Assembly: GCA_006739055.1 (NCBI GenBank)
Contig: AP019702.1
Coordinates: 3,435,388 to 3,499,387 of the forward strand
Length of the DNA stretch: 64,000 nt
From: Allostella vacuolata
GTDB lineage: Bacteria > Pseudomonadota > Alphaproteobacteria > ATCC43930 > Allostellaceae
Direction of reading: 5' to 3'
Part shown: positions 1 to 64,000 of the stretch, one piece after another
Layout of the letters: each line of letters starts with the position of its first letter
Numbering within the stretch: the stretch's first letter is position 1
Notes under the pieces: model-generated
The model's database searches: none
Told to the model about the DNA's origin: nothing
What the model saw: the letters and a program-made list of their open reading frames with translations, nothing else
Translations under genes and position numbers: made by a program

Positions 1-80
1 CGGGCGATATGCGCCTCGCCGCCGTTGGCGAACTCCGACTCCTCCCGGGGGCCGCACCAGGGACAGGGAATGAGCAGCAT
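1..80 (-). CDS. soxD: Sarcosine oxidase delta subunit, 5' end only
   Basis: Only the first 26 codons lie in the window; the gene runs off the left edge. The visible start reads MLLIPCPWCG and continues with the E-E-S-E-F and GGEAHIAR segments typical of the small zinc-binding delta subunit of heterotetrameric sarcosine oxidase. The CPWC pair is the first half of its zinc site. It begins 10 bases after the soxB stop on the same strand, which matches the usual soxB-soxD-soxA-soxG order. The complex oxidatively demethylates sarcosine to glycine in the cytoplasm and passes the one-carbon unit to tetrahydrofolate. The identification rests on a short but characteristic N-terminus. Confidence 0.9.
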   Translation of the reverse strand, partial: MLLIPCPWCGPREESEFANGGEAHIA

Positions 81-90
81 CTGCGGGCTC

Positions 91-1341
91 TCAGTGGGCG
101 ACCGCGGCCGCGCCATGCTCGTCGATGAGCGCGCCGGTCGTGAAGCGGTCGAGGCTGAAGGGGGCGTTCAAGGGGTGCGGCTCGCCGGTGGCGACGGTGT
201 GGGCGAAGACCCAGCCCGACCCGGGCGTGGCCTTGAAGCCGCCCGTGCCCCAGCCGCAATTGAGGAACAGGCCGTCGACGGGCGTGCGGCCGATGATCGG
301 CGAGGCATCCGGGCAGACGTCGACGATGCCGGCCCAGGTGCGCATCATGCGCAGGCGGCTGAAGATCGGGAACAGCTCCAGCAGCGCCCCCATCTGGTGC
401 TCGACGACGTGGAACGAGCCGCGCTGGGCGTAGGAGTTGAAGGCGTCGATTCCTGCCCCCATCACCAGCTCGCCCTTGTCGGACTGGCTGACATAGACAT
501 GGACCGCATTGGACATGACCACGCAGTCGAGCACCGGCTTGATCGGCTCCGACACCAGGGCCTGCAGCGGGTGCGACTGCACCGGCAGGCGGAAGCCCGC
601 CATGCCGGCCAGCACCGAGGAATGGCCGGCGCCGACCAGCGCCACCTTGCCCGCCTTGATGGCGCCGCGGGTGGTCTGGACGCCGGTCACCCGGCCGCCC
701 GCCACGTCGATGCCGGTCACCTCGCAGTTCTGGATGATGTCGACGCCGCGGGCATCGGCCGCCCGGGCATAGCCCCAGGCGACGGCGTCGTGGCGCGCGA
801 CGCCGCCACGCCGTTGCAGGGTGGCGCCCAGCACCGGGTGCCGCCGGCGGGCGTCGATGTCGATGATCGGGCAGAACTCCCGCACCTCCTCGGGCGACAG
901 CCACTCGCCGTCGATGCCGTTCAGCCGGTTCGCCTGCACCCGCCGCACCCCCTCGCGCACGTCATGCAAGGTGTGGGCGAGGTTCAGCACCCCGCGCTGG
1001 CTCAGCATGACGTTGAGGTTGAGGTCGGCCGACAGGCCCTCCCAGAGCTTCAGGGAGTGCTCGTAGAGGCGGGCGCTCTCGTCCCACAGGTAGTTGGAGC
1101 GGATGATGGTGGTGTTGCGGCCCGTGTTGCCGCCGCCGAGCCAGCCCTTCTCCAGCACCGCGACATTGGTGATGCCGTGGTTCTTGGCCAGGTAGTAGGC
1201 GGTCGCCAAGCCATGCCCGCCGGCCCCGACGACGACCACGTCGTAGGCATCGCGCGGCTGGGCGTCGCGCCAGTAGGCCGGCCACGCACGGTGCCGGTCG
1301 AGCGCGTTGAGCGCCAGTTGAAAGAACGAGAAACGCTGCAT
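91..1341 (-). CDS. soxB: Sarcosine oxidase beta subunit
   Basis: This 416-residue flavoprotein has the family's normal length. A Rossmann dinucleotide-binding motif GAGGHG sits at about residues 39-44, followed by ATAYYL, and the C-terminal half has the DAO-fold motif [14 protein letters not shown]. The N-terminus [14 protein letters not shown] is typical of SoxB and supports the ATG at 1341. In this family the beta subunit carries FAD and a covalently bound FMN and holds the sarcosine-oxidising site. It is followed at 10 bases by soxD, so the rest of the operon (soxA, soxG) is expected beyond the left edge. No odd features were seen. Confidence 0.95.
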
Positions 1342-1418
1342 CCATCCTCGGGCCGCGGGGCGCGGGCGGCCCGAGGGTAGGCGAGCGGAAGCCGGCTGTC
1401 TAACGCCCCGAGCGCGAC

Positions 1419-2003
1419 CTAGACGCGAACGCGCTCGACCGGCGGCGGATTGTGGTTGATGGGCCGCACCGTGGAGGCCTGGGCCCCCTTGATGCCCTCG
1501 CCCTCGGCCACCTCGCAGCGCACCTTGTGGCCGACCTCGAGCCCGTCGAAGCCCTCGTCGACGACCGCGTTGCGGTGGAAATAGACCTCCTGCCCGTCCG
1601 GCATCCGCACGAAGCCGTAGCCCTTCTGGGCGAAGATGCGCTCGACCACCCCGTGCGTCGGCACCTCGTGCGACTTGACGATCCCGGCCTGGCGCTCCGC
1701 CTTATCGGCGAGCTGGCGGCGCGCCGCCTCGAAGGCCTCGTTGACGGCGACGTAGATGCCGTCCTGCGCCTGGCCGTCATGGTGCTCGCGGGCCACCGCG
1801 ATCTCGCCCCCCGGATAGGTTATGTCGACGCGCACCTTGAAGAGCTTGGCGACACCCTGCTTGCGCACGGCCTCGATGGCGACGCGGCAGCTGGTGATGC
1901 GGTCCTTGAACTTGGACAGCCGGTCCGCTCGCTCGCGCACGCGCTTCTCGACGCTTTCGGAGGAGTCGATGTTGCGGAAGGTGATCTGCAGCGGGATCTG
2001 CAT
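1419..2003 (-). CDS. HPF/RaiA ribosome-associated domain fused to cold-shock domain
   Basis: The 194-residue protein has two domains. Residues 1 to about 105 resemble the HPF/RaiA/YfiA fold that binds the small ribosomal subunit during hibernation. Residues about 117-190 are a cold-shock domain with RNP-like motifs KGYGFV (127-132) and VYFHRNAV (140-147). The start at 2003 is chosen because AGAGGA lies six bases upstream; an in-frame ATG at 2018 would add five residues. It is divergent from the dipeptidase-like gene and stands alone. The domain order is known in proteobacteria; a role in ribosome protection or RNA binding under stress is inferred from the domains. Confidence 0.85.
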
Positions 2004-2144
2004 TGTGGTCCTCTTCATGGAAGGCTGGATCGGTTGTGCCCTGCGGGTGGCGCCCGCGCCCTCGCCTCCTTGACCTCCTGATTTCCATGTCGGTCCGATT
2101 GGCCCAGTATCAAGTCCGTCCGATGACATTCCCCGAGGCAGCCG

Positions 2145-3152
2145 ATGCCGTCCGATCCGGCCGAACTCTACCGCAGCGCCATCGTCATCGACGCCACCTG
2201 CCCGCTGCTCGACCGCAAGGGCTTCCTCGACCTCTACCGCCAGGGCGGGGTGACGGCGCTCTGCCCCACCGTGGGCGCGACCGGCGGGGCGGCGGAGACG
2301 TTCCGGGCGCTGGCCGGCTGGCTCGCCCATGTGCGCGAGCAGGAGGGGCTGCTGCTGGTGCGCCGCGCCGCCGACATCGAGGAGGCCAAGCGCAGCGGGC
2401 GGATCGGCATCATCCTGCATTTCCAGGGGGCCGACCCGGTCGAGGACGACCTGGCGCTGCTCGACGGCTACCACGCCATGGGCCTGCGCATGCTGCAGCT
2501 CGCCTACAACGCCAGGAACCGGGTCGGCGACGGCTGCGAGGAGCGCACCGACGCGGGGCTGAGCCGCTTCGGCATCGCGCTGATCGAGCGGCTGGAGGCG
2601 CTGCGCATCGTCGTCGACTGCTCGCACACCGGCTACCGCACGACCATGGAGGCGATGGAGCGGGCGACGCGGCCGGTGGTCTTCTCCCACTCCAACCCGC
2701 GGACCGTGAAGGAATCGCCGCGCAACATCGGTGACGACCAGATCCGGGCGGTGGCGGCGACCGGCGGGCTGATCGGCATGAACGGCTTCCCGGCGTTCGT
2801 CGCGGCGCGCGAGCGGCCGACTGTCGACGACCTGATCGACCATATCGACTACACGGTGCAGCTGGTCGGCGACGACCATGTCGGGCTCGGCATCGACTAT
2901 TATTACGGCCAGCACCCGTTCGCCGACCCGGCCGAGGCCCGCCGCCTCTATGACGGCTGGGTCGCCGCCGGGCGCTGGAACCCCGCCAACTACCCGCCGC
3001 CGCCCTACCACTACCCCCAGGGGATCGAGACGCCCGACCGTCTGCCCCACCTGGCCGAGCGCCTGGCGGCGCGCGGCTACGGCGACCCGGCGATCCTGAA
3101 GATCCTCGGCCGCAACTGGCAGCGCGTCTTCCGCGAGGTGTGGGGGGCATGA
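2145..3152 (+). CDS. Membrane dipeptidase-like protein (peptidase M19 family) with altered metal ligands
   Basis: The 335-residue protein matches the renal dipeptidase fold in its middle and C-terminal parts: VDCSHTGYRT around His161, VFSHSNPR around His182 and VGLGIDYYYG around Asp251. Two canonical zinc-ligand positions differ. The N-terminal His-x-Asp motif is replaced by VIDATCPLL (residues 14-22), and the usual Glu-Gly motif reads HFQG (92-95). It may bind one metal rather than two, or act on something other than dipeptides. Its stop overlaps the next gene's start as ATGA, so the two are co-translated. Family assignment is firm; substrate is unknown. Confidence 0.8.
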   Translation: MPSDPAELYRSAIVIDATCPLLDRKGFLDLYRQGGVTALCPTVGATGGAAETFRALAGWLAHVREQEGLLLVRRAADIEEAKRSGRIGIILHFQGADPVEDDLALLDGYHAMGLRMLQLAYNARNRVGDGCEERTDAGLSRFGIALIERLEALRIVVDCSHTGYRTTMEAMERATRPVVFSHSNPRTVKESPRNIGDDQIRAVAATGGLIGMNGFPAFVAARERPTVDDLIDHIDYTVQLVGDDHVGLGIDYYYGQHPFADPAEARRLYDGWVAAGRWNPANYPPPPYHYPQGIETPDRLPHLAERLAARGYGDPAILKILGRNWQRVFREVWGA

Positions 3153-3802
3153 CGGCGACGCGCAGGCTGTGGGGCCGCCGCAACTCCTTCAACGTGCAGA
3201 AGGTGGCGTGGTTGCTGGGCGAGCTCGGCCTGCCCCATGCGCATGTCGAGGCGGGCGGCGCCTTCGGTGGTCTCGACGAGCCCGCCTTTCGCGCGATGAA
3301 CCCGCACGGCCGGGTGCCGGTGCTGGAGGAGGACGGCCTCGTCCTGTGGGAATCCCACACGATCCTGCGCTACCTCGCCGCCGCCCATGGCGGCCCGGCC
3401 TGGTGGCCGGCCGACCCGGCGCGGCGGGCCATGGCCGACCGCTGGATGGACTGGGCCCAGGCTTCCCTGCAACCGGCCTTCATGGACCTCTTCTGGGGCT
3501 GGTACCGCACGCCCGCGCCGCAGCGCAACGAGGCCCGCATCGCGGACGCCAGCCGCCGCTGCGACGGCTTCTACGCACTGCTCGACCGCGAGCTCGCCGG
3601 CCGTCCCTGGCTTGCCGGCGATGGTTTCACGCTGGCCGACATCCCGGCCGGCGCCAGCCTCTTTCGCTGGTTCGCGATGGAGCTGCCCCGCCCCGCGCTG
3701 CCCCACCTCGAAGCCTGGTACGCCCGCCTCGCGGCCCGCCCGGCCTATCGCGAACATGTCATGCGACCGTTCGACGAACTGAAAGGGCGGACGGACTATT
3801 GA
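3149..3802 (+). CDS. Glutathione S-transferase family protein
   Basis: This 217-residue protein starts with a thioredoxin-like GST domain. RRNSFNVQKVAWLLGELGLP is the glutathione-binding start with a Ser-Phe-Asn-Val catalytic segment, followed by MNPHGRVPVLE and the WESHTILRYL Glu-Ser pair that contacts glutathione. The C-terminal helical domain has the usual LADIPAG segment. The ATG at 3149 overlaps the dipeptidase-like stop as ATGA, which decides this start over an upstream GTG. Co-translation with a dipeptidase homologue suggests handling of glutathione conjugates or Cys-Gly products, but that is inference. Confidence 0.88.
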   Translation: MTATRRLWGRRNSFNVQKVAWLLGELGLPHAHVEAGGAFGGLDEPAFRAMNPHGRVPVLEEDGLVLWESHTILRYLAAAHGGPAWWPADPARRAMADRWMDWAQASLQPAFMDLFWGWYRTPAPQRNEARIADASRRCDGFYALLDRELAGRPWLAGDGFTLADIPAGASLFRWFAMELPRPALPHLEAWYARLAARPAYREHVMRPFDELKGRTDY

Positions 3803-4040
3803 TCGGCCCCGGGGAACCTAGGCGCTGGCAACGCATTGGCAACCTGTATGGCGCAGGTTCGCGCCCGTCGCGTCGTGTGCAATCGCTGGGAAGCAGCCTC
3901 TTGTATTGGGTCCTATCAAGGAGCATATACCGCTGGTCGATACCCGATTTGTTCGGCCAGCTCTCCATGCTCGTGATCGAGCGCCGAGCCCTGTTTTCCG
4001 TACTGTCGAAGTTTGATCGCCGCAATCGCAGCGGCGCGCC

Positions 4041-4064
4041 GGCCGTTGCGCATGCGCAACGGCC
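4041..4064. promoter_or_regulatory. Perfect 24-bp palindrome in a 313-bp intergenic region
   Basis: The stretch 3803-4115 has no convincing gene. It holds a gapless perfect palindrome with arms GGCCGTTGCGCA and TGCGCAACGGCC. It lies about 50 bases upstream of the small gene at 4116. The absence of a loop favours a protein-binding site over an RNA hairpin. Which regulator would bind is not known. Confidence 0.4.
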
Positions 4065-4115
4065 TCCTACACAACCAATCAAGAGCCGCCCGGCAGCTGC
4101 CGGTACGGCCAGTGG

Positions 4116-4292
4116 ATGACCATGCAGACCATGACGATCGAGACCACCACCCAGACCCACCACCACGGCCAGATCCGGGCCCAGATCCGCGCCAAGGCGA
4201 CGCAGCCCAAGCCCGGCCTGCCCCGCCGCCCGCAGCCCCAGGGGCTGACCCGCGAGCAGCTGCGGAAGATCGTGGAAGACCTGATCGGCTGA
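4116..4292 (+). CDS. Small uncharacterised protein, 58 residues
   Basis: The frame begins MTMQTMTIETTT, is rich in Gln, Thr, His and Pro, and ends in a likely helix LTREQLRKIVEDLIG. Nearly every third codon base is G or C, as in neighbouring real genes, and a hairpin follows the stop. I do not recognise a family. There is no signal peptide or membrane segment, and the protein would be basic in the middle with an acidic helical tail. Translation could begin at any of three in-frame ATGs (4116, 4122, 4131); no strong ribosome site separates them. It is plausibly real but supported only by codon use and the downstream hairpin. Confidence 0.45.
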   Translation: MTMQTMTIETTTQTHHHGQIRAQIRAKATQPKPGLPRRPQPQGLTREQLRKIVEDLIG

Positions 4293-4308
4293 CTAAATCA
4301 CCCACTAT

Positions 4309-4332
4309 GCCGTCGATCTATTGATCGACGGC
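4309..4332 (+). terminator. Hairpin after the small gene
   Basis: Perfect 10-bp stem GCCGTCGATC / GATCGACGGC with a TATT loop begins 16 bases after the stop at 4292. It lacks a T-run, so termination strength is uncertain. It also marks the start of the AT-rich segment. Confidence 0.5.
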
Positions 4333-4441
4333 AACCTGCACCAGATCGAGACAGTAATTTTTAAGCCATCAGGCCGTTATTGTTTCATGGCGTCGCGATC
4401 GACGTGACCTTACAATCGCGACCTTATAATTATTGAGTTAA

Positions 4442-5599
4442 TCATTTCTGCTTCATTGCCTCCATAACACCGGACTTTATCTTCCAGTTTGCTCGAAATT
4501 GTTCAGGTATGTCAAATATAGCCAACAACGTTCTGACAAATGACAAAGCCATATCAGTTTCTTCAGCTGTTGGCATATATCCTTTATGAACTATCGCATT
4601 CCGTAGCTGTAGAGTTCTGTTTGCCCATGCCATTAGATCCGATTTATCTTCACTGTACAGATCAAGAATACTAGGCAGTATAGAATTAACTAAATACTTC
4701 CATGCCGCATCGATTTTTATCTTAAAATTCGGTGATTTTCTTAGAATTATCATATATTTTTGCCGCTCTTCATAAATGGCAATCTCAAAGATAGACATAG
4801 CTTCCACAACTGCTGAACGATATTGCTTATGTATAAAGGCGCTATCGACAATTTTCTCCAGCGCAAACAGATTCTCCGATAATTCGAATCCATTGAAAAG
4901 ATAACTGCCAACTCTCTCTGCGATCTTTCCAATTTCCTCAGAATTACTCTCAATATCTTGCAATCCTCGCGCTGCCTGTCGTATGGAAAATACTAGCGGA
5001 CTAAATTTTTCTGTATAGGCGTACAATATTCTCCTTTCGAGTGGCAACGACCTTTCATATGGATTATAAAAGTAATTTGCGACTTTCAATGGCATTTCTA
5101 TATCTTCCAGATACACCTCAATTGGCGCCCTCACATCCGGATGTATATATCTGTAAGCTCCAATAAATCTCTTTAGTACAGAAGAGAATTTGGAAATTAC
5201 CCTAGCCTCCATTGGATCGACCATCTCCCAACTTACATTTATTGTTGTATAAATGTCTTTCATAAATATTTTACCGTTTATCTTCTTCTCCACAGCGATA
5301 ATTGGCTGTGGCCGGCCTCTAGCATCAGCCGCGTGAACTACCAAGCTATCCGTTTCTATTTGCGGGATAGGATGCAGTAACTCGGTATACGTTTTTGCGC
5401 CATCCGGACGAGTCTTGAAATCGTTATTAAAATCCACGACCACCATTGGTCTCTTATGCTCGACTATACAAATCAGCGCATTTATGTCTTCCGATTGTAT
5501 TACATAGCTACTCATCGCAGGCAGATTAATGAGCCCACGATACTCAAACTGGACGGTTACTACGCCAATCTCTTTGCAGAAAACCACCATAATATACAC
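4442..5599 (-). CDS. AT-rich orphan protein with C-terminal HEPN-like motif
   Basis: This gene stands out by composition: it uses A- and T-ending codons throughout, unlike its GC-rich neighbours, so it was probably acquired by transfer. The product is 385 residues from a GTG at 5599; an ATG at 5590 is an alternative. The first half looks mixed or beta-rich. The last 150 residues are helical and contain LQLRNAIVHKGY, where Arg333 and His338 form an R-x4-H motif with Asn after Arg. This is the signature of HEPN ribonuclease-type domains, including ApeA-like ones. No toxin or antitoxin partner, integrase or tRNA is adjacent. The HEPN call is from motif and helical context only; a defence role is inference. 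Confidence 0.55.
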   Translation of the reverse strand: MYIMVVFCKEIGVVTVQFEYRGLINLPAMSSYVIQSEDINALICIVEHKRPMVVVDFNNDFKTRPDGAKTYTELLHPIPQIETDSLVVHAADARGRPQPIIAVEKKINGKIFMKDIYTTINVSWEMVDPMEARVISKFSSVLKRFIGAYRYIHPDVRAPIEVYLEDIEMPLKVANYFYNPYERSLPLERRILYAYTEKFSPLVFSIRQAARGLQDIESNSEEIGKIAERVGSYLFNGFELSENLFALEKIVDSAFIHKQYRSAVVEAMSIFEIAIYEERQKYMIILRKSPNFKIKIDAAWKYLVNSILPSILDLYSEDKSDLMAWANRTLQLRNAIVHKGYMPTAEETDMALSFVRTLLAIFDIPEQFRANWKIKSGVMEAMKQK

Positions 5600-5654
5600 T
5601 TAGGTGAACAGTGCACGCTTCGCAAGTTCTCAAGTCTGACTTCAAGCATTCTCT

Positions 5655-6569
5655 TCAGGCACCATATCCTCCATACTCTACGGGCGTAAGGTCGGCCGGG
5701 TCGGCGTGGCGCTGCCAGTAGAGGTCGCGCACCCGGCTCGTGACCGGGCCGGGTGCGCCGTTGAAGAGGATGCGATCGTCGAGGCGGACGATCGGCAGGA
5801 TGCCGCCCGCGGTGCTGGAGACGAACACCTCGTCCGCCTCGCGGAAGCGCGCCTCCGACAGCGGGCCGACTTCCAGCTCGATGCCCCGCTCGCGGCACAG
5901 GTCGATGACCGTGCCGCGGGTGATCCCTTCCAGCACGCCGCGATCGGGCGTCACCACCCGGTCGCCGAACACCGCGAAGACGTTGAAGCCCGGCCCCTCG
6001 GTGACGTTGCCGTCGGTACCGAGCAGGATGGCCGTGTCGGCCCCCCGCTCGTAGGCCTCGAGCTGGCCGCGCTCCAGGTCGAGCCAATGGTAGTTCTTCA
6101 CCGTCGGATCGACCGATTCCGGCGGGATGCGGCGGAAGGGCGGGATGATCGCCGACAGGCCCTGCTCCTGCGCCTTCTGCCCGCCGATCCACACGAACGG
6201 CAGGGCATAGGCGATCAGCCGGTTGTGGCACAGCCGCAGGTCGCGCGAGCCGACGGGCGGCCGGCCGCGGGTGCAGACCATCGCCACATAGGCCTGCTGC
6301 AGGCCCGTGCGCCGCACGCATTCGGCCAGCAATTCGGCCAGCGCCGCGCGTTCCATGCCGATGTCCATGCGCAGGACGGATACCGACCGCAGGAAGCGGT
6401 CGAGATGCTGCCCGAGGCGGAAGAAGGCCCCGTCCCACACATGCGCGACGTCATAGGTCACGTCCGACCGGGTGAAGCCCAGGTCGAGGATGGAGATCGA
6501 CGCCTCGTCGAGCGCCTTCCATTCGCCGTCCACCCAGGCGATGCCGCCCGGTGCCAGGGTCAGACTCAT
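5655..6569 (-). CDS. Class IV PLP aminotransferase (BCAT/D-amino acid/R-amine transaminase fold)
   Basis: The 304-residue protein has the fold-IV hallmarks: SVDPTVKNYHWLDL with the PLP lysine at Lys158, TEGPGFNVF with Glu191 that contacts the PLP pyridine nitrogen, and GITRGTVIDL near the phosphate site. The N-terminal ILDLGFTRSDVTYD is typical of the non-BCAT branches (D-alanine, aminodeoxychorismate or R-amine transaminases), so substrate and stereochemistry are open. Its ATG at 6569 overlaps the stop of the upstream hydrolase as ATGA. It is the last gene of a three-gene operon with a desaturase and a MetX-like hydrolase, which points to a tailoring reaction rather than central valine synthesis. 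Confidence 0.85.
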   Translation of the reverse strand: MSLTLAPGGIAWVDGEWKALDEASISILDLGFTRSDVTYDVAHVWDGAFFRLGQHLDRFLRSVSVLRMDIGMERAALAELLAECVRRTGLQQAYVAMVCTRGRPPVGSRDLRLCHNRLIAYALPFVWIGGQKAQEQGLSAIIPPFRRIPPESVDPTVKNYHWLDLERGQLEAYERGADTAILLGTDGNVTEGPGFNVFAVFGDRVVTPDRGVLEGITRGTVIDLCRERGIELEVGPLSEARFREADEVFVSSTAGGILPIVRLDDRILFNGAPGPVTSRVRDLYWQRHADPADLTPVEYGGYGA

Positions 6570-7579
6570 GATGCCAGCAACTCCGCTACGGCCTTGGCGA
6601 TGAAGCGTTCGTCCTCGGGGTTCTGGGCCGGGTTGCCGGCACGGTGGCCCCAGGCGGACGGGATGGGCTTGAGGCGCGCATAGGGGATGTGCGGCACCTC
6701 GCGGGCATTGTCGGCGACCTGGAAATAGAGGTCCGTGTCGCCCGGCATGACCAGGGTCTTGGCCCGGATCGAGCCGAGCGCCCGGCGCAGGTCACCGCGA
6801 TAGCGGTCGTTGGCGGAAATGTCGCCGTGCTGCCAGGTCCAGAGCTGGGCCAGCAGGTCATTGGCGTTGCGCCGGAGGTAGTTGCCTTCCCAGCCCGAAA
6901 CCAGGAAATCCTCCAGCGAGGCGAAGCCGATGCGCCGCCACAACTCCTCGCGGTAGAAGGTCTGCGACAGGGCCCAGCCGGCATAGACCCGGCCCATGGC
7001 GCGCAGGCCGCGCACCGGCGTCTCGTGGAACCAGCCGTCGCGGAAGGCGGCGTCCGCGGTCAGCGTCGCCCGCACGCCTTCGATGAAGACCTGGTTGTGC
7101 GGCGCGGTGCGGGCGGAGCCGCAGACGACGCAGATCCGCTCCACCATCTCCGGGTAGAGGGCGCCCCAGTGGTAGGCCTGCTGGCCGCCCATCGACCAGC
7201 CATAGACCAGCGCCAGCCGGTCGATCCCCAGCCCCTCGGTCAGCAGCCGGTGCTGGGCGCGGATGTTGTCGAGGTAGGTGACGTTCGGCCAGCGGCCGCG
7301 GTCATGGGCGCCGCCCACGTTGCTGGGCGAGGTCGAGAGGCCGTTGGCGAACTGGTTGGGAATGACGACGAACCACTTCCCGGGGTCCAGCACCCGGCCC
7401 GGCCCGATCAGCCACTCCGTGTCGTGGTGCTGGGCGGAATAGGAGGTGGGATAGAGCACGACGTTGTCGCGCGCCGGCGACAGCGTGCCGTAGGTGGTGT
7501 AGGCGAGCCGCGCGCCGCGCAGGGTCGCCCCGCCCTGGAGGACGAAGTCGCCCAGATCGAACAGCTGCGCCTCGGTCAT
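6566..7579 (-). CDS. Alpha/beta hydrolase of the homoserine O-acetyltransferase (MetX)-like family
   Basis: The 337-residue protein has the MetX-type layout: an N-terminal DNVVLYPTSYSAQ strand-turn, the nucleophile elbow VYGWSMGGQQA with Ser129, an acid in MPGDTDLYF and a histidine in WGHRAGNP near residue 312. MetX-like proteins include true acyltransferases and plain hydrolases. Nothing nearby belongs to methionine synthesis, so a hydrolase or acyltransferase of another small molecule is likelier. The start at 7579 overlaps the desaturase stop as ATGA, and its own stop overlaps the aminotransferase start the same way, so the three products are made together. Confidence 0.82.
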   Translation of the reverse strand: MTEAQLFDLGDFVLQGGATLRGARLAYTTYGTLSPARDNVVLYPTSYSAQHHDTEWLIGPGRVLDPGKWFVVIPNQFANGLSTSPSNVGGAHDRGRWPNVTYLDNIRAQHRLLTEGLGIDRLALVYGWSMGGQQAYHWGALYPEMVERICVVCGSARTAPHNQVFIEGVRATLTADAAFRDGWFHETPVRGLRAMGRVYAGWALSQTFYREELWRRIGFASLEDFLVSGWEGNYLRRNANDLLAQLWTWQHGDISANDRYRGDLRRALGSIRAKTLVMPGDTDLYFQVADNAREVPHIPYARLKPIPSAWGHRAGNPAQNPEDERFIAKAVAELLAS

Positions 7580-8487
7580 CGCGCACCGTCCAGGCCGCCC
7601 AGGATGGCGCGGTGGGTCGGCGCGTAGCCGCGCGTCACATGGGCCAGCCGCGGGGCGATCCGGCGGTGGGCCGCCGGCAACGCGTGGAACGGGATCGAGG
7701 GATAGAGATGGTGTTCGGCGTGGTAGGGCATGTTCCAGTGCACCAGTCGGACGGGCCAGGAGGCGAGCGTGGTTCGGGTATTGGTCAGCGTGTTCGAGTC
7801 CTCGGTGCAGCCGGTGTGCTCGGCCAGCAGCATGTAGCGCAGGATGGGCTGCGCCAGCACCACCGGGCCGATCCAGTAGAGCAGCGGCCCCCACGGGTCG
7901 AGGGCGGCCCAGCCGACCCCGACCAGGATGCAGAGCGCGTACATGGCGGCGACGGAGCGCCGGGTCTGCGCCCGCGCCCGCTCCGGCACGAACGGGAAGT
8001 CGCGGAAGTCGCCGCGCAGCACCCGCCAGGCGATCCGCGCGCGCGCCTGCCAGTAGACGAGGCCCGAGACGCGGCGGGCATAGGCCAGCAGCGAGCGGGG
8101 GGCGGGCGGCGCCAGCTCGGGGTCGAGCGCGGGATCCTGGCAGTGGCGGTGATGGGCGTAGTGGAAATGCTTGTAGAAGTCGAAATTGACCAGGCCCGGC
8201 ACCGCCGCCAGCCAGCCGACGATGTCGTTGGCCCGCCGGCTGCGGAAGGCGGTGTAGTGCACGCATTCGTGCACCGGCGCGAACAGGGCGACCAGGAACC
8301 AGCCGAGCAGCAGCATCGCCGGCAGGACCAGCCAGTCGCCGCGCGCCAGGGAGACCAGCCAGGCAGCCGCCGCGATCAGCAGCACGTGGACCGCCAGCTG
8401 CGCCGCGCCCAGCGCATCGGAGCGCCTTGAGAGGGCCTTCACGTCGCCCGGCGCCAGCACGCGCCCCATCGGCATCACCGCTTCCAT
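7576..8487 (-). CDS. Membrane fatty acid desaturase family protein
   Basis: The 303-residue membrane protein carries the three histidine clusters of the desaturase/hydroxylase superfamily: HECVH (73-77), HFHYAHHRH (107-115) and HAEHH (256-260). Hydrophobic segments near 30-70 and 185-225 would span the membrane. The clusters bind a di-iron centre that activates oxygen to desaturate or hydroxylate an acyl or similar chain. The start at 8487 is chosen for AGAGGA six bases upstream; the longer frame upstream lacks a good site. It heads a coupled operon with a MetX-like hydrolase and a class IV aminotransferase. Substrate unknown. Confidence 0.87.
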   Translation of the reverse strand: MEAVMPMGRVLAPGDVKALSRRSDALGAAQLAVHVLLIAAAAWLVSLARGDWLVLPAMLLLGWFLVALFAPVHECVHYTAFRSRRANDIVGWLAAVPGLVNFDFYKHFHYAHHRHCQDPALDPELAPPAPRSLLAYARRVSGLVYWQARARIAWRVLRGDFRDFPFVPERARAQTRRSVAAMYALCILVGVGWAALDPWGPLLYWIGPVVLAQPILRYMLLAEHTGCTEDSNTLTNTRTTLASWPVRLVHWNMPYHAEHHLYPSIPFHALPAAHRRIAPRLAHVTRGYAPTHRAILGGLDGAR

Positions 8488-8586
8488 CGTCCGTCCTCTT
8501 GTACCGCCATTCAGCTTAGGCGACCGGACCGTCGGATGGCCAGCCGCCGCAGCCCGGCAGCACCGCAGCAAGAAGGATGCCGGTCT

Positions 8587-9282
8587 TCAGAAGCGCGTCG
8601 GCGGATCCCGCACCGAGCGGATACCGCCTGGCATGGTGGAGCCCGGCATGGTGGACCCGGGGGCGGCCGCCACCGGCTCGGGTGCCGGGCTGCCGCTCAG
8701 CCAGCGGCCGATGCGGCGGAAGATCCGGATCATCACCCGCACCAGCTTCGGCAGCAGCCAGATCACCAGGGCGACGAAGGCCACCATCAGGACGATGAAG
8801 ACGGCCGGATGGTTGAAGGCGGTCCACAGGCCGGCGAAGACCGCCACGTCCTCCGCGACCGAGGCGCCCCAGTTGGTGAAGGGCTCGGGCGAGGTGTTGA
8901 TGACCAGGCGCGCCGCCGCCTTGGTCGCGTGGCTGGCCGTCGCCAGGGTGCCGCCGACCAGGCCCGCCGCCAGCCCGATCGAGGGATCGATGCTCCAGGC
9001 CGAACCCGCCGCCAGCAGGGCGCCCGCGGGGATGCGCACGAAGGTGTGCAGCGCATCCCAGCCGCTGTCGACCCCCGGCACCTTGTCGGCCACGAACTCG
9101 ACCATGTACATGAGCCCGGCCGCCAGGATGACGATCGGCGAGGCGAGAATCTGGAGATCGGGCGGCAGCTCCATCGCCCCCGTCGCCCCCATGAGGCCGA
9201 GGCTCAGGATGGCGGCATAGAGGTTGATGCCGCTCGCCCAGCCGACGCCGAGCGTCAGAGCGATTGCCGATACGGGGTCCAT
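8587..9282 (-). CDS. DUF4126 membrane protein
   Basis: The 231-residue protein begins MDPVSAIALTLGVGWASGIN and has about five hydrophobic segments, with the DUF4126-like pattern of an ASGINLYA motif, VEFVADKVPGVDSGWDALHT and the helix pair GGTLATASHATKAAARLVIN. The tail after residue 205 is Pro/Gly-rich and probably disordered, with a repeated GSTMP. GGGGAGGG lies about five bases upstream of the ATG at 9282. It is a single gene divergent from the amidase. The function of DUF4126 is not established. Confidence 0.8.
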   Translation of the reverse strand: MDPVSAIALTLGVGWASGINLYAAILSLGLMGATGAMELPPDLQILASPIVILAAGLMYMVEFVADKVPGVDSGWDALHTFVRIPAGALLAAGSAWSIDPSIGLAAGLVGGTLATASHATKAAARLVINTSPEPFTNWGASVAEDVAVFAGLWTAFNHPAVFIVLMVAFVALVIWLLPKLVRVMIRIFRRIGRWLSGSPAPEPVAAAPGSTMPGSTMPGGIRSVRDPPTRF

Positions 9283-9432
9283 CCGGGCCCTCCCCTGCTT
9301 AGGCGTGTGTCCGTCCGCGGCCGGCAGAATAGCACGCCCCGGACAACGGCCGGCGTTGCTGCGCATTCCGCTGCGGGGATAGGATCGCCCGCCATCCGCC
9401 GCGCGCCGCCCAACAGCTCCCCCGAGGAACCG

Positions 9433-10887
9433 ATGCAGGATCTCCCGTTCCGCTCCGCCAAGGAGCTCGCCAGCCTCGTCCGCCGCAAGAAGGTGGGCGC
9501 CCTCGAGCTGCTCGACCTCTATCTGTCGCGCATCGAGACGCACAATCCGGCCCTCAACGCGGTGGTGGCGCTGGATGTCGAGGGCGCGCGCAAGCGGGCG
9601 AAGGCGGCCGACCGGGCGCTCGCCAAGGGCAAGCCCTGGGGCCCGCTGCACGGCGTGCCGATGACGATCAAGGAATCCTTCGACGTCAAGGGCATGCCGA
9701 CCACCTGGGGCCTGCCCGCCTACGCCGACAACATCGCGCCGCGCAACTCGGTGACGGCCGAGCGCATGGAGGCGGCGGGCGTCGTCATCTTCGGCAAGAC
9801 CAACGTGCCGTCGTGGCTGGCCGACTGGCAGAGCTACAACCCCGTCTACGGCACCTGCAACAATCCCTGGGACCTGTCGAAGACGCCGGGCGGCTCGTCG
9901 GGCGGCTCGGCCGCGGTGCTGGCCGCCGGCCTGACCGGGATCGACGCCGGCAGCGACATCGGCGCCTCGATCCGCAACCCCGCCCATTATTGCGGCGTCT
10001 ACGGCCACAAGCCGACCATGGACATCTGCGCCGGCCGCGGCCAGGCGCTGCCCGGCGTGCTGTCCGGGTCCGACATCGCCGTGGTCGGGCCGATGGCGCG
10101 CTCCGCCGACGACCTGGACATCGCGCTCACCGCCATGGCCGGGCCGGATTCGATCGAGGCCGGAGCCTGGCAGCTCCGCCTGCCGCCCTGCAAGAAGAAG
10201 GCGCTGAAGGATTTCCGCGTCGCGGTCGTGCTCGACGACCCGAACGGCGAGGTCGACCGCGAGATCCAGGACCGGCTGCAGGAGCTGGCGACCTTCCTGT
10301 CGAAGAAGATGAAGGTGAAGGTCGCCGACTCCGGCCCCGACATCGACACGACCGAGGCGCACCGCATCTACATCCACCTGCTGCGCATGGCGACCTGCGG
10401 CCGGCAGACGGACGAGGATTTCGCCCGCAACACCGCCATCGCCCAGGCGCTGCCGGCCGAGGACGACAGCTACTATGCCCGGATGATGCGGGCCAACACC
10501 GGCTCGCACCGCGACTGGCTGGCCTGGAACGAGAAGCGCCGCCACCTGCAATGGGCCTGGCACGAGTTCTTCCAGAGCTACGACATCCTGCTCTGCCCTG
10601 CGGCCTCCACCACCGCCTTCGCCCACAACCACGAGGGCAACCGCTGGGACCAGAAGATCATCGTCAACGGCAAGCCGGTCTCGGTCATCGACCAGATGTT
10701 CTGGGCGGGCTATCCAGGCGTCGTCTACCTGCCGGCGACGGTGGCGCCGGCCGGCCTCAGCCCGAGCGGCCTGCCGATCGGCGTGCAGATCGTCGGGCCC
10801 TTCGGCGGCGATCGCAGCACCATCCGCTTCGCCCAGCTCCTGGCGAAGGAGTGGCACGGCTACGAGCCGCCGCCGGGCTACCTCTGA
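9433..10887 (+). CDS. Amidase (amidase signature family)
   Basis: The 484-residue enzyme has the amidase signature triad: Lys80 in GVPMTIKES, the GGSSGGSAA loop at about 153-161 that supplies the cis-serine, and the nucleophile Ser179 in GSDIGASIRNPAHYCG. Length and order match family members such as AmiA-type amidases rather than GatA. It hydrolyses a carboxamide to acid and ammonia in the cytoplasm; no signal peptide is visible. GAGGAA sits just before the ATG at 9433. Several longer readings upstream run through the divergent DUF4126 gene and are artefacts. A strong hairpin follows the stop. Confidence 0.9.
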   Translation: MQDLPFRSAKELASLVRRKKVGALELLDLYLSRIETHNPALNAVVALDVEGARKRAKAADRALAKGKPWGPLHGVPMTIKESFDVKGMPTTWGLPAYADNIAPRNSVTAERMEAAGVVIFGKTNVPSWLADWQSYNPVYGTCNNPWDLSKTPGGSSGGSAAVLAAGLTGIDAGSDIGASIRNPAHYCGVYGHKPTMDICAGRGQALPGVLSGSDIAVVGPMARSADDLDIALTAMAGPDSIEAGAWQLRLPPCKKKALKDFRVAVVLDDPNGEVDREIQDRLQELATFLSKKMKVKVADSGPDIDTTEAHRIYIHLLRMATCGRQTDEDFARNTAIAQALPAEDDSYYARMMRANTGSHRDWLAWNEKRRHLQWAWHEFFQSYDILLCPAASTTAFAHNHEGNRWDQKIIVNGKPVSVIDQMFWAGYPGVVYLPATVAPAGLSPSGLPIGVQIVGPFGGDRSTIRFAQLLAKEWHGYEPPPGYL

Positions 10888-10893
10888 GCCGCC

Positions 10894-10919
10894 GCCGGCC
10901 GGGGTCATCCCCGGCCGGC
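10894..10919. terminator. Bidirectional terminator-like hairpin between convergent genes
   Basis: A perfect 11-bp stem GCCGGCCGGGG / CCCCGGCCGGC with a TCAT loop fills the 33-base gap between the amidase and hydroxyacid oxidase stops. No T-run follows on either strand, but the position suits a two-way terminator. Confidence 0.65.
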
Positions 10920-10920
10920 T

Positions 10921-12057
10921 TCAGGCGCGGATGGCGGCAGGGCCGATCGCGGCGAGGTCGCGGCAGCCGGTCAGCGCCATGGCGACCTCCAGCTCGGCGC
11001 GCAGCAGGTGCAGGACATGGGTCACCCCGACCGGTCCCGCCGCCGCCAGGCCATGGACATAGGGACGGCCGACCAGGACGGCACTCGCCCCCAGCGCCAG
11101 GGCGGCGAACACGTCGCTGCCGCGGCGGATGCCGCCGTCCAGCAGCAGCGGCACCCGGCCGGCCACCGCGGACGCGATCTCCGGCAGGACCGCGATCGTC
11201 GCCGGCTGCGGGTCGAGCGCGCGGCCGCCATGGTTGGAGACGATGATGCCGTCCGCGCCATGGGCGATGGCCAGCTCCGCATCCTCGGCCGTCATGATCC
11301 CCTTGAGCAGCAGCGGTAGCCGGGTCTGCCGGCGCAGCCGGTCGAGGTCGGCCCAGGTGGGAGCGGCGTCGAGCATCGGCGTGCCCAGCAGCACCGGCGC
11401 CCCGGCCTGCCCGCCGCCCGGCGGCGGGGGGCGCATGCCGCGCAGGTTGACCGCCTCGATCCCGCACGGCATGGCGAATCCGGCCCGCTGCTCGCGGTTG
11501 CGCACGCCGTTGACCGGGGCATCCACCGTCACCACCAGGGCACGGTATCCCGCCGCCTCGGCGCGCTGCACCAGGTCGCGGGTGAAGGCGCGGTCCGGCT
11601 GGATGTAGAGCTGGAACCAGGGCGCTACCGCCGCCTCCCGCGCCAGCACCTCCAGCCCGACGCTGGCCTGGGTGCTGACCACCATCCCGGCCCGCATGGC
11701 CGACGCCGCCAGCATGGTCGCGCGCTCGCCGTCGGGATGGAACAGCTTCTGGAAGGCGACCGGCGCCAGCAGGATGGGATAGTCGTAGACATGCCCGAAC
11801 AGCGCCACGCGGGTGTCGCCGCCGGAGAGGTCGCGCAGCACCCGGCCGCGCAGCATCAGGCGCCGGAATCCATCCCGGTTCTCCGCCAGCGTCCGCTCGT
11901 CGGCCGCACCGCCATCGAGATAGGCCCAGGCCCCCTCCTCCACGCGCTCCCGCGCATAAGGCTCGTAGTCCGCGACCGCGGCGATCGCGGGCGGGATCTG
12001 CTGCAGCTTCGGCAGCGGCGGCCGGGGCGGGGCGGTATCTGGGTTCCGGTGCGGCAT
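10921..12057 (-). CDS. FMN-dependent alpha-hydroxy acid oxidase/dehydrogenase
   Basis: The 378-residue TIM-barrel flavoprotein has the family pattern: AYLDGGAADERTL near the N-terminus, WFQLYIQPDR, VVTVDAPVNGVRNRE, the active-site SNHGGRALDPQPA with the catalytic His and Arg, and the phosphate-binding DGGIRRGSDVFAALALGA and VGRPYVHGL. It would oxidise an L-2-hydroxy acid (lactate, mandelate, glycolate or similar) to the 2-oxo acid; the protein looks soluble, with no membrane anchor. There is no adjacent lactate permease or regulator, so the substrate is not indicated by context. It is convergent with the amidase. Confidence 0.9.
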   Translation of the reverse strand: MPHRNPDTAPPRPPLPKLQQIPPAIAAVADYEPYARERVEEGAWAYLDGGAADERTLAENRDGFRRLMLRGRVLRDLSGGDTRVALFGHVYDYPILLAPVAFQKLFHPDGERATMLAASAMRAGMVVSTQASVGLEVLAREAAVAPWFQLYIQPDRAFTRDLVQRAEAAGYRALVVTVDAPVNGVRNREQRAGFAMPCGIEAVNLRGMRPPPPGGGQAGAPVLLGTPMLDAAPTWADLDRLRRQTRLPLLLKGIMTAEDAELAIAHGADGIIVSNHGGRALDPQPATIAVLPEIASAVAGRVPLLLDGGIRRGSDVFAALALGASAVLVGRPYVHGLAAAGPVGVTHVLHLLRAELEVAMALTGCRDLAAIGPAAIRA

Positions 12058-12154
12058 GGCCCCATCTTATATCCGGTCCTGCGAGTCAGTCGCGGTCGTG
12101 CCGGCGCAGGACTGCTATGCTCGGCCGTTCAACGCGCAGTCGAGGTATCCCCGC

Positions 12155-12595
12155 ATGTCCACCGACCATGCCTCCGTCGCCGCCTTCTTCGACCGCTGGA
12201 CGGACCTGGTCCGCGCCGTGGACTTCGCCACCGCGCGGGCGATGTTCGACGAGAAGCTGGTGGGATTCGGGACCTATGCCGACATCGTCGTCGGGCTCGA
12301 CACGGTGATCGACGGGCAGTGGCGCAAAGTGTGGCCGAAGATCGCCGACTTCCGCTTCCGCACCGAGGCGCTGCACGCGGACCTGTCGTCGGACCGGCTG
12401 ATGGCGGTGGCGGTGCTGCCCTGGTCCTCGACCGGCTTCCGGGAGGACGGGTCGGCGTTCGAGCGCAACGGGCGGGCCACCGTCACCCTGCGCCGGGATG
12501 CGGTGGACGGCCCCTGGCGGGGCGTCCACACGCACCTGTCGCTCAATCGCGGGACGCCCGACGTCTCCTGGGGGCGCCCCACGATGGTCGCCTAG
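12155..12595 (+). CDS. Nuclear transport factor 2-like (SnoaL/DUF4440-type) protein
   Basis: The 146-residue protein reads as an alpha+beta cone-barrel NTF2-like domain: an N-terminal helix ASVAAFFDRWTDLVRAVDF, MFDEKLVGFGTYADIV, then beta strands ending in GPWRGVHTHLSLNRG. Such small proteins often act as a calcium/calmodulin kinase-like oligomer domain or an isomerase-like pocket; this one has no assigned reaction. The ATG at 12155 is preferred, with GAGG about nine bases upstream; an ATG near 12056 would overlap the divergent oxidase gene. It converges with the iron-binding protein gene with 10 bases between stops. Confidence 0.75.
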   Translation: MSTDHASVAAFFDRWTDLVRAVDFATARAMFDEKLVGFGTYADIVVGLDTVIDGQWRKVWPKIADFRFRTEALHADLSSDRLMAVAVLPWSSTGFREDGSAFERNGRATVTLRRDAVDGPWRGVHTHLSLNRGTPDVSWGRPTMVA

Positions 12596-12605
12596 CCGGA
12601 ACGGC

Positions 12606-13628
12606 CTACCGCCAGCCGGCCCGGTCCATGATCTTCAGCGCCTCGGCGCTGTTCTTGGCGAAGGTCTTGGCGTTGAGATCATCCGCCTTGAACTGGCCCC
12701 AGCTGACCAGGGTCGGGTGGACCTCGGCGCCGGAGACGGCCGGATACTCGTAGTTGCCGAGCGCGAAGATCTTCTGCGCCGCCGGCGAGGCCAGGTATTC
12801 CAGGAACTTCACCGAGGCCTCGCGGTTCGGCGAGTGCTTGCACACGCCGGCGCCGCTGATGTTGACATGGGTGCCGCGGCCGTTCTGGTTGGGGAAGAAC
12901 ACCCCGACCTTGTCCGCCACCGCCTTGTCCTCGGGCTTCTTGGAGTTCACCAGGCGCGCCAGATAATAGGTGTTGGAGATGGCGATATCGCCCTCGCCCG
13001 CCGCGGCACCCTTGATCTGGTCGGTGTCGCCGCCGCGCGGGGGGCGGGCGAAGTTCGCCGCGAAGCCCTTGGCCCAGGCTTCCGTCTTCTCGGGGCCGTT
13101 GGCGGCGAGGATCGAGCCGGTCAGCGACAGGTTGTAGATGTTGGTCGAGCTGCGCATCAGGATGCGGCCCTTCCACTTGGGATCGGCCAGGTCCTCGTAG
13201 GTCGAGAGGTCGGCCGGCTTCACCTTGTCCTTGTTGTAGACGATGACGCGCGCGCGCTTGGAGAAGCCGTACCACTGCCCGCCCGGGTCCCGTAGCGCGG
13301 CCGGGATCTTCTCCTCCAGCACCGCGGACTTGATGGGCTGGTAGATGCCCTGGTCCTCGGCGGCCTGGAGGCGGCCGGCATCGACCGTCACGAACACGTC
13401 GCAGGGGCTGTTGACGCCCTCGGCCTTGATGCGCTCGATCAGCTTCTCGGCCGTGTCCTCCACCAGCTTGACCTTGAAGCCGGTCTGCTTGGTGAAGCCC
13501 TCGTAAAGGGCATTGTCGGTATCGTAGTGGCGGGCCGTGTAGAGATGCAGGTCGGCCGCCGCCGCCGGTACCGCCACACCCATCACCATCGACGCCATCA
13601 TCGCCGCGAGGCTGCTCTGTCGCATCAT
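12606..13628 (-). CDS. Fe(3+) ABC transporter substrate-binding protein (FutA/AfuA type)
   Basis: The 340-residue protein has a Sec signal peptide ending at AAAADLHLYTARHYDTD and the ferric-binding fold seen in FutA/IdiA/AfuA, including TGFKVKLVEDTAEKLIERI, a hinge region, and the tyrosine-rich AISNTYYLARLVNS segment that supplies iron ligands. It captures ferric iron in the periplasm for an ABC importer. No permease or ATPase gene is next to it, so the transporter partner must be elsewhere. It begins 39 bases after the DUF2332 stop on the same strand, but functional linkage is doubtful. Confidence 0.88.
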   Translation of the reverse strand: MMRQSSLAAMMASMVMGVAVPAAAADLHLYTARHYDTDNALYEGFTKQTGFKVKLVEDTAEKLIERIKAEGVNSPCDVFVTVDAGRLQAAEDQGIYQPIKSAVLEEKIPAALRDPGGQWYGFSKRARVIVYNKDKVKPADLSTYEDLADPKWKGRILMRSSTNIYNLSLTGSILAANGPEKTEAWAKGFAANFARPPRGGDTDQIKGAAAGEGDIAISNTYYLARLVNSKKPEDKAVADKVGVFFPNQNGRGTHVNISGAGVCKHSPNREASVKFLEYLASPAAQKIFALGNYEYPAVSGAEVHPTLVSWGQFKADDLNAKTFAKNSAEALKIMDRAGWR

Positions 13629-13667
13629 CCCTCCCCATCGAAAACGGCGCCGGCCGGCGCCCGATGG

Positions 13668-14729
13668 CTAGGAATTAGTCCGCCCACCCTGCGAGTGCAA
13701 GTAACTCTCATGGTCGACAGGCCCGTCGGCTATCCAGTCGAGGGCCGTCCCGTGCGGGTCGGTCCAGGCGCACGGCTGCCCGTCGACGCTCAGCAGGAAG
13801 CGTCCGGCGGCGGGCGGCGGCCCGGCCCGGGCGGCGATCGCCGGCAGGACGCGGGGCGATTCGTTGGCGATCCAGCGCGCACGGAGGCCGGCGACCGTCG
13901 CGGCGAATGCATCCCGGTCGGCGGTGGACGCGACGTAGGACAGGACGGCGGTATGGAAGACGACCAGCGTCGCATCGGGCGGCGCATCGGCCGCCAGTGC
14001 CGCTAGGTCGTGGCGCAGGTCGCCCGCCACCACCCGCGGCCGCTGCCGGGCGGCCACCGCGAGCGCGGCCTGCAGGCGCGCCAGCCGTTCGGTCTGCTCG
14101 GGCCAGACCAGCGTCTCCAGCCACGACACGTCCTCGGCATCGGTCGCGTCGAGCGGGTTGAGGTCGAGGCCGGCCCGCCAGGCGACCTGCGGCGGCCCAT
14201 CGGGCAATGGCGTCGCCGGGTCGGCCCGGCAGCGCAGAACCGGGGCGTCGCGACAGGCGGCCGCGATCCGGTGCCCCGGGCCGCCGTCGCCATGGTAGTC
14301 GTAGCCGTAGAAGTCCGGCAGCAGGCACAGGCCGGCCGACGCCCCGACCTCGATCAGGGCGAGCGGCTGCGGCAGCCGGGCCAGGACCGGCAGCAGGGTG
14401 GCGCAGCGCCCCGCCTCGTTGGTCTGGGTCGAGCGCCGTCGCATCAGCGCGGCCAGGGCCGCAGGCCGGTCGAGCAGGGTGCGCCGGAACGTCGTCCAGC
14501 CGTCCGGGGTGCCGAACAGGTGCCGGCTGGCCGCCAGCAGCAGGTTCGGCTGCCGCTTGTCCGGCGGCAGCGTCCGCAGGAACGCGATCACCGCCGGATC
14601 GTCCGCCACCCCGCGGGCCAGTTCCTCATAGAGGGGCGACCGCCCCCGCGCCTCCTCGTCGGCGAAGCGCCGATAGGCAGCCGCGATCTCCGGCATGGGG
14701 TCGCGAGGGCCGGGCCGGTCGCCGGTCAC
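13668..14729 (-). CDS. DUF2332 family protein
   Basis: The 353-residue protein resembles DUF2332 proteins: an N-terminal helical part with SPLYEELARGVADDP, DKRQPNLLLAASRHL, and a central segment LALIEVGASAGLCLLPDFYGY that looks like motif I of an S-adenosylmethionine-dependent methyltransferase. A later strand VVAGDLRHDLAAL and VVFHTAVLSYV fit the same fold. The function of the family is not established. The start is a GTG at 14729 that overlaps the phospholipase D stop as GTGA; an in-frame ATG at 14696 is the alternative. Coupling with the upstream gene suggests a shared role. Confidence 0.8.
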   Translation of the reverse strand: MTGDRPGPRDPMPEIAAAYRRFADEEARGRSPLYEELARGVADDPAVIAFLRTLPPDKRQPNLLLAASRHLFGTPDGWTTFRRTLLDRPAALAALMRRRSTQTNEAGRCATLLPVLARLPQPLALIEVGASAGLCLLPDFYGYDYHGDGGPGHRIAAACRDAPVLRCRADPATPLPDGPPQVAWRAGLDLNPLDATDAEDVSWLETLVWPEQTERLARLQAALAVAARQRPRVVAGDLRHDLAALAADAPPDATLVVFHTAVLSYVASTADRDAFAATVAGLRARWIANESPRVLPAIAARAGPPPAAGRFLLSVDGQPCAWTDPHGTALDWIADGPVDHESYLHSQGGRTNS

Positions 14730-16369
14730 AGCAGCCACTCGATCGGCAGCATCGCGAGGACGGCGACCGTGGCGCGCTTCCACACGGTCGTGCCGGGTTC
14801 GGCCGCGTGGCGCACCAGCTGGCCGTCGCGCCATTCGGTCCAGTAGAGCGAGCCGTCGCCGGCCAGATGGACCTGGTAGGCGCTGGCCCGGACGCCGTCG
14901 ACGAAGATCCCGTCGACGCGACGCGCCAGGTTCTCGCTCTCGATCACGAAGCCGAGCTCCGTATTGAGCTTGTCCGAGCGCGGATCGAAGTTGAACGAGC
15001 CGATGAAGGCGCGGCGACCGTCGACGGAGATGGTCTTCGCGTGGAGGCTCGATCCCGAGAGCCCTATCCGGGCGGCGCTGCCCGTCGAGCCGGAACCGAC
15101 ACCCGCCGCACCCGTCGGGGTGGAACCACCGGCCAATCCCCGCCCCTGCAGCCAGCGGTGCCGGCTCCAGGGCCGGGCGCGGCGGCGCGGCCGCGGCGGC
15201 GCTGCGGACCGCCGCGTCTCGTAGATCGTCACGCCCATCTTGAGCAGCGGCCGGCGATGCTTGGCATAGCCGGCATGGACCGCCGCCACGTCGGTCGCCT
15301 CCAGCGAGTTGGTCAGGACGCTGATCCGCACCCCGCGCGCCGCCATCTCTGCGAAGGATGCGACACCGGCCGCGGTCGGGACGAAATAGGGCGAGACGAT
15401 CTTGAGGTCGCCTGCCGGCGCCCCCAGCGCCCTGCGCAGCTTGTAGCCGACCCGGGTTCGCGGCGCCGCCAGCCCCAGCCCCTTGGCAGGGTCGTCGCTC
15501 AGCATGCGCGTCGGCGCCCATTCCATCGCCAGCCGTCCTTCGAGCAGTTCATGCACGAACGACGAGTGGTCGATCGCGTCGGCGAAGGCCGCAAGCTTCG
15601 GATGCCGCTCGGCCAGGGCCGCGCGCGACAGGTTCCGGGCCAGCCGGGCGGGATCGCCCGGCGGCAGCAGACGGTCGGCCGGGTAGGCCGACGCGCTCGC
15701 CCAGTAGCGCCGGAATTCGGCCGCCACCTCGTCCGCGACCACGCCCACGCCCAGGACGTCGAGATCGGCGAACAGCAGGCCCGGCGCCGCCCCGAAATAC
15801 TCGTCGCCGATGTTGCGGCCGCCGATGATCGTCGCCTGGCCGTCGGCCGTGAACGACTTGTTGTGCATGCGGCGGTTGAGACGGGAGAAGTCGGTCAGGT
15901 AGCCGAGCAGCCGCGGCCAGCGGATGACGAACGGATTGAACAGCCGGACATCGACGTTGGGGTGCGCATCGAGCGCCGCCAGGATGCCGTCGAGACCGAC
16001 CGTGTTGTTGTCGTCCAGCAGCAGCCGGACCCGCACGCCGCGGTCGGCCGCGGCCAGCAGCGCACCGAACAGCAGGCTGCCCGTCATGTCGTTGCGCCAC
16101 AGATAATACTGCACGTCGAGGGTGCGCTCGGCTGCCTCCGCCAGCAGGATGCGGGCGGCGAAGGCGTCCTCGCCGTCCGCCAGCGGGCGAATGCCGGACT
16201 TGCCGCGGTTGGCCGCCACCCGGGCGCATATCGCCCGCCCGAGCCGGGTGTCGCTGGTGTCCGCGGGCCACGGCAGCAACTCGCGATGACCCTGCGCCGG
16301 CAGCCGCCACAGCCAGCGGACGAGCACCAGCCCGGCGAGCGGCACGAGGACGACGAGCAGCCATTCCAT
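14726..16369 (-). CDS. Phospholipase D family / cardiolipin synthase-like protein
   Basis: The 547-residue protein has an N-terminal membrane anchor (residues 1-22) and two HKD motifs: HNKSFTADGQATIIGGRN from His169 and HAKTISVDGRRAFIGSFNFD from His443. Two HKD motifs in one chain form one active site for phosphatidyl transfer or phosphodiester hydrolysis. Between them, around residues 380-435, lies a low-complexity Arg/Pro- then Gly/Ser-rich stretch (RPRRRARPWSRHRWLQGRG and following), longer than the loop usual there. It sits between an acyl-CoA dehydrogenase and DUF2332, overlapping the latter by GTGA. A phospholipid-remodelling role is likely. Confidence 0.87.
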   Translation of the reverse strand: MEWLLVVLVPLAGLVLVRWLWRLPAQGHRELLPWPADTSDTRLGRAICARVAANRGKSGIRPLADGEDAFAARILLAEAAERTLDVQYYLWRNDMTGSLLFGALLAAADRGVRVRLLLDDNNTVGLDGILAALDAHPNVDVRLFNPFVIRWPRLLGYLTDFSRLNRRMHNKSFTADGQATIIGGRNIGDEYFGAAPGLLFADLDVLGVGVVADEVAAEFRRYWASASAYPADRLLPPGDPARLARNLSRAALAERHPKLAAFADAIDHSSFVHELLEGRLAMEWAPTRMLSDDPAKGLGLAAPRTRVGYKLRRALGAPAGDLKIVSPYFVPTAAGVASFAEMAARGVRISVLTNSLEATDVAAVHAGYAKHRRPLLKMGVTIYETRRSAAPPRPRRRARPWSRHRWLQGRGLAGGSTPTGAAGVGSGSTGSAARIGLSGSSLHAKTISVDGRRAFIGSFNFDPRSDKLNTELGFVIESENLARRVDGIFVDGVRASAYQVHLAGDGSLYWTEWRDGQLVRHAAEPGTTVWKRATVAVLAMLPIEWLL

Positions 16370-16396
16370 CGGGCGTCACGGCACCATCGCCCGGAC

Positions 16397-17575
16397 CTAC
16401 ACCGGGTTCCGCTGGATCAGCTGCCGGGCGATGATCAGGCGCTGCAGCTCGTTGGTGCCCTCGCCGATCACCAGCAGCGGCGCATCGCGGTAGAGGCGCT
16501 CGACCGGGAACTCCTTGGAGTAGCCGTAGCCGCCATGGACGCGCATCGCCTCCAGCGAGTTCTCGACCGCCGCCTCGCTGGCGAACAGCTTGGCCATCCC
16601 GGCCTCCATGTCGCAGCGCCGGCCGGCATCGTAGGCGGCCGCCGCCGCCCGGACCAGCAGGCGCGCCGCCTCCACCCGGGTCGCCATGTCGGCCAGCTTG
16701 ATCTGGATCGACTGGTGCTCGCAGATCGGCTTGCCGAAGGTCTTGCGGATCTGCGAGTAGCGCACGGATTCGTCGAGTGCGGCCTGGGCCACGCCGACGC
16801 CGCGGGCGGCGACGTTGATGCGCCCCAGCTCCAGCCCGCCCAGCGCGTGCTTCAGGCCCTCGCCCGGCACCCCGCCGACCAGGTTGTCGTGCGAGATGCG
16901 GTAGCCGTCGAAGACCAGCTCGGCGCTGTCGATGCCCTTGTAGCCGAGCTTCTCCAGCTTGCGGCTGGCCACGAACCCCTCCCCCTTCTCGGCGATGAAG
17001 AGCGACATGCCCTTGTGGCGCGGCTGCGCCTCCGGGTCGGTCTTCACCAGCACCGCGAAGGCATGGCCGTGGATGCCGTTGGAGATCCAGGTCTTGGTGC
17101 CGTCGATGACCCAGCCATTGCCGTCGGCGCGGGCCACGGTGCGGATCGCCTGCAGGTCGGTGCCGCAGTCGGGCTCGGTCAGGGCCAGCCCGCCGCGCAC
17201 CTCGCCGGACGCGAATTTCGGCAGGAACCGCTGCTTCTGGGCCTCGGTGCCGAAGCGCTGGACGGCGGCCGCCATGATCAGGTGCGAGTTGAAGATGCCG
17301 GACAGTGACATCCACACCGTCGACACCCGCTCGACCACCTGCGCGTAGGTCGATGCCGACAGGCCGAGACCGCCATATTCGGCCGCGATGGTGGCGCCGA
17401 ACAGGCCGAGCTCCTTCATCTTGCCGACGATCTCCTCGGGGTAGATGTCGTCATGCTCCAGATGGTGGACATGGGGCTTCACGTCGCGGTCGAGGAAGCG
17501 GCCGACGGAGTCGAGGATCAGCCGGTCCTGCTCGGCCGCGTCCTCCTGGTCGCGCGGGGTGGCGGTGGGGGCCAT
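16397..17575 (-). CDS. Acyl-CoA dehydrogenase
   Basis: The 392-residue flavoenzyme has the ACAD hallmarks: LALTEPDCGTDL, KTWISNGIHGHAFAV, the helical-bundle segment RKTFGKPICEHQSIQIKLADM, HGGYGYSKEFPVERLYRD and the catalytic-base region VIGEGTNELQRLIIARQL. It oxidises an acyl-CoA to the 2-enoyl-CoA, passing electrons to ETF. The start at 17575 follows the MaoC-type gene by 23 bases on the same strand. A dehydrogenase next to an enoyl-CoA hydratase-fold protein fits a short acyl-CoA degradation unit; chain specificity cannot be read from sequence alone. Confidence 0.92.
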   Translation of the reverse strand: MAPTATPRDQEDAAEQDRLILDSVGRFLDRDVKPHVHHLEHDDIYPEEIVGKMKELGLFGATIAAEYGGLGLSASTYAQVVERVSTVWMSLSGIFNSHLIMAAAVQRFGTEAQKQRFLPKFASGEVRGGLALTEPDCGTDLQAIRTVARADGNGWVIDGTKTWISNGIHGHAFAVLVKTDPEAQPRHKGMSLFIAEKGEGFVASRKLEKLGYKGIDSAELVFDGYRISHDNLVGGVPGEGLKHALGGLELGRINVAARGVGVAQAALDESVRYSQIRKTFGKPICEHQSIQIKLADMATRVEAARLLVRAAAAAYDAGRRCDMEAGMAKLFASEAAVENSLEAMRVHGGYGYSKEFPVERLYRDAPLLVIGEGTNELQRLIIARQLIQRNPV

Positions 17576-17598
17576 GCCGGATTCTCCGTTTCTGCGGG

Positions 17599-18114
17599 TC
17601 AGTAGTTGGCGCGGTCGGCCACGCCATGGCCCCGCATCGCGACCAGGATCGAACGCTGGAATTCCATGAACTCGGTGCCGTCCGCCTTCAGCCCCCGGGT
17701 GCGCACGCTGACGATCCCCTGGTGAGGCCGGGACGCCGAGGCCCGCTTGGCCAGCACCTCGCTCTCGGCATAGACCGTGTCGCCGTTGAAGACGGGCGCC
17801 GTCAGCTTGATGTCGGTCCAGCCGAGGTTGGCGATGGCGTGCTGGCTGACGTCGGCCACGGTCATGCCGGTGACGATCGACAGCGACAGCAGGCTGTTGA
17901 CGATCGGCCGGCCGAACTCGCTGTGCGCAGCGTAGGCGGCATCGAAGTGCAGCGGGTGCGTGTTCATCGTCAGCAGCGTGAACCAGGTATTGTCGGTTTC
18001 GGTGATCGTCCGCCCCGGGCGGTGCTCGTAGACGTCGCCGACCTCGAAGTCCTCGAAGTAGCGGCCGGGTGCGGCCCGGTAGCGTTGCGGTGCGATCTCG
18101 CGGCTGCCCACCAT
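17599..18114 (-). CDS. MaoC family dehydratase
   Basis: The 171-residue protein has the hot-dog fold MaoC pattern: YFEDFEVGDVYEHRPGRTITETDNTWFTLLTMNTHPLHFDAAYA, where the N-terminal Asp/Asn and His of the hydratase motif lie in the TMNTHPLHFD segment, followed by IVNSLLSLSIVTGMTVADVS and TAPVFNGDTVYAESEVL. It probably hydrates or dehydrates an enoyl- or hydroxyacyl-CoA. It is first in a run with the acyl-CoA dehydrogenase, phospholipase D and DUF2332 genes, and divergent from a GST gene. Confidence 0.87.
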   Translation of the reverse strand: MVGSREIAPQRYRAAPGRYFEDFEVGDVYEHRPGRTITETDNTWFTLLTMNTHPLHFDAAYAAHSEFGRPIVNSLLSLSIVTGMTVADVSQHAIANLGWTDIKLTAPVFNGDTVYAESEVLAKRASASRPHQGIVSVRTRGLKADGTEFMEFQRSILVAMRGHGVADRANY

Positions 18115-18192
18115 TCCTTGCGTCCTCCGGTTTTCGCGCCATCATATCGCCGTTCGGTTCCGAACGCCCCACCCGACGGAGCACCACCCAGA

Positions 18193-18801
18193 ATGGCCGA
18201 CCTCAGGATCTACGGCATCGCCCGTTCCCGCGCCTTCCGCGTCCTGTGGGCCGCGAAGGAGCTGGGGCTCGACTACGAGCATGTGCAGATCGGCTTCGAC
18301 GGCGGCAACCGGACGCCGGAATACCTGGCGGTCAACCCGATGGGCACCATTCCGACCATCCAGGACGGCGACCTCACCCTCTTCGAATCGCTGGCGATCA
18401 ACCTCTACCTGGCCAAGCGTGAAGGCGGCGGGCTCTATCCCCAGACCCTCCGGGACGAGGCCCTGACCTGGCAATGGACCCTGTTCGCGGCAAGCGAGCT
18501 CGACCAGCCGATCCTCGACTGGGCGCTCCACACGCTGATGCGCCCGCCGGAGAAGCGCGACCCGGCCGTCGCCGGCAAGGCGCTGGCGACCCTGGAGCCG
18601 AAGATGGCGGCCCTGGAGGCCGCGCTGGCAAGCCGGCCCTACCTGCTGGGCGATCGCTTCACCATCGCCGACCTCAACGTCGCGTCCGTCATGTACCGCC
18701 TGCTGTGGGGCGACCTCGACCGCACGCCGGTGGTCAAGGCATGGCTCGACCGATGCTACGACCGGGATTCGGCCCGGGAGGCACGGAAGCTGCGCGAATG
18801 A
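18193..18801 (+). CDS. Glutathione S-transferase family protein
   Basis: The 202-residue protein has the thioredoxin-like GST start LRIYGIARSRAFRVLWAAKE (active-site Ser/Arg), NPMGTIPTIQDGD, the glutathione-contacting FESLAINLYLAKR and a C-terminal helical domain with GDRFTIADLNVASV. It is only distantly like the GST at 3149 and belongs to a different subgroup. The stop overlaps the start of the next gene as ATGA, so it is co-translated with a beta-lactamase-fold hydrolase. Detoxification is the general family role; the substrate is unknown. Confidence 0.88.
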   Translation: MADLRIYGIARSRAFRVLWAAKELGLDYEHVQIGFDGGNRTPEYLAVNPMGTIPTIQDGDLTLFESLAINLYLAKREGGGLYPQTLRDEALTWQWTLFAASELDQPILDWALHTLMRPPEKRDPAVAGKALATLEPKMAALEAALASRPYLLGDRFTIADLNVASVMYRLLWGDLDRTPVVKAWLDRCYDRDSAREARKLRE

Positions 18802-20360
18802 CGGCCACCGTCGACGGCGCAGCGCTCGACCGGCTGGTCGCACTGCCGGGCGATGGCCCGGGCGTCGCCGCCGCCGCGATCGCCGATGGGCGGGTCGTCT
18901 GGTCGGGCTGTGCCGGCCTCGCCAGCCTGGCCCAGGGAACCCCGGTCCGGCCGGACACGCGCTTCCACCTGGTGTCGCTCAGCAAGCCGTTCACGGCCGC
19001 CACCATGGTGGCGGCATCCATGCAGGGCCGCCTGTCGCTCGACGACGACATCCGCCGGCACCTGCCGGAGATGCCGGAGCCGGACCACGGGCAGCCGGTC
19101 ACCATCCGCCACCTGCTGTCGATGACCAGCGGCCTCGACGACGTGCTGGAGATCGACCGGCTGCGCGGCATCTGGCACCCGGCCCCGGGGCGGGCCGCCG
19201 ACCTCCTCGCCCTCGCGCTGTCGCGGTCGCGCACCAGCGCGCGGCCCGGACGGCGCTACATGTACGGCAACGTCAACTTCGTCCTGGCCGACGAGATCCT
19301 GCGCCGGCTTGGCCATGAAAGTGCGGATGCCGCACGGCGGGCCGCAGTCTACGATCCGCTCGGCCTCGCCTCGACCACCGACCGGCATCATGACGGCATC
19401 CCGCTCGCCCGCCTGGCGGAACCCTATGTCCAGGACGGGGGGCGCTGGCAGCGGGCGACCGACATAATCGGCATCTGCGGCGACCCGGTGGTCTCGACGC
19501 TGGCGGATTTGGGCCGCTGGGCGGTGGCCCTTCTCTCGGGCGCGGTGCCGGCCCTGGCGGAGATGGCCCGGCCGACGTCGCTGGCCGACGGGCGCGCCGT
19601 CCGCTACGGGCTGGGCTGCCTGGTGCGGTCCTGGCGCGGCCGTCGCGCGATCGGCCATTTCGGGACCCAGCCCGGCTACAAGGCCGGGATGATCCTGCTG
19701 CCGGACCTGGGCGTCGGCACCGTGTTCCTGTCGAACCGCGAGGACATGCAGCCCGGCCAGATGATCCCCCGGCTGCTGGAGATCCTGGTGCCGGGCGCCG
19801 CACCGGCGGAGCCGGACGCACCGGCCGCCACGGGGGAATACGCCTCCGCCGGCAGCGGCGAATGGGTGCGGCTGGCGGGCGGGCTGCTGGAGACGGTCGG
19901 CCCGTCCTATCGCCTGCAGCCGGACGGCGACGGCTTTCGCACGACCGACGAGCTGGGCGGGATGATGCACGCGCAAGGCCGCGTACGAGCCGACGGGACA
20001 CTCGCCCTCGACCTCGGCGGCGAGGGCATGGAGCTGGCGCCGGCGGCACCGGGCCCCTTCCGGCCGGCGGACTATGCCGGCATCTATGAGGGCCGGGACA
20101 TCGACAGCCGCCACCGTGTCCGGGCCAGCGGCGACGGGCTGGCGGTCGACTACGGGCCGGGTGGCGACCGCGGCCGGGCCTTTGCCCTGCGCCACCTGGG
20201 CGGCGACCTGTTCCTGGCGGAACCGGCCGCGCCCGGGATCGCCCACCGCCACGTCTTCGCCTTCGCCCGCGACGGCGCGGGCCGGGTCGACCGCGTCTTC
20301 GCGACGCTGGAGCGGCTGAAGCGGGTCGAGCTGCGCCGGACGGCGCCGGCCGCTACTTGA
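18798..20360 (+). CDS. Serine hydrolase of the class C beta-lactamase / D-aminopeptidase fold
   Basis: The 520-residue protein has an N-terminal beta-lactamase-like domain (about 1-340) with the nucleophile motif SLSKPF, the Tyr motif YMYGNVNF and a late HFGTQPGYKAG segment in place of the KTG box. Residues about 350-520 form beta-rich C-terminal domains like those of D-aminopeptidase DmpB-type or esterase EstB-type proteins. There is no signal peptide, so penicillin resistance is unlikely and a cytoplasmic peptidase or esterase is more probable. The start overlaps the GST stop as ATGA. Its 3' end overlaps the convergent exporter permease by eight bases. Confidence 0.82.
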   Translation: MTATVDGAALDRLVALPGDGPGVAAAAIADGRVVWSGCAGLASLAQGTPVRPDTRFHLVSLSKPFTAATMVAASMQGRLSLDDDIRRHLPEMPEPDHGQPVTIRHLLSMTSGLDDVLEIDRLRGIWHPAPGRAADLLALALSRSRTSARPGRRYMYGNVNFVLADEILRRLGHESADAARRAAVYDPLGLASTTDRHHDGIPLARLAEPYVQDGGRWQRATDIIGICGDPVVSTLADLGRWAVALLSGAVPALAEMARPTSLADGRAVRYGLGCLVRSWRGRRAIGHFGTQPGYKAGMILLPDLGVGTVFLSNREDMQPGQMIPRLLEILVPGAAPAEPDAPAATGEYASAGSGEWVRLAGGLLETVGPSYRLQPDGDGFRTTDELGGMMHAQGRVRADGTLALDLGGEGMELAPAAPGPFRPADYAGIYEGRDIDSRHRVRASGDGLAVDYGPGGDRGRAFALRHLGGDLFLAEPAAPGIAHRHVFAFARDGAGRVDRVFATLERLKRVELRRTAPAAT

Positions 20361-21465
20361 GCGAGCGCCGGAACCGGGCGAGCGACAGGCCGAACAGCAG
20401 CATGCCGATCGCCGCCAGCGCCAGGAGCTGGGGCCAGACCACCTCGAACCCGGCCCCGCGGTAGAGGATCGACTGCGCCAGCATGACGAAATGGGTGTTC
20501 GGCGCCGCCAGCATGATGGTCTGGACGAGCTCCGGCATGCTCTCGCGCGGCGTCGATCCCCCGGACAGGACCTGCAGCGGCAGCAGGACCAGCATCAGCA
20601 GCAGGCCGAACTGCGGCATCGAGCCGGCGACGGTGGCGAGGAAGATGCCCATGGAGGTCGTGGCGAACAGCTGCAGCGCCGCCCCCAGCAGGAACAGGGC
20701 GATCGACCCGTCGATCGGCACCGCCAGGAACCCCTGGACGACGACCGTGATGGAGAAGGTCGAGGCCGCGAACACCACCAGCCCCATCGACCACACCTTG
20801 CTCGCCATGATCTCGAACGGGGTCACCGGCATGACCAGCAGGTGCTCGATGGTGCCGTGCTCGCGTTCGCGGATGAGGGCGGTGCCGGTCAGGATGATCG
20901 ACAGCATGGTGATGCTGTTGATGACGTTCATCACCGAGCCGAACCAGGCCTTGTTGAGCTCCGGATTGAAGCGCGCCCGCAGCGCCAGGTCGACCGGCGG
21001 CGTCGCCGTGGCGCGGTAGCGCTGCACGAACGCCGACACCTCGCTTGTGACGATGCTCTGGATATAGCCGCTGCCGCTGAACGCCTGGGTCATGCGGGTA
21101 GCGTCGACGTTGAGCTGGATGGCCGGGGAGCGGCCGGCCAGCACGTCGCGCTGAAAGTCGGGCGGGATGTTGAGCGCGAACGTGTCGAAGCCGGCATCCA
21201 TGCGCTGGTCCATCTCGGCCGGGGTGATCAGCCGCGGCGGCAGGAAGTGCGGCGGGTAGAAGGCATCGACGATGCGGCGCGACAGGGGCGACTGGTCCTC
21301 GTCGACGATGGCGATCGGCGCCTGGTTCAGCGTCTCCGGCAGGGCGGTGGAGGCGGTGTAGATCGAGAGCGTGAAGGAATGGACGATCAGGATCAGCAGC
21401 ATCACGTCGCGGGCCAGCCCGCGCAGCTCCTTGATCCCGAGGTCCCAGACGTGCGAGGCGCGCAT
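20353..21465 (-). CDS. ABC-2 type exporter permease, YhhJ/YbhR-like
   Basis: The 370-residue permease has one N-terminal membrane segment (about 22-40), a large periplasmic loop with IAIVDEDQSPLSRRIVDAF and AGFDTFALNIPPDFQRDV, and five C-terminal membrane segments. LIREREHGTIEHLLVMPVTPFEIMASK is the conserved ABC-2 motif. It follows the two-ATPase RbbA-like gene by two bases in the order known from yhiI-rbbA-yhhJ clusters. The complex would extrude a substrate through the inner membrane with the HlyD-like partner. Its 3' end overlaps the convergent hydrolase gene. Confidence 0.88.
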   Translation of the reverse strand: MRASHVWDLGIKELRGLARDVMLLILIVHSFTLSIYTASTALPETLNQAPIAIVDEDQSPLSRRIVDAFYPPHFLPPRLITPAEMDQRMDAGFDTFALNIPPDFQRDVLAGRSPAIQLNVDATRMTQAFSGSGYIQSIVTSEVSAFVQRYRATATPPVDLALRARFNPELNKAWFGSVMNVINSITMLSIILTGTALIREREHGTIEHLLVMPVTPFEIMASKVWSMGLVVFAASTFSITVVVQGFLAVPIDGSIALFLLGAALQLFATTSMGIFLATVAGSMPQFGLLLMLVLLPLQVLSGGSTPRESMPELVQTIMLAAPNTHFVMLAQSILYRGAGFEVVWPQLLALAAIGMLLFGLSLARFRRSLK

Positions 21466-21467
21466 CG

Positions 21468-24209
21468 CTAGCGGGCCTGCTTCTTCAGCAGGAGCGCGCT
21501 CACCACGAGCAGCACCGGCCCGATGACGAACAGCGGCCCGAACGCCGAGGCGAGATCCTCGATGCCCAGCGCCTTCGAGAAGGTCCCGCGGGAGATCGTC
21601 ATGAAATAGGTCGTCGGGTAGATCTGGCCGATGAAGGCGCCCGCCCCCTGCAGCGAGGAAACCGGGTCGATCATGCCGGAGAACTGCACCGCGGGGATCA
21701 TGGTCAGGATCGCCGTGCCGAAGATGGCGGCGATCTGGCTGCCCATGAAGGTGGAGATCAGCAGGCCGAAGCCGGTCGCCGCGATGACGTAGAGCAGGCC
21801 GCCCACTGCAAAGGCGAGGAAGCTGCCGGTGAACGGCACGCCGAAGACGAACACCGCGGCGGCCGCCAGGAGGCCGAAGTTGAACATCGCCAGCCCGACA
21901 TAGGGCAGCTGCTTGCCGAGCAGGAACTCGAGCCGGGTCACCGGGGTGACGTAGAGGTTGACGATCGAGCCCAGCTCCTTCTCGCGCACGACGCTAAGCG
22001 CGGTCAGCATGGCCGGGATCATCAGCAGGAGCAGCGGGATCACCGCGGGCACCATCGACACCAGGCTCTCGACGTTGGGGTTGTAGCGGAAGCGCGTCTC
22101 CAGGCGAAAGTCGGTCGCCAGCGCCGCGTCGCCGAGCGCCGTGCGCGCCCGCGTCTCCAGCCAATGGGCATGCATGCCCTGGACATAGCCGCGCGCGGTC
22201 TCCGCCCGCTGCGGCATCGCCCCGTCGATCCAGGCGCCGATCGCCACCTCGCGGCCCCGCGCCACGTCGCGGCCGAAGCCGGGCGGGATCTCGATCGCCA
22301 GGCTCAGCTCGCCGTTGCGCATGCGCCGGTCGAGGTCGGCATGGCTGGCGATCGGGGCGTGCTCCCGGAAATAGCGCGAGCCGGCCAGGTTCTGGACATA
22401 GTCGCGACTGGTCGTCGTCTGGTCGTGGTCGAGGGCCGCGAACGTCAGCTCGTCAACGTCCAGGTTGATGCCGTAGCCGATGACGAACATCAGGATCAGG
22501 CTGCCGAGCAGCGCCAGGGTGGCGCGGATCGGGTCGCGCTGCAGTTCCAGCGCCTCGCGCCGCGTGTAGCTGAACATCCGTCGCGGATCGAAGAAGCGCC
22601 GCGCGGCCGATGTCGGCACCGCCGCCGCCGCCGGTTCGATCACCCTTGGGGGCGCCTGCTCGGCCCCGCCGATCGCCTCCTCCAGATGGGAAATGAAGGC
22701 ATCCTCGAGCGTGGCCGCGCCGCGCTGCTCGCGGATGGCGGCCGGGGTGTCGCTGACCAGCACCATCCCCGCATGCATGAGCGAGATGCGGTCGCAGCGC
22801 TCCGCCTCGTTCATGAAGTGGGTGGAGATGAAGATGGTGACGGCGTCGCGGCGCGACAGGTCAACCAGCATCTGCCACAGGGCGTCGCGCGCCACCGGGT
22901 CGACGCCGGAGGTCGGCTCGTCGAGGATCAGGATCTCCGGCGCGTGGATCATGGCGACCGCCAGCGACAGGCGTTGCCGGACGCCGAGCGGCAGGGCGTC
23001 CGGCAGGGCATCCAGCACCTCCGCCAGGTCGAAGCGCCGCGCCGTCTCCGCGATCCGCCCGTCCATGCTCGCCGCCGGCAGGTGGAACAGGCGCGCATGC
23101 AGCTCCAGGTTCTGCCGAACCGTCAACTCGCCGTAGAGCGAGAAAGACTGCGTCATGTAGCCGACCCGGCGGCGCGTGCCGAGGTCCCGCGGGTCGACGG
23201 GCTGGCCGAACAGCCGAGCGGTGCCCTCGCTGGCCGGCAGGAGCCCGGTCAGCATCTTCATCGTCGTGGTCTTGCCGCAGCCGTTGGAGCCGAGGAAGCC
23301 GAAGATCTCGCCCCGGCCGATGCGGAAGCTGACATGGTCGACGGCGACGAAGTCGCCGAACCCCATGGTCAGGCCCTCGGCCTCGATCACGATGTCGGCC
23401 GCCGCCGCGGGCGGCCGCGGCGGAATGTGGACCGGGCGGTGCTGGCGCCGCTTCTCCTCGGGCAGGAGCGCGATGAAGGTCTCGTCGAGGGAGGCGGTGC
23501 CGGTGCGCTCCATCAGGTCGCCCGGACTGCCGGCTGCGAGCACCCGGCCGACATCCATCGCCACCAGCCAGTCGAACCGCGCCGCCTCCTCCATGTAGGC
23601 GGTGGCGACCAGCACGCTCATGCCCGGGCGCCCGCCCCGGATCTCGTCGATCAGGTCCCAGAACTGGCGGCGGGACAATGGGTCGACGCCGGTCGTCGGC
23701 TCGTCGAGGATCAGCAGGTCGGGATCGTGGATCAGCGCGCAGCACAGGCCGAGCTTCTGCTTCATCCCGCCGGACAGCTTGCCGGCGGGGCGGTCGGCGA
23801 AGGGCCCGAGCCCGGTGCTGTCCAGCAGGTCGGCGATGCGCCGCTCGCGCTCCCGGCGGCCATGGCCGAAGAGGCGGCCGAAGAAGTCGACATTCTCGAA
23901 GACCGACAGGGTCGGGTAGAGGTTCCGGCCCAGCCCCTGGGGCATATAGGCGATCTGCGGCCCGGCCGCGCGGCGATGGGCGGCATCCGCCATGTCGCCA
24001 CCCAGGACCTCGACCCGCCCGTCCTGCACCCGCCGCGCGCCGGCGATCAGCGACAGCAGGGTCGACTTGCCGACCCCGTCCGGCCCGATCAGGCCGACCA
24101 CGCCGCCGGCGGGCAGGTCGAGGGTGACGGATTCGAGCGCGCGCACCCGCCCGTAGGAGAGGCCGACCGCCTCCAGCCGGACCGCGGGCGGCCGCGTCGG
24201 CGCGGTCAT
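21468..24209 (-). CDS. Tandem ABC ATPase fused to ABC-2 permease, RbbA/YhiH-like
   Basis: The 913-residue protein has two nucleotide-binding domains and a membrane domain. NBD1 has Walker [10 protein letters not shown] (42-50), [10 protein letters not shown] and [15 protein letters not shown]2 has GSNGCGKTT and [12 protein letters not shown], but its signature reads LPLGVRQRL in place of LSGGQ, as is usual for this subgroup. Residues from about 545 form an ABC-2 membrane domain with a large periplasmic loop. Escherichia coli RbbA is described as a ribosome-bound ATPase, but the cluster context here is export. ATGA overlap links it to the HlyD-like gene. Confidence 0.9.
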
Positions 24210-25279
24210 TCGACCAGCGTGCCGGTCAGCGTCGCCGGCCAGGGGGCGTCCGGATCGAGGCGGACATAGGCCACCCCCGGCAGGCCGGTCTTGACCTGCC
24301 GGATGTATTTCTCAAGCAGATCCGGGGCCACCCGGGCGCGCACGCGGAACATCAGCTTCTGCCGCTCCTCGGCGGTCTCGACGGTCTTCGGCGTGAACTG
24401 GGCGACGTCGGCCACGAACGACACCGCCGCCGGGATCACGTACTGCGGCGCGGCGTCGAGGACGAGCCGCACCTCGGCGCCGAGTGCCACGCGCCCGGCC
24501 TGGCCGGTCGGCAGGAAGAAGGTCATGTAGACGTCGGCCAGGTCGACCAGGTTGAGGACCCGGCCGCCCGCGGCCAGCACCTCGCCCGGCTCGGCGACCC
24601 GGAACTGCACCCGGCCCGCCCGCGGCGACTTCAGCGTGCTGTCGGCCAGGTCCGCCTCGAGACGCTGGATGGTGGCGCGCGCCACCTCCACCGAGGCCTC
24701 GGCATCCACCACCTGGGACCGGGCGGCGCTGATCGCGGCTTCGGTCGCGGCCTGCTGCGCCTTGGCCGCGCTGACGGCGGCCCGCATGCCCTGCACCCGC
24801 GCGCGGTCGTCGTCCAGCACCTGCAAGGACACGTTGTCGGTGCGCGCCAGCTGCTCGGTGCGCGACAGCTTGCGCTCCGCCCCGGTCAGCTCCGCCTCGC
24901 GCTGGGCGACGACGGCGGCCGCCGCCGTCCGTTCGGCCTCCCGCTGGACGACCACGCTGCGCGCGGTCTCGATGCCGATCAGCGCCCGCTGCAGCTGGGC
25001 CGCCGCCTCCCGCCGCTGGGCGTCGAGCTGGTCCGTGTCCATCTGCGCCAGGGGCTGGCCGACGGTCACGAAGTCGCCCTCGCGCACCAGGATCTCCCGC
25101 ACCCGTCCGGCGACGCGGGTGGCGATGTCGATCTCCACCGCCTCGACCCGGCCGTTGCCGCTGGCGATGCCCGTCGGCAGGCCGGCCGGCCGCAGCCCGC
25201 GCCAGGCGAAATAGCTGGCGGCGATGGCGACCGCGATGATCGCCAGCGCGAGCCAGGAACGGCGAAGTCGAGCCAACAT
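24206..25279 (-). CDS. HlyD family membrane fusion protein, YhiI-like
   Basis: The 357-residue protein has an N-terminal anchor ([19 protein letters not shown], approximate residues 10-28), a lipoyl/biotinyl half-motif [22 protein letters not shown], a long coiled coil of Gln/Ala/Glu-rich helices (about 85-215), the second lipoyl half [22 protein letters not shown] and a beta-barrel domain. It would bridge the inner-membrane exporter to an outer-membrane channel. The ATG at 25279 has GGAG seven bases upstream. It overlaps the RbbA-like gene as ATGA and follows fabI by 16 bases. Confidence 0.9.
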
Positions 25280-25295
25280 CTGCCTGCTCCTGCAG

Positions 25296-26069
25296 TCAGG
25301 CGACCGTATGGAAGCCGCCGTCAGTATAGGTGACGGACCCGGCCAGCGGTGCCCCGGCATCGCTGGCGAGGAAGGCCGCGACCCGGCCGATCTCCTCGAT
25401 CGAGACGAGCCGGCCCGCGGGGGTGCGCTCCCGGACCTTGTCCAGCAGCTCGTCGAACCGCCCGATGCCGGACGCGGCCCGGGTGCGGACCGGCCCGGCG
25501 GAGATGGCATGGGCGCGGATGCCGCGCTCGGCCAGGTCGGCCGACAGGTAGCGCACGCTCGCCTCCAGCGCCGCCTTCACCGGGCCCATCAGGTTGTAGT
25601 TCTCCACCACCCGGTCGGCGCCGTAGAAGCTGACGGTCAACAGGCTGCCGCCCGACGTCATCAGCGGGGCCGCCAGCCGTGCCATCCGGATGAAGGAATG
25701 GCACGAGACGTCCATCGCCAGCGCGAACCCCGCGGCCGAGCAGTTGACGAGGCTCGTGTGCAGGTCCTCGCGCGGGGCGAAGGCGATCGAGTGGAGCAGG
25801 AAGTCGAGGCGTCCCCAGTCCCGCCCGACGCGCTCGAACACGGCGTCGAGCTGTCCCGGGATGCGCACGTCGCACGGCACCACGATGCCGGCCCGCAGCC
25901 CCTCCGCCACCGGGCGGACATGGGGCTCGGCCTTCTCGTTCAGGTAGGTGACGGCGAGCTCGGCGCCGGCATCGCGGAAGGCCATGGCGCAGCCCGCCGC
26001 GATGCTCTCCGCGTTGGCGATCCCGACGACGAGGCCGCGCTTGCCGGCCAGATCCGCGATTGCGCTCAA
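25296..26069 (-). CDS. fabI: Enoyl-[acyl-carrier-protein] reductase, FabI type
   Basis: The 257-residue short-chain dehydrogenase has the FabI signature: GKRGLVVGIANAESIAAGCA at the nucleotide site, the catalytic SFYGADRVVENYNLMGPVKAAL with Tyr149, Tyr158 and Lys165 in the Y-x6-K arrangement, and ISAGPVRTRAASGIG. It reduces trans-2-enoyl-ACP in the last step of fatty acid elongation using NAD(P)H. The start is a TTG at 26069 preceded by GGGAG. It is embedded in a run with an exporter downstream and a HAD hydrolase upstream, not with other fab genes, so it may be an additional copy. Confidence 0.9.
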   Translation of the reverse strand: MSAIADLAGKRGLVVGIANAESIAAGCAMAFRDAGAELAVTYLNEKAEPHVRPVAEGLRAGIVVPCDVRIPGQLDAVFERVGRDWGRLDFLLHSIAFAPREDLHTSLVNCSAAGFALAMDVSCHSFIRMARLAAPLMTSGGSLLTVSFYGADRVVENYNLMGPVKAALEASVRYLSADLAERGIRAHAISAGPVRTRAASGIGRFDELLDKVRERTPAGRLVSIEEIGRVAAFLASDAGAPLAGSVTYTDGGFHTVA

Positions 26070-26096
26070 CCCGCTCCCTTCCGCATGGTGGACAGC

Positions 26097-26810
26097 TCAG
26101 ACGGCACGCAACTGCCGCGCCAGATCGAGCAGGTCGGTCGCGACGAAGTCGAACGCATGGTCGGCCTGCTTGTCCTTGACCTGGGCCGGCCCGTACTCGG
26201 TCGGCCGCGGGAAGAAGGCGGTGCGCAGCCCCTGCTTGCTGGCCGCGACCAGGTCGGAGTTGTGCGCGGCCGTCATCAGCACCTCGTGCGGCTGGAGGCC
26301 GAGGAAGGTGTAGGTGCTCTGGTACATCTCCGGGTCCGGCTTGTAGTGGCGGCAGAGCTCGGCCGACAGAATCGTGTCGAACGGCATGCCGGCGTTCTTC
26401 GCCATGTTGAGTAGCAGGGCGACATTGCCGTTCGATGCCGTCGCCAGAATGAATTTCGGCTTCAGCGCCAGCATGCCCGGGACCGTGTCCGGCCATGGCG
26501 TCAGACGGTGCCAGACCCGGTTCCAATGGTCCTTGTCTTCCTCGCCGAGCCCGGTGATGCCGAACTGGTCCAGCAGCCGGTCGAGGGTCTCGCGGTGCAG
26601 CACGTCGAGGATGGTCCAGGGCCGCTCCCCCTTGCGCACCTTGTCCATCGACGGGTGGTAGGCGCCCCGCCAGGCGTCCGCGAAGGCGAACCAGTCGATG
26701 TCGATGCCGCGCGCGGCCCCCCAGGCCTGCCCCTCGCGGGCGACCGAGCCGCGCCAGTCCACCAGCGTGCCGAAAACGTCGAAGACGAGCGCCTTGATGC
26801 CGTGAGTCAT
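26097..26810 (-). CDS. Haloacid dehalogenase type II family protein
   Basis: The 237-residue protein has the HAD motifs of the L-2-haloacid dehalogenase branch: KALVFDVFGTLVDWRG with nucleophile Asp11, ILATASNGNVALL as motif II, the lysine in CRHYKPDPEMYQ, and MTAAHNSDLVAASKQGL as the last motif. Members hydrolyse 2-haloalkanoic acids or phosphate esters. Length and spacing match the family. It lies 27 bases before fabI and 41 bases after the CapA-like gene, all on one strand. The substrate is not shown by the context. Confidence 0.87.
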   Translation of the reverse strand: MTHGIKALVFDVFGTLVDWRGSVAREGQAWGAARGIDIDWFAFADAWRGAYHPSMDKVRKGERPWTILDVLHRETLDRLLDQFGITGLGEEDKDHWNRVWHRLTPWPDTVPGMLALKPKFILATASNGNVALLLNMAKNAGMPFDTILSAELCRHYKPDPEMYQSTYTFLGLQPHEVLMTAAHNSDLVAASKQGLRTAFFPRPTEYGPAQVKDKQADHAFDFVATDLLDLARQLRAV

Positions 26811-26851
26811 GACCGCGTTTCCCCTTCCGGATTTCTTGAAGCTCGATATGC

Positions 26852-28162
26852 CTACGCGCGCCAGGTGCCCATCCCGCCCTTCCAGGCGATGCTGCAGCCG
26901 AACGGCTCGGACAGCTCCGCCAGGCGGCGCACGATCCGCTCGCCGGTCGCCTTGTCGGCCAGGCGCGGGGTGCCGCGCCGGCCCGGCGGCAGGGCCTGGG
27001 ACAGCTCGACCGGATGGAAGTCGATGCCGGTGACCGCCTGGCCCTCGAAGCGCAGGATCGGCAGCACCGTCTCGTAGAAGGCCGCGTCGGCGAAGTTGAG
27101 CGAGGCGCCCTTGGCTGAGCGGGCGGCGTAGTAGTCGATCGGCATCGATGTGTCGCCGGGCAGGTCCAGCACCTCGAACTGGTCGGCCGGCACCGGCTCG
27201 GTGGTGTCGCGGTGGAAGACGAAGTTGCCGAGGCTGTAGAAGATCGGCCGGCCGGCATGGATCTCCATGCCGCGCAGCTGGTGCGGCCCGTGGCCGAGAT
27301 AGGCGGTGGCGCCCGCATCGATGCAGGCACGCGCGAACGCGACCAGCCAGTCGGGCGTCGCGGTCACCTGGTTGGCGGGCTCGTGGGTGTGGCCGTTGAC
27401 CAGCACGATGTCGGCGAAGGCGGCCGCGTTGCGGATCTCGCGCAGCACGCGGTCGACGTCGCGCGGGTCGAGCCATTCGACGATGCGCGTCTCGGTGCCC
27501 TCGGCCAGCGGCAGGTTGAGGTTCTGGAAGAAGCGCGGGTTGCCCTGCGCCGCCTGGGCGGCGGCCAGCGCCTGGTAGGTGGCGGGGTCGAGCTCCAGCT
27601 TGCGCTTGACCCGCATCCCGTTGACCCCGGGGCGCCCCATCACATCGCCGCGCTGGGCGCCGGCGCGATGGCTGGCCGGGAAGGTGGTGGTCAGGCTCAG
27701 CATGGCGACCCGGCCGACCACGGTGTCGAGATAGACCGCCCTGCCCGCCGCCGCCAGGTGCTCGCCGCAGCCGGAATGGGGCAGCTTCAGCCCGTCCAGG
27801 ACCCGCGCCGTCGCCCGCAGCCCCTCGATGCCCCAGTCGCAGGCGTGGTTGTTGCCGCGCGCGAACAGGTGGAAGCCCATCGCCGCCAGATCCTCGACGG
27901 CCGCCGGCGGGGCGATCAGGTAGCTGCCGCCGCGCTCCGCCCCCGGCGAGCCGGTGAAGGTCGCCATGTCGAAGACGTTGGTCTCCAGGTTGACCGAGGC
28001 GACGTCGACCGCGCGGATCAGACGGCAGAGGTCGTGGAAGCCCGGATCCTCCGGCCGGTCGAGATGGCGGGTGCGGTGGCCAATGATCGCGTCGCCGACC
28101 GCGGTCAGCGTCCATTGCGGCCCCGCCGCCTTCTTCCTGCTCGTCAACCCGCTGCGCGCCAT
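26852..28162 (-). CDS. CapA family metallophosphatase-like protein
   Basis: The 436-residue protein has the calcineurin-like metallophosphatase layout of CapA/PgsA: TAVGDAIIGHR at the N-terminus, VNLETNVFD, ARGNNHACDWG, LVNGHTHEP and LGHGPHQLRGME, which supply the metal ligands. CapA is linked to poly-gamma-glutamate capsule export in Gram-positive bacteria, but many CapA-like proteins in proteobacteria stand alone with no pgs genes, as here. No signal peptide is obvious. It is the first gene of a same-strand run leading to the HAD, FabI and exporter genes. Confidence 0.83.
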   Translation of the reverse strand: MARSGLTSRKKAAGPQWTLTAVGDAIIGHRTRHLDRPEDPGFHDLCRLIRAVDVASVNLETNVFDMATFTGSPGAERGGSYLIAPPAAVEDLAAMGFHLFARGNNHACDWGIEGLRATARVLDGLKLPHSGCGEHLAAAGRAVYLDTVVGRVAMLSLTTTFPASHRAGAQRGDVMGRPGVNGMRVKRKLELDPATYQALAAAQAAQGNPRFFQNLNLPLAEGTETRIVEWLDPRDVDRVLREIRNAAAFADIVLVNGHTHEPANQVTATPDWLVAFARACIDAGATAYLGHGPHQLRGMEIHAGRPIFYSLGNFVFHRDTTEPVPADQFEVLDLPGDTSMPIDYYAARSAKGASLNFADAAFYETVLPILRFEGQAVTGIDFHPVELSQALPPGRRGTPRLADKATGERIVRRLAELSEPFGCSIAWKGGMGTWRA

Positions 28163-28300
28163 GACCGCCCTGCCCGATGGAGACTCTGGATGGCGGGAAT
28201 GCTACGCGCCCCGGTCCGGCGGCGCCATGGACGTTGATCCCGGAGACGGGGTCATGGTCGAATGCCCGACAGCAGAACAGACCCTGGAGGAACCGCCCCG

Positions 28301-28678
28301 ATGACCGCCGTGACCGAAGCGCTCGTGATGGAGATCGAAGCCGCCTTCAACAGCCGCGACGTCGACCGCATCCTGTCCTACTTCACCGAGGATGGCGTGT
28401 TCTGCACCGCCCGCGGCCCGACCAAGACGGGCATCGAGCTCAAGGGCAAGGCGGCGATCGGCCAGTTCCTGCGCGACCGCTTCTCCTACATCCCCGACAT
28501 GCACTGGAACCCACACTTCCGCTTCGTCTCGGGCGACTATGGGGTCTCCTACTGGACCGTCACCGGAACCGACATCCGCACCGGCGCCAGCCTCGACCTG
28601 CACGGCTGCGACATCTTCCGCTTCCGCGACGGCAAGCTCGTCCACAAGGACACGTTCTGGAAGACGATCGAGGGGTGA
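28301..28678 (+). CDS. NTF2-like / SnoaL-type small protein
   Basis: The 125-residue protein shows the NTF2-like pattern ALVMEIEAAFNSRDVDRILSYFTEDGVF, LKGKAAIGQFLRDRFSYIPDMHW and DIFRFRDGKLVHKDTFWKT, which resembles SnoaL polyketide-cyclase-like and limonene-1,2-epoxide hydrolase-like proteins. The reaction is unknown. The ATG at 28301 is preceded by GGAGG ten bases upstream. It is divergent from capA-like and its stop is one base from that of the convergent epoxide hydrolase-like gene. Confidence 0.8.
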   Translation: MTAVTEALVMEIEAAFNSRDVDRILSYFTEDGVFCTARGPTKTGIELKGKAAIGQFLRDRFSYIPDMHWNPHFRFVSGDYGVSYWTVTGTDIRTGASLDLHGCDIFRFRDGKLVHKDTFWKTIEG

Positions 28679-28679
28679 C

Positions 28680-29831
28680 CTAGTCTCCCGCGGCCGCGAG
28701 GAATTCGAGCAGCAGCCGGTTGACCGCTTCCGGCTGTTCCTGCTGGACCCAATGGCCGGCGCCATCGAGCAGGTGGCAGCCCAGCATGCGGGTGCAGGCG
28801 CGTTCCTGCATCGTCTCGATCGCGCCGGGACGCTGGTAGATGCCCCAGTCCTGCCGGCCGGCGATGAAGGCGGAGGGCACGTCGATGGTGCGGCCGGCGA
28901 ACACTTCCAGCTCCCCGTCCAGCAAGGCGGTCGAGCGGCAGCGGTACCATTGCAGGCCGCCCTGGAAGCCGGTGCGGGCATACTCGCCCGCATAGACGGC
29001 CATCTCGGCCTCGGTCAGCCAGCCGCAGGCGGCGACCTCGTCCAGGGACGGCATCTCGGCCGCGACGGTGGCGGCCATGCCGCGGTCGCGGTCCATGATG
29101 TAGTAGGTCGGCATCTTCGCCAGCTCTTCGGCGATCCAGCCCGCCAGCCGGAACGGGCGGTTGCCGGCCCAGTCCGCGCTCTTGAAATGGTAATAGGCGC
29201 GCAGGAAGGCATGGACGCCCTGCGGGGCGCGCCACATGTCATCGTTCGCCTCCCGACCCGAATAGTACCATTGGTAATGCTTGCGCGGCCGCTCCAGGGC
29301 GGCGAGCGCGGCGTGGATGTCGACGGCCGGGCCGGGCGAGGGCGGGTCGCGCAGCGTGTCGAAGGGAATGCCGGGCGGCCCGGCGAAGGGCGCGCTCATC
29401 AGGACCGTCGCGCGGAAGATGTCGGGGCGGACCAGGGCTGCGTAGGCCGCGATCGAGGCGCCGAAATCATGGCCGACCACGGCCGCCACCTGCCGGCGGC
29501 CGAGCGCGAAGACCAGCCCGATCGCGTCGCGCAGCAGGTTGAGGAAGCGGAACGAGGCGAGGTCGCCGTCATAGTCCGCGTCCCAGCCGGTGGTCCGGCC
29601 ATAGCCGCGCTGGTCGGGCGCGATGACGTGATAGCCGGCCGCCGCCAGCGCCGGCATGACCTTGCGCCAGCTGTAGGCCAGTTCCGGGAAGCCGTGCAGC
29701 AGCAGGATCGCCGGTCGCCCCTCCCCCGCCCATCCGGCCTCCAGCACATGCATCGTCAACCCGTTGATGCCGGGGACGAAGCGCGAGCGGATGCCGGCCG
29801 GGAGCGCCGCCGGGTCGAGGGGCTGGGTCAT
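28680..29831 (-). CDS. Alpha/beta hydrolase, epoxide hydrolase-like
   Basis: The 383-residue protein has the oxyanion motif LLLHGFPELAYSW (HGFPE 46-50), the nucleophile elbow VVGHDFGASIAAY with Asp122, and a C-terminal GAGHWVQQEQPEAV with the general-base His. Asp as nucleophile and HGFPE are typical of epoxide hydrolases and haloacetate dehalogenases. The cap region carries several Tyr residues (YYSGREANDDMW, AYYHF), which could activate an epoxide. GGAGGA lies upstream of the ATG at 29831. It is followed downstream by the convergent NTF2-like gene and preceded by a GntR regulator on the same strand. Confidence 0.87.
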   Translation of the reverse strand: MTQPLDPAALPAGIRSRFVPGINGLTMHVLEAGWAGEGRPAILLLHGFPELAYSWRKVMPALAAAGYHVIAPDQRGYGRTTGWDADYDGDLASFRFLNLLRDAIGLVFALGRRQVAAVVGHDFGASIAAYAALVRPDIFRATVLMSAPFAGPPGIPFDTLRDPPSPGPAVDIHAALAALERPRKHYQWYYSGREANDDMWRAPQGVHAFLRAYYHFKSADWAGNRPFRLAGWIAEELAKMPTYYIMDRDRGMAATVAAEMPSLDEVAACGWLTEAEMAVYAGEYARTGFQGGLQWYRCRSTALLDGELEVFAGRTIDVPSAFIAGRQDWGIYQRPGAIETMQERACTRMLGCHLLDGAGHWVQQEQPEAVNRLLLEFLAAAGD

Positions 29832-29904
29832 GGTGGTCTCCTCCTGGCCGGCGGCCTTCTCGCGGGGCCGGTCGATCGAGCGTGGCGTGGTGGCACGCGC
29901 GCCG

Positions 29905-30618
29905 TCAACCGGCTTGGGGGTTCCCGAAGATGGCCCGCAGGTCGGGCGGCGGGCCCGGCTCGACGTCGATGCGCAGGCGCTGCTCCACATGCAGGAAATG
30001 GTGCCGCGACAGCTCGACCGCGCGCCCGGCGTCGCGCTGGCGCAGCGCCTCGACGATCGCGCCGTGCTCGTCTACGGCGCAGATCGACTGGCTGGCGGGC
30101 TCGTAGACCGACACCATCACCGACGAACGGCTCAGGAGGTCGCGCAGGAAGTGCGACAGCTCGGCATTGCCCAGCGCATCGACCAGATGAATGTGGAACG
30201 CACCCGACAGCCGCACCGAGGCCGCCCGGTCGCCGCGGAGCGCGGCTGCCCGCTCTTCCTCCAGGTGCCGGTCGAGCCGGGCCAGGATGGCGTCGTCGAG
30301 GACCCGGACCAGCTGCATCAGCACGCCGGCCTCCAGCACCCGGTGGGCGTCGTACACCGCGCGGATCTCCGCCTCGGTCGGGCGGGCGACGCGGGCGCCG
30401 CGGTTGGGCACGATCTCGATCCGCCGCTCCGCGCCCAGCCGGTGCAGGACCTTGCGGATGCGCTCGCGCGAGACGCCGAAGCATTCGGCGATCCGATGCT
30501 CGGCCAGCTTGGTGCCAGCCTTGAGGCGGCCCTCCAGGATCGCCCGGGTGATCGCCTGGTAGATCGCCTCGTCGGCGGCCGGGTCAGCCTTCGCCTTCCG
30601 CTCGGAATGCCCGCTCAA
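29905..30618 (-). CDS. GntR family transcriptional regulator with FCD domain
   Basis: The 237-residue protein begins at a TTG (30618) with AGAGGGCGGG upstream; no ATG fits. Residues about 12-75 are a winged helix-turn-helix (IYQAITRAILEGRLKAGTKLAE, FGVSRERIRKVLHRLGAE). Residues about 85-215 form an all-helical FCD effector domain with the acidic/histidine segment SGAFHIHLVDALGNAELSHFLRDLLSRSS, which usually binds a metal and a small carboxylate. It would repress nearby catabolic genes until its ligand appears. It lies 73 bases before the epoxide hydrolase-like gene and may control that gene. Confidence 0.85.
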   Translation of the reverse strand: MSGHSERKAKADPAADEAIYQAITRAILEGRLKAGTKLAEHRIAECFGVSRERIRKVLHRLGAERRIEIVPNRGARVARPTEAEIRAVYDAHRVLEAGVLMQLVRVLDDAILARLDRHLEEERAAALRGDRAASVRLSGAFHIHLVDALGNAELSHFLRDLLSRSSVMVSVYEPASQSICAVDEHGAIVEALRQRDAGRAVELSRHHFLHVEQRLRIDVEPGPPPDLRAIFGNPQAG

Positions 30619-30642
30619 GCCCGCCCTCTCGCCGCCGCTGGA

Positions 30643-31074
30643 ATGTGCACAATCACCCGCTCCGCCGCCTCGGCCAACACCCGCCGCCTGCTGGTCGAGG
30701 AAGGCGGGTTCCTCTACGACAGCGACGCCTATGACGACGACCTGCCCTACTGCCGCACGATCGCAGGCCGGCAGCACCTAGTGCTGCCCTATGCCTTCGA
30801 CACCAACGACATGCATTTCCAGCACACCAACCGCTTTCGCGGGGCCGACTTCGCCGACTACGTCATCGACGCCTTCGACTGGCTGGTGCGTGAGGGCGAG
30901 CGCAGCCCGAAGATGCTCTCGGTCGGCCTGCACCTGCGGATGATCGGCCGCCCGGGCCGGATGGGCGCGCTCGATCGCATCCTGCGGCACGTCGCCCGGC
31001 CGGGGGTGGCGTGGGTGGCGCCCCGGGCGGACATCGCCCGCCACTGGCTCGCCACCGTCCCGGCCGGGGACTAG
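30643..31074 (+). pseudogene. C-terminal remnant of a polysaccharide deacetylase (PuuE/allantoinase-like)
   Basis: The 143-residue frame lacks the whole N-terminal catalytic half of the NodB-type fold. What remains matches the C-terminal half of PuuE-type deacetylases: RRLLVEEGGFLYDSDAYDDD, then VLPYAFDTNDMHF, FADYVIDAFDWLVREG, KMLSVGLHLRMIGRPGRM and ALDRILRHV. Members are normally about 300 residues and have an Asp-His-His metal site early in the chain; that part is absent and the gap to the divergent GntR start is only 24 bases. It is probably a decayed gene left by a deletion. Codon use still looks coding. Confidence 0.75.
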
Positions 31075-31092
31075 AGACCGCTCGAGGGGCGA

Positions 31093-31626
31093 TCAGGGCG
31101 CCGCCTTGATCACCCCGCAGCCGATGCGCGCACCGGCGCCGCCGATCGGCTGCGTCATGTGGTCGTCCGGGTTGGCATGGAAGACGAGCGCGGCACCGTC
31201 GGTATCGAGGATCGCGGCCCGGCCGCCCTTGCCCGACAGGGAAGCGAGCGTGGTGAAGACCTCGGCCATCGCCTTGCCGTCGGCGTGGACCCGGACGTTG
31301 GGCAGGTCGCCCGCGTCGGGCCCGTCCGGGTTCATCAGCCCGTGCTTGCGGTTCTGCGGGTTGAGGTGCGCCTTGGAGGCGACGAAGCCGTGGTCGTGGT
31401 CCTCGCAGGTGCCGACCGCATGAATGTGCATGGCCTTGTCGCCGGCCGGCAGCCCCTGCAGGTCGACCCGGATCAGGACGCCGGTCGGCGCCTCGACGAA
31501 GGTGGCGGTGCCGAGCGCCTTGCCGCCGGCGCCGACGATCGCCGCGGTCGCGCGCTCCTGGGCCTGGGCCGCGAGCGGGGCGAGGAGGACGGCACCGGCG
31601 AGGATCGCGGACTTGAGAGGGGACAT
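31093..31626 (-). CDS. sodC: Cu/Zn superoxide dismutase
   Basis: The 177-residue protein has a Sec signal peptide ending at AAQAQE and the Cu/Zn SOD pattern: MHIHAVGTCEDHDHG with copper ligands and the first disulphide Cys, HLNPQNRKHGLMNPDGPDAGD with zinc ligands, VVFHANPDDH-like segment VFHANPDDHMTQ, and the closing GGAGARIGCGVI with the catalytic Arg and second Cys. It removes periplasmic superoxide. The signal peptide and motif set are complete. It is a single gene convergent with the deacetylase remnant. Confidence 0.93.
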   Translation of the reverse strand: MSPLKSAILAGAVLLAPLAAQAQERATAAIVGAGGKALGTATFVEAPTGVLIRVDLQGLPAGDKAMHIHAVGTCEDHDHGFVASKAHLNPQNRKHGLMNPDGPDAGDLPNVRVHADGKAMAEVFTTLASLSGKGGRAAILDTDGAALVFHANPDDHMTQPIGGAGARIGCGVIKAAP

Positions 31627-31688
31627 TCTGGTCGCTCCTTCGACTGGGGGACTGTGTCGTCAATGCACGAATGGCCGGATTGATCCGG

Positions 31689-32594
31689 TCAGGACTGCCG
31701 CTCGCGGCGGCGAATCGATTCGCGATAGAGGATGTATAGCCCGCTGCCGGCGATGATCCCCATGCCGATGAAGGTGCCGAGGTCGGGCAGCTGGCCGAAC
31801 AGGGCCCAGCCCGCGAGCGTGCCCCAGGCCAGGCCCAGATAGCTCATCGGCGCCAGGAAGGACGGCGGGGCGTGGCGGAAGGCGTGGATGTAGACGAGGT
31901 GGCCGATGAAGCCGAGCAGCCCCATGGCGACCAGCCCCACCCAGCCCCACAGGTCGGGTTCCGTCCAGAAGAACGGCACGCAGCCGGTCGAGACCACGGT
32001 GCCGACCAAGCCGGTGTAGAAGATCGTGGTGAGCGGCGAGTCCGTCGCCGCCAGCATCCTGGTGGTGATGTTGTAGAAGGCCATCGCGGTCGCCGTCACC
32101 AGCGGCAGGGCGACCGCCCAGTGCATTTCCTCGAACCCCGGCCGCACCACCACCAGCACGCCGACGAAGCCCACCGTCACCGCGGCCCAGCGCCGCCAGC
32201 CGACCTTCTCGGCCAGCAACGGCACCGACAGGGCCGTCACCAGCAGCGGGCTGGAGTGGTTGAGGGTGATGGTGTCGGCCAGCGGCAGGTAGCGCAGCGC
32301 CAGGACGAAGAGCGCGCTGGCGAACAGCAGCAGGGCCGACCGGGTCAGCTGCAGCGCCGGGCGCCGTGTCCGCATGAAGCGGAACTGGCCGCGCAGCGCG
32401 AACAGCAGCAGGATCGGCAGCATGCTGAAGAAGTAGCGCCCCCAGGTCACCTGGACGAAGGAATAGTGGGCGACCATCAGCTTGGCGATGGTGTCGAGCG
32501 CGATGAAGAGCAGCCCCGCCAGCAGCATGAAGGCGGCCCCGACCAGACGCCCGCGGCGCTCGCGATCGGGCTGGGATTCGGCCGGCACCGTCAT
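31689..32594 (-). CDS. DMT superfamily (EamA) transporter
   Basis: The 301-residue membrane protein has ten predicted membrane segments in two EamA halves (about residues 18-140 and 155-290). Signature-like segments are FIALDTIAKLMVAHYSFVQVTWGRYFF at the start of the first half and MSYLGLAWGTLAGWALFGQLPD in the second. Such proteins export amino acids, nucleosides or other metabolites. The ATG at 32594 overlaps the stop of the TSUP gene as ATGA, so both are co-translated. Substrate unknown. Confidence 0.87.
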   Translation of the reverse strand: MTVPAESQPDRERRGRLVGAAFMLLAGLLFIALDTIAKLMVAHYSFVQVTWGRYFFSMLPILLLFALRGQFRFMRTRRPALQLTRSALLLFASALFVLALRYLPLADTITLNHSSPLLVTALSVPLLAEKVGWRRWAAVTVGFVGVLVVVRPGFEEMHWAVALPLVTATAMAFYNITTRMLAATDSPLTTIFYTGLVGTVVSTGCVPFFWTEPDLWGWVGLVAMGLLGFIGHLVYIHAFRHAPPSFLAPMSYLGLAWGTLAGWALFGQLPDLGTFIGMGIIAGSGLYILYRESIRRRERQS

Positions 32595-33358
32595 GCGAGC
32601 AGGCCGCGCAGGCCGTCCCATGACAGCTTGGCTCCGGTCACCAGCAGCAGCCCGTGGCAGATGCGGAAGAAGGTCACCGGGTCGATCCGGCGGTGCAGCC
32701 AGAAGCCGAGCGCCATGCCGAGCGGCGCCAGCGGCAGCAGCACCAGGCTGGTGGCGAGGTTGCCGGGCTGCAACTGGCCGAGCCAGGCATAGGGCCCGAG
32801 CTTGGCGGCATTGACGACCGCGAAGAAGACGACAGTGGTGCCCACGAAGACCGTCTTGTCCAGCTTCTGCGGCAGCAGGTAGACCGACAGCGGCGGCCCC
32901 CCGGCATGGGCGACGAAGCTGGTGTAGCCCGAGATGGCCGACCAGAACATGCCGGCCGCGGGGCCGGGCGGCGGGCGGCGGCGGGCATGGTCGCGGCGCA
33001 GGACGCCGATCCAGTGGCGGGCCACGAACATGACCGCGATGCCGCCGATGACCAGGCGGATGCCCGCCTCCGACAGCCAGCCGAAGGTCAGCGTGCCGAG
33101 CGCGATGCCGATCACGGCCGCCGGCAGCAGGAAGGCCAGCTTCGCCCCGTCATGGCGCGAGCGATAGCTCCACAGGCCGATCAGGTCCATGACGCACAGG
33201 ACCGGCAGCATGATCCCCGCGGCCTGCGTCGGCGGGATCGCCAGCGACATCAGCGGCACGGACAGGATGCCGGCCCCGGCGCCGAGGCCGCCCTTGGATA
33301 CGCCGGTGAAGAGGAGCGCCGGGATGGCGAGGCAGTAGAACCAGGGGTCGGCGATCAA
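32591..33358 (-). CDS. TSUP family transporter (TauE/SafE type)
   Basis: The 255-residue protein has about eight membrane segments with the two TSUP repeats, seen as FTGVSKGGLGAGAGILSVPLMSL near the start and GYTSFVAHAGGPPLSVYLLP in the middle. TauE/SafE proteins export sulphite or sulphoacetate and related organosulphonates. The start is a TTG at 33358; it gives the family-typical beginning M-I-A-D-P-W-F-Y, and GGGAG lies about twelve bases upstream. The longer reading upstream runs through a repeat and is not credible. Coupled to the DMT transporter by ATGA. Confidence 0.84.
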   Translation of the reverse strand: MIADPWFYCLAIPALLFTGVSKGGLGAGAGILSVPLMSLAIPPTQAAGIMLPVLCVMDLIGLWSYRSRHDGAKLAFLLPAAVIGIALGTLTFGWLSEAGIRLVIGGIAVMFVARHWIGVLRRDHARRRPPPGPAAGMFWSAISGYTSFVAHAGGPPLSVYLLPQKLDKTVFVGTTVVFFAVVNAAKLGPYAWLGQLQPGNLATSLVLLPLAPLGMALGFWLHRRIDPVTFFRICHGLLLVTGAKLSWDGLRGLLA

Positions 33359-33460
33359 GGCCGGGGGACGCTCCCGAGAGTAAGCGCCCAGCCTACGCCC
33401 GGCACGGGCCCTTTGCCATCGCCAAGGCTGGATCGAACCGACGCCTTGCCCCGAGTCCAA

Positions 33461-33559
33461 GCGTCCCTCGACTGCGCTCGGGATGAGGGGCTCCTCTATC
33501 GGCGGAAGCGCCTGTGGAACATAGATAATCTCCCTATCCCGAGCGCAGTCGAGGGACGC
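33461..33559. repeat. 24-bp perfect inverted repeat with 51-base spacer
   Basis: Arms at 33461-33484 and 33536-33559 are exact reverse complements (the left arm contains CCCTCGACTGCGCTCGGGAT). They lie in a 225-base noncoding gap between the TSUP start and the AtuA-like stop. The layout resembles REP or MITE-type small mobile repeats. No transposase is near. One copy alone cannot show mobility. Confidence 0.7.
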
Positions 33560-33583
33560 TGCGGCCGAGGTCCAACACGCGTC

Positions 33584-33940
33584 CTAGTTCCCCGGACCAG
33601 GCCCGCGCAGCAGCGGCGCCAGCCGGTTGTCGATCTCGATCTCCACGTCGAGCACGGCCGCGGCCAGCGTCTTGCCGTAGTTGTCGAGGCAGAGGTTGCG
33701 CGACACCCCGCCGCCCAGCGCGTCGTGGGCGACGAAGTTGAGCGCGCACAGGCCGTCGACGGCATGGCGGTCGACCCGGCCCTTGACGACTCCGGCATAG
33801 CGCGCGGCGAAGCGCTCGGCGGTCAGCTGGGCCTTGATGGCGGGATAGAAGGCGTCGTCATAGGCGAAGACGCCGACGTTGGAGATGTTGCCCTTGTCGC
33901 CCGAGCGGGCATGGGCGATCCGGCGCAGCGGCACGCGCAT
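33584..33940 (-). CDS. AtuA-related small protein (C-terminal partner of DUF1446)
   Basis: The 118-residue protein begins MRVPLRRIAHARSGDKGNISN and contains YAGVVKGRVDRHAVDGLCALNFVAHDALGGG. This matches the separate small subunit or C-terminal domain that goes with DUF1446/AtuA proteins. The ARSGDKGN motif is a landmark of that domain. It starts one base after the DUF1446 stop, so the two are co-translated. In some bacteria both domains form one long chain; here they are split. The AtuA group is linked to acyclic terpene use, but the biochemical reaction is not established. Confidence 0.8.
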   Translation of the reverse strand: MRVPLRRIAHARSGDKGNISNVGVFAYDDAFYPAIKAQLTAERFAARYAGVVKGRVDRHAVDGLCALNFVAHDALGGGVSRNLCLDNYGKTLAAAVLDVEIEIDNRLAPLLRGPGPGN

Positions 33941-33941
33941 C

Positions 33942-35291
33942 TTAGCTCTCCCGCATGGTGACGGTGGGGGTGACGGCGGCGCGCGGCACCAGCGCCGACC
34001 AGACGCCGATCACCTCGCGCACACGGTCCTGGTGCGGCACCCGCTTGCCGGTCATGCCGACGCCGGACACGGCCATGGCATCGACCTCGCGCCCGACCTT
34101 GGCCGCCTCCGCGCGGGTGCGGGTGCGGGCGGCGACCCGCAGGGCGACCTCGTAGGGCTCCGGTCCCGCGGGCGAGGCCGGGCCGTGCAGGGCGTTGACG
34201 CCCAGGAAGTCGATGCGCAGGTCGTCCGCCGCCAGACCGACCAGGCGGAAGCGCTCCTCCAGGATCGAGCGGGCCAGCTTCGCGCGCCCGAGCGCGCCCG
34301 GGCCGGCATAGAAGAACATGTCCTCGCCGACGAACCCCTCCTCTACGCCGATCGAGACCTTGAGCGTCGGGGTGCGCGGCGCGCCGCCGATGCCCTCGAC
34401 CCGGACCCGGTCCCGCCCCTCCTCGACGATGCGGGTGGTGGTGAAGTCCACCACCACGTCGGGGGTGATGTAGCGGGCCGGGTCGTGCACCTCGTAGAAG
34501 AGCTGCTCCTTCACCGTCCGCCGGTCGATCGCCCCGCCGGTGCCGGCAAGCTTGGTCAGGACGGCCGACCCGTCGGGCCCCACCTCGGCGATCGGGAACG
34601 CCAGGTTCCACGGGTCCGGCACGTCCTTGTAGCCGGGGTCGGCGAAGTAGCCGCCGGTCACCTGGGCGCCGCATTCCAGCAGGTGGCCGATCCCCGACCC
34701 CTGTCCCAGGCGCGCCCAGTCGTCGAGCGCCCAGCCGAAGGCATGGACCATCGGCGCCAGGAACAGCGAGGGATCGGCCACCCGGCTGGTGACGACGATC
34801 CGGGCGCCGTCGTCGAGCGCGGCCAGGATCGGCTCGATGCCCAGGTACGCCTCGGCCGAGACCATGGTCCCGGCCAGGCCAGCGACCGGGCCGCCCGTCT
34901 CCAGCACCCGGTCGGCGAGGGTCGCGATGCGGTCGGTCAGCATCCCGCCGTCGACCGCGGCGACGCGCACCCCCGGGTGCCCCAGCCGGCGGCACCACCA
35001 GGCGATCCGGTCGGCCGCCGCCTCGGGGTTGATCCAGCCCTGGTTGGAGACGATCCGCACCCCCCGCGCCAGGCAATGCGGCAGGACCGCCGCCATGCGG
35101 TCGTCGAGATAGGTGTCGTAGCCGGGAAAGCCGGGGTCGCGGCGCCGGCGGACCTGGGCGGCGGAGACCGTCGCCTCGGCCATCGTCTCGAACACCAGCC
35201 AGTCGAGGCGGCCGCGCTCGGCGTTCCAGGCGGCCGGCTCCACCCGGTCGCCCCACCAGGCGGCGCCGGCGCCGATACGAATGGTGGTCAT
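33942..35291 (-). CDS. DUF1446 / acyclic terpene utilisation AtuA family protein
   Basis: The 449-residue protein has the DUF1446 pattern: IRIGAGAAWWGDRVEPA, LDWLVFETMAEATV, VSNQGWINPEAAADRIAWW, VVTSRVADPSLFLAPMVHAFGWA, LLECGAQVTGGYFADPGYKDVP and an ending GKRVPHQDRVREVIG. GGAGGGG precedes the ATG at 35291. The name comes from the citronellol/geraniol pathway of pseudomonads, where AtuA is essential but its step is unclear. Here it pairs with the small partner and is divergent from a branched-chain-type importer, suggesting use of an imported organic acid or terpenoid. That link is inference. Confidence 0.83.
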   Translation of the reverse strand: MTTIRIGAGAAWWGDRVEPAAWNAERGRLDWLVFETMAEATVSAAQVRRRRDPGFPGYDTYLDDRMAAVLPHCLARGVRIVSNQGWINPEAAADRIAWWCRRLGHPGVRVAAVDGGMLTDRIATLADRVLETGGPVAGLAGTMVSAEAYLGIEPILAALDDGARIVVTSRVADPSLFLAPMVHAFGWALDDWARLGQGSGIGHLLECGAQVTGGYFADPGYKDVPDPWNLAFPIAEVGPDGSAVLTKLAGTGGAIDRRTVKEQLFYEVHDPARYITPDVVVDFTTTRIVEEGRDRVRVEGIGGAPRTPTLKVSIGVEEGFVGEDMFFYAGPGALGRAKLARSILEERFRLVGLAADDLRIDFLGVNALHGPASPAGPEPYEVALRVAARTRTRAEAAKVGREVDAMAVSGVGMTGKRVPHQDRVREVIGVWSALVPRAAVTPTVTMRES

Positions 35292-35354
35292 ACCCCTCCC
35301 CCTCATTCGCGCCGTTTGACATCCGGCGGGCGCTTCGCCACCCTTGGCCGCATA

Positions 35355-35372
35355 ACATACCAAGCGGTATGT
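35355..35372. promoter_or_regulatory. 18-bp palindromic operator candidate
   Basis: ACATACC-AAGC-GGTATGT is a perfect 7+4+7 inverted repeat in the 144-base gap between the divergent DUF1446 and importer genes, 63 bases before the importer ATG-upstream end and 63 after the other start. Its shape fits a TetR-type operator. No regulator gene lies beside it. Confidence 0.6.
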
Positions 35373-35435
35373 GCCGGGCAACGGCACAACAGCCGCGGGC
35401 CATCGGAAATCGATGCCGACCACCGGAGGAGCGCC

Positions 35436-36587
35436 ATGAAAGGTCTTACGATTCTCGCGACGGCGACCGTGTTCGCGCTGGCCGGGGCGGCCGGCGCGCA
35501 GGAAGCGCCGAAGGACCCGCCGGTCATCAAGATCGGCGCCATCTTCGCCATGAGCGGCCAGGCGAGCTGGTACGGCCAGGTCATGTCCCAGGGCATGCGC
35601 CTGGCGGTCGACGAGATCAACGCCAAGGGCGGCGTCGACGGCATCAAGCTGGAAGCGGTGATCGAGGACCACAAGGGCGCGGGCGGCGCCGAGGGCGTGG
35701 CCGCCATCAACCGCCTGATGTCGATCCACGGCACCAAGATCGTCATGACGTCATTCACCGGGCCGACGCTCGGCATCGCCCCCATCGCCGACCAGAACAA
35801 CATCTTCCTCATCAACGGCGGCGGCGTCGGGGTGAAGATGATCGGCGCCTCGAAATACATCGTCCACAACCGCTCGCTCGCCTCCGACCTGGCGCTGGGC
35901 GCGCTCCAGGTGGCCCAGAAGATGGGCCTGAAGAAGATGGGCCAGCTGCACTGGAAGAACGATGTCGGCGACCACATCGTCGCCACCGCCGACCCGGTGT
36001 GGAAGAAGGGCGGCGGCTCGATCGTCGCGACCGAGGCGGTGCCCCAGGGCTCGACCAACATGGACACCCAGGTCGCCAAGGTGCGGGCCGCCGGCCCCGA
36101 CTTCATCGGCGTGTGGATGTTCACGCCCGAGGCGGGCCTGGCCGTCAAGCGGGTGCGCGAGTTCGGCATGAAGCAGCCGATGATCGGGGTCGAGTTCACC
36201 GCCAACGACGCCAAGATCGCGGGCGCCACCGCCGACGGCTTCCTCTACCTCAACGACTACTTCAAGCCGTCCGACGACCAGCCCTGGTCGAAGCACTTCG
36301 CCGAGGCCTACGAGAAGCGCTGGGGCCAGGCGCCGGAGTTCTACGGCGCCAACTACTACGAAGGCGTCTACCTGGCCGCCGAGCTGGCGCGCCGCGCCCG
36401 CAAGAAGGGCGGCGACTACCTGAACGGCGAGCGGCTGAAGGCGGCCCTCTACGAGAACCCGAAGGTCGACAGCGTCTATGGCGGCCAGATGACCTTCCAG
36501 GCGAACGGCGTGGCCCAGAAGCGGGTCGCCCTCTTCAAGGTCAAGGACGGCAAGGGCGAGTTCCAGGAATTCGTCGAGCTGAAGTAG
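35436..36587 (+). CDS. Branched-chain-type ABC transporter substrate-binding protein
   Basis: The 383-residue periplasmic protein has a signal peptide ending at GAAGAQEAPK and the type-I ligand-binding fold of LivJ/K-like proteins: VIKIGAIFAMSGQASWYGQVMSQG, VDEINAKGGVDGIKLE, FLINGGGVGVKMIG, VEFTANDAKIAGATADGFLY and GANYYEGVYLAAELAR. GGAGGA lies six bases before the ATG. It is first in an operon with the LivH-, LivM-LivG- and LivF-like genes and a cyclase-family hydrolase. Such importers also carry aromatic or aliphatic acids, so amino acids are not assured. Confidence 0.92.
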   Translation: MKGLTILATATVFALAGAAGAQEAPKDPPVIKIGAIFAMSGQASWYGQVMSQGMRLAVDEINAKGGVDGIKLEAVIEDHKGAGGAEGVAAINRLMSIHGTKIVMTSFTGPTLGIAPIADQNNIFLINGGGVGVKMIGASKYIVHNRSLASDLALGALQVAQKMGLKKMGQLHWKNDVGDHIVATADPVWKKGGGSIVATEAVPQGSTNMDTQVAKVRAAGPDFIGVWMFTPEAGLAVKRVREFGMKQPMIGVEFTANDAKIAGATADGFLYLNDYFKPSDDQPWSKHFAEAYEKRWGQAPEFYGANYYEGVYLAAELARRARKKGGDYLNGERLKAALYENPKVDSVYGGQMTFQANGVAQKRVALFKVKDGKGEFQEFVELK

Positions 36588-36600
36588 CGCCGGCCGGTCC

Positions 36601-36631
36601 CGGGCGGCGGGCGGTCCAGCGCCGCCGCCCG
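36601..36631 (+). terminator. GC-rich hairpin between binding protein and permease genes
   Basis: A 10-bp stem CGGGCGGCGG / CCGCCGCCCG with an 11-base loop lies 13 bases after the binding-protein stop. It lacks a T-run, so it may be an attenuator or an mRNA-stabilising stem that lets the binding protein be made in excess. Confidence 0.45.
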
Positions 36632-36675
36632 GTCGTCCTTCGTCCCGACCCCTCCAGCCTTCCGATCGGCGGCCG

Positions 36676-37545
36676 ATGGATCTCGTACTCCAGCTCCTCG
36701 TCAACGGCGTGATCAACGGCAGCCACTACGCGCTGCTCGGCATCGGGTTCGGGATCATCTTCGGGCCGACCAGGATCACCCATTTCGCCTACGGGCCGAT
36801 CTTCGCGGTCGGCGCCTATGGCTGCTGGGCGTCGGTCGCCTGGCTCGGCCTGCCGGTGCCGGCCGCGGCCCTGGCCGGCGTCCTCGCCGCCGCCGGCGTG
36901 GGTGCGCTGTCCTACCTCTGGCTCTACCGCCCGTTCGAGCGCCGCGGCAGCTCGCACCTGGTGGTCCTGATCGCCTCGCTCGGGCTCTTCATCACGCTCG
37001 AGAACCTGATCGGCATCGTCTTCGGCACCGACACCAAGGTCGTCCCCGGCCTCAGCCCCGACATCTTCCTGTGGGGGCCGGTGGTGGTCACCTCGATCCA
37101 GCTCTGGCAGGTGGCGGCCCTGGCCGGGATCGCGCTCGCCCTGTTCGCCTTCCTGCGCCGCTCGCGCCACGGCAAGGCGCTGATGGCGATGACCGACAAT
37201 GGCGAGATGGCCCAGATCATCGGCATCGACACGGTGCGGGTGTCGCTGACCGCATTCGCGGTCGGCTCGGCGGTGGCGGCCGTGCCGGCGATCCTGATCC
37301 TGCTGAAGGAGGGGGCGACGCCGCACATGGGCTTCATCGCCGTCTTCATGGCCTTCGTCGCGGTCATCGTCGGCGGCATCGGCTCGTTCCGCGGCGCCAT
37401 CATCGGCGGCTACGCGGTCGGCATCGTCGAGAACATCGGCATGTGGAAGCTGCCGACGGAATGGCAGTCGACGATCGCCTTCGTCGTGCTGTTCCTCATC
37501 CTGCTGTTCAAGCCGAGCGGCCTGTTCGGCCGGCGGGTGCGCTGA
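36676..37545 (+). CDS. Branched-chain-type ABC permease, LivH-like
   Basis: The 289-residue membrane protein has about eight hydrophobic segments and the LivH-type features LQLLVNGVINGSHYALLGIGFGI at the start, the AMTDNGEMAQIIGIDTVRV ATPase-contacting loop, and a C-terminal IVGGIGSFRGAIIGGYAVGIVEN. It forms half of the transmembrane path with the LivM domain of the next gene, 12 bases downstream. The length and order are typical. The substrate follows from the binding protein and is not defined. Confidence 0.92.
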   Translation: MDLVLQLLVNGVINGSHYALLGIGFGIIFGPTRITHFAYGPIFAVGAYGCWASVAWLGLPVPAAALAGVLAAAGVGALSYLWLYRPFERRGSSHLVVLIASLGLFITLENLIGIVFGTDTKVVPGLSPDIFLWGPVVVTSIQLWQVAALAGIALALFAFLRRSRHGKALMAMTDNGEMAQIIGIDTVRVSLTAFAVGSAVAAVPAILILLKEGATPHMGFIAVFMAFVAVIVGGIGSFRGAIIGGYAVGIVENIGMWKLPTEWQSTIAFVVLFLILLFKPSGLFGRRVR

Positions 37546-37557
37546 GGGCCGCCGGCA

Positions 37558-39249
37558 ATGGATTATCTCCTGCACATCCTGGTCATGGTCGCGATCTATG
37601 CGATCCTGGCCGGCTCGTTCAACCTGCTGATCGGCTTCTCCGGCCTGTTCGCGCTGTCGCACGCGGCCTTCTTCGGGGTCGGCGCCTATACGACCGCGAT
37701 CCTCACCACCGGCTACGGACTGCCCTTCCCCTGGCCGCTCCTGGTCGGCATCGGGCTCGCCGCCATCGTCGGGCTGGCGATCGGCCTGCCGGCGCTCCGG
37801 GTCGGCGGCGAGTACCTGGTCATCATCACCCTGGCGCTGCAGATCATCGCCGTCGCCATCATGCTCAACTGGACCAGCCTGACCGGCGGGACCCAAGGCA
37901 TCGGCGGCGTCCCGCGCATCCGGATCGCCGGCGTGCCGCTCGACACCGCCGGGCGCTTCCTGCCCCTTGCGGTGGGCGTTGCGGCACTCTCCCTGTGGGC
38001 CGCCTGGCGGCTCGGCGCCTCGCCCTTCGGCCGGGCGCTCCGGGCGATGCGCGAGAACGAGGCCGCGGCCCAGGCGGTCGGCAAGAACGTGGTGGCGATG
38101 AAGCTCATCGTCTTCGCCGCCTCGGCCGGCATCGCCTCGGTCGCGGGCGGGCTCTATGCCCACTACATCGCCTTCGTCAGCGCGGTCTCCTTCACCATCG
38201 AGACCACCATCTACATCCTGGCCATGGTCATCCTGGGCGGGACCGGCAACCTGCTCGGCTCGGTGCTGGGCGCCGCCATCCTGGTGGTCCTGCCGGAGCT
38301 CCTGAAGTTCGTCGACCTGCCGCCCGACATCGCCGACAAGCTGCGCCAGGTGATGTACGGCGTGATCCTGATCGTCATGCTGCGGCTGCGCCCCGAGGGG
38401 CTGCTGCCGGAGCACGACGCCAGGCGGGCCCGGGTGCCGCCCGGCCTCGGCGCCGACGGGCTGGGGCCTCTCGCCCCGCCGGCCGCGGCCGACGGCGCCG
38501 TCACCGTCGAGGGCCGCGACCTGATGAAGAGCTTCGGCGGCATCGTCGCCGTGCGCGACTTCTCGATCGACCTGCGGCGCGGCCGCATCGTCGGCCTGAT
38601 CGGCCCCAACGGCGCCGGCAAGACCACCGCCTTCAACCTGCTGACCGGCTTCCTGCGGCCCAATGCCGGCACCGTGCGCTTTCGCGGCAGCACCGTGTCC
38701 GGCCGTGCCCCGCACGACATCGTCCGCGCCGGCATGGCGCGCTCGTTCCAGGACCTGAAGCTGTTCCGGCGCATGACCGTGCTCGACAATGTCCGGGTCG
38801 CCCTGCCGCGGCAGAAGGGCGACGGGCTGCTGCACGTCTATTTCCTGCCCTGGGTGGTGCGGGCGGAGGAGCGGGAGAATCTGGGCCGGGCCATGGCCGT
38901 GCTGCGCTTCGTCGGGCTGGAGGGCCAGGCGGGCGAGCTGGCCGAGAACCTGTCCTATGCCGAGGAGAAGCTGCTGGTGATCGCCCGCCTGCTGGCGACC
39001 GGCGCCGAGGTGCTGCTGTTCGACGAGCCCCTGTCCGGGCTCGACCCCGGCACCATGGAGGGCATCTTCCCGATCATCCGCCGGCTCGCCGAGCAGGGAA
39101 AGACGATCTGCATCATCGAGCACAATCTCGACGTCATCCGCGGCCTGTGCGACTGGGCGGTGTTCCTCGACGAGGGGCGCAAGATCGCCGAGGGCACGCC
39201 CGAGGCCCTGATCGCCGACCCGGTGCTGGCCGAACGGTACTTCAAATGA
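37558..39249 (+). CDS. LivM permease fused to LivG ATPase
   Basis: The 563-residue protein is a fusion. Residues 1 to about 295 are a LivM-like permease (MDYLLHILVMVAIYAILAGSFNLLIGFSG at the start, RAMRENEAAAQAVG loop, LGGTGNLLGSVLGAAILVVLPE near its end). Residues about 315-563 are a LivG-like ATPase with Walker A GPNGAGKTT and Walker B VLLFDEPLSGLD; the signature reads LSYAEEKLLVIA, a variation on LPYGQQR. A Pro/Ala-rich linker joins them. The fusion is known in some alphaproteobacteria and ties the permease to its ATPase. Its stop overlaps the LivF start as ATGA. Confidence 0.92.
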   Translation: MDYLLHILVMVAIYAILAGSFNLLIGFSGLFALSHAAFFGVGAYTTAILTTGYGLPFPWPLLVGIGLAAIVGLAIGLPALRVGGEYLVIITLALQIIAVAIMLNWTSLTGGTQGIGGVPRIRIAGVPLDTAGRFLPLAVGVAALSLWAAWRLGASPFGRALRAMRENEAAAQAVGKNVVAMKLIVFAASAGIASVAGGLYAHYIAFVSAVSFTIETTIYILAMVILGGTGNLLGSVLGAAILVVLPELLKFVDLPPDIADKLRQVMYGVILIVMLRLRPEGLLPEHDARRARVPPGLGADGLGPLAPPAAADGAVTVEGRDLMKSFGGIVAVRDFSIDLRRGRIVGLIGPNGAGKTTAFNLLTGFLRPNAGTVRFRGSTVSGRAPHDIVRAGMARSFQDLKLFRRMTVLDNVRVALPRQKGDGLLHVYFLPWVVRAEERENLGRAMAVLRFVGLEGQAGELAENLSYAEEKLLVIARLLATGAEVLLFDEPLSGLDPGTMEGIFPIIRRLAEQGKTICIIEHNLDVIRGLCDWAVFLDEGRKIAEGTPEALIADPVLAERYFK

Positions 39250-39956
39250 GCGAGACCATGCTGGAAGCCACCGGCGTCGCCGCCGGCTACGGCCGCAAGC
39301 GGATCGTCCACGGCGTCGACCTGGCGGTCGGCAAGGGCGAGATCGTGCTGGTGCTGGGCCACAACGGCGCCGGCAAGACGACCCTGATGCGCACCCTGTT
39401 CGGCCTGCTGCCGGCCGCCGAGGGCACCATCCGCTACGAGGGCCGCGACATCGCCGGTCGGCGGCCGGCAGAGAACGTGGCCGACGGCATCGCCTTCATC
39501 CCCCAGGGGCACGGCATCTTCCGCACGCTCTCGGTGCGCGACAACCTCGACCTCGGTGCCTTCGTCGAGCCGGACAAGTCGCTGCTGCCGGAGCGGCTGG
39601 ACACCGTCTTCCGCATGTTCCCGATCCTGAAGGAGCGCGCCTCCCAGATCGGCGGCACGCTCTCGGGCGGGCAGCAGCAGATGCTGGCGATCGGCATGGC
39701 GCTCATGCATGCGCCCCGCCTCGTCATCCTCGACGAGCCCTCGATCGGCCTCGCCCCCAACCTCGTCGACAAGGTGATGGAGGCGATCGCCTACATCAAC
39801 CGCACCATGGGCACGACCATCCTGATGGTCGAGCAGAACGTGAAGTACAGCCTGCCGATCGCCTCCCGCGTCGCGGTGCTGAAGACCGGCCGCAAGATCT
39901 ATGACGGCCCACCCGACCCGTTGCACGACCGGGTCGAACTGATGAAGCTGTTCTAG
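39246..39956 (+). CDS. Branched-chain-type ABC ATPase, LivF-like
   Basis: The 236-residue protein has Walker A GHNGAGKTT (about 38-46), Q-loop IPQGHGIF, signature LSGGQQQMLAIGMAL, Walker B RLVILDEPSIGLAPN and the H-loop replaced by MVEQNVKYSL, all typical of LivF (which lacks the H-loop histidine in favour of Gln/Asn). It energises the importer with the LivG domain. Overlap of ATGA with the previous gene fixes the start. The cyclase gene follows after 29 bases without a visible terminator. Confidence 0.93.
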   Translation: MSETMLEATGVAAGYGRKRIVHGVDLAVGKGEIVLVLGHNGAGKTTLMRTLFGLLPAAEGTIRYEGRDIAGRRPAENVADGIAFIPQGHGIFRTLSVRDNLDLGAFVEPDKSLLPERLDTVFRMFPILKERASQIGGTLSGGQQQMLAIGMALMHAPRLVILDEPSIGLAPNLVDKVMEAIAYINRTMGTTILMVEQNVKYSLPIASRVAVLKTGRKIYDGPPDPLHDRVELMKLF

Positions 39957-39985
39957 ACTCGCCGCCGCCCTCAGAAGGACACCCG

Positions 39986-41035
39986 ATGCCGACCAATCCG
40001 CGCTGGAAGAACCGCCCCGAAGGCTCCAACTGGGGCGAGTTCGGCCCGGACGACCAGCTGGGGCGGCTCAACCTGCTGACGCCCGAGCAGGTCAAGAAGG
40101 GCATGGCCGAGGTGCGCGAGGGCATCCCCTTCTGCCTGTCGCTGCCGCTCGACTATCCGGGCGAGGCCAAGGTCAACCCGCGCCGCCACCCGCCCAAGCT
40201 CCAGCCGACCGTGCGCGACGGCAAGCCCAACCTCAACTTCCCGCTCCGCCTGACCAACCGCCGGCTGGTCGACGTGATCAGCGACGACGCGGCGCTGATC
40301 CACCTGCAATACTCGACCCAGTGGGACAGCTTCGCCCATGTCGGGCAGGAGTTCGACGCCGACGGCGACGGCCGGGCGGAGATGGTCTACTACAACGGCT
40401 TCCGCGCCTGGGACCACATCATCGGCCCGATCGAGTATCGCGACGGCGACGAGATTCCGCGGCCTCACGCCCCCGGCGCCACCAGGCTCGGCATCGAGAA
40501 CATGGCCGAGAAGTGCGTCCAGGGCCGCGCCGTGATGATCGACCTGCTGACCCATTATGGCTGGGACCGCACCGTGGTCGGCTACGACCAGCTGATGCGG
40601 GCGATGGAGGCGGACAAGGTGGAGGTCGAGCCGGGCGACATGGTCTGCCTGCGCACCGGCTATTCGGACGTGATCCTGTCCATGAACAAGAAGCCCGACG
40701 CCGAGAAGCTGGACCGGTCCTGTGCCACGCTCGACGGCCGCGACGAGCGGCTGCTGCAATGGATCACCGACAGCAACCTGGTCGCCCTCATCGCCGACAA
40801 CTACGCCGTCGAGCAGCAGCCGGCGCTGGATACCGACGACGATCCCTGCTGCTCGCTGCCGCTGCACGCCCACTGCCTGTTCAAGCTGGGGATCCACCTG
40901 GGAGAGATCTGGCACCTGTCGCCGCTGGCCGACTGGCTGCGCGCCCATGGCCGCTACCGCTTCCTGCTGACCGCCCCGCCGCTGCGCCTGCCGGGCGCGG
41001 TGGGCTCGCCGGCCAACGCCATCGGGACGGTGTAG
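39986..41035 (+). CDS. Cyclase family protein (kynurenine formamidase-like metal hydrolase)
   Basis: The 349-residue protein belongs to the cyclase/arylformamidase family (PF04199 type): SNWGEFGPDDQLGRLNLLTPE at the start, a TQWDSFAHVG segment that takes the place of the usual H-x-G-T-H metal motif, VMIDLLTHYGWDRTVVGYDQL, DMVCLRTGY and a closing HAHCLFKLGIHLGEIWHLSPL. Many such proteins hydrolyse cyclic or acyl amides or lactones. AAGGAC precedes the ATG. Being last in the importer operon suggests it acts on the imported compound. Confidence 0.88.
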   Translation: MPTNPRWKNRPEGSNWGEFGPDDQLGRLNLLTPEQVKKGMAEVREGIPFCLSLPLDYPGEAKVNPRRHPPKLQPTVRDGKPNLNFPLRLTNRRLVDVISDDAALIHLQYSTQWDSFAHVGQEFDADGDGRAEMVYYNGFRAWDHIIGPIEYRDGDEIPRPHAPGATRLGIENMAEKCVQGRAVMIDLLTHYGWDRTVVGYDQLMRAMEADKVEVEPGDMVCLRTGYSDVILSMNKKPDAEKLDRSCATLDGRDERLLQWITDSNLVALIADNYAVEQQPALDTDDDPCCSLPLHAHCLFKLGIHLGEIWHLSPLADWLRAHGRYRFLLTAPPLRLPGAVGSPANAIGTV

Positions 41036-41069
41036 CCGGCAAGCCGCCCGGCCCGGAGGCAGCCGGACG

Positions 41070-42371
41070 ATGCGCTCGCGGATCCGTCAGTTCCTGGTCG
41101 ACCTCGGGGAGAGCTTCTGGCTCCTTCCAGCGGGTCTGGTCGTGCTCGGTCTCGTCCTCGGCGAGGCCCTGGTCGACCTGGACCGCTCCGGAGCCGTGTC
41201 GTCCTGGTTGCCGGACGGCTGGCTCTACAGTGGCGGGGGTGCCGGGGCGCGAACCCTGCTGGGGGCCGTCGCCTCCTCCACCATCGGCGTGGCCGGCACC
41301 ATCTTCTCGATCACGATCGCATCGCTGACCCTGGCGTCGAGCCAGATGGGCCCGCGCCTGCTCAGCAACTTCACCAGCGACCGCAGCAACCAGGCCACCC
41401 TCGGCATCTTCCTCGGCACCTTCGCCTACGCGCTGATGGTGCTCCGCTCCGTGCGCGGCGCCGACGAGGGCGCCTTCGTCCCCCACCTGGCGGTGACCGT
41501 CTCGATCCTGCTCGCCTTCGTATGCGTGGCGATGCTGGTCTTCTTCGTCCACCACATGGCCGGGCGCATCAATGTCGACACCGTCATCGACCTTGTCCAC
41601 GCCGACCTGCGCCAGTCCATCGAGCGGCTCACCACCGAAAGCGCCGGGCCGCCGGAATCCCGCGCCGAATGGCCGGCGGCGGCCCGCGTTCCCCACCGCC
41701 ACCAAGGCTACCTGCAGCAACTCGACGACGAGGGGCTGGCCGACTGGGCGCACGCCAAGGAGGTCCGCCTGCGGCTGACGGTCAGGCCCGGCCACTATGT
41801 CTTCCCCGGCGTACCCATCCTGGAGGCCTCACGGGCCGTGGAGGGGCTGGATGACGCGCTGGCGGATGCGACCGCGGTGGGCGGCCGCCGGGTCGCCACG
41901 GCCGACCTCGAATTCGCCGTCCGGCAGCTGGCCGACATCGCGGTCCGCGCCCTGTCGCCCGGAATCAACGATCCGCAGACCGCCAACGCCGTGCTGGACC
42001 GCATGGGCGCCACCCTGTGCGAGCTGGTCGACCGTCACCTGCCGACCGGAACCTCCGTGCGCGACGGCATCGAGGTTCTGTCCCGCCCTGCCGTCACCTA
42101 CGACGGTCTGGCCGACGCAATGTTCACCCCCCTGCGCCAGAACGCCGAGCAGTGCCCGTCGGTGCTCATCCACCTGGTGGCGACCCTGGCCGAGGTCGCC
42201 GACGCCGAGCCCCGCGAGGACCGGCGCCGGACGCTTCGCCGGCATGTCGCCCTCGTGCTCTCCACCGCGTCCCGCTGCGGCATCGAACCGGATGCCTTGC
42301 GGGTGCTGAAGATCAGGGCCGAGGCGTTCGAGCAGGCCATGACGCGGGACGCGTCGCCGGCGCTGACGTGA
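41070..42371 (+). CDS. DUF2254 membrane protein
   Basis: The 433-residue protein has four hydrophobic segments in its first 170 residues (around 16-36, 65-90, 112-128 and 140-165) and the DUF2254 landmark SSTIGVAGTIFSITIASLTLASSQMGPRLL; the rest is soluble, with LADIAVRALSPGINDPQTA, another family landmark. The function of DUF2254 is not known; it is a common inner-membrane protein of proteobacteria. GGAGG is ten bases upstream of the ATG. It follows the cyclase gene by 34 bases on the same strand and converges with a hydrolase. Confidence 0.85.
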   Translation: MRSRIRQFLVDLGESFWLLPAGLVVLGLVLGEALVDLDRSGAVSSWLPDGWLYSGGGAGARTLLGAVASSTIGVAGTIFSITIASLTLASSQMGPRLLSNFTSDRSNQATLGIFLGTFAYALMVLRSVRGADEGAFVPHLAVTVSILLAFVCVAMLVFFVHHMAGRINVDTVIDLVHADLRQSIERLTTESAGPPESRAEWPAAARVPHRHQGYLQQLDDEGLADWAHAKEVRLRLTVRPGHYVFPGVPILEASRAVEGLDDALADATAVGGRRVATADLEFAVRQLADIAVRALSPGINDPQTANAVLDRMGATLCELVDRHLPTGTSVRDGIEVLSRPAVTYDGLADAMFTPLRQNAEQCPSVLIHLVATLAEVADAEPREDRRRTLRRHVALVLSTASRCGIEPDALRVLKIRAEAFEQAMTRDASPALT

Positions 42372-42401
42372 GCCGGCGCGCCCGGGGTCTGCCCATGTGC
42401 C

Positions 42402-43259
42402 TCATGCCGAGTACTTCCGGACGTGGGCCAGCAGTGCCTCGTTCACCTGGTCCGGCACCTGGTCGGCGGCGTAGTGGCCGACGCCGGGCAGCTCGATGAA
42501 GGTGTAGGGCGCGGCGATGAACTCGCCCGTGTCCTCGGCGGCGACGCGGCCGACGGTATCGTCGACATTGCCCCACAGGAAGAGCGTCGGCACCCTGGTC
42601 GGCCCGACCGGCTTGTGCACGCCCCGGGCACGGTACCAGGCGAGTGCCGCCTCCAGCGCCGGGCGGTTGCCGAGTACGCCCATGTGCTCCTCGATCTTGT
42701 GGGGGGGCACGCCGTTGCGTTTCAGCCGGTCGCGCATCCACTTGGCGTCGTCGGCCATCAGCCGGTCCCCCGCCGTCGGGTCGAGGAAATCGGTGTGGTG
42801 GCCCGAGAGCCTGGCCTGCACCCCGTCCGGCATGGCGAAGGCGCGCAGGAAGGCGGCCGGGTGAGGCCGGGACAGCATGGTCAGGCTGATGATCCGCTCC
42901 GGCTGCTGGTCCGCCATCTCCCATGACAGGCTGCCGCCCCAGTCGTGGCCGACCAGGTGGATGCGCTGGCCGGGCGTGCCGACCCGGTCGACGATGTCGA
43001 ACGCGTCCTGGATCAGCCGCTCCATGCGGTACTGCTCGAAGTCGTTGGTATCGGGCCGGGCGCCGGCGGCATAGCCGCGCTGGTTGGGCGCCACCGCCCG
43101 GAAGCCGGAAGCCGCCAGCGCCTCGACCTGGGCGTTCCAGTAGTGGCGGGACACGACGAAGCCGTGCAGCATCAGGACAATCGGCCCGTCTTCCGGGCCG
43201 GCCACGGACACGTCGAACACCAGGCCCGGCGCCGTCTCGACATCCAGCACTTCGATCAT
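42402..43259 (-). CDS. Alpha/beta hydrolase, epoxide hydrolase/dehalogenase-like
   Basis: The 285-residue protein has MLHGFVVSRHYW as oxyanion segment, HLVGHDWGGSLSWEMA with Asp106 as nucleophile, an acid/turn in LFLWGNVDDTVG and GVGHYAADQVPDQV with the base His. Asp as nucleophile matches epoxide hydrolases and haloalkane dehalogenases. The start is the ATG at 43259 with GGAGGA seven bases upstream; a GTG six bases earlier sits too close to that site. It lies 71 bases downstream of an omega-amino acid aminotransferase gene on the same strand, with a strong hairpin in the gap. Confidence 0.87.
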   Translation of the reverse strand: MIEVLDVETAPGLVFDVSVAGPEDGPIVLMLHGFVVSRHYWNAQVEALAASGFRAVAPNQRGYAAGARPDTNDFEQYRMERLIQDAFDIVDRVGTPGQRIHLVGHDWGGSLSWEMADQQPERIISLTMLSRPHPAAFLRAFAMPDGVQARLSGHHTDFLDPTAGDRLMADDAKWMRDRLKRNGVPPHKIEEHMGVLGNRPALEAALAWYRARGVHKPVGPTRVPTLFLWGNVDDTVGRVAAEDTGEFIAAPYTFIELPGVGHYAADQVPDQVNEALLAHVRKYSA

Positions 43260-43290
43260 TGGCACTTCCTCCAGGATTTTTTCGGTATTG

Positions 43291-43324
43291 GGCGGGCCTT
43301 CGGCATCGCGGCCGAAGGCCCGCC
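43291..43324 (-). terminator. Strong hairpin after the aminotransferase
   Basis: A perfect 14-bp stem GGCGGGCCTTCGGC / GCCGAAGGCCCGCC with a six-base loop begins seven bases after the aminotransferase stop at 43331. It lacks a T-run on the minus strand. It probably ends or attenuates transcription before the hydrolase gene. Confidence 0.65.
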
Positions 43325-43330
43325 GGCAGT

Positions 43331-44725
43331 TCAGGCGGCCTTGGCCGCCGCTTCGGCCTTCAGGGTCGCGTAGACATCGTCGAGCGCCTTGCCGAAGCGG
43401 CTCAGCATCTCGGCGATCTCGGCCTCGGTGATGATGAGCGGCGGGGTGAAGGCGATGCGGTCGCCGATCGCGCGCACGATCAGCCCATGCTCGGCCGCCC
43501 GGGCCATCACCGCCATGCCGACCTTGCGCTCGGCCGGGAACGGCACCCGCTTGGCGCCGTCGGCCATCAGCTCGACGCCGGCGATCAGGCCGACCCCGCG
43601 CACGTCGCCGACCAGCGGGTGGGAGCGGAACTTCTCCAGCCCCGACAGGAAGGCCGGCGAGACGGCCTTCACATGGCCGACGATGTCGCGCTCCTCGTAG
43701 ATCTTCTGCGTCTCCAGCGCGACCGCGCAGGCGACCGGATGGGCGCCGTAGGTGAAGCCGTGGCCGAAGCTGCCATGGGTCTCGCTCTGCTTCACCATCG
43801 CGTCGTAGATCTTCTCGGAGATCATCAAGGCCGACAGCGGCTGGTAGGAGGCGGTCAGCGCCTTGGCGCAGGACAGCATGTCCGGCTGCATGTCATAGGT
43901 CTGGCAGCCCCACATGTTGCCGGTGCGCCCGAAGCCGCAGATCACCTCGTCGGCCACGAACAGCACGTCGTACTTCTTCAGCACCGCCTGGATCTTGGCC
44001 CAGTAGGTGCGCGGCGGGGTCAGGGCGCCGCCGCCGCCCTGCACCGGCTCGCCGAAGAAGGCGGCCACCGTCTCCGGCCCTTCGGCCAGGATCAGCTTCT
44101 CCAGGTTGGCGGCCATGCGGTCGGAGAACTGCTCCTCCGTCTCGCCTTCCTCGTGATTGCGGTAGTAGTTGGGGTTGTCGGTGTGGACGAAGCCCGGCAG
44201 CGGGATGTCGAAGCCGGCCCGCATGTGCGGCTGGCCCGAGATGCTGACCGAGGCGATCGTGTTGCCGTGATAGCCGCGCTCGCGGCCGATGATCTTCTTC
44301 TTCTCCGGCTTGCCGATGGCGTTGTGGTAGTACCAGATCAGCTTGACGGCGGCGTCGTTGCACTCCGAGCCGGAGCACTGGAACAGCACCTTCGACATCT
44401 TGACCGGCGCCATCGAGATCAGCTTCTCGGCCAGGTCGGTCGCCAGCGTGTGCCCGTTGCCGAAGAAGGTGTGGTAGTAGGGCAGCTCCAGCAACTGCTT
44501 GTAGGCGGCGTCCGCCAGCCGCTTCTCGCTGAAGCCGAGCGAGGCGCACCACAGCCCCGCCATGCCCTCGATGTATTCCTTGCCGGCCTCGTCATAGACG
44601 TGGATGCCGTTGCCCTTGGTGAACAGCGTCCCGCCCTGCTCCTTGTGGGCCTTGAGGTCGGTCTGCTGGTGGATGTGGAAGGCGATGTCGCGGGCCATCG
44701 CCGAATTCGGGCGGATCGCGTTCAT
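43331..44725 (-). CDS. Class III aminotransferase (omega-amino acid:pyruvate type)
   Basis: The 464-residue PLP enzyme has class III hallmarks: GNGIHVYDEAGKEYIEGMAGLWC, FQCSGSECNDAAVKLIWYY, RERGYHGNTIAS, DVLFVADEVICGFGRTGNMW and the PLP lysine in LSCAKALTASYQPLSA (about residue 288). These fit beta-alanine/taurine/omega-amine transaminases rather than ornithine ones. It transfers an amino group to pyruvate or 2-oxoglutarate. The ATG at 44725 has GAGGAGA about ten bases upstream. It lies divergent from a thiolase gene across a 338-base gap that holds an FNR-type site. Confidence 0.9.
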   Translation of the reverse strand: MNAIRPNSAMARDIAFHIHQQTDLKAHKEQGGTLFTKGNGIHVYDEAGKEYIEGMAGLWCASLGFSEKRLADAAYKQLLELPYYHTFFGNGHTLATDLAEKLISMAPVKMSKVLFQCSGSECNDAAVKLIWYYHNAIGKPEKKKIIGRERGYHGNTIASVSISGQPHMRAGFDIPLPGFVHTDNPNYYRNHEEGETEEQFSDRMAANLEKLILAEGPETVAAFFGEPVQGGGGALTPPRTYWAKIQAVLKKYDVLFVADEVICGFGRTGNMWGCQTYDMQPDMLSCAKALTASYQPLSALMISEKIYDAMVKQSETHGSFGHGFTYGAHPVACAVALETQKIYEERDIVGHVKAVSPAFLSGLEKFRSHPLVGDVRGVGLIAGVELMADGAKRVPFPAERKVGMAVMARAAEHGLIVRAIGDRIAFTPPLIITEAEIAEMLSRFGKALDDVYATLKAEAAAKAA

Positions 44726-44938
44726 GCTGTCTGGTCTCCTCGGGGGGCGGGACGTCGGTGGCTCGGGGAAGGATGCCGGGACGCGCGGGCATCCCGGTCG
44801 CTGGATCAGCATAGCAAAGGACGGGCCGCCGCGACTGCCCGATCGCCGCCAATCCGGCATAGGGCGGCGGCGGACCGACCGTCGGCCGGAACCGGCGCCG
44901 CGGCATGCAGCCAGACGGACACCCGGTCGCCGCAGATA

Positions 44939-44952
44939 TTGATCCAGATCAA
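44939..44952. promoter_or_regulatory. FNR/FixK-type box in a 338-bp divergent gap
   Basis: TTGATCCAGATCAA is an exact match to the FNR consensus TTGAT-N4-ATCAA. It lies 111 bases before the thiolase ATG (45064) and 213 before the aminotransferase ATG. I saw no gene in 44726-45063. Several T-rich stretches (TTTGTCTGTTTTGTATT) follow it on the thiolase side and may hold the promoter. Regulation by oxygen through an FNR, FixK or DNR protein is inferred. Confidence 0.65.
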
Positions 44953-45063
44953 GGAAATCCAAAGACGGACCTGTTTGTCTGTTTTGTATTCACGCGGTCA
45001 TGCCGCGTCGAAGACAAATAGCCGAAATTCCTTGCTGGCTGCGACCAGCGGACACAAGAGGCC

Positions 45064-46350
45064 ATGTCCATGAGAAACAAGCTACGAGAGCAAGTGGTTA
45101 TCTCTGGCGTCGGCTGCTCGCGCTTCGGCAATCTGCTGGAGACGCCCGAGATCAAGGGCATGAGCATCCAGGAACTGACGGCAAGCGCGGTCAAGGAGGC
45201 CCTCGACGATGCCGGACTGACGGGCCAGGACGTGGATGCGGTCTTCGCGGGCAACGCGATGGTCCACAGCTCGCAGGTGCCGGGTACCTACTCGCAGCTC
45301 TCGAAATGGACCGGTACGCAGTTCAAGGCCGGCGTGCATTTCGAAGCGCAATGCTCGACCACCAACGTGGGCGCGGCCATGGCGGCGATGGCGATCGCGG
45401 CCGGCGTCTACGATACGGTGCTGGTCTACGGCCTGGAGACCACGCGCACCAAGGTCAAGGGACACAGCCCCTACGAGCGCGAGCCGATCTCCCACCAGCA
45501 GACCTGGCTGTGGACCGACATGGCGGTCAACCAAGCCTATGGCGTGCCGCAGGGCTACGACATCTTTTCGACCTACAATGGCCTGGTCGCCCTCGGCTAC
45601 TGCCGGAAGCACGGCATCTCGATCGAGGATTTCGATCGCGGCATGTTCGAGGTCTGCCGCACGCGGCGCCTGCACGGCTCGATGAATCCCAAGGCCAACA
45701 TCCAGGAGAAGCTCGAAGACCGCGCGGCGCGGGACGGCTTCGGCGATCCCTTCGGATACTGGCAGTCCGAAGAGCACAACCCGTTCGTCGCCTGGCCGTC
45801 GCGGCTGCTGAGCCTGGTGACCACCGCGGACGGCGCCTCCGCCATGGTCATCACGCGCGCCGACCTGGCCAAGGGCGGCCGGTCCCGGCCCGTCGAGCTG
45901 AAGGGGTTCGGCGTCAGCTACAGCGACCTGCCCTGGTACGGCGAGGACCCGACCTTCTGGGAGTTCGACAAGCGGGCCATCGATGCGGCGTTCGACATGG
46001 CCGGCATCACGGCCGCCGACATCGGCTATCTCCACACCCACGACTGCTCGCACATCTCCGGCATCTGCACCGCCGAGACGATTGGCTATCTGGAAGCCGG
46101 CAAGGGGCTCGATGCCGCGCGCGAAGGCCGCCTGCGCTTCGACGGCGACCGGCCGATGTCGACCCATGGCGGGCGCCACGCCTTCGGGCACGCCTGGGGC
46201 GCCAGCGCCGGCACGGACACCTACGAGGCCGTCCTCCAGATGCGCGGCCAGGCCGGGCCGCGGCAGATCCCCAAAGTGCCCGACATCTCCGTCATCCACA
46301 CGCACGGATACGCCATGATCGGAACCGTCATCGTCCTCGGGAGTCTTTGA
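45064..46350 (+). CDS. Thiolase family protein (SCP-x/lipid-transfer-type)
   Basis: The 428-residue protein has the thiolase fold: VVISGVGCSRFG at the start, the nucleophile segment HFEAQCSTTNVGAAMAAMAI with Cys97, DGASAMVITRADL, and a C-terminal part with HTHDCSHISGICTAETIGYLEAGKG and GHAWGASAGTDTYEAVLQ in place of the usual GHP-x-GATG. It is followed after one base by a DUF35 zinc-ribbon/OB-fold protein, a pair typical of thiolase-like acyl-CoA lyases. The start could also be the ATG at 45070, which has better ribosome-site spacing. A perfect FNR box lies upstream. Confidence 0.87.
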   Translation: MSMRNKLREQVVISGVGCSRFGNLLETPEIKGMSIQELTASAVKEALDDAGLTGQDVDAVFAGNAMVHSSQVPGTYSQLSKWTGTQFKAGVHFEAQCSTTNVGAAMAAMAIAAGVYDTVLVYGLETTRTKVKGHSPYEREPISHQQTWLWTDMAVNQAYGVPQGYDIFSTYNGLVALGYCRKHGISIEDFDRGMFEVCRTRRLHGSMNPKANIQEKLEDRAARDGFGDPFGYWQSEEHNPFVAWPSRLLSLVTTADGASAMVITRADLAKGGRSRPVELKGFGVSYSDLPWYGEDPTFWEFDKRAIDAAFDMAGITAADIGYLHTHDCSHISGICTAETIGYLEAGKGLDAAREGRLRFDGDRPMSTHGGRHAFGHAWGASAGTDTYEAVLQMRGQAGPRQIPKVPDISVIHTHGYAMIGTVIVLGSL

Positions 46351-46351
46351 C

Positions 46352-46771
46352 ATGCAGAACACCACCGAGCGGACGGGCGCCATCGCCGGCTACTACGAGG
46401 GGCTCGCAGCAGGCCTGTTCCGGGCGATCGTCTGCAAGTCCTGCGGAAGCCACACCTTCCCGCCCACCGGCTGCTGCGAGCATTGCGGCAGCTGGGATGT
46501 CGAGCCCGTGGAACTGAGCGGCGATGCCACCCTGCTCTTCGCCACGCACAACATATCGCCGGCCTGTCATCCGCGCTTCGAGAAGATCGCGCCCTATGTC
46601 TACGGGCACCTGCGCCTGAAGGAGGGTCCGATCGTCCAGGCGATCATCCTGGGGGTGGACGCCACTCCGGGCGACCTCCAGCGCCTGTTCGAGCGGGGGC
46701 CTGTTCCCGCGAAGGCGGAGACGCTGCAGATGGACGACCTGCCCGTCCTCGCCTTCCGCATATCGAACTGA
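46352..46771 (+). CDS. DUF35 OB-fold protein with zinc ribbon
   Basis: The 139-residue protein has a rubredoxin-like zinc ribbon with Cys28, Cys31, Cys42 and Cys45 (VCKSCGSHTFPPTGCCEHCGS), then an OB-fold domain from about residue 50. DUF35 proteins bind thiolase-type enzymes and shape the acyl-CoA channel in archaeal and steroid-degradation complexes. It starts one base after the thiolase stop, with GGGAG upstream, so the two are made in equal amounts. A second thiolase/DUF35 pair is at 51294-52780. Confidence 0.88.
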   Translation: MQNTTERTGAIAGYYEGLAAGLFRAIVCKSCGSHTFPPTGCCEHCGSWDVEPVELSGDATLLFATHNISPACHPRFEKIAPYVYGHLRLKEGPIVQAIILGVDATPGDLQRLFERGPVPAKAETLQMDDLPVLAFRISN

Positions 46772-47022
46772 ACGAGCCGGCGACGGATCGGCCGGCGACC
46801 GGCGGGGCGCGCAACACGACGCGGCCCCGCCGGCGGCGGCTTCATCGCCCGTTCTCCGTCGCCCGCGCCGCGCGCGGCTGCGGCGCACCGCCTCTCCCCG
46901 GCGGCACCCGGGCGGCCCTCTCGCTTCTCGACCGAACCGATGTCGGTGCGATATCGTCGGGAGCGGCGGGTCGGAAGCCGACGCGGGCGCGCGACGGTGC
47001 GCCGATTGACAGCGGGAGGCGG

Positions 47023-48153
47023 ATGATGCGGCGACGCGTGTTCCTGGCGGGTCTTGCTCTGCTGGCTGGCGCCGCTCTTTCGCCGCCCGCCGCCGCCGCC
47101 GACCTCGTGGTCGCCACCGTCGGCCCGATGACCGGGCAGTACGCGATCTTCGGCGAGCAGCTGCGCCGCGGCGCTGAGCTGGCGGTCGAGACGATCAACG
47201 GCGCGGGCGGCGTCCTCGGCCGCAAGCTGCGGCTGGAGGTCGGCGACGACGCCTGTGATCCGAAACAGGCCGTGGCCGTCGCCAATCGACTCGCCGGCCG
47301 CAAGGTGGCGCTGGTCGCCGGCCACTATTGCTCGTCGTCCTCGATCCCGGCCTCCGCCATCTACCACGAGGCGGGCATCCTGCAGATCACCCCGGCCTCG
47401 ACCGCGCCGGCCCTGACCGACGACGCGGCGAAGAAGGGCTGGAAGACCGTCTTCCGCACCTATGGCCGCGACGACGCCCAGGCCAAGGTCTCGGGCCGGC
47501 TGCTGCTGGATCGCTTCGGCGACCGGCCGGTCGCCATCCTGCACGACAAGACATCGTATGGCCGGGGCCTGGCCGACGCGACCCGCGCCGTCTATCGCCA
47601 GGGCGGCAAGCGGGAGGCGATGTACGAGGCCGTCACCCAGGGGGACAAGGATTTCACCGCGCTCGTCAGCCGGATGAAGGCCGCCCGCATCGGCGCCATC
47701 TATCTGGGCGGCTACCACACCGAGGCGGGCCTGATCGTCCGCCAGGCGCGCGACCAGGGGCTCGACGCGGTGATGATCTCCGGCGACGCGCTGGTGACGG
47801 ACGAGTTCTGGAAGATCGCCGGGGCGGCCGGCACCGGCACCCTGATGACCTTCGGGCCCGACCCGCGCGAGGAGCCGGCCGCCAAGGCCGTCGTCGAGCA
47901 GTTCCGCCGGGGCGGCTACGAGCCCGAGGGCTATGCGCTCTACACCTGCGCCGCGATCCAGGTCTGGGCCGCGGCGGCGGAGAAGGCCCGGTCGGTCAAG
48001 AGCGGCCCGGTCGCCGCCGCGCTCCGCGCCGGAGCGTTCGACACCGTCGTCGGCACCCTGCGCTTCGACGCCAAGGGCGACGTGGTCGACCCGAAATACG
48101 CGGTCTATTCCTGGCAGGACGGCCGCTACGCGGTGGCGATTCCGGCGCGCTGA
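47023..48153 (+). CDS. LivJ/K-like ABC substrate-binding protein, orphan
   Basis: The 376-residue periplasmic protein has a signal peptide ending at AAAADLVVATVGPM and the type-I binding fold: GPMTGQYAIFGEQLRRGAELAVETINGAGGVLGRKLRLEVGDDAC in family order, TPASTAPALTDD, DKTSYGRGLADA, YLGGYHTEAGLIVRQARDQGLD and a closing GEGT-like loop. GGGAGGCGG precedes the ATG at 47023. No permease or ATPase gene adjoins, so it may serve the liv system at 36.7 kb or another transporter. It ends 28 bases inside the convergent truncated haemoglobin gene. Confidence 0.9.
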   Translation: MMRRRVFLAGLALLAGAALSPPAAAADLVVATVGPMTGQYAIFGEQLRRGAELAVETINGAGGVLGRKLRLEVGDDACDPKQAVAVANRLAGRKVALVAGHYCSSSSIPASAIYHEAGILQITPASTAPALTDDAAKKGWKTVFRTYGRDDAQAKVSGRLLLDRFGDRPVAILHDKTSYGRGLADATRAVYRQGGKREAMYEAVTQGDKDFTALVSRMKAARIGAIYLGGYHTEAGLIVRQARDQGLDAVMISGDALVTDEFWKIAGAAGTGTLMTFGPDPREEPAAKAVVEQFRRGGYEPEGYALYTCAAIQVWAAAAEKARSVKSGPVAAALRAGAFDTVVGTLRFDAKGDVVDPKYAVYSWQDGRYAVAIPAR

Positions 48154-48629
48154 CCCTCGGCCGCCGTCATCCAGTCCGGCCGTGGCCGCTTGCCCGGCGG
48201 CTGCATCCGGCCGTGATGGAAGGCGATGCCGAGCTCGAAGCTCTCGGCGATGCGGTAGGCGCGCTCCAGGAAGTGCGCCGCGGCCGCGGGCGGACATTCC
48301 CGCAGCGCGGTCTCCTCGAAGAGCGCCAGCCAGCGGTCGAAATGGGCGGTCTCCAGCGCCAGGCGGATGTGCGGCGCCATCGGCCGGCCGTGGTAGCGGC
48401 CGGTCAGCAGGGCGACCGACGACCAGAATTCGCGCATGTGCCCCAGATGCACGTCCCAGTCGGCGACCTGCTTCAGGAAGATCGGCCCGAGCAGCGGGTC
48501 GGCGCGCACCGCCGAATAGAAGGCGTCGACCAGCCGGCCGATCATCGCCTCGTCGATCCGGGTGCGCTCCATCACGTCCTGCGTCAGCAGCTGCCGCCGC
48601 TCCGGCCCACCCTCGGGATGCTCGTCCAT
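48126..48629 (-). CDS. Group III truncated haemoglobin
   Basis: The 167-residue protein has the trHb group III pattern: MIGRLVDAFYSAVRADPLLGPIF, VADWDVHLGHMREFWSSVALLTGRYHGRPMAPHIRL with the helical E to G segments, and HFDRWLALFEETA. An acidic N-terminal extension (MDEHPEGGPE) and a C-terminal tail after residue 140 flank the globin core. Such proteins bind oxygen or nitric oxide and protect against nitrosative stress. Its 3' end overlaps the convergent binding-protein gene by 28 bases. Confidence 0.87.
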   Translation of the reverse strand: MDEHPEGGPERRQLLTQDVMERTRIDEAMIGRLVDAFYSAVRADPLLGPIFLKQVADWDVHLGHMREFWSSVALLTGRYHGRPMAPHIRLALETAHFDRWLALFEETALRECPPAAAAHFLERAYRIAESFELGIAFHHGRMQPPGKRPRPDWMTAAEGQRAGIATA

Positions 48630-48708
48630 GCTGGTCCCCTCGCTTCCAGAAGGAATGTCCGGCCGCGGACGGCCGGCCGCAATGGGGTGCGACAGAAGGC
48701 CCCCGGGC

Positions 48709-49188
48709 CTACGCCACGTCTCGCAGCAGGTAGCGCACGCCCTTGCCACGGTCGGCCAGGCGGGCGCGGCCGACCTCGGCGAAACCGAGCGCGGCGTGGA
48801 AGGCGTCCGACGCCGGGTTGGGCGGGTCGACGTTGACCTCGCAGCAGACGTGCGCGTGCCCGGCCGCCGCCGCGGCCAGGAACAGGTCGGCATAGAGGGT
48901 CCGGGCAAGGCCCCGGCCGCGGGCCGCCGGCGCAACGACGACCCGGTCGACATAGACGAAGCGCCGATAGCGCCCGCGGAACCACAGGAAGTTGGGGCTG
49001 TCATAGTCCGCGTCCTGGTCGAACGCGACCAGCAGGGCCGCCCCCTCGTCCGCCACCCGGGCGTGGAACGCGCCGTCCAGCAGGTGCTGCAGCCCGTCCG
49101 CCGACAGCAGCGACAGCTCGACCGCATGGGCGTTGTTGAGCGCGAGCAGGCCGGCCAGGTCGCCGGCCGCGGGCGGCCGGAGAATCAT
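48709..49188 (-). CDS. GNAT family N-acetyltransferase
   Basis: The 159-residue protein has the GNAT acetyl-CoA loop VDRVVVAPAARGRGLARTLYADLF, with preceding strand FLWFRGRYRRFVY and later strand CCEVNVDPPNPASDAFHAALGFAEVG, which is the last conserved motif. An N-terminal part MILRPPAAGDLAGLLALNN fits as well. It transfers an acetyl group to an amine of a small molecule or protein. The ATG at 49188 overlaps the acyl-CoA synthetase stop as ATGA, so it might regulate that enzyme by lysine acetylation, as GNAT proteins do for some synthetases; this is inference. Confidence 0.86.
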   Translation of the reverse strand: MILRPPAAGDLAGLLALNNAHAVELSLLSADGLQHLLDGAFHARVADEGAALLVAFDQDADYDSPNFLWFRGRYRRFVYVDRVVVAPAARGRGLARTLYADLFLAAAAAGHAHVCCEVNVDPPNPASDAFHAALGFAEVGRARLADRGKGVRYLLRDVA

Positions 49189-51272
49189 GCGCGCTCGACC
49201 AGCGCGTCGACGATCGCCGTCGGCTCGCCCTCCGCGCCGACCATCACCGGGTTGAGGTCGACCGAGGCGATCCGCCCGCCCGCCTCCAGCATCATCGCCG
49301 CCAGGCGTACGGCCGCGTCGGCATAGGCCGACAGGTCGACCGCCGGCTCGCCGCGGGTGCCCTTCAGGATCGGCGCGATGCGCAGGCCCATCAACGCGTC
49401 GACAACCTCGGCCTGGGTGAAGGGCGGCACCAGCACGGCCACGTCGCCCAGCGCCTCGACATACTTGCCGCCGTCGCCGACCAGGATCGCCGGCCCCACC
49501 ATCGGGTCGAGCCGCGCCCCCAGCACCAGTTCCCGCCGGCCCTTGACCATGCGGGCGACGATGACGCCGTCCGCCCTGGCGCCCAGCGTCTCCAGCCCTG
49601 CCATCTGCGCCGTGAAGGCCGCCTCGACCGCGTCCGCGTCGTCGAGGCCGAGCGCCACCAGCCCGTGCTCGGACTTGTGCGGCACGTCGGCCGAGCACGC
49701 CTTGACCGCCACCGGCCCGCCCAGCTCGAAGAAGGCCGCCCTCGCCTCCTCGGCCGTGCGGCACAGGCGATGCGCCACCACCGGCAGGTCCTGGGCGGCC
49801 AGCAGGGCGAGGCTGTCGGCCTCGCTCAGGAACGGGGCGGCACCCGGCGGCAGCTCGACCGCGGCCGCCTTCGGCATCGTCGGCAGCACCGTGCGCATCA
49901 TGGCGGTATGCGCGGCGAGCTGAGCCAGCGCGCGCATCGCCGTCGTCTCGTTGGCATAGGTGGGGATGCCCGCCGCGGCGAAGACGGCGGCGATGTTCGG
50001 CTGCGGCACGCCCATCGCCACCGGCTTGCCGGTCGCGGCCATGAACTGTGCGGTGTCGCGGGCGAAGGCCGCCACGTCGTAGCCGGCCCCGGCGACCGGG
50101 ATGGCGATGAAGAACAGGTCGGCCGCCGGGTCCCGGCCGACGATCGGCAGGATGTCGCTGAAGAGCCGGCTGTTCGACAGCAGGGCCGCCGTCACGTCGA
50201 TCGGGTTGGTGGTGGTGGCGAAGCCGGGCAGCACCCCCTTCAGCCCCTCCACCGTTTCCGGCCGGAAGCGGCCGAGCGGCAGGCCGAGCTCGGTCGCGCG
50301 GTCGGCCGCCATGACGCAGCTGGCGCCGGAGTTGCTGATGGCGACGATCCGCCGCCCGTCCGGCCGCCAGCCCTTGAGATAGAGCTCGGCCGCCGCGCAC
50401 CAGTCGTGCATGTCGCTCGCCCGCCAGATGCCGTGGCGGCGCAGGAAGGCGTCGATCACCCGGTCCTCGCCGGCCAGCGAGCCGGTGTGCGAGCGGGCCG
50501 CCTGGGCGCCCGCCGCGGTGCGCCCGGCCTTCAGCGCCACGATCGCCAGGTCGCGGGCACGCGCCGCCGCCGCCAGCTGGGCCAGCCTGGGCGCGTCGGT
50601 CATCCCTTCGAGATAGATCAGCAGCAGCTTAATGTCCGGGTCGGCGACCATGGCCTGGGCCAGCTCGATCGCCGTCAGGTCGGAATCATTGCCGGTCGCG
50701 CAGACATAGCGCACACCGATGCCGCGCCCGCGCAGCAGCGCATAGGGCACCAGGCTGGTGGCACCGCTCTGGCTGACGATGCCGACCGGCCCGTCGGCGG
50801 GCGGCGCCTCGATGAACATGGTGGCGAAGTTGGCGACCGCGCCGGTGCCGAAATTGGCCAGCCCCTGGCTGTTCGGTCCGACGATGCGCATGCCCCTGGC
50901 ACGGGCCCGCGCGACCATGGAGCGCTGGGCGGCCAGTCCCTCCTCGCCGGTCTCGCCGAAGCCGGACGCCATCACCACGCACACCTTCACGCCGCGCTCG
51001 GCACAGGCGTCGATGGCCTGTACGCCGGCCTCGCCCGGGATGGCGACGACCACCAGCTCCGGCGCCTCCGGCAGGGATGCCAGGTCGGGATAGGCCTTGT
51101 AGCCCTGGATCTCGGCCCGGGCCGGGTTGATCGGGTAGACCGCCCCCTTGAAGCCGAACTTCGACAGGAAATGGATCGGCCGTCCGCCCACCTTGTTCGG
51201 GTTGTCCGATGCGCCGATCACGGCGACGGACCGGGGATCGAGGGCGGCGCGCAGGCCTTCGTCGAGCGGCAT
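49185..51272 (-). CDS. NDP-forming acyl-CoA synthetase (acetate--CoA ligase family)
   Basis: The 695-residue protein combines a CoA-binding domain (SVAVIGASDNPNKVGGRPIHFL), a succinyl-CoA synthetase-like flavodoxin part (GIVSQSGATSLVP, RSHTGSLAGEDRV with the phospho-histidine candidate) and a C-terminal ATP-grasp domain from about residue 475 (VAVKACSADVPHKSEHGLVALGL). It interconverts an acyl-CoA with acyl acid and NTP. The order alpha then beta in one chain is usual in bacteria. It is co-translated with a GNAT protein and lies downstream of a thiolase/DUF35 pair on the same strand. Confidence 0.9.
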   Translation of the reverse strand: MPLDEGLRAALDPRSVAVIGASDNPNKVGGRPIHFLSKFGFKGAVYPINPARAEIQGYKAYPDLASLPEAPELVVVAIPGEAGVQAIDACAERGVKVCVVMASGFGETGEEGLAAQRSMVARARARGMRIVGPNSQGLANFGTGAVANFATMFIEAPPADGPVGIVSQSGATSLVPYALLRGRGIGVRYVCATGNDSDLTAIELAQAMVADPDIKLLLIYLEGMTDAPRLAQLAAAARARDLAIVALKAGRTAAGAQAARSHTGSLAGEDRVIDAFLRRHGIWRASDMHDWCAAAELYLKGWRPDGRRIVAISNSGASCVMAADRATELGLPLGRFRPETVEGLKGVLPGFATTTNPIDVTAALLSNSRLFSDILPIVGRDPAADLFFIAIPVAGAGYDVAAFARDTAQFMAATGKPVAMGVPQPNIAAVFAAAGIPTYANETTAMRALAQLAAHTAMMRTVLPTMPKAAAVELPPGAAPFLSEADSLALLAAQDLPVVAHRLCRTAEEARAAFFELGGPVAVKACSADVPHKSEHGLVALGLDDADAVEAAFTAQMAGLETLGARADGVIVARMVKGRRELVLGARLDPMVGPAILVGDGGKYVEALGDVAVLVPPFTQAEVVDALMGLRIAPILKGTRGEPAVDLSAYADAAVRLAAMMLEAGGRIASVDLNPVMVGAEGEPTAIVDALVERA

Positions 51273-51293
51273 CGGGGATCCTGTGGGGCTGAA

Positions 51294-51656
51294 TCAGAGC
51301 GGAACGAAGCGCGGCAGGTGGCGCCCGTCGTGGAGATGGAAGGTGACCGCGACGCGCTGCCCGATCGTCAGTCCCGGCGCGCCGTGCGCCATCATGCGGA
51401 TGCCCTCGTCGAGGTCGACCAGGAGGATGGCGTACGGCACCAGCGGCCGGAAGGCGTCGGACGGGGCACGGGTGACGATGGCGGCGGCATGGACCGTGCC
51501 GGTCCCGGCCGCCCGCCGCCACTCCACCGCCTCCGACCCGCAGGCCGGGCAGAAGGCGCGCGGGAAGGTCTGCCGCGCCCCGCACGCGGTGCAGGCGCGA
51601 TAGCGCAGCTCGCCCGCGGCGCAGCCCGCCCAGTAGTGATCGGCCAGCGTGGTCAT
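51294..51656 (-). CDS. DUF35 OB-fold protein with zinc ribbon
   Basis: The 120-residue protein has a zinc ribbon with Cys22, Cys25, Cys36 and Cys39 (RACTACGARQTFPRAFCPACG) and an OB fold after residue 45, ending YAILLVDLDEGIRMMAHG and GQRVAVTFHLHDG. It overlaps the thiolase stop by one base (TGATG), so the two should form a complex. It lies 21 bases ahead of the NDP-forming acyl-CoA synthetase gene. The role is structural and substrate-channelling in known thiolase/DUF35 pairs. Confidence 0.88.
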   Translation of the reverse strand: MTTLADHYWAGCAAGELRYRACTACGARQTFPRAFCPACGSEAVEWRRAAGTGTVHAAAIVTRAPSDAFRPLVPYAILLVDLDEGIRMMAHGAPGLTIGQRVAVTFHLHDGRHLPRFVPL

Positions 51657-52780
51657 CAGTCGGCCCTCAAGACGAGGCTGACATGGGACGACATCACGCC
51701 GCCGTCGCCGTGGACGAAGGCCGTGGTGCGGCCCGGCAGCTGGCGGGCGCCGGCCTTCCCGGCCAGCTGGCGATAGGCCTCCGCGATGTGCGCCATGCCG
51801 CCGCCGACCCCGCAATGGCCGAAGGCGAGCAGCCCGCCATGGGTGTTGAGCGGCAGGGCGCCGCCCGGCCCGAAGGCGCCGTCGCGCGCCATCGCCGCCG
51901 CCCCGCCGCGCGGGGCGAAGCCGATCTCTTCCAGGAGCATGGTGAGCGTGATGGTGAAGCTGTCATAGATCGCCAGATAGTCGATGTCGTCCATGCCGGC
52001 CCAGGCCTCGTCGAGGGCCCGCTCCGCGGCCAGCGCCGCGCCGGTCTCGGTCAGGTCGGCGGCATGGGTGATGTGCTGGTGGCGGTGCGCCTGGCCCATT
52101 CCGGCGATGTGGGCCCCCTCCCCCTCGGCCGCCACCACCAGCGCCACCCCGCCGTCGGAGATCGGGCAGCAGTCGAGCAGCTTCAGGGGGGCGGCGATCG
52201 GCTTGGAGGCGAGCACGTCGGCGACCGTGATCGGCGCCGTCTGGTGGGCGCCCGGACAGGCCGCCGCGTGGCGGCGCATCAGCACCGCGAACTCCGCCAG
52301 GTCGGCCTCGGTCACGCCATGGACATGCATGTAGCGCGACGCCAGCAGGGCGTAGTAGGCGGGAATGGTGGCGCCGTAGGGCACCTCGAAGTCTGGATGG
52401 CCGACTTGGGCCAGGGTCTGGACCGACGAGTCGCGGCTCTGGCCGGTCGCCCGGTTCTCCGCCCCCACCACCAGGATCCGCCGGCACTGGCCGGCATCGA
52501 CCAGGCGGGCGGCCAGCATGGTCATCGCGCAGCCGGTGGCGCCACCCGCCTGGACGGCGTGGGCGTAGACGGGATCGATGCCGAAATGCTCGGCGAACAC
52601 GGTCGCCAGCATCAGGTGCGGATGGGTCGTGGAGTAGCCGCAGACGAGGCCGTCGATGTCGCCTCGGCCGAGCCCGGCATCCGCCAGCGCCGCCGCCGCG
52701 GCAGCCGTCATCAGGTCGATGGTCGAACGGCCTTCGTGCCGGCCGAAGCCGGTGTCGCCGGCACCGACGATGTGCGCCAC
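51656..52780 (-). CDS. Thiolase family protein lacking the nucleophilic cysteine
   Basis: The 374-residue protein has the thiolase fold (MAHIVGAGDTGFGRHEGRST, ADAGLGRGDIDGLVCGYS, LLDCCPISDGGVALVVAAEG, YDSFTITLTMLLEEIGFAPRG and the C-terminal NTHGGLLAFGHCGVGGGMAHIAEAYRQL). At the nucleophile position it reads HAVQAGGATGCAMTML, with Gly80 where active thiolases have Cys. Sterol-degradation thiolase-like aldolases such as Ltp2 also lack this Cys. A retro-aldol or structural role with the DUF35 partner is plausible. The first 34 codons are repeated downstream by a tandem duplication. Confidence 0.87.
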   Translation of the reverse strand: MAHIVGAGDTGFGRHEGRSTIDLMTAAAAAALADAGLGRGDIDGLVCGYSTTHPHLMLATVFAEHFGIDPVYAHAVQAGGATGCAMTMLAARLVDAGQCRRILVVGAENRATGQSRDSSVQTLAQVGHPDFEVPYGATIPAYYALLASRYMHVHGVTEADLAEFAVLMRRHAAACPGAHQTAPITVADVLASKPIAAPLKLLDCCPISDGGVALVVAAEGEGAHIAGMGQAHRHQHITHAADLTETGAALAAERALDEAWAGMDDIDYLAIYDSFTITLTMLLEEIGFAPRGGAAAMARDGAFGPGGALPLNTHGGLLAFGHCGVGGGMAHIAEAYRQLAGKAGARQLPGRTTAFVHGDGGVMSSHVSLVLRAD

Positions 52781-52866
52781 TTGCTGTCCTCCCCAGGCGG
52801 GCCGCAGTCTGCCCGCCGGAACGGGCCCGCGGCAAGACGGTTGGCAAGGACGGAGGTGCCGGGACG

Positions 52867-53050
52867 ATGAGCCTCAGGATCGCGACCTACAACCTGGAGA
52901 ACCTCGACGACGAGGATCCCGCCCTGCCGCTGGAGGCGCGCCTGCCGGTGCTGCGCCGGGCGCTGGCCGAGCTGGCCGCCGACATCCTCTGCCTGCAGGA
53001 GGTGAACGCCCAGGAGCCGCCCAAGCGGCCGCGGACCCTGTCGGCGCTCG
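52867..53050 (+). pseudogene. Duplicated 5' end of the endonuclease/exonuclease/phosphatase gene
   Basis: These 61 codons, beginning MSLRIATYNLENLDDEDP, are identical to the start of the gene at 53239. They stay open in the same frame across the junction because the duplicated unit is a multiple of three. A 442-residue fusion could be translated from 52867; its residues 62-124 would be antisense thiolase and promoter sequence. More likely this copy is inert, or acts as a second start. Confidence 0.7.
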
Positions 53051-53152
53051 ATCCGCCAGCGCCGCCGCCGCGGCAGCCGTCATCAGGTCGATGGTCGAAC
53101 GGCCTTCGTGCCGGCCGAAGCCGGTGTCGCCGGCACCGACGATGTGCGCCAC
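53051..53152 (-). pseudogene. Duplicated 5' end of the thiolase gene
   Basis: Codons 1-34 of the thiolase (MAHIVGAGDTGFGRHEGRST onward) are repeated here, then the frame runs into antisense of the endonuclease gene copy and stops at 52874. The fragment cannot make an enzyme. It marks the second copy of the divergent promoter. Confidence 0.75.
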
Positions 53153-53238
53153 TTGCTGTCCTCCCCAGGCGGGCCGCAGTCTGCCCGCCGGAACGGGCCC
53201 GCGGCAAGACGGTTGGCAAGGACGGAGGTGCCGGGACG

Positions 53239-54195
53239 ATGAGCCTCAGGATCGCGACCTACAACCTGGAGAACCTCGACGACGAGGATCCCGCCCTGCC
53301 GCTGGAGGCGCGCCTGCCGGTGCTGCGCCGGGCGCTGGCCGAGCTGGCCGCCGACATCCTCTGCCTGCAGGAGGTGAACGCCCAGGAGCCGCCCAAGCGG
53401 CCGCGGACCCTGTCGGCGCTCGACCGGCTGGTGGCGGGCACGCCCTATGCCGGATTCCACCGCGCGATCACCACCAGCGACGGCGGCGACTACCCGCGCG
53501 ACATCCACAACCTGGTGATCCTGAGCCGCTTCCCGATCGGCGCGGTCGACCAGGTGGCCCACCGCCTGGTGCCGCCCCTGCGCTGGCAGTGGCTGGGCGG
53601 CGCGGAACAGGCGCCGATGCGCTTCGAGCGGCCGATCCTGGCCGTCACCATCGATGTCGGCCGGCCGCTGCACCTGCTCGACCTGCATCTGCGCGCGCCG
53701 CTCGCCGTCGCCGTGCCGGGCCAGAAGTCCGGCCCGTTCGCCTGGCGCACGATCGCCGGCTGGGCCGAGGGCTATCACCTGGCGGCGATGAAGCGGTCGG
53801 CCCAGGCGCTGGAGGCCCGGCTGCTGGTCGAGGAGATCTTCGACCGCGAGCCCGAGGCCTGGATCGCCGTCGTCGGCGACATGAACGCCGAGGAGCACGA
53901 GGCGCCGCTGGCGATCCTGGGCGCCTCGGAGGAGGCGACCGGCAATGCCGATCTGGCCGGGCGCGCGCTGGTCTCCCTGGCCGGCCTGGTGCCGCCGGAA
54001 CGCCGCTTCACCGTCCGCCACGGCCGCGGCCTGATGCTCGACCACCTGCTGGTGTCCCGGCCGCTCGCCCGGCGCTGCCTGGGCGTCGACATCCTGAACA
54101 CGACGCTTGCCGACGAGCGGGATGCGTTCGCAGCCGGCTACAGCGACCCCGCCGGCTTCCACGCCCCGGTGGTGGCGCGCTTCCGGCTGGATTGA
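53239..54195 (+). CDS. Endonuclease/exonuclease/phosphatase family protein
   Basis: The 318-residue protein has the EEP motifs RIATYNLENLDDED, DILCLQEVNAQEPP with the metal-binding Glu, HNLVILSRFPI, LHLLDLHLRAPL, IAVVGDMNAEEHEAPL and the final MLDHLLVSRPL and DPAGFHAPVVARF with the His base. Members cleave nucleic acid, phospholipid or inositol phosphate esters using Mg. No signal peptide is seen. The same start is repeated 372 bases upstream by a tandem duplication, and the second copy is taken as the authentic one because only it continues into the rest of the gene without foreign sequence. Confidence 0.87.
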   Translation: MSLRIATYNLENLDDEDPALPLEARLPVLRRALAELAADILCLQEVNAQEPPKRPRTLSALDRLVAGTPYAGFHRAITTSDGGDYPRDIHNLVILSRFPIGAVDQVAHRLVPPLRWQWLGGAEQAPMRFERPILAVTIDVGRPLHLLDLHLRAPLAVAVPGQKSGPFAWRTIAGWAEGYHLAAMKRSAQALEARLLVEEIFDREPEAWIAVVGDMNAEEHEAPLAILGASEEATGNADLAGRALVSLAGLVPPERRFTVRHGRGLMLDHLLVSRPLARRCLGVDILNTTLADERDAFAAGYSDPAGFHAPVVARFRLD

Positions 54196-54214
54196 GCGGC
54201 ACCCGACGCGGAGC

Positions 54215-54340
54215 TCAGAAGCATGCCGCGATGGCCGCCCCCAGGTCGAGGATGATGGCCAGCCCGCGGTCCCACCACAGGGCGATGCCGCCCAGCACCA
54301 GCGCCAGCGCACCCAACGCCGCCGCCGCCTGGACGGGCAT
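54215..54340 (-). CDS. Small one-segment membrane protein, 41 residues
   Basis: The frame MPVQAAAALGALALVLGGIA continues into LWWDRGLAIILDLGAAIAACF and is hydrophobic in two short blocks, about 4-21 and 28-41. Its start overlaps the MFS transporter stop by one base (TGATG), so it would be translated right after it. I recognise no family. It may be a small accessory of the transporter. Support is the coupling, membrane character and GC-rich third positions. Confidence 0.5.
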   Translation of the reverse strand: MPVQAAAALGALALVLGGIALWWDRGLAIILDLGAAIAACF

Positions 54341-55536
54341 CAGGCCGGCACCGGCCGCGATGCGCGGCGCTCGTCGATCGGCCAGTGCAGCAGGGCCGCC
54401 ACCAGGCCGAGCCCGGCGCACATCCACCACACCGCGTCGTAGGAGCCGGTCCAGTCGAAGGCCAGCCCGCCGACCCAGGGGCCGACGAAGCCGCCCAGCT
54501 GGTGGCTGAGGAAGACCACCCCGAACAGGGTCGACAGGTAGGTCGGCCCGAAGAGCTGCGCCACCAGCCCGTTGGTGAGCGGGATGGTCGGCAGCCAGGT
54601 GAAGCCCATGCCGGCCGCGAACAGCAGCACCGAGGTCTCGGACACCGGGGCCAGGATGAAGGCGGTCAGCAGCAGGGTGCGGACGATGTAGAGCCAGGTC
54701 AGCACCAGCCGCTTCTCGAACCGCTGGCCGAGCCAGCCGCAGGCGAGCGTGCCGGCGATGTTGCAGATGCCGACCACGGTGAGGGCGGCCGCCCCCAGCC
54801 AGGGCGCCATCCCCTTGTCGCCCAGGTAGGGCGGCAGATGGACCATGATGAAGGCGAGCTGGAAGCCGCAGACGAAGAACCCGGTGGTGAGCAGCAGGAA
54901 GCTGCGGTCGCGTGCCGCCTCGGCCAGCGAGGCACCGAGGCCGAGGCGCACGCGGCCGGGCGCGGCCGGGGCCGGCATCACCCGCCGGCCGAGGCCCATC
55001 GCCAACGGCACGGCCAGCAGCGAGGTGGCGCCCAGGACGAGCAGCGCCGTCACCCAGCCGATCTCGCTGATCAGGACGTGGGTGTAGGGCAGCGCCATGA
55101 ACTGGCCGATCGAGCCGCCGAAGCTGGCGAGCGCCAGCGCCTTGGCGCGATGCTCCGCCGGCGCGGCGCGGCCGACCGCGCTCAGCACCACCGAGAACCC
55201 GGCCCCGCTCATGCCGATGCCGAGCAGGACGCCGCTCGCCAGCATCTGCACCCCGTCCCAGTTCGCGGCCATGACGACGACGCCGGCGACGTAGAAGAGG
55301 ATGCCGAAGACCGCCACCAGGCGCGGCCCGTAGCGGTCGGCGATGGCGCCCGCCACCGGCGCCCCGAACCCCCAGATCAGGTTCTGCAGGCCCATGGCGA
55401 AGGCGAACGCCTCCCGCGACAGAGCGTAGTCGGCGCTCATCGGCAGCAGGAACAGGCCGAAGCCCTGGCGAATCCCGGCGATCACGCCAAGAATGACGCC
55501 AGCCGAGATGGTGATGGTCCAGAGCGATCGACCCAT
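54340..55536 (-). CDS. MFS transporter
   Basis: The 398-residue protein has twelve membrane segments and MFS loop motifs (AGAIADRYGPRLVA between segments 2 and 3, GWLGQRFEKRLVLTW at the corresponding place of the second half). The start MGRSLWTITISAGVILGVIAGIRQGFGLFL is similar to transporters of the oxalate/formate or YbfB-like groups. The ATG at 55536 has the segment near the start of a membrane helix; longer frames upstream are not preferred. It is divergent from the ureohydrolase gene and overlaps a 41-residue membrane protein. Confidence 0.85.
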   Translation of the reverse strand: MGRSLWTITISAGVILGVIAGIRQGFGLFLLPMSADYALSREAFAFAMGLQNLIWGFGAPVAGAIADRYGPRLVAVFGILFYVAGVVVMAANWDGVQMLASGVLLGIGMSGAGFSVVLSAVGRAAPAEHRAKALALASFGGSIGQFMALPYTHVLISEIGWVTALLVLGATSLLAVPLAMGLGRRVMPAPAAPGRVRLGLGASLAEAARDRSFLLLTTGFFVCGFQLAFIMVHLPPYLGDKGMAPWLGAAALTVVGICNIAGTLACGWLGQRFEKRLVLTWLYIVRTLLLTAFILAPVSETSVLLFAAGMGFTWLPTIPLTNGLVAQLFGPTYLSTLFGVVFLSHQLGGFVGPWVGGLAFDWTGSYDAVWWMCAGLGLVAALLHWPIDERRASRPVPA

Positions 55537-55670
55537 GCGTGCGCTGCCTATTCGAGGAGCATGCTGCCGCCATTCTAGGCGAAGCGTTCCGGCTTGGACA
55601 GGCGGCCCGGAACAGCGGCTATGATGGCATCGCCCTTGCGCCATCCCTCCGGCCCGGAGAGCCGCCCCGC

Positions 55671-56591
55671 ATGACCCATCTGTTCCGCCCTGCCCCGACC
55701 TTCATGGACGTGCCGGCCGCGAGCAGCGCACGCGGCAGCCGGGCCGTCGTGATCGGCATGCCCTTCGACTGCGGGACCCACCCGGTGCGCATCGGCTCGC
55801 GCCAGGGGCCGGCCGCGATCCGCGAGCAGTCGGCCCTGCTGCGCGCCTACGACCCGGCGACCAGCCGCAGCCCGCTGGCGGCCCTCAACGTCGTCGACCT
55901 GGGCGACGCGCTGGTGACGCCGAGCCTGGTCGAGGCGTCGTTCGCCGGCATCGAGGCCGCCGTCTGGCACGCGGTCGACGCCGGCGCCGTGCCGGTGACG
56001 ATGGGCGGGGACGGGGCCGTCACCCTGCCGCAGCTCCGCGCGCTGCACCGCAAGTTCCCCGACCTCTGCGTCGTCCACATCGATGCCCACACCGATGCCT
56101 ACCCGATCGATGGCTACAACACCGCCACCACCTTCAGCCGCGCGGTCGAGGAAGGGGTGCTGGACCCGGGCCGCTCGTTCCATATCGGCGCCCGCGGTCC
56201 GACCATGGTGCCGGGCGTGTTCGAGCATGCCCGGGCCCTGGGCTACACGCTGGTGACCATGGACCGGCTGATGGAGGATGGAGAGGGGGCGGTCTTCGAC
56301 CGGGTGCGCGAGCGCATCGGCGGCCGGCCGGTCTATCTGTGCTTCGACATGGATTTCTTCGACCCGGCCGCAGCACCCGGGGTCTGCACCCCGACCTGGG
56401 GCGGCGCCTCCGCCCGCGAGGGGCTCGGCATCCTGCGCCGCTGCGAGGACCTGAACCTGGTTGCCTGCGACATCAACACGGTCAGCCCGCCCCACGATGT
56501 CGGCGGCATGACCGCGTTCCTGGCAGCGACGGTCCTGTGGAACTGCCTGGCGATGCTCGCGAATCGCGAGCATCGCCCCAACATCCGCTAG
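55671..56591 (+). CDS. Ureohydrolase (agmatinase/arginase family) with altered first motif
   Basis: The 306-residue protein has most of the manganese motifs of the arginase/agmatinase fold: HIDAHTDAYP (Asp138, His140, Asp142), CFDMDFFDPAAAPGVCTPTWGGAS (near residues 228-251) and a family N-terminus with GSRQGPAAIREQS. The first motif, normally GGDHS, reads GGDGAV (residues 112-117), so the His that binds the first Mn is Gly115. Activity may need one metal, or the substrate may differ (a guanidino acid or similar). It cleaves a guanidino compound to urea if active. It is divergent from the MFS gene. Confidence 0.85.
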   Translation: MTHLFRPAPTFMDVPAASSARGSRAVVIGMPFDCGTHPVRIGSRQGPAAIREQSALLRAYDPATSRSPLAALNVVDLGDALVTPSLVEASFAGIEAAVWHAVDAGAVPVTMGGDGAVTLPQLRALHRKFPDLCVVHIDAHTDAYPIDGYNTATTFSRAVEEGVLDPGRSFHIGARGPTMVPGVFEHARALGYTLVTMDRLMEDGEGAVFDRVRERIGGRPVYLCFDMDFFDPAAAPGVCTPTWGGASAREGLGILRRCEDLNLVACDINTVSPPHDVGGMTAFLAATVLWNCLAMLANREHRPNIR

Positions 56592-56594
56592 GGA

Positions 56595-56789
56595 TCAGCC
56601 GCCACGGAAATATGGCCGGCCATAGTAGCCGCGATAGTACGGGGGCGGGGCGTAGTAGCCGCCATACCCGCCGCGATAGTAGCCCGGCCCCGGGCCCGGC
56701 GGCGGCACATAGACGGCACAGCCGCCCAGCAGCCCTGCCAGCGCGACGGCGAGCAGAGCGGGCCTGAGGTAGTAGCGCGCGTTCGACAT
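56595..56789 (-). CDS. Small Gly/Tyr/Pro-rich lipoprotein
   Basis: The 64-residue protein has a signal peptide with lipobox LLGGC (Cys24), then only Pro, Gly and Tyr repeats such as GYYRGGYGGYYAPPPYYRGYYG. GGAGGGACCG lies before the ATG at 56789. It would sit on the outer or inner membrane face as a flexible, aromatic-rich anchor. No known function. It is one of three small exported proteins in a row on this strand. Confidence 0.7.
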   Translation of the reverse strand: MSNARYYLRPALLAVALAGLLGGCAVYVPPPGPGPGYYRGGYGGYYAPPPYYRGYYGRPYFRGG

Positions 56790-56851
56790 CGGTCCCTCCG
56801 ACGGAAAAGGGGGAGGCCGATCCGCCTCCCCCTTGTTCACGGGGCTACTGG

Positions 56852-57247
56852 TCAGCGCCAGTGGCCCTCGATGAAGACCCACTGCCCACCCCTGCGGACC
56901 CAGCGATCGGCAACCCAGACGGCGCGCGGCCGCGGCCGTTCGACATAGACGCCGGGACGCCAGACATAGCGGCCGCCATCGCCCACCCAGTAGCCCTTGC
57001 GCCAGACATAGCGGTCACGCGGGCCGGGCGGACGCCGGCCCATCCGCTCGTTGCGGGGCGGCGGCGGGCCGCGGCGCAGGTCGCGATCGTGGTCGCCGCG
57101 GTGCTGGACCTGCTCGGCCCGCATGGGCTGGGCATGGTCGCGCGCGTCGGGGGTCGCAAGCGGCGCGGCTCCGGCGGCGGCGAGGGGCGCGGCCAGAAGG
57201 GCCGCAGCCAGAAGACCGCGCATCATGAATCGCCGATCGAGTTCCAT
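56852..57247 (-). CDS. Exported YXWGXW-repeat-like protein
   Basis: The 131-residue protein has a signal peptide (FMMRGLLAAALLAAPLAAAGAAP) and a C-terminal part with repeats of aromatic-Trp motifs: RYVWRKGYWVGDGGRYVWRPGVYVERP and WVADRWVRRGGQWVFIEGHWR (each within the family pattern). This matches the YXWGXW-type exported proteins found in proteobacteria. The middle is rich in His, Arg and Pro. The role is unknown; a cell-envelope or stress link is assumed. The weak ribosome site AAGGCAAG precedes the ATG at 57247. Confidence 0.75.
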   Translation of the reverse strand: MELDRRFMMRGLLAAALLAAPLAAAGAAPLATPDARDHAQPMRAEQVQHRGDHDRDLRRGPPPPRNERMGRRPPGPRDRYVWRKGYWVGDGGRYVWRPGVYVERPRPRAVWVADRWVRRGGQWVFIEGHWR

Positions 57248-57298
57248 GGTTCTTGCCTTTGGATGCAGAGATGATCCGGTATTCTGGTGCCGCCCGGC

Positions 57299-57487
57299 CT
57301 AGCGGTAGTAGCCGCCGCCCCGATAGCCGCGGCGGCCGCCGTCATGGTACCCATAGCCGCCGTGCGAGCCATAGTAGCCGCCATCGCGATAGCCGTAGCC
57401 GCCATGGTGGCCATGGCAGGCGGAAAGGACGCCCGCCAGGGCGGTGACGACGAGCAACGGCTTCAAAACGCTGATGATTCGGGTCAT
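57299..57487 (-). CDS. Small Gly/Tyr/His-rich lipoprotein
   Basis: The 62-residue protein has a signal peptide with lipobox LSAC (Cys24), then a low-complexity tail built on the repeat G-G-Y-G-Y-x-D-G-G (GGYGYRDGGYYGSHGGYGYHDGG). Its ribosome site GAGGATCTCCCG precedes the ATG at 57487. Histidines in the tail could bind metal. It is upstream in the same run as the YXWGXW-like and PPG-rich genes, with gaps of 51 and 62 bases. No database family is recognised. Confidence 0.68.
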   Translation of the reverse strand: MTRIISVLKPLLVVTALAGVLSACHGHHGGYGYRDGGYYGSHGGYGYHDGGRRGYRGGGYYR

Positions 57488-57615
57488 CGGGAGATCCTCC
57501 TCGTCGTTCGGGGCACGCTGCTCCCCAGTGTCCTAAGAACGCGCCAGCGGGCCGTTCCAAGCGCTATGACGGGATTAACTCTCTGTAACGTTGCCGCGTT
57601 CCCTGCCGTCCTGCC

Positions 57616-58117
57616 TCAACCGGCACGCAGCAGGGCCGCATGGGTGCGCGATCGGAACTCCCGCCGGTAGAGGACCAGGACGACCCAGATCGTCGCCAGG
57701 ATGAACATCGCCGGGTGCACGAACCAGCACAGCGCGGCCAGCGCGAAATAGTAGGCGCGCAGGCCCGAATTGAAATTGTCGCCGGCCAGGTTGGCGAGGC
57801 GGGCGGCCCGCGCGGCACAGCTCGCCAGTTCCGCCGCGTCACCGTCCGGCGGCGGCGCGGCGCCGAGCAGGATGCAGCAATAGTTGAACTGCCGGATCGA
57901 CCAGGTGAGCTTGAAGAAGGCGTAGGTGAAGGCGACCAGGAGGACCAGGATCTTCATCTCCCAGAAGATCTTGCTGGTCTCGGCGGTGAACGGCACGCCC
58001 TGCAGGATGTCGCGCGCCCGGTCGGCCGCCCCCAGCACCGCCAGGAGCCCGCCCAGGATGAAGATGGTGGTCGAGGTGAAGAAGGTGACGCTGCGCATCA
58101 GATTGCCCAGCAGGTTA
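57616..58117 (-). pseudogene. DUF599 membrane protein, N-terminus lost at an IS element
   Basis: The visible frame reads NLLGNLMRSVTFFTSTTIFILGGLL onward and continues through RDILQGVPFTAETSKIFWEM, LTWSIRQFNYCCILLGA and FNSGLRAYYFALAALCWFVHP, matching the C-terminal two-thirds of DUF599 proteins. The family begins with about 60-70 further residues that include a first membrane segment. Those residues are missing: the frame meets the IS end at 58118, and the sequence beyond the IS does not encode them. A 160-residue stub could start at the ATG at 58098 but would probably be unstable. Confidence 0.8.
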
Positions 58118-58983
58118 GGTCACGCACTCATAAACGGGTAGCGGTTTGAGGGCTGTCGTGATTCCCTCTGGCGAGGGAGAGTATGGATGAAGCCTCGCCG
58201 GTACGAGATCACGGACTTCGAGTGGTCGATCATTGAGCTGCTGTTGCCGAACAAGCCGCGCGGAGTGCCGCGCGTGGACGACCGCCGGGTGCTGAACGGC
58301 ATCTACTGGCGGCTGCGGACGGGTTCGCCGTGGGCGGACATCCCGGAGCGCTACGGGCCGGCGACGACCTGCTACAACCGCTTCGTCCGGTGGCGCAAGC
58401 TGGGGGTCTGGGATCGCATCTTCGCGGCGGTTTCGGCGGCCTACGACGGGGACCTCCAGATGATCGACAGCTCTTCGATCCGCGTCCACCAGCACGGTGC
58501 GAACGGTAAAAAGGGGGGCCGGAAGCCACCTGCGGGGACGTTCCTGACCCCCGATGCATGGGGCGCTCGCGAGGTGGGCTGACGACGAAGATCCATGCCT
58601 TGGTCGATGCCGAGGGGCGGCCCGTCGCCGTGAAGCTGACGCCGGGGCAGGCGCATGACGGCCGCAGTGCGGCCGACATGCTGGACGGAATGAAAGAGGG
58701 GCAGATCCTGCTGGCCGACCGCGCCTACGATTCCAATGCCCTGCGCCAGGCGCTGGCCGATCGAGGCGCCTGGGCCTGCGTCAAGCCCAAGCGCAACCGC
58801 AAGGCCACTGTCGCCTTCAGTCCCTTCCTCTACCGCTACCGCAACCTCGTCGAGCGCTTCTTCAGCAAGCTCAAGCACTTCCGCGCCGTAGCCACCCGCT
58901 TCGAGAAGCACCCCGAAAACTACCTCGCCCTCGTCAAGCTCGCAGCCACCAGAATTTGGCTACGTCATTATGAGTCGGTGACC
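58118..58983 (+). mobile_element. IS5-family insertion sequence (IS427-like), 866 bp
   Basis: The left end GGTCACGCACTCATAA and the reverse complement of the right end GGTCACCGACTCATAA are terminal inverted repeats of 16 bases with two mismatches. A TA dinucleotide flanks each side (58116-58117 and 58984-58985), the usual target repeat of this group. The element carries a transposase in two frames. It lies between a truncated DUF599 gene and ilvD, 63 bases before the ilvD start. Confidence 0.92.
58187..58582 (+). CDS. IS5-family transposase, upstream frame
   Basis: The 131-residue frame begins MKPRRYEITDFEWSIIELLL and has the N-terminal DNA-binding part, then ADIPERYGPATTCYNRFVRW and MIDSSSIRVHQHGANGKK. 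The Asp in MIDSSS is the first residue of the DDE triad. The frame leaves the family pattern after a run of five A and six G (58508-58518); what follows is out of register. A -1 shift at that run joins it to the second frame. It is translated with a normal start; the second half requires frameshifting. Confidence 0.88.
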   Translation: MKPRRYEITDFEWSIIELLLPNKPRGVPRVDDRRVLNGIYWRLRTGSPWADIPERYGPATTCYNRFVRWRKLGVWDRIFAAVSAAYDGDLQMIDSSSIRVHQHGANGKKGGRKPPAGTFLTPDAWGAREVG

Positions 58984-58986
58984 TAG
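58558..58986 (+). CDS. IS5-family transposase, downstream frame
   Basis: The 142-residue frame holds MGRSRGGLTTKIHALVDAEG, ILLADRAYDSNALRQ with the second DDE Asp, and RYRNLVERFFSKLKHFRAVATR with the final Glu. It overlaps the first frame by 25 bases in the -1 register. Its stop TAG at 58984-58986 is made by the flanking target TA plus a host G, so the stop lies outside the element. It could also be read alone from the ATG at 58558, though fusion by frameshift is the normal route. Confidence 0.87.
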   Translation: MGRSRGGLTTKIHALVDAEGRPVAVKLTPGQAHDGRSAADMLDGMKEGQILLADRAYDSNALRQALADRGAWACVKPKRNRKATVAFSPFLYRYRNLVERFFSKLKHFRAVATRFEKHPENYLALVKLAATRIWLRHYESVT

Positions 58987-59046
58987 AAATCGACCTGCCG
59001 GACGGTTTGGCCCCGGCACCTGCCGACCCCGCAACGAGCGAGCCCC

Positions 59047-60900
59047 ATGCCCACCTATCGTTCCCGCACGACCACCCACGGCCGCAACATGGCCGGCGCC
59101 CGCGGCCTCTGGCGCGCGACCGGCATGACCGACGCCGATTTCGGCAAGCCGATCATCGCCATCGCCAACTCCTTCACCCAGTTCGTGCCGGGCCATGTCC
59201 ACCTGAAGGACCTGGGCCAGCTGGTCGCGCGCGAGATCGAGGCGGCGGGCGGCGTCGCCAAGGAATTCAACACGATCGCGGTCGACGACGGCATCGCCAT
59301 GGGCCATGACGGCATGCTCTACAGCCTGCCCTCGCGCGAGCTGATCGCGGATGCCGTCGAGTACATGGTGAACGGCCACTGCGCCGACGCGCTGGTCTGC
59401 ATCTCCAACTGCGACAAGATCACCCCGGGCATGCTGATGGCGGCGCTGCGCCTCAACATCCCGACCGTGTTCGTCTCGGGCGGACCGATGGAGGCCGGCA
59501 AGGTCGTCCTGGGCGGCAAGAAGCGCGCGGTCGACCTGATCGACGCCATGATCGTCGCCGCCGACCCCAAGGTGTCGGACGAGGACGTGGCGATCGTCGA
59601 GCGCTCGGCCTGCCCGACCTGCGGCTCGTGCTCCGGCATGTTCACCGCCAACTCCATGAACTGCCTGACCGAGGCGCTGGGCCTGGCCCTGCCCGGCAAC
59701 GGCACGGTGCTGGCGACCCATGCCGACCGCCGCCGCCTGTTCGTCGAGGCCGGGCACCTGGTGGTCGACCTCGCCCGGCGCTGGTACGAGCAGGACGACG
59801 CCTCGGTCCTGCCGCGCTCGATCGCCAACTTCCAGGCGTTCGAGAACGCGATGACGCTCGACATCGCCATGGGCGGGTCGACCAACACGGTCCTGCACCT
59901 GCTGGCCGCCGCCCACGAAGGTGAGGTGCCGTTCACCATGCAGGACATCGACCGCCTGTCGCGGCGCGTGCCGGTGCTGTGCAAGGTGGCGCCCTCGGTC
60001 GCCGACGTCCATGTCGAGGACGTGCACCGCGCGGGCGGCATCATGGGCATCCTGGGCGAGCTCGACCGCGCCGGGCTGATCCACAACGGCTCGCCGATGA
60101 TCCATGCCGAGAGCCTGTCGGCCGCGCTCGACCGTTGGGACGTGAAGCGGACCGCAAGCGAGGCCGTGCACACCTTCTATCGGGCCGCCCCCGGCGGCGT
60201 GCCGACCCAGGTCGCCTTCAGCCAGGACCGGCGCTGGGATTCGGTCGACGACGACCGGGCGGGGGGCGTCATCCGCGACCTGGAGCACGCCTTCTCCAAG
60301 GATGGCGGGCTGGCGGTGCTCTACGGCAACCTGGCCGAGGAGGGCTGCATCGTGAAGACGGCCGGCGTCGACGCCAGCATCCTCAAGTTCACCGGCCCGG
60401 CGCGGATCTTCGAGAGCCAGGACGAGGCGGTCGAGGGCATCCTCGGCGGCCGGATCGCCGCCGGCGACGTGGTGCTGGTGCGCTACGAGGGCCCGCGCGG
60501 CGGCCCCGGCATGCAGGAGATGCTGTACCCGACCAGCTACATCAAGTCGGTCGGCCTGGGGAAGCAGTGCGCACTGGTCACCGACGGCCGGTTCTCGGGC
60601 GGGTCGTCGGGCCTGTCGATCGGCCACCTGTCGCCCGAAGCGGCCGAGGGCGGGCTGGTCGGGCTGGTCGAGGATGGCGACGTGATCGAGATCGACATCC
60701 CCAGCCGCACCATCCGCCTGGCCGTCGCCGACGAGGTGATCGCCGCCCGCCGCGACGCCATGGAAGCCAAGGGCGACCAGGCCTGGCAGCCCAAGGAGCG
60801 CAAGCGCCAGGTCTCGACCGCGCTCAAGGCCTATGCGGTGCTGGCGACCAGTGCGGCACGCGGCGCGGTGCGCGACGTGACCGGCGTCCGCCGCCGCTGA
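59047..60900 (+). CDS. ilvD: Dihydroxy-acid dehydratase
   Basis: The 617-residue enzyme has the IlvD motifs [33 protein letters not shown] (iron-sulphur Cys), [20 protein letters not shown] (two further cluster Cys), [32 protein letters not shown] and [15 protein letters not shown]. It dehydrates 2,3-dihydroxy-3-methylbutanoate and its homologue in valine and isoleucine synthesis. Only 63 bases separate it from the IS end, so its own promoter may be gone and transcription may start in the IS. A terminator follows. Confidence 0.96.
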
Positions 60901-60926
60901 TCGCAAACGGCCCGATCTGGAACGAC

Positions 60927-60953
60927 AAAGGGGCGCCAAAAAGGCGCCCCTTT
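60927..60953 (+). terminator. Terminator after ilvD
   Basis: An 11-bp perfect stem AAAGGGGCGCC / GGCGCCCCTTT with an A5 loop starts 27 bases after the ilvD stop. The TTT at its foot and the A-rich foot make it work in either direction. This is the clearest intrinsic terminator of the window. Confidence 0.85.
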
Positions 60954-61008
60954 CAACCTCATCAATCTAAATCCCGGGGGCCTACATCGTTCCCTGGTAT
61001 CTCTACAA

Positions 61009-61338
61009 TCAAAAGCAACGAACTTGAATCCAAGAATACCCGCAATAATTTGCGCCCTCAGCTACTGTTCCCGGCTGACGGGAAACCAAACACGAGCCTT
61101 GACCAGCCCTCTTCCCGCAATACTTTTGACAACCCAGCTCATTGCTCCACCCGCTGGCAGCCAGACCGACGCCGCCACGCTTGCATTCAGACCACTGCTG
61201 GCCAGGGAAACTCTTTCCGTTGCACGTAGACTCAAATTCGCCATGACACACATTGTGCACTTGGGCGGTTTGCGCCCAGCCTGGATTTGCAAAAGAAACA
61301 GCCAACAAGACTATGGCCAAGACCAGATACCGAAACAT
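61009..61338 (-). CDS. Secreted eight-cysteine orphan protein
   Basis: The 109-residue protein has a Sec signal peptide (MFRYLVLAIVLLAVSFANPG, cut near WAQ) and a mature part with eight Cys at residues 31, 39, 52, 70, 74, 83, 99 and 108, which suggests four disulphide bonds. The rest is Gly- and Ser-rich with several Trp. GGAGGGCGAG precedes the ATG at 61338 by five bases. Codon use is more A/T-ending than in neighbouring genes, so it may be acquired. I recognise no family. It lies alone between ilvD (convergent) and mltA. Confidence 0.6.
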   Translation of the reverse strand: MFRYLVLAIVLLAVSFANPGWAQTAQVHNVCHGEFESTCNGKSFPGQQWSECKRGGVGLAASGWSNELGCQKYCGKRAGQGSCLVSRQPGTVAEGANYCGYSWIQVRCF

Positions 61339-61421
61339 CTCGCCCTCCACCGCCACTCAGGTTGATACGATTTTCTGAGATAAGAAAAGCTATATAGTGA
61401 ACTCTTCTTCAACAGGCCACG

Positions 61422-62687
61422 CTAGCGGTTGAGCTGGGTCAGGATCGTATGGGTCTTCGGCACCAGCATGTAGTACTGGCCGGCGGCATTGGTCGCCATG
61501 GCCCGGCCGCGGGCCTCGTCGCCATGGCCCCAGAAGACGTCGCCGCGCACCGGGCCGGTGATCGCCCCGCCGGTGTCCTGGGCCACCACCAGGCGGCGCA
61601 CGTCGTCGCCCCCCGGCCCGCGCGGCACATGCAGCCACACCAGCGCCCCCAGCGGGACGTGGCGCGGGTCGACGGCCAGGCTGCGGCCGGCGGTCAGCGG
61701 CACGCCCTGCGCCCCGACCGGGTCCTTGCCCTCGCGCAGGCGGAAGAACACCTGGCTCGGATTCGCGTTGAGGACCGCCTGGCGGCGCTGCTCCGGCAGC
61801 CGCTCCAGATAGCGCTTCAGCGATTCGAAGGAGCGGTCGGAGATGGCGCCCTTGCGGCTGAGGACCGCGGTCAGGTCGACGAAGCGGTGGCCGTTCTGCC
61901 CGGCATAGCCGATGCCGACGGTGCTGCCGTCCTCCATGTGGACGCGACCCGAGCCCTGGATCTCCAGCACATAGGCGTCGAATTCGCTGTCGACCCAGAG
62001 CAGCGGCTTCAGCCGCTTGCCGAGAGCGCCGCGGGCGATCTGCGCCCGGGTCGGCAGCGCGGCGCCGCTGGGGCGGCCGGGATAGGCGTAGATGGGGACG
62101 TTGTAGCGCTTGCTGGGCTTGCGGGAGCCGCGCAGCTGCGCCTCGTAGTAGCCGGTGAAGCGGCCGGTGCCGCCATTCTCGGTCTCGACCTTGACCGGGG
62201 TAAACCACTGTTCGAAGAAGCGGCGGGCGGCGACCTGGTCGCCCGGGGCGATCGACGCGGCGGCGGCGCAGACGTCGATCCAGTCGTCGGGGGTGGCGTC
62301 GATGCCGATCGCGATCATCCGCTGGTTCGACAGCACCCGGCAGGAATGGAGGAGCGCCGGGACCGCCTCGGCCTGCTTGTCCTGCGACCATCCCGGCAGG
62401 ATGGTGGGGCTGACCGCGGTCCGCGGCACATCGCGGACCGATGAGGAGCGCAGGATCATGTCCAGCTCCTCTACCGTGCTCTCCGCCGCCGCAAGGACGG
62501 ACAGCGTCGGCGATTGCGACGATGCCGCCTCGTCCGAGGAATGCGGAACCGATGAGGAGAACGCAGCGTTCTGTACGTTGCCCTGCCCATCCATGGCGCA
62601 GGCGGCGAGCGTCAGAACCAACGCCAGCGTCCCCGCGCCGGCACGAACACGACGAACAAGCGCCGATTGGCGCGTCTTGGCCGGCAC
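61422..62687 (-). CDS. mltA: Membrane-bound lytic murein transglycosylase A
   Basis: The 421-residue lipoprotein has a signal with lipobox LTLAAC, a low-complexity linker, an MltA domain with GRFTGYYEAQLRGSRKPSKRY and FDAYVLEIQGSGRVHMEDG, and the catalytic double-psi barrel (3D) motif VVAQDTGGAITGPVRGDVFWGHGDEARGRA. It cleaves peptidoglycan glycan strands to anhydro-muropeptides. The start is a GTG at 62687 with GGGGGG four bases upstream; upstream longer starts have no site. The long Ser-rich region before the domain (residues 35-85) is unusual but not disruptive. Confidence 0.9.
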   Translation of the reverse strand: MPAKTRQSALVRRVRAGAGTLALVLTLAACAMDGQGNVQNAAFSSSVPHSSDEAASSQSPTLSVLAAAESTVEELDMILRSSSVRDVPRTAVSPTILPGWSQDKQAEAVPALLHSCRVLSNQRMIAIGIDATPDDWIDVCAAAASIAPGDQVAARRFFEQWFTPVKVETENGGTGRFTGYYEAQLRGSRKPSKRYNVPIYAYPGRPSGAALPTRAQIARGALGKRLKPLLWVDSEFDAYVLEIQGSGRVHMEDGSTVGIGYAGQNGHRFVDLTAVLSRKGAISDRSFESLKRYLERLPEQRRQAVLNANPSQVFFRLREGKDPVGAQGVPLTAGRSLAVDPRHVPLGALVWLHVPRGPGGDDVRRLVVAQDTGGAITGPVRGDVFWGHGDEARGRAMATNAAGQYYMLVPKTHTILTQLNR

Positions 62688-62840
62688 CAAGCCCCCCTTT
62701 CCGCCGCCTTCTCGGCGACGCCCCCCGAAATCAAAATCCGCCCGCCTCGGCTGGCGATCACCCCAATCGCCAACTGGCACGGCGCAGAGTTAGCCGCGTG
62801 GAAATTCCGGTGTCAACCCGGCGCGTGTCCGCCCGGCCGT

Positions 62841-63527
62841 TCAACCGTCGGTGCGCAACCGGAAGCGCCGGCCTTCGATCCGGTCGGCGATCGCCCGGCA
62901 GGTCAGGGCCCAGGCCGCCCCGAGCAGCCAGCCGGCCACCACGTCGGTCGGCCAGTGCACGCCCAGATAGACCCGGCTGATCCCCACCAGCGCCGTCGTG
63001 CCGATGCCGACGGCGATGACGAAGCGGCGCAGCCGCGGCTGCGGCTGCACCCGGGCCAGCAGGCCGGCCAGGGTGAGATAGGCGACCGCCGACAGCATGG
63101 CGTGCCCGCTGGGAAAGCTCGCCGTGTGGATGTCGGCCAGGTGCGCCACCAGTTCCGGCCGGGGTCGGCCGAAGGCCAGCTTAAGCGAGGCGGACAGGAT
63201 CGCCCCACCGGCGAGCGAGGCCGCCAGCAGCATGACCGAGGCCCGCTCGCGCTGCAGGGCGAGGTAGCCCGCGACCACCAGCCCGACCAGGACGATCACG
63301 GCATGGCTACCGAGCGCCGTCACGTCGCGGAAGAAGATCTCCATCCACAGCGGCCCGACCGGGTCGGCGCGGTCGAGCGGGTTGCGCAGGGCGAGCAGGA
63401 TGCCTTCGTCGACGCGGTGCAGGGGCCCGTCCTCCCCGCCCCGTACCAGGACGGCCACCAGCGCGGCGGCCGCGAAGCAGATCGCGATCAGGATGCAGGT
63501 TCGGCGAGAGAGTCCCTGGAACGGCAC
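62841..63527 (-). CDS. PAP2 family phosphatase
   Basis: The 228-residue membrane protein has the PAP2 motifs KLAFGRPRPEL (KX6RP), FPSGHAMLSAVAYL (PSGH) and SRVYLGVHWPTDVVAGW (SRX5HX3D). Six membrane segments are expected. It dephosphorylates lipid phosphates such as undecaprenyl pyrophosphate or phosphatidic acid in the periplasmic face. A GTG at 63527 is the likely start; a GTG at 63644 would put a long soluble lead before the first membrane helix and almost abut the divergent gene. The lipid kinase is divergent from it, a functional contrast. Confidence 0.85.
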   Translation of the reverse strand: MPFQGLSRRTCILIAICFAAAALVAVLVRGGEDGPLHRVDEGILLALRNPLDRADPVGPLWMEIFFRDVTALGSHAVIVLVGLVVAGYLALQRERASVMLLAASLAGGAILSASLKLAFGRPRPELVAHLADIHTASFPSGHAMLSAVAYLTLAGLLARVQPQPRLRRFVIAVGIGTTALVGISRVYLGVHWPTDVVAGWLLGAAWALTCRAIADRIEGRRFRLRTDG

Positions 63528-63646
63528 GATGGCAGCCCTGCCCGTCGGTTGGTGGTGGAACCAGGATGCCACACCCGCGATTGTAGCGCGTGGCCCGGCC
63601 CCCAGAAGCCGGGCGCGAACGCATCCCCGCCGCTGGAGTTCCACCG

Positions 63647-64000
63647 ATGACCGAGCCCTCGCCGATGCGGCGCACGGCCCTGCTGATCGTAAACGGCCGG
63701 GCCCGCAACGGCACGGCCGCGCTCGAGGGGCCGATCGCCTTGCTGCGCGATGCCGGCATCGAGATCGTCGAGTGCCCCTGCGGCGACGGCGATAGTGCCG
63801 GCGACCATATCCGCACCCGGGCCGGCAGCGGCTCCGGCATCACCGAGGTGATCGTCGGCGGCGGCGACGGCACCATGAACGCGGCCGCCCCGGGCCTGGT
63901 CGCCACCGGCCTGCCGCTCGGCATCCTGCCGCTCGGCACCGCCAACGACCTGGCGCGATCGCTCGACATCCCGGCCGACATCGAGGCCGCCGCCCGCATC
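63647..64000 (+). CDS. Diacylglycerol/lipid kinase, YegS-like, 5' end only
   Basis: The first 118 residues are visible; the gene runs off the right edge. The protein starts with MTEPSPMRRTALLIVNGRAR and has the kinase nucleotide motif VIVGGGDGTMNAAAPGL and PLGILPLGTANDLARSL, both hallmarks of the YegS/BmrU/DagK group. It phosphorylates a lipid with ATP. The motif GGGDGT binds ATP and the GTANDLAR loop follows it as usual. The divergent PAP2 phosphatase gene begins 120 bases away, so both act on lipid phosphates, in opposite directions. Confidence 0.9.
   Translation, partial: MTEPSPMRRTALLIVNGRARNGTAALEGPIALLRDAGIEIVECPCGDGDSAGDHIRTRAGSGSGITEVIVGGGDGTMNAAAPGLVATGLPLGILPLGTANDLARSLDIPADIEAAARI

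Follow-up and report, generated by a model that had tools for sequence, protein, structure and literature searches.

We found an exact head-to-tail duplication of 372 bp across two divergent gene starts in the genome of Stella vacuolata ATCC 43931, a star-shaped soil bacterium. The duplication is a real feature of the sequence and of an ordinary kind, and it is likely that it arose by a single recent non-homologous (short-junction) tandem duplication in the lineage of this strain, probably neutral and reversible. The genome (AP019702) is one contig of 5,834,761 bp, and the window is the whole stretch of it that we analysed, 64,000 nucleotides at positions 3435388–3499387.

In particular, window positions 52679–53050 were identical, base for base, to 53051–53422, giving two copies of the unit. 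The identity reached one base further to the right (52679–53051 equals 53051–53423) and no base further to the left, so that a single A is common to both breakpoints. Tandem Repeats Finder reported the same repeat at 52679–53423, with a period of 372, 2.0 copies, 100% matches and 0 indels. Thus, both the perfect 372-bp repeat across the divergent intergenic region and the one base of microhomology, claimed in an earlier sequence-only reading, were confirmed. The full-length unit occurred twice and nowhere else in the genome; the other six genome matches to it covered 33–82 bases at 75–88% identity. The unit comprises 102 bp (34 codons) of a thiolase-like gene on the minus strand, the entire 86-bp intergenic region between the divergent genes, and 184 bp (61 codons and one base) of an endonuclease-type gene on the plus strand. 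The features of the locus are the following (window positions):

51656–52780, minus strand: thiolase-like gene, 374 aa, intact, with a GTG start in copy 1 (PF22691, PF00108)
52679–53050, no strand: copy 1 of the unit, with the working thiolase-like 5' end and an orphan endonuclease 5' fragment; identical to copy 2
52804–52836, minus strand: promoter-like pair of the thiolase in copy 1, CTTGCC, 19 nt and a CAGACT-like block on the thiolase strand; conserved in same-genus genomes
52867–54195, plus strand: 442-residue frame from the copy 1 start, with a 124-residue extension (open reading frame list)
52874–53152, minus strand: 92-residue frame from the copied thiolase start, a dead end inside the endonuclease fragment (open reading frame list)
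53050–53051, no strand: novel junction, the first base of endonuclease codon 62 joined to antisense thiolase codon 34, with a 1-base (A) microhomology
53051–53422, no strand: copy 2 of the unit, with the working endonuclease 5' end and an orphan thiolase-like 5' fragment; identical to copy 1
53176–53208, minus strand: second copy of the promoter-like pair, generated by the unit duplication, which would fire towards the junction if active
53239–54195, plus strand: endonuclease/exonuclease/phosphatase-family gene, 318 aa, intact, with an ATG start in copy 2 (PF03372)

Neither flanking gene was damaged. The thiolase-like gene retains the start in copy 1 and the endonuclease-type gene the start in copy 2, each with a complete 5' end and all of the intergenic sequence. 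The first codons of both genes (34 and 61 codons) are indeed duplicated, as had been proposed, with the correction that each gene keeps an intact 5' end of its own. The 92-residue frame opened by the copied thiolase start had no Pfam match.

The locus was compared with three other genomes of the genus: Stella sp. ATCC 35155 (AP019701.1), S. humosa ATCC 43930, and a third genome in many contigs (G003). A contig scan for relatives, from which the own genome and very near genomes may be omitted, returned only ATCC 35155 and no second S. vacuolata genome. The duplication was missing from all three. ATCC 35155 (loci L029/L010) and G003 (L012) carried the one-copy form, with the thiolase and endonuclease genes adjoining, and S. 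humosa (L108) had only part of the unit, its thiolase side, once, with homology ending at window position 52816 and restarting at 54212. Over its length, the thiolase-like gene was 88% identical in ATCC 35155 and 91% identical in S. humosa. When aligned to ATCC 35155, the real S. vacuolata locus gave two pieces with a 369-base overlap, while a script-made one-copy locus gave a single piece of 4,659 columns, and a single piece of 2,885 columns against G003. The novel junction had no counterpart in ATCC 35155, G003 or S. humosa. In S. humosa, the place of the endonuclease gene (L108, 2806–4549) holds a LysR-type regulator (312 aa, minus strand; PF00126, PF03466) and a methyltransferase-domain protein (238 aa, plus strand; PF13489).

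Single or partial single copies in 3 out of 3 same-genus relatives show that the duplication is derived in the S. vacuolata ATCC 43931 lineage. The two copies differ at 0 of 372 positions (95% upper bound 0.8%), whereas the unit is only 77% identical to ATCC 35155, which argues for a recent event. It would be very young unless gene conversion kept the copies alike, a process that could maintain exact identity in an older event as well. With these relatives and identical copies, the earlier claim of a very recent duplication held up.

We used exact repeats in the rest of the genome as background. The census covered 59 stretches of 20 kb (1,180,000 bases, about 20% of the S. vacuolata genome, the stretch overlapping the window being omitted) and detects exact runs of at least 25 bases, so that duplications with a few differences are not counted as tandem. 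Among exact direct repeats spaced 31–5000 bases apart, the longest had 130 bases, and exact head-to-tail copies appeared only with units of 15–18 bases. The exact run of 373 bases at our locus is far beyond chance, since it compares with a maximum of 130 bases in 1.18 Mb sampled, and the census supports a single event. No exact tandem unit longer than 30 bases was found in 20 stretches each of ATCC 35155 (400,000 bases) and S. humosa (387,001 bases). Systematic stutter of the assembler was rejected as a candidate after sister events were sought in the sampled stretches and none was found among exact runs of at least 25 bases. The sampled loci also included several diverged tandem arrays, among them one with a 138-bp period and about 10 units in S. 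vacuolata (L057, about 54 to 1385), another with units of about 1.47 kb in the same genome (L044, from about 13027), and a paralogous array with units of about 2 kb and exact runs of up to 242 bases in ATCC 35155 (L072, from about 11600).

Short-junction (non-homologous) tandem duplications are a class of bacterial chromosome rearrangement, and the 372 bp of S. vacuolata are small by comparison with their usual sizes. As in other members of the class, the copies are adjacent and direct, the endpoints share almost no homology (1 bp), the duplicated state is derived with respect to one-copy relatives, and there is no insertion sequence or long repeat at the junction. Unlike them, this duplication covers only 372 bp and two gene starts, and it stands in the published consensus of a strain rather than in a selected mutant. 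Homologous recombination mediated by an insertion sequence or another repeat was rejected; the endpoints share one base only and no full-length unit exists elsewhere. A split IS4/5-type transposase lies at window positions 58187–58986 on the plus strand, in two overlapping frames (131 and 142 aa; PF13340, PF01609), some 4 kb past the end of the endonuclease gene and away from the duplication junction.

The event would have joined two points 372 bp apart that had one base in common. One candidate route is end joining of a broken sister copy, with two Ku genes and LigD encoded in the genome; a replication template switch is another, and the sequence cannot tell it from end joining. Ku was found in all four genomes of the genus (one match in G003 and two in each of the others) and in 1 out of 14 control genomes. 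In S. vacuolata, two ku genes of opposite orientation flank ligD, whose product has phosphoesterase, ligase and primase-polymerase domains (L142, contig positions 1207500–1216500). The presence of Ku and LigD genes indicates that end joining is available to this bacterium, as a duplication made by non-homologous end joining would demand. We infer the joining mechanism, the neutrality, and an easy return to one copy by recombination or slippage. Our search of the literature on LigD, tandem duplication and non-homologous end joining in bacteria found nothing.

Two experimental systems offer a comparison. In the Salmonella work (PMC3411829), the confirmed duplications had junction homology of at least 11 bp, and 8 candidates, all with at least 7 bp, were tested after being chosen for long homology. 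Because of that choice, the study has no bearing on 1-bp junctions and neither supports nor excludes such events. The S. vacuolata duplication resembles the Salmonella ones reported there in being spontaneous, chromosomal and known from its junction, and differs in its 1-bp junction homology against at least 11 bp. In E. coli, plasmid-borne 101-bp tandem repeats underwent frequent deletion that did not depend on RecA (PMC8378479). Those repeats are likewise perfect, adjacent and direct, and collapse by template switching would be expected in both cases, although the assay used a plasmid-borne construct and here the locus is natural and chromosomal and the unit longer. Since the 101-bp repeats of that study were often deleted, the 372-bp repeat is expected to be unstable as well.

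That expectation also weighs against a neutral reading, under which a 372-bp repeat should be lost easily, so that finding it in the consensus implies that the event was recent, that the population passed through a bottleneck or that selection played some part. It further bears on the possibility that the duplication is real but polymorphic, with only part of the culture carrying it or with a copy number that varies (1, 2, 3 and so on) and was written as two. In an assembly graph, a mixture of one-copy and two-copy cells would look no different from a fixed duplication, judging from the method of the Unicycler assembler (PMC5481147). Tandem repeats are deletion-prone, as the E. coli study (PMC8378479) indicates, and in unselected cultures between 10^-2 and 10^-5 of the cells carry any particular region in duplicate (PMC3411829). 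However, Unicycler weighs depth and long reads, according to its description, and a minority form would normally lose at 330x. We consider a polymorphic state unlikely.

The source of the assembly also speaks to the suggestion of an assembly error, in which one chromosomal copy would have been written twice. For S. vacuolata, Unicycler 0.4.8 was run on Illumina data (2 x 300) together with 203,511 Nanopore reads averaging 4,874 bases (330x in total), and the result was polished with Pilon; of the sister assemblies, one was also made with Unicycler and that of S. humosa with Canu (PMC6687932). The Unicycler paper (PMC5481147) describes a short-read graph with k-mers of up to 127 and bridge sequences taken from the graph, with the long-read consensus used directly only where no graph path exists. 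From this method, a 372-bp tandem copy should form a loop in the graph, which needs short reads across the new junction, and the number of turns should be chosen from long reads and depth. An artefact would fit the exact identity, the length of the repeat beyond the maximum k-mer (127) and the setting of copy number by bridging (PMC5481147). Against it, the edge that joins back would require junction k-mers among the Illumina reads; the sampled 1.18 Mb of the genome held no further exact tandem unit longer than 18 bp (exact copies only), and the 787 kb of the two sister assemblies, from Unicycler and Canu, none longer than 30 bp. Given that the published pipeline leads us to expect the junction in the short-read graph, a pure artefact is very unlikely, and both the hybrid pipeline and the lack of a similar event in 1.18 Mb sampled speak against the assembly error that the earlier reading had left as an alternative. 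The junction is probably real in cells, and the copy number and the frequency in the culture are less certain. The duplication is mentioned nowhere in the S. vacuolata genome paper (PMC6687932), and in no title or abstract opening among the papers listed on Stella vacuolata.

We then considered the possible effects of a real, recent duplication on the two genes. The promoter-like pair of the thiolase had the same blocks and spacing, with a diverged spacer, in 4 out of 4 same-genus genomes (L029, L108 and L012 among the loci), a count that holds by construction, the pair having been derived from those four genomes. Three loci of another genus lacked it, and the motif CTTGCC-N19-CANANT had 0 occurrences in 2.36 million strand-bases sampled from the S. 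vacuolata genome outside the window. A sigma-70 consensus scan of 52500–53600 detected 0 promoters and 0 terminators. If the pair is the thiolase promoter, we predict two promoters in series, with the upstream one reading through the orphan fragments into the thiolase.

The endonuclease-type gene belongs to its family, as had been suggested: the 318-aa form scored 49.8 bits against PF03372, with a cut-off of 24.5. Matches of its relatives begin at residue 1 of this form (ATCC 35155, G003 and G043) or at residue 3 (G055), and for that reason we take the 318-residue form as the native protein. A relative was present in 5 out of 61 genomes searched, S. vacuolata included. The S. humosa genome had none at E <= 0.001, so the endonuclease is dispensable in the genus.

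The 124-residue extension of the 442-residue frame consists of residues 1–61 a second time and then of antisense thiolase and intergenic sequence. On its own, it matched PF03372 as a fragment (residues 6–63, 19.5 bits), under the cut-off of 24.5, and in the 442-residue form the Pfam endonuclease domain was placed at 130–410, in the native part. The longer form scored 65.1 bits against 49.8 for the native one; the rise is due to the repeated N-terminus, itself a weak PF03372 fragment. When 152,400 breakpoint pairs were tried on the one-copy locus, the upstream start remained open and in frame in 50,395 (33%), and among pairs with a length divisible by three in 99%. The frame is thus open from the upstream start over 442 residues, as the earlier reading had proposed, and we rejected its openness as a sign of function, since 33% of breakpoint pairs do likewise.

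An adaptive or functional role, in which two thiolase promoters instead of one drive higher expression of the thiolase and the genes behind it, or the 442-residue variant has a new function, is scarcely credible. It could draw on the complete conserved pair in both copies, that of copy 2 reading towards the thiolase, on a long frame that is open and preceded by sequence identical to that upstream of the native start, and on an extension in which residues 1–61 of the enzyme recur with their PF03372 fragment and which brings the score from 49.8 to 65.1 bits. But the rest of the extension is antisense and intergenic, the fragment alone falls under the family cut-off, the openness of the frame is expected by chance, the enzyme is dispensable in the genus (no relative in S. 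humosa at E <= 0.001), and identical copies yield no readable signal of selection. Also highly improbable is a reading in which the duplication acts as a live switch that can revert, or as a newly arisen adaptive change, and spread through the strain by means of serial thiolase promoters and a 442-residue endonuclease with a doubled N-terminus.

Under the preferred reading of a recent, neutral short-junction duplication, little effect would be expected, at most a second thiolase promoter in series and some of the longer endonuclease variant. The duplication points to no new system, and seems to be a chance mutation of recent date, not a novel biological device. If real, it would offer a clean natural example of a tandem duplication that formed very recently with hardly any homology and has so far neither decayed nor collapsed. 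The host encodes Ku and LigD, its long and short reads are public (DRA008500), and the locus could then serve to measure how fast a small natural duplication is lost. Finally, annotators may choose the wrong start for the endonuclease, giving 442 instead of 318 residues.
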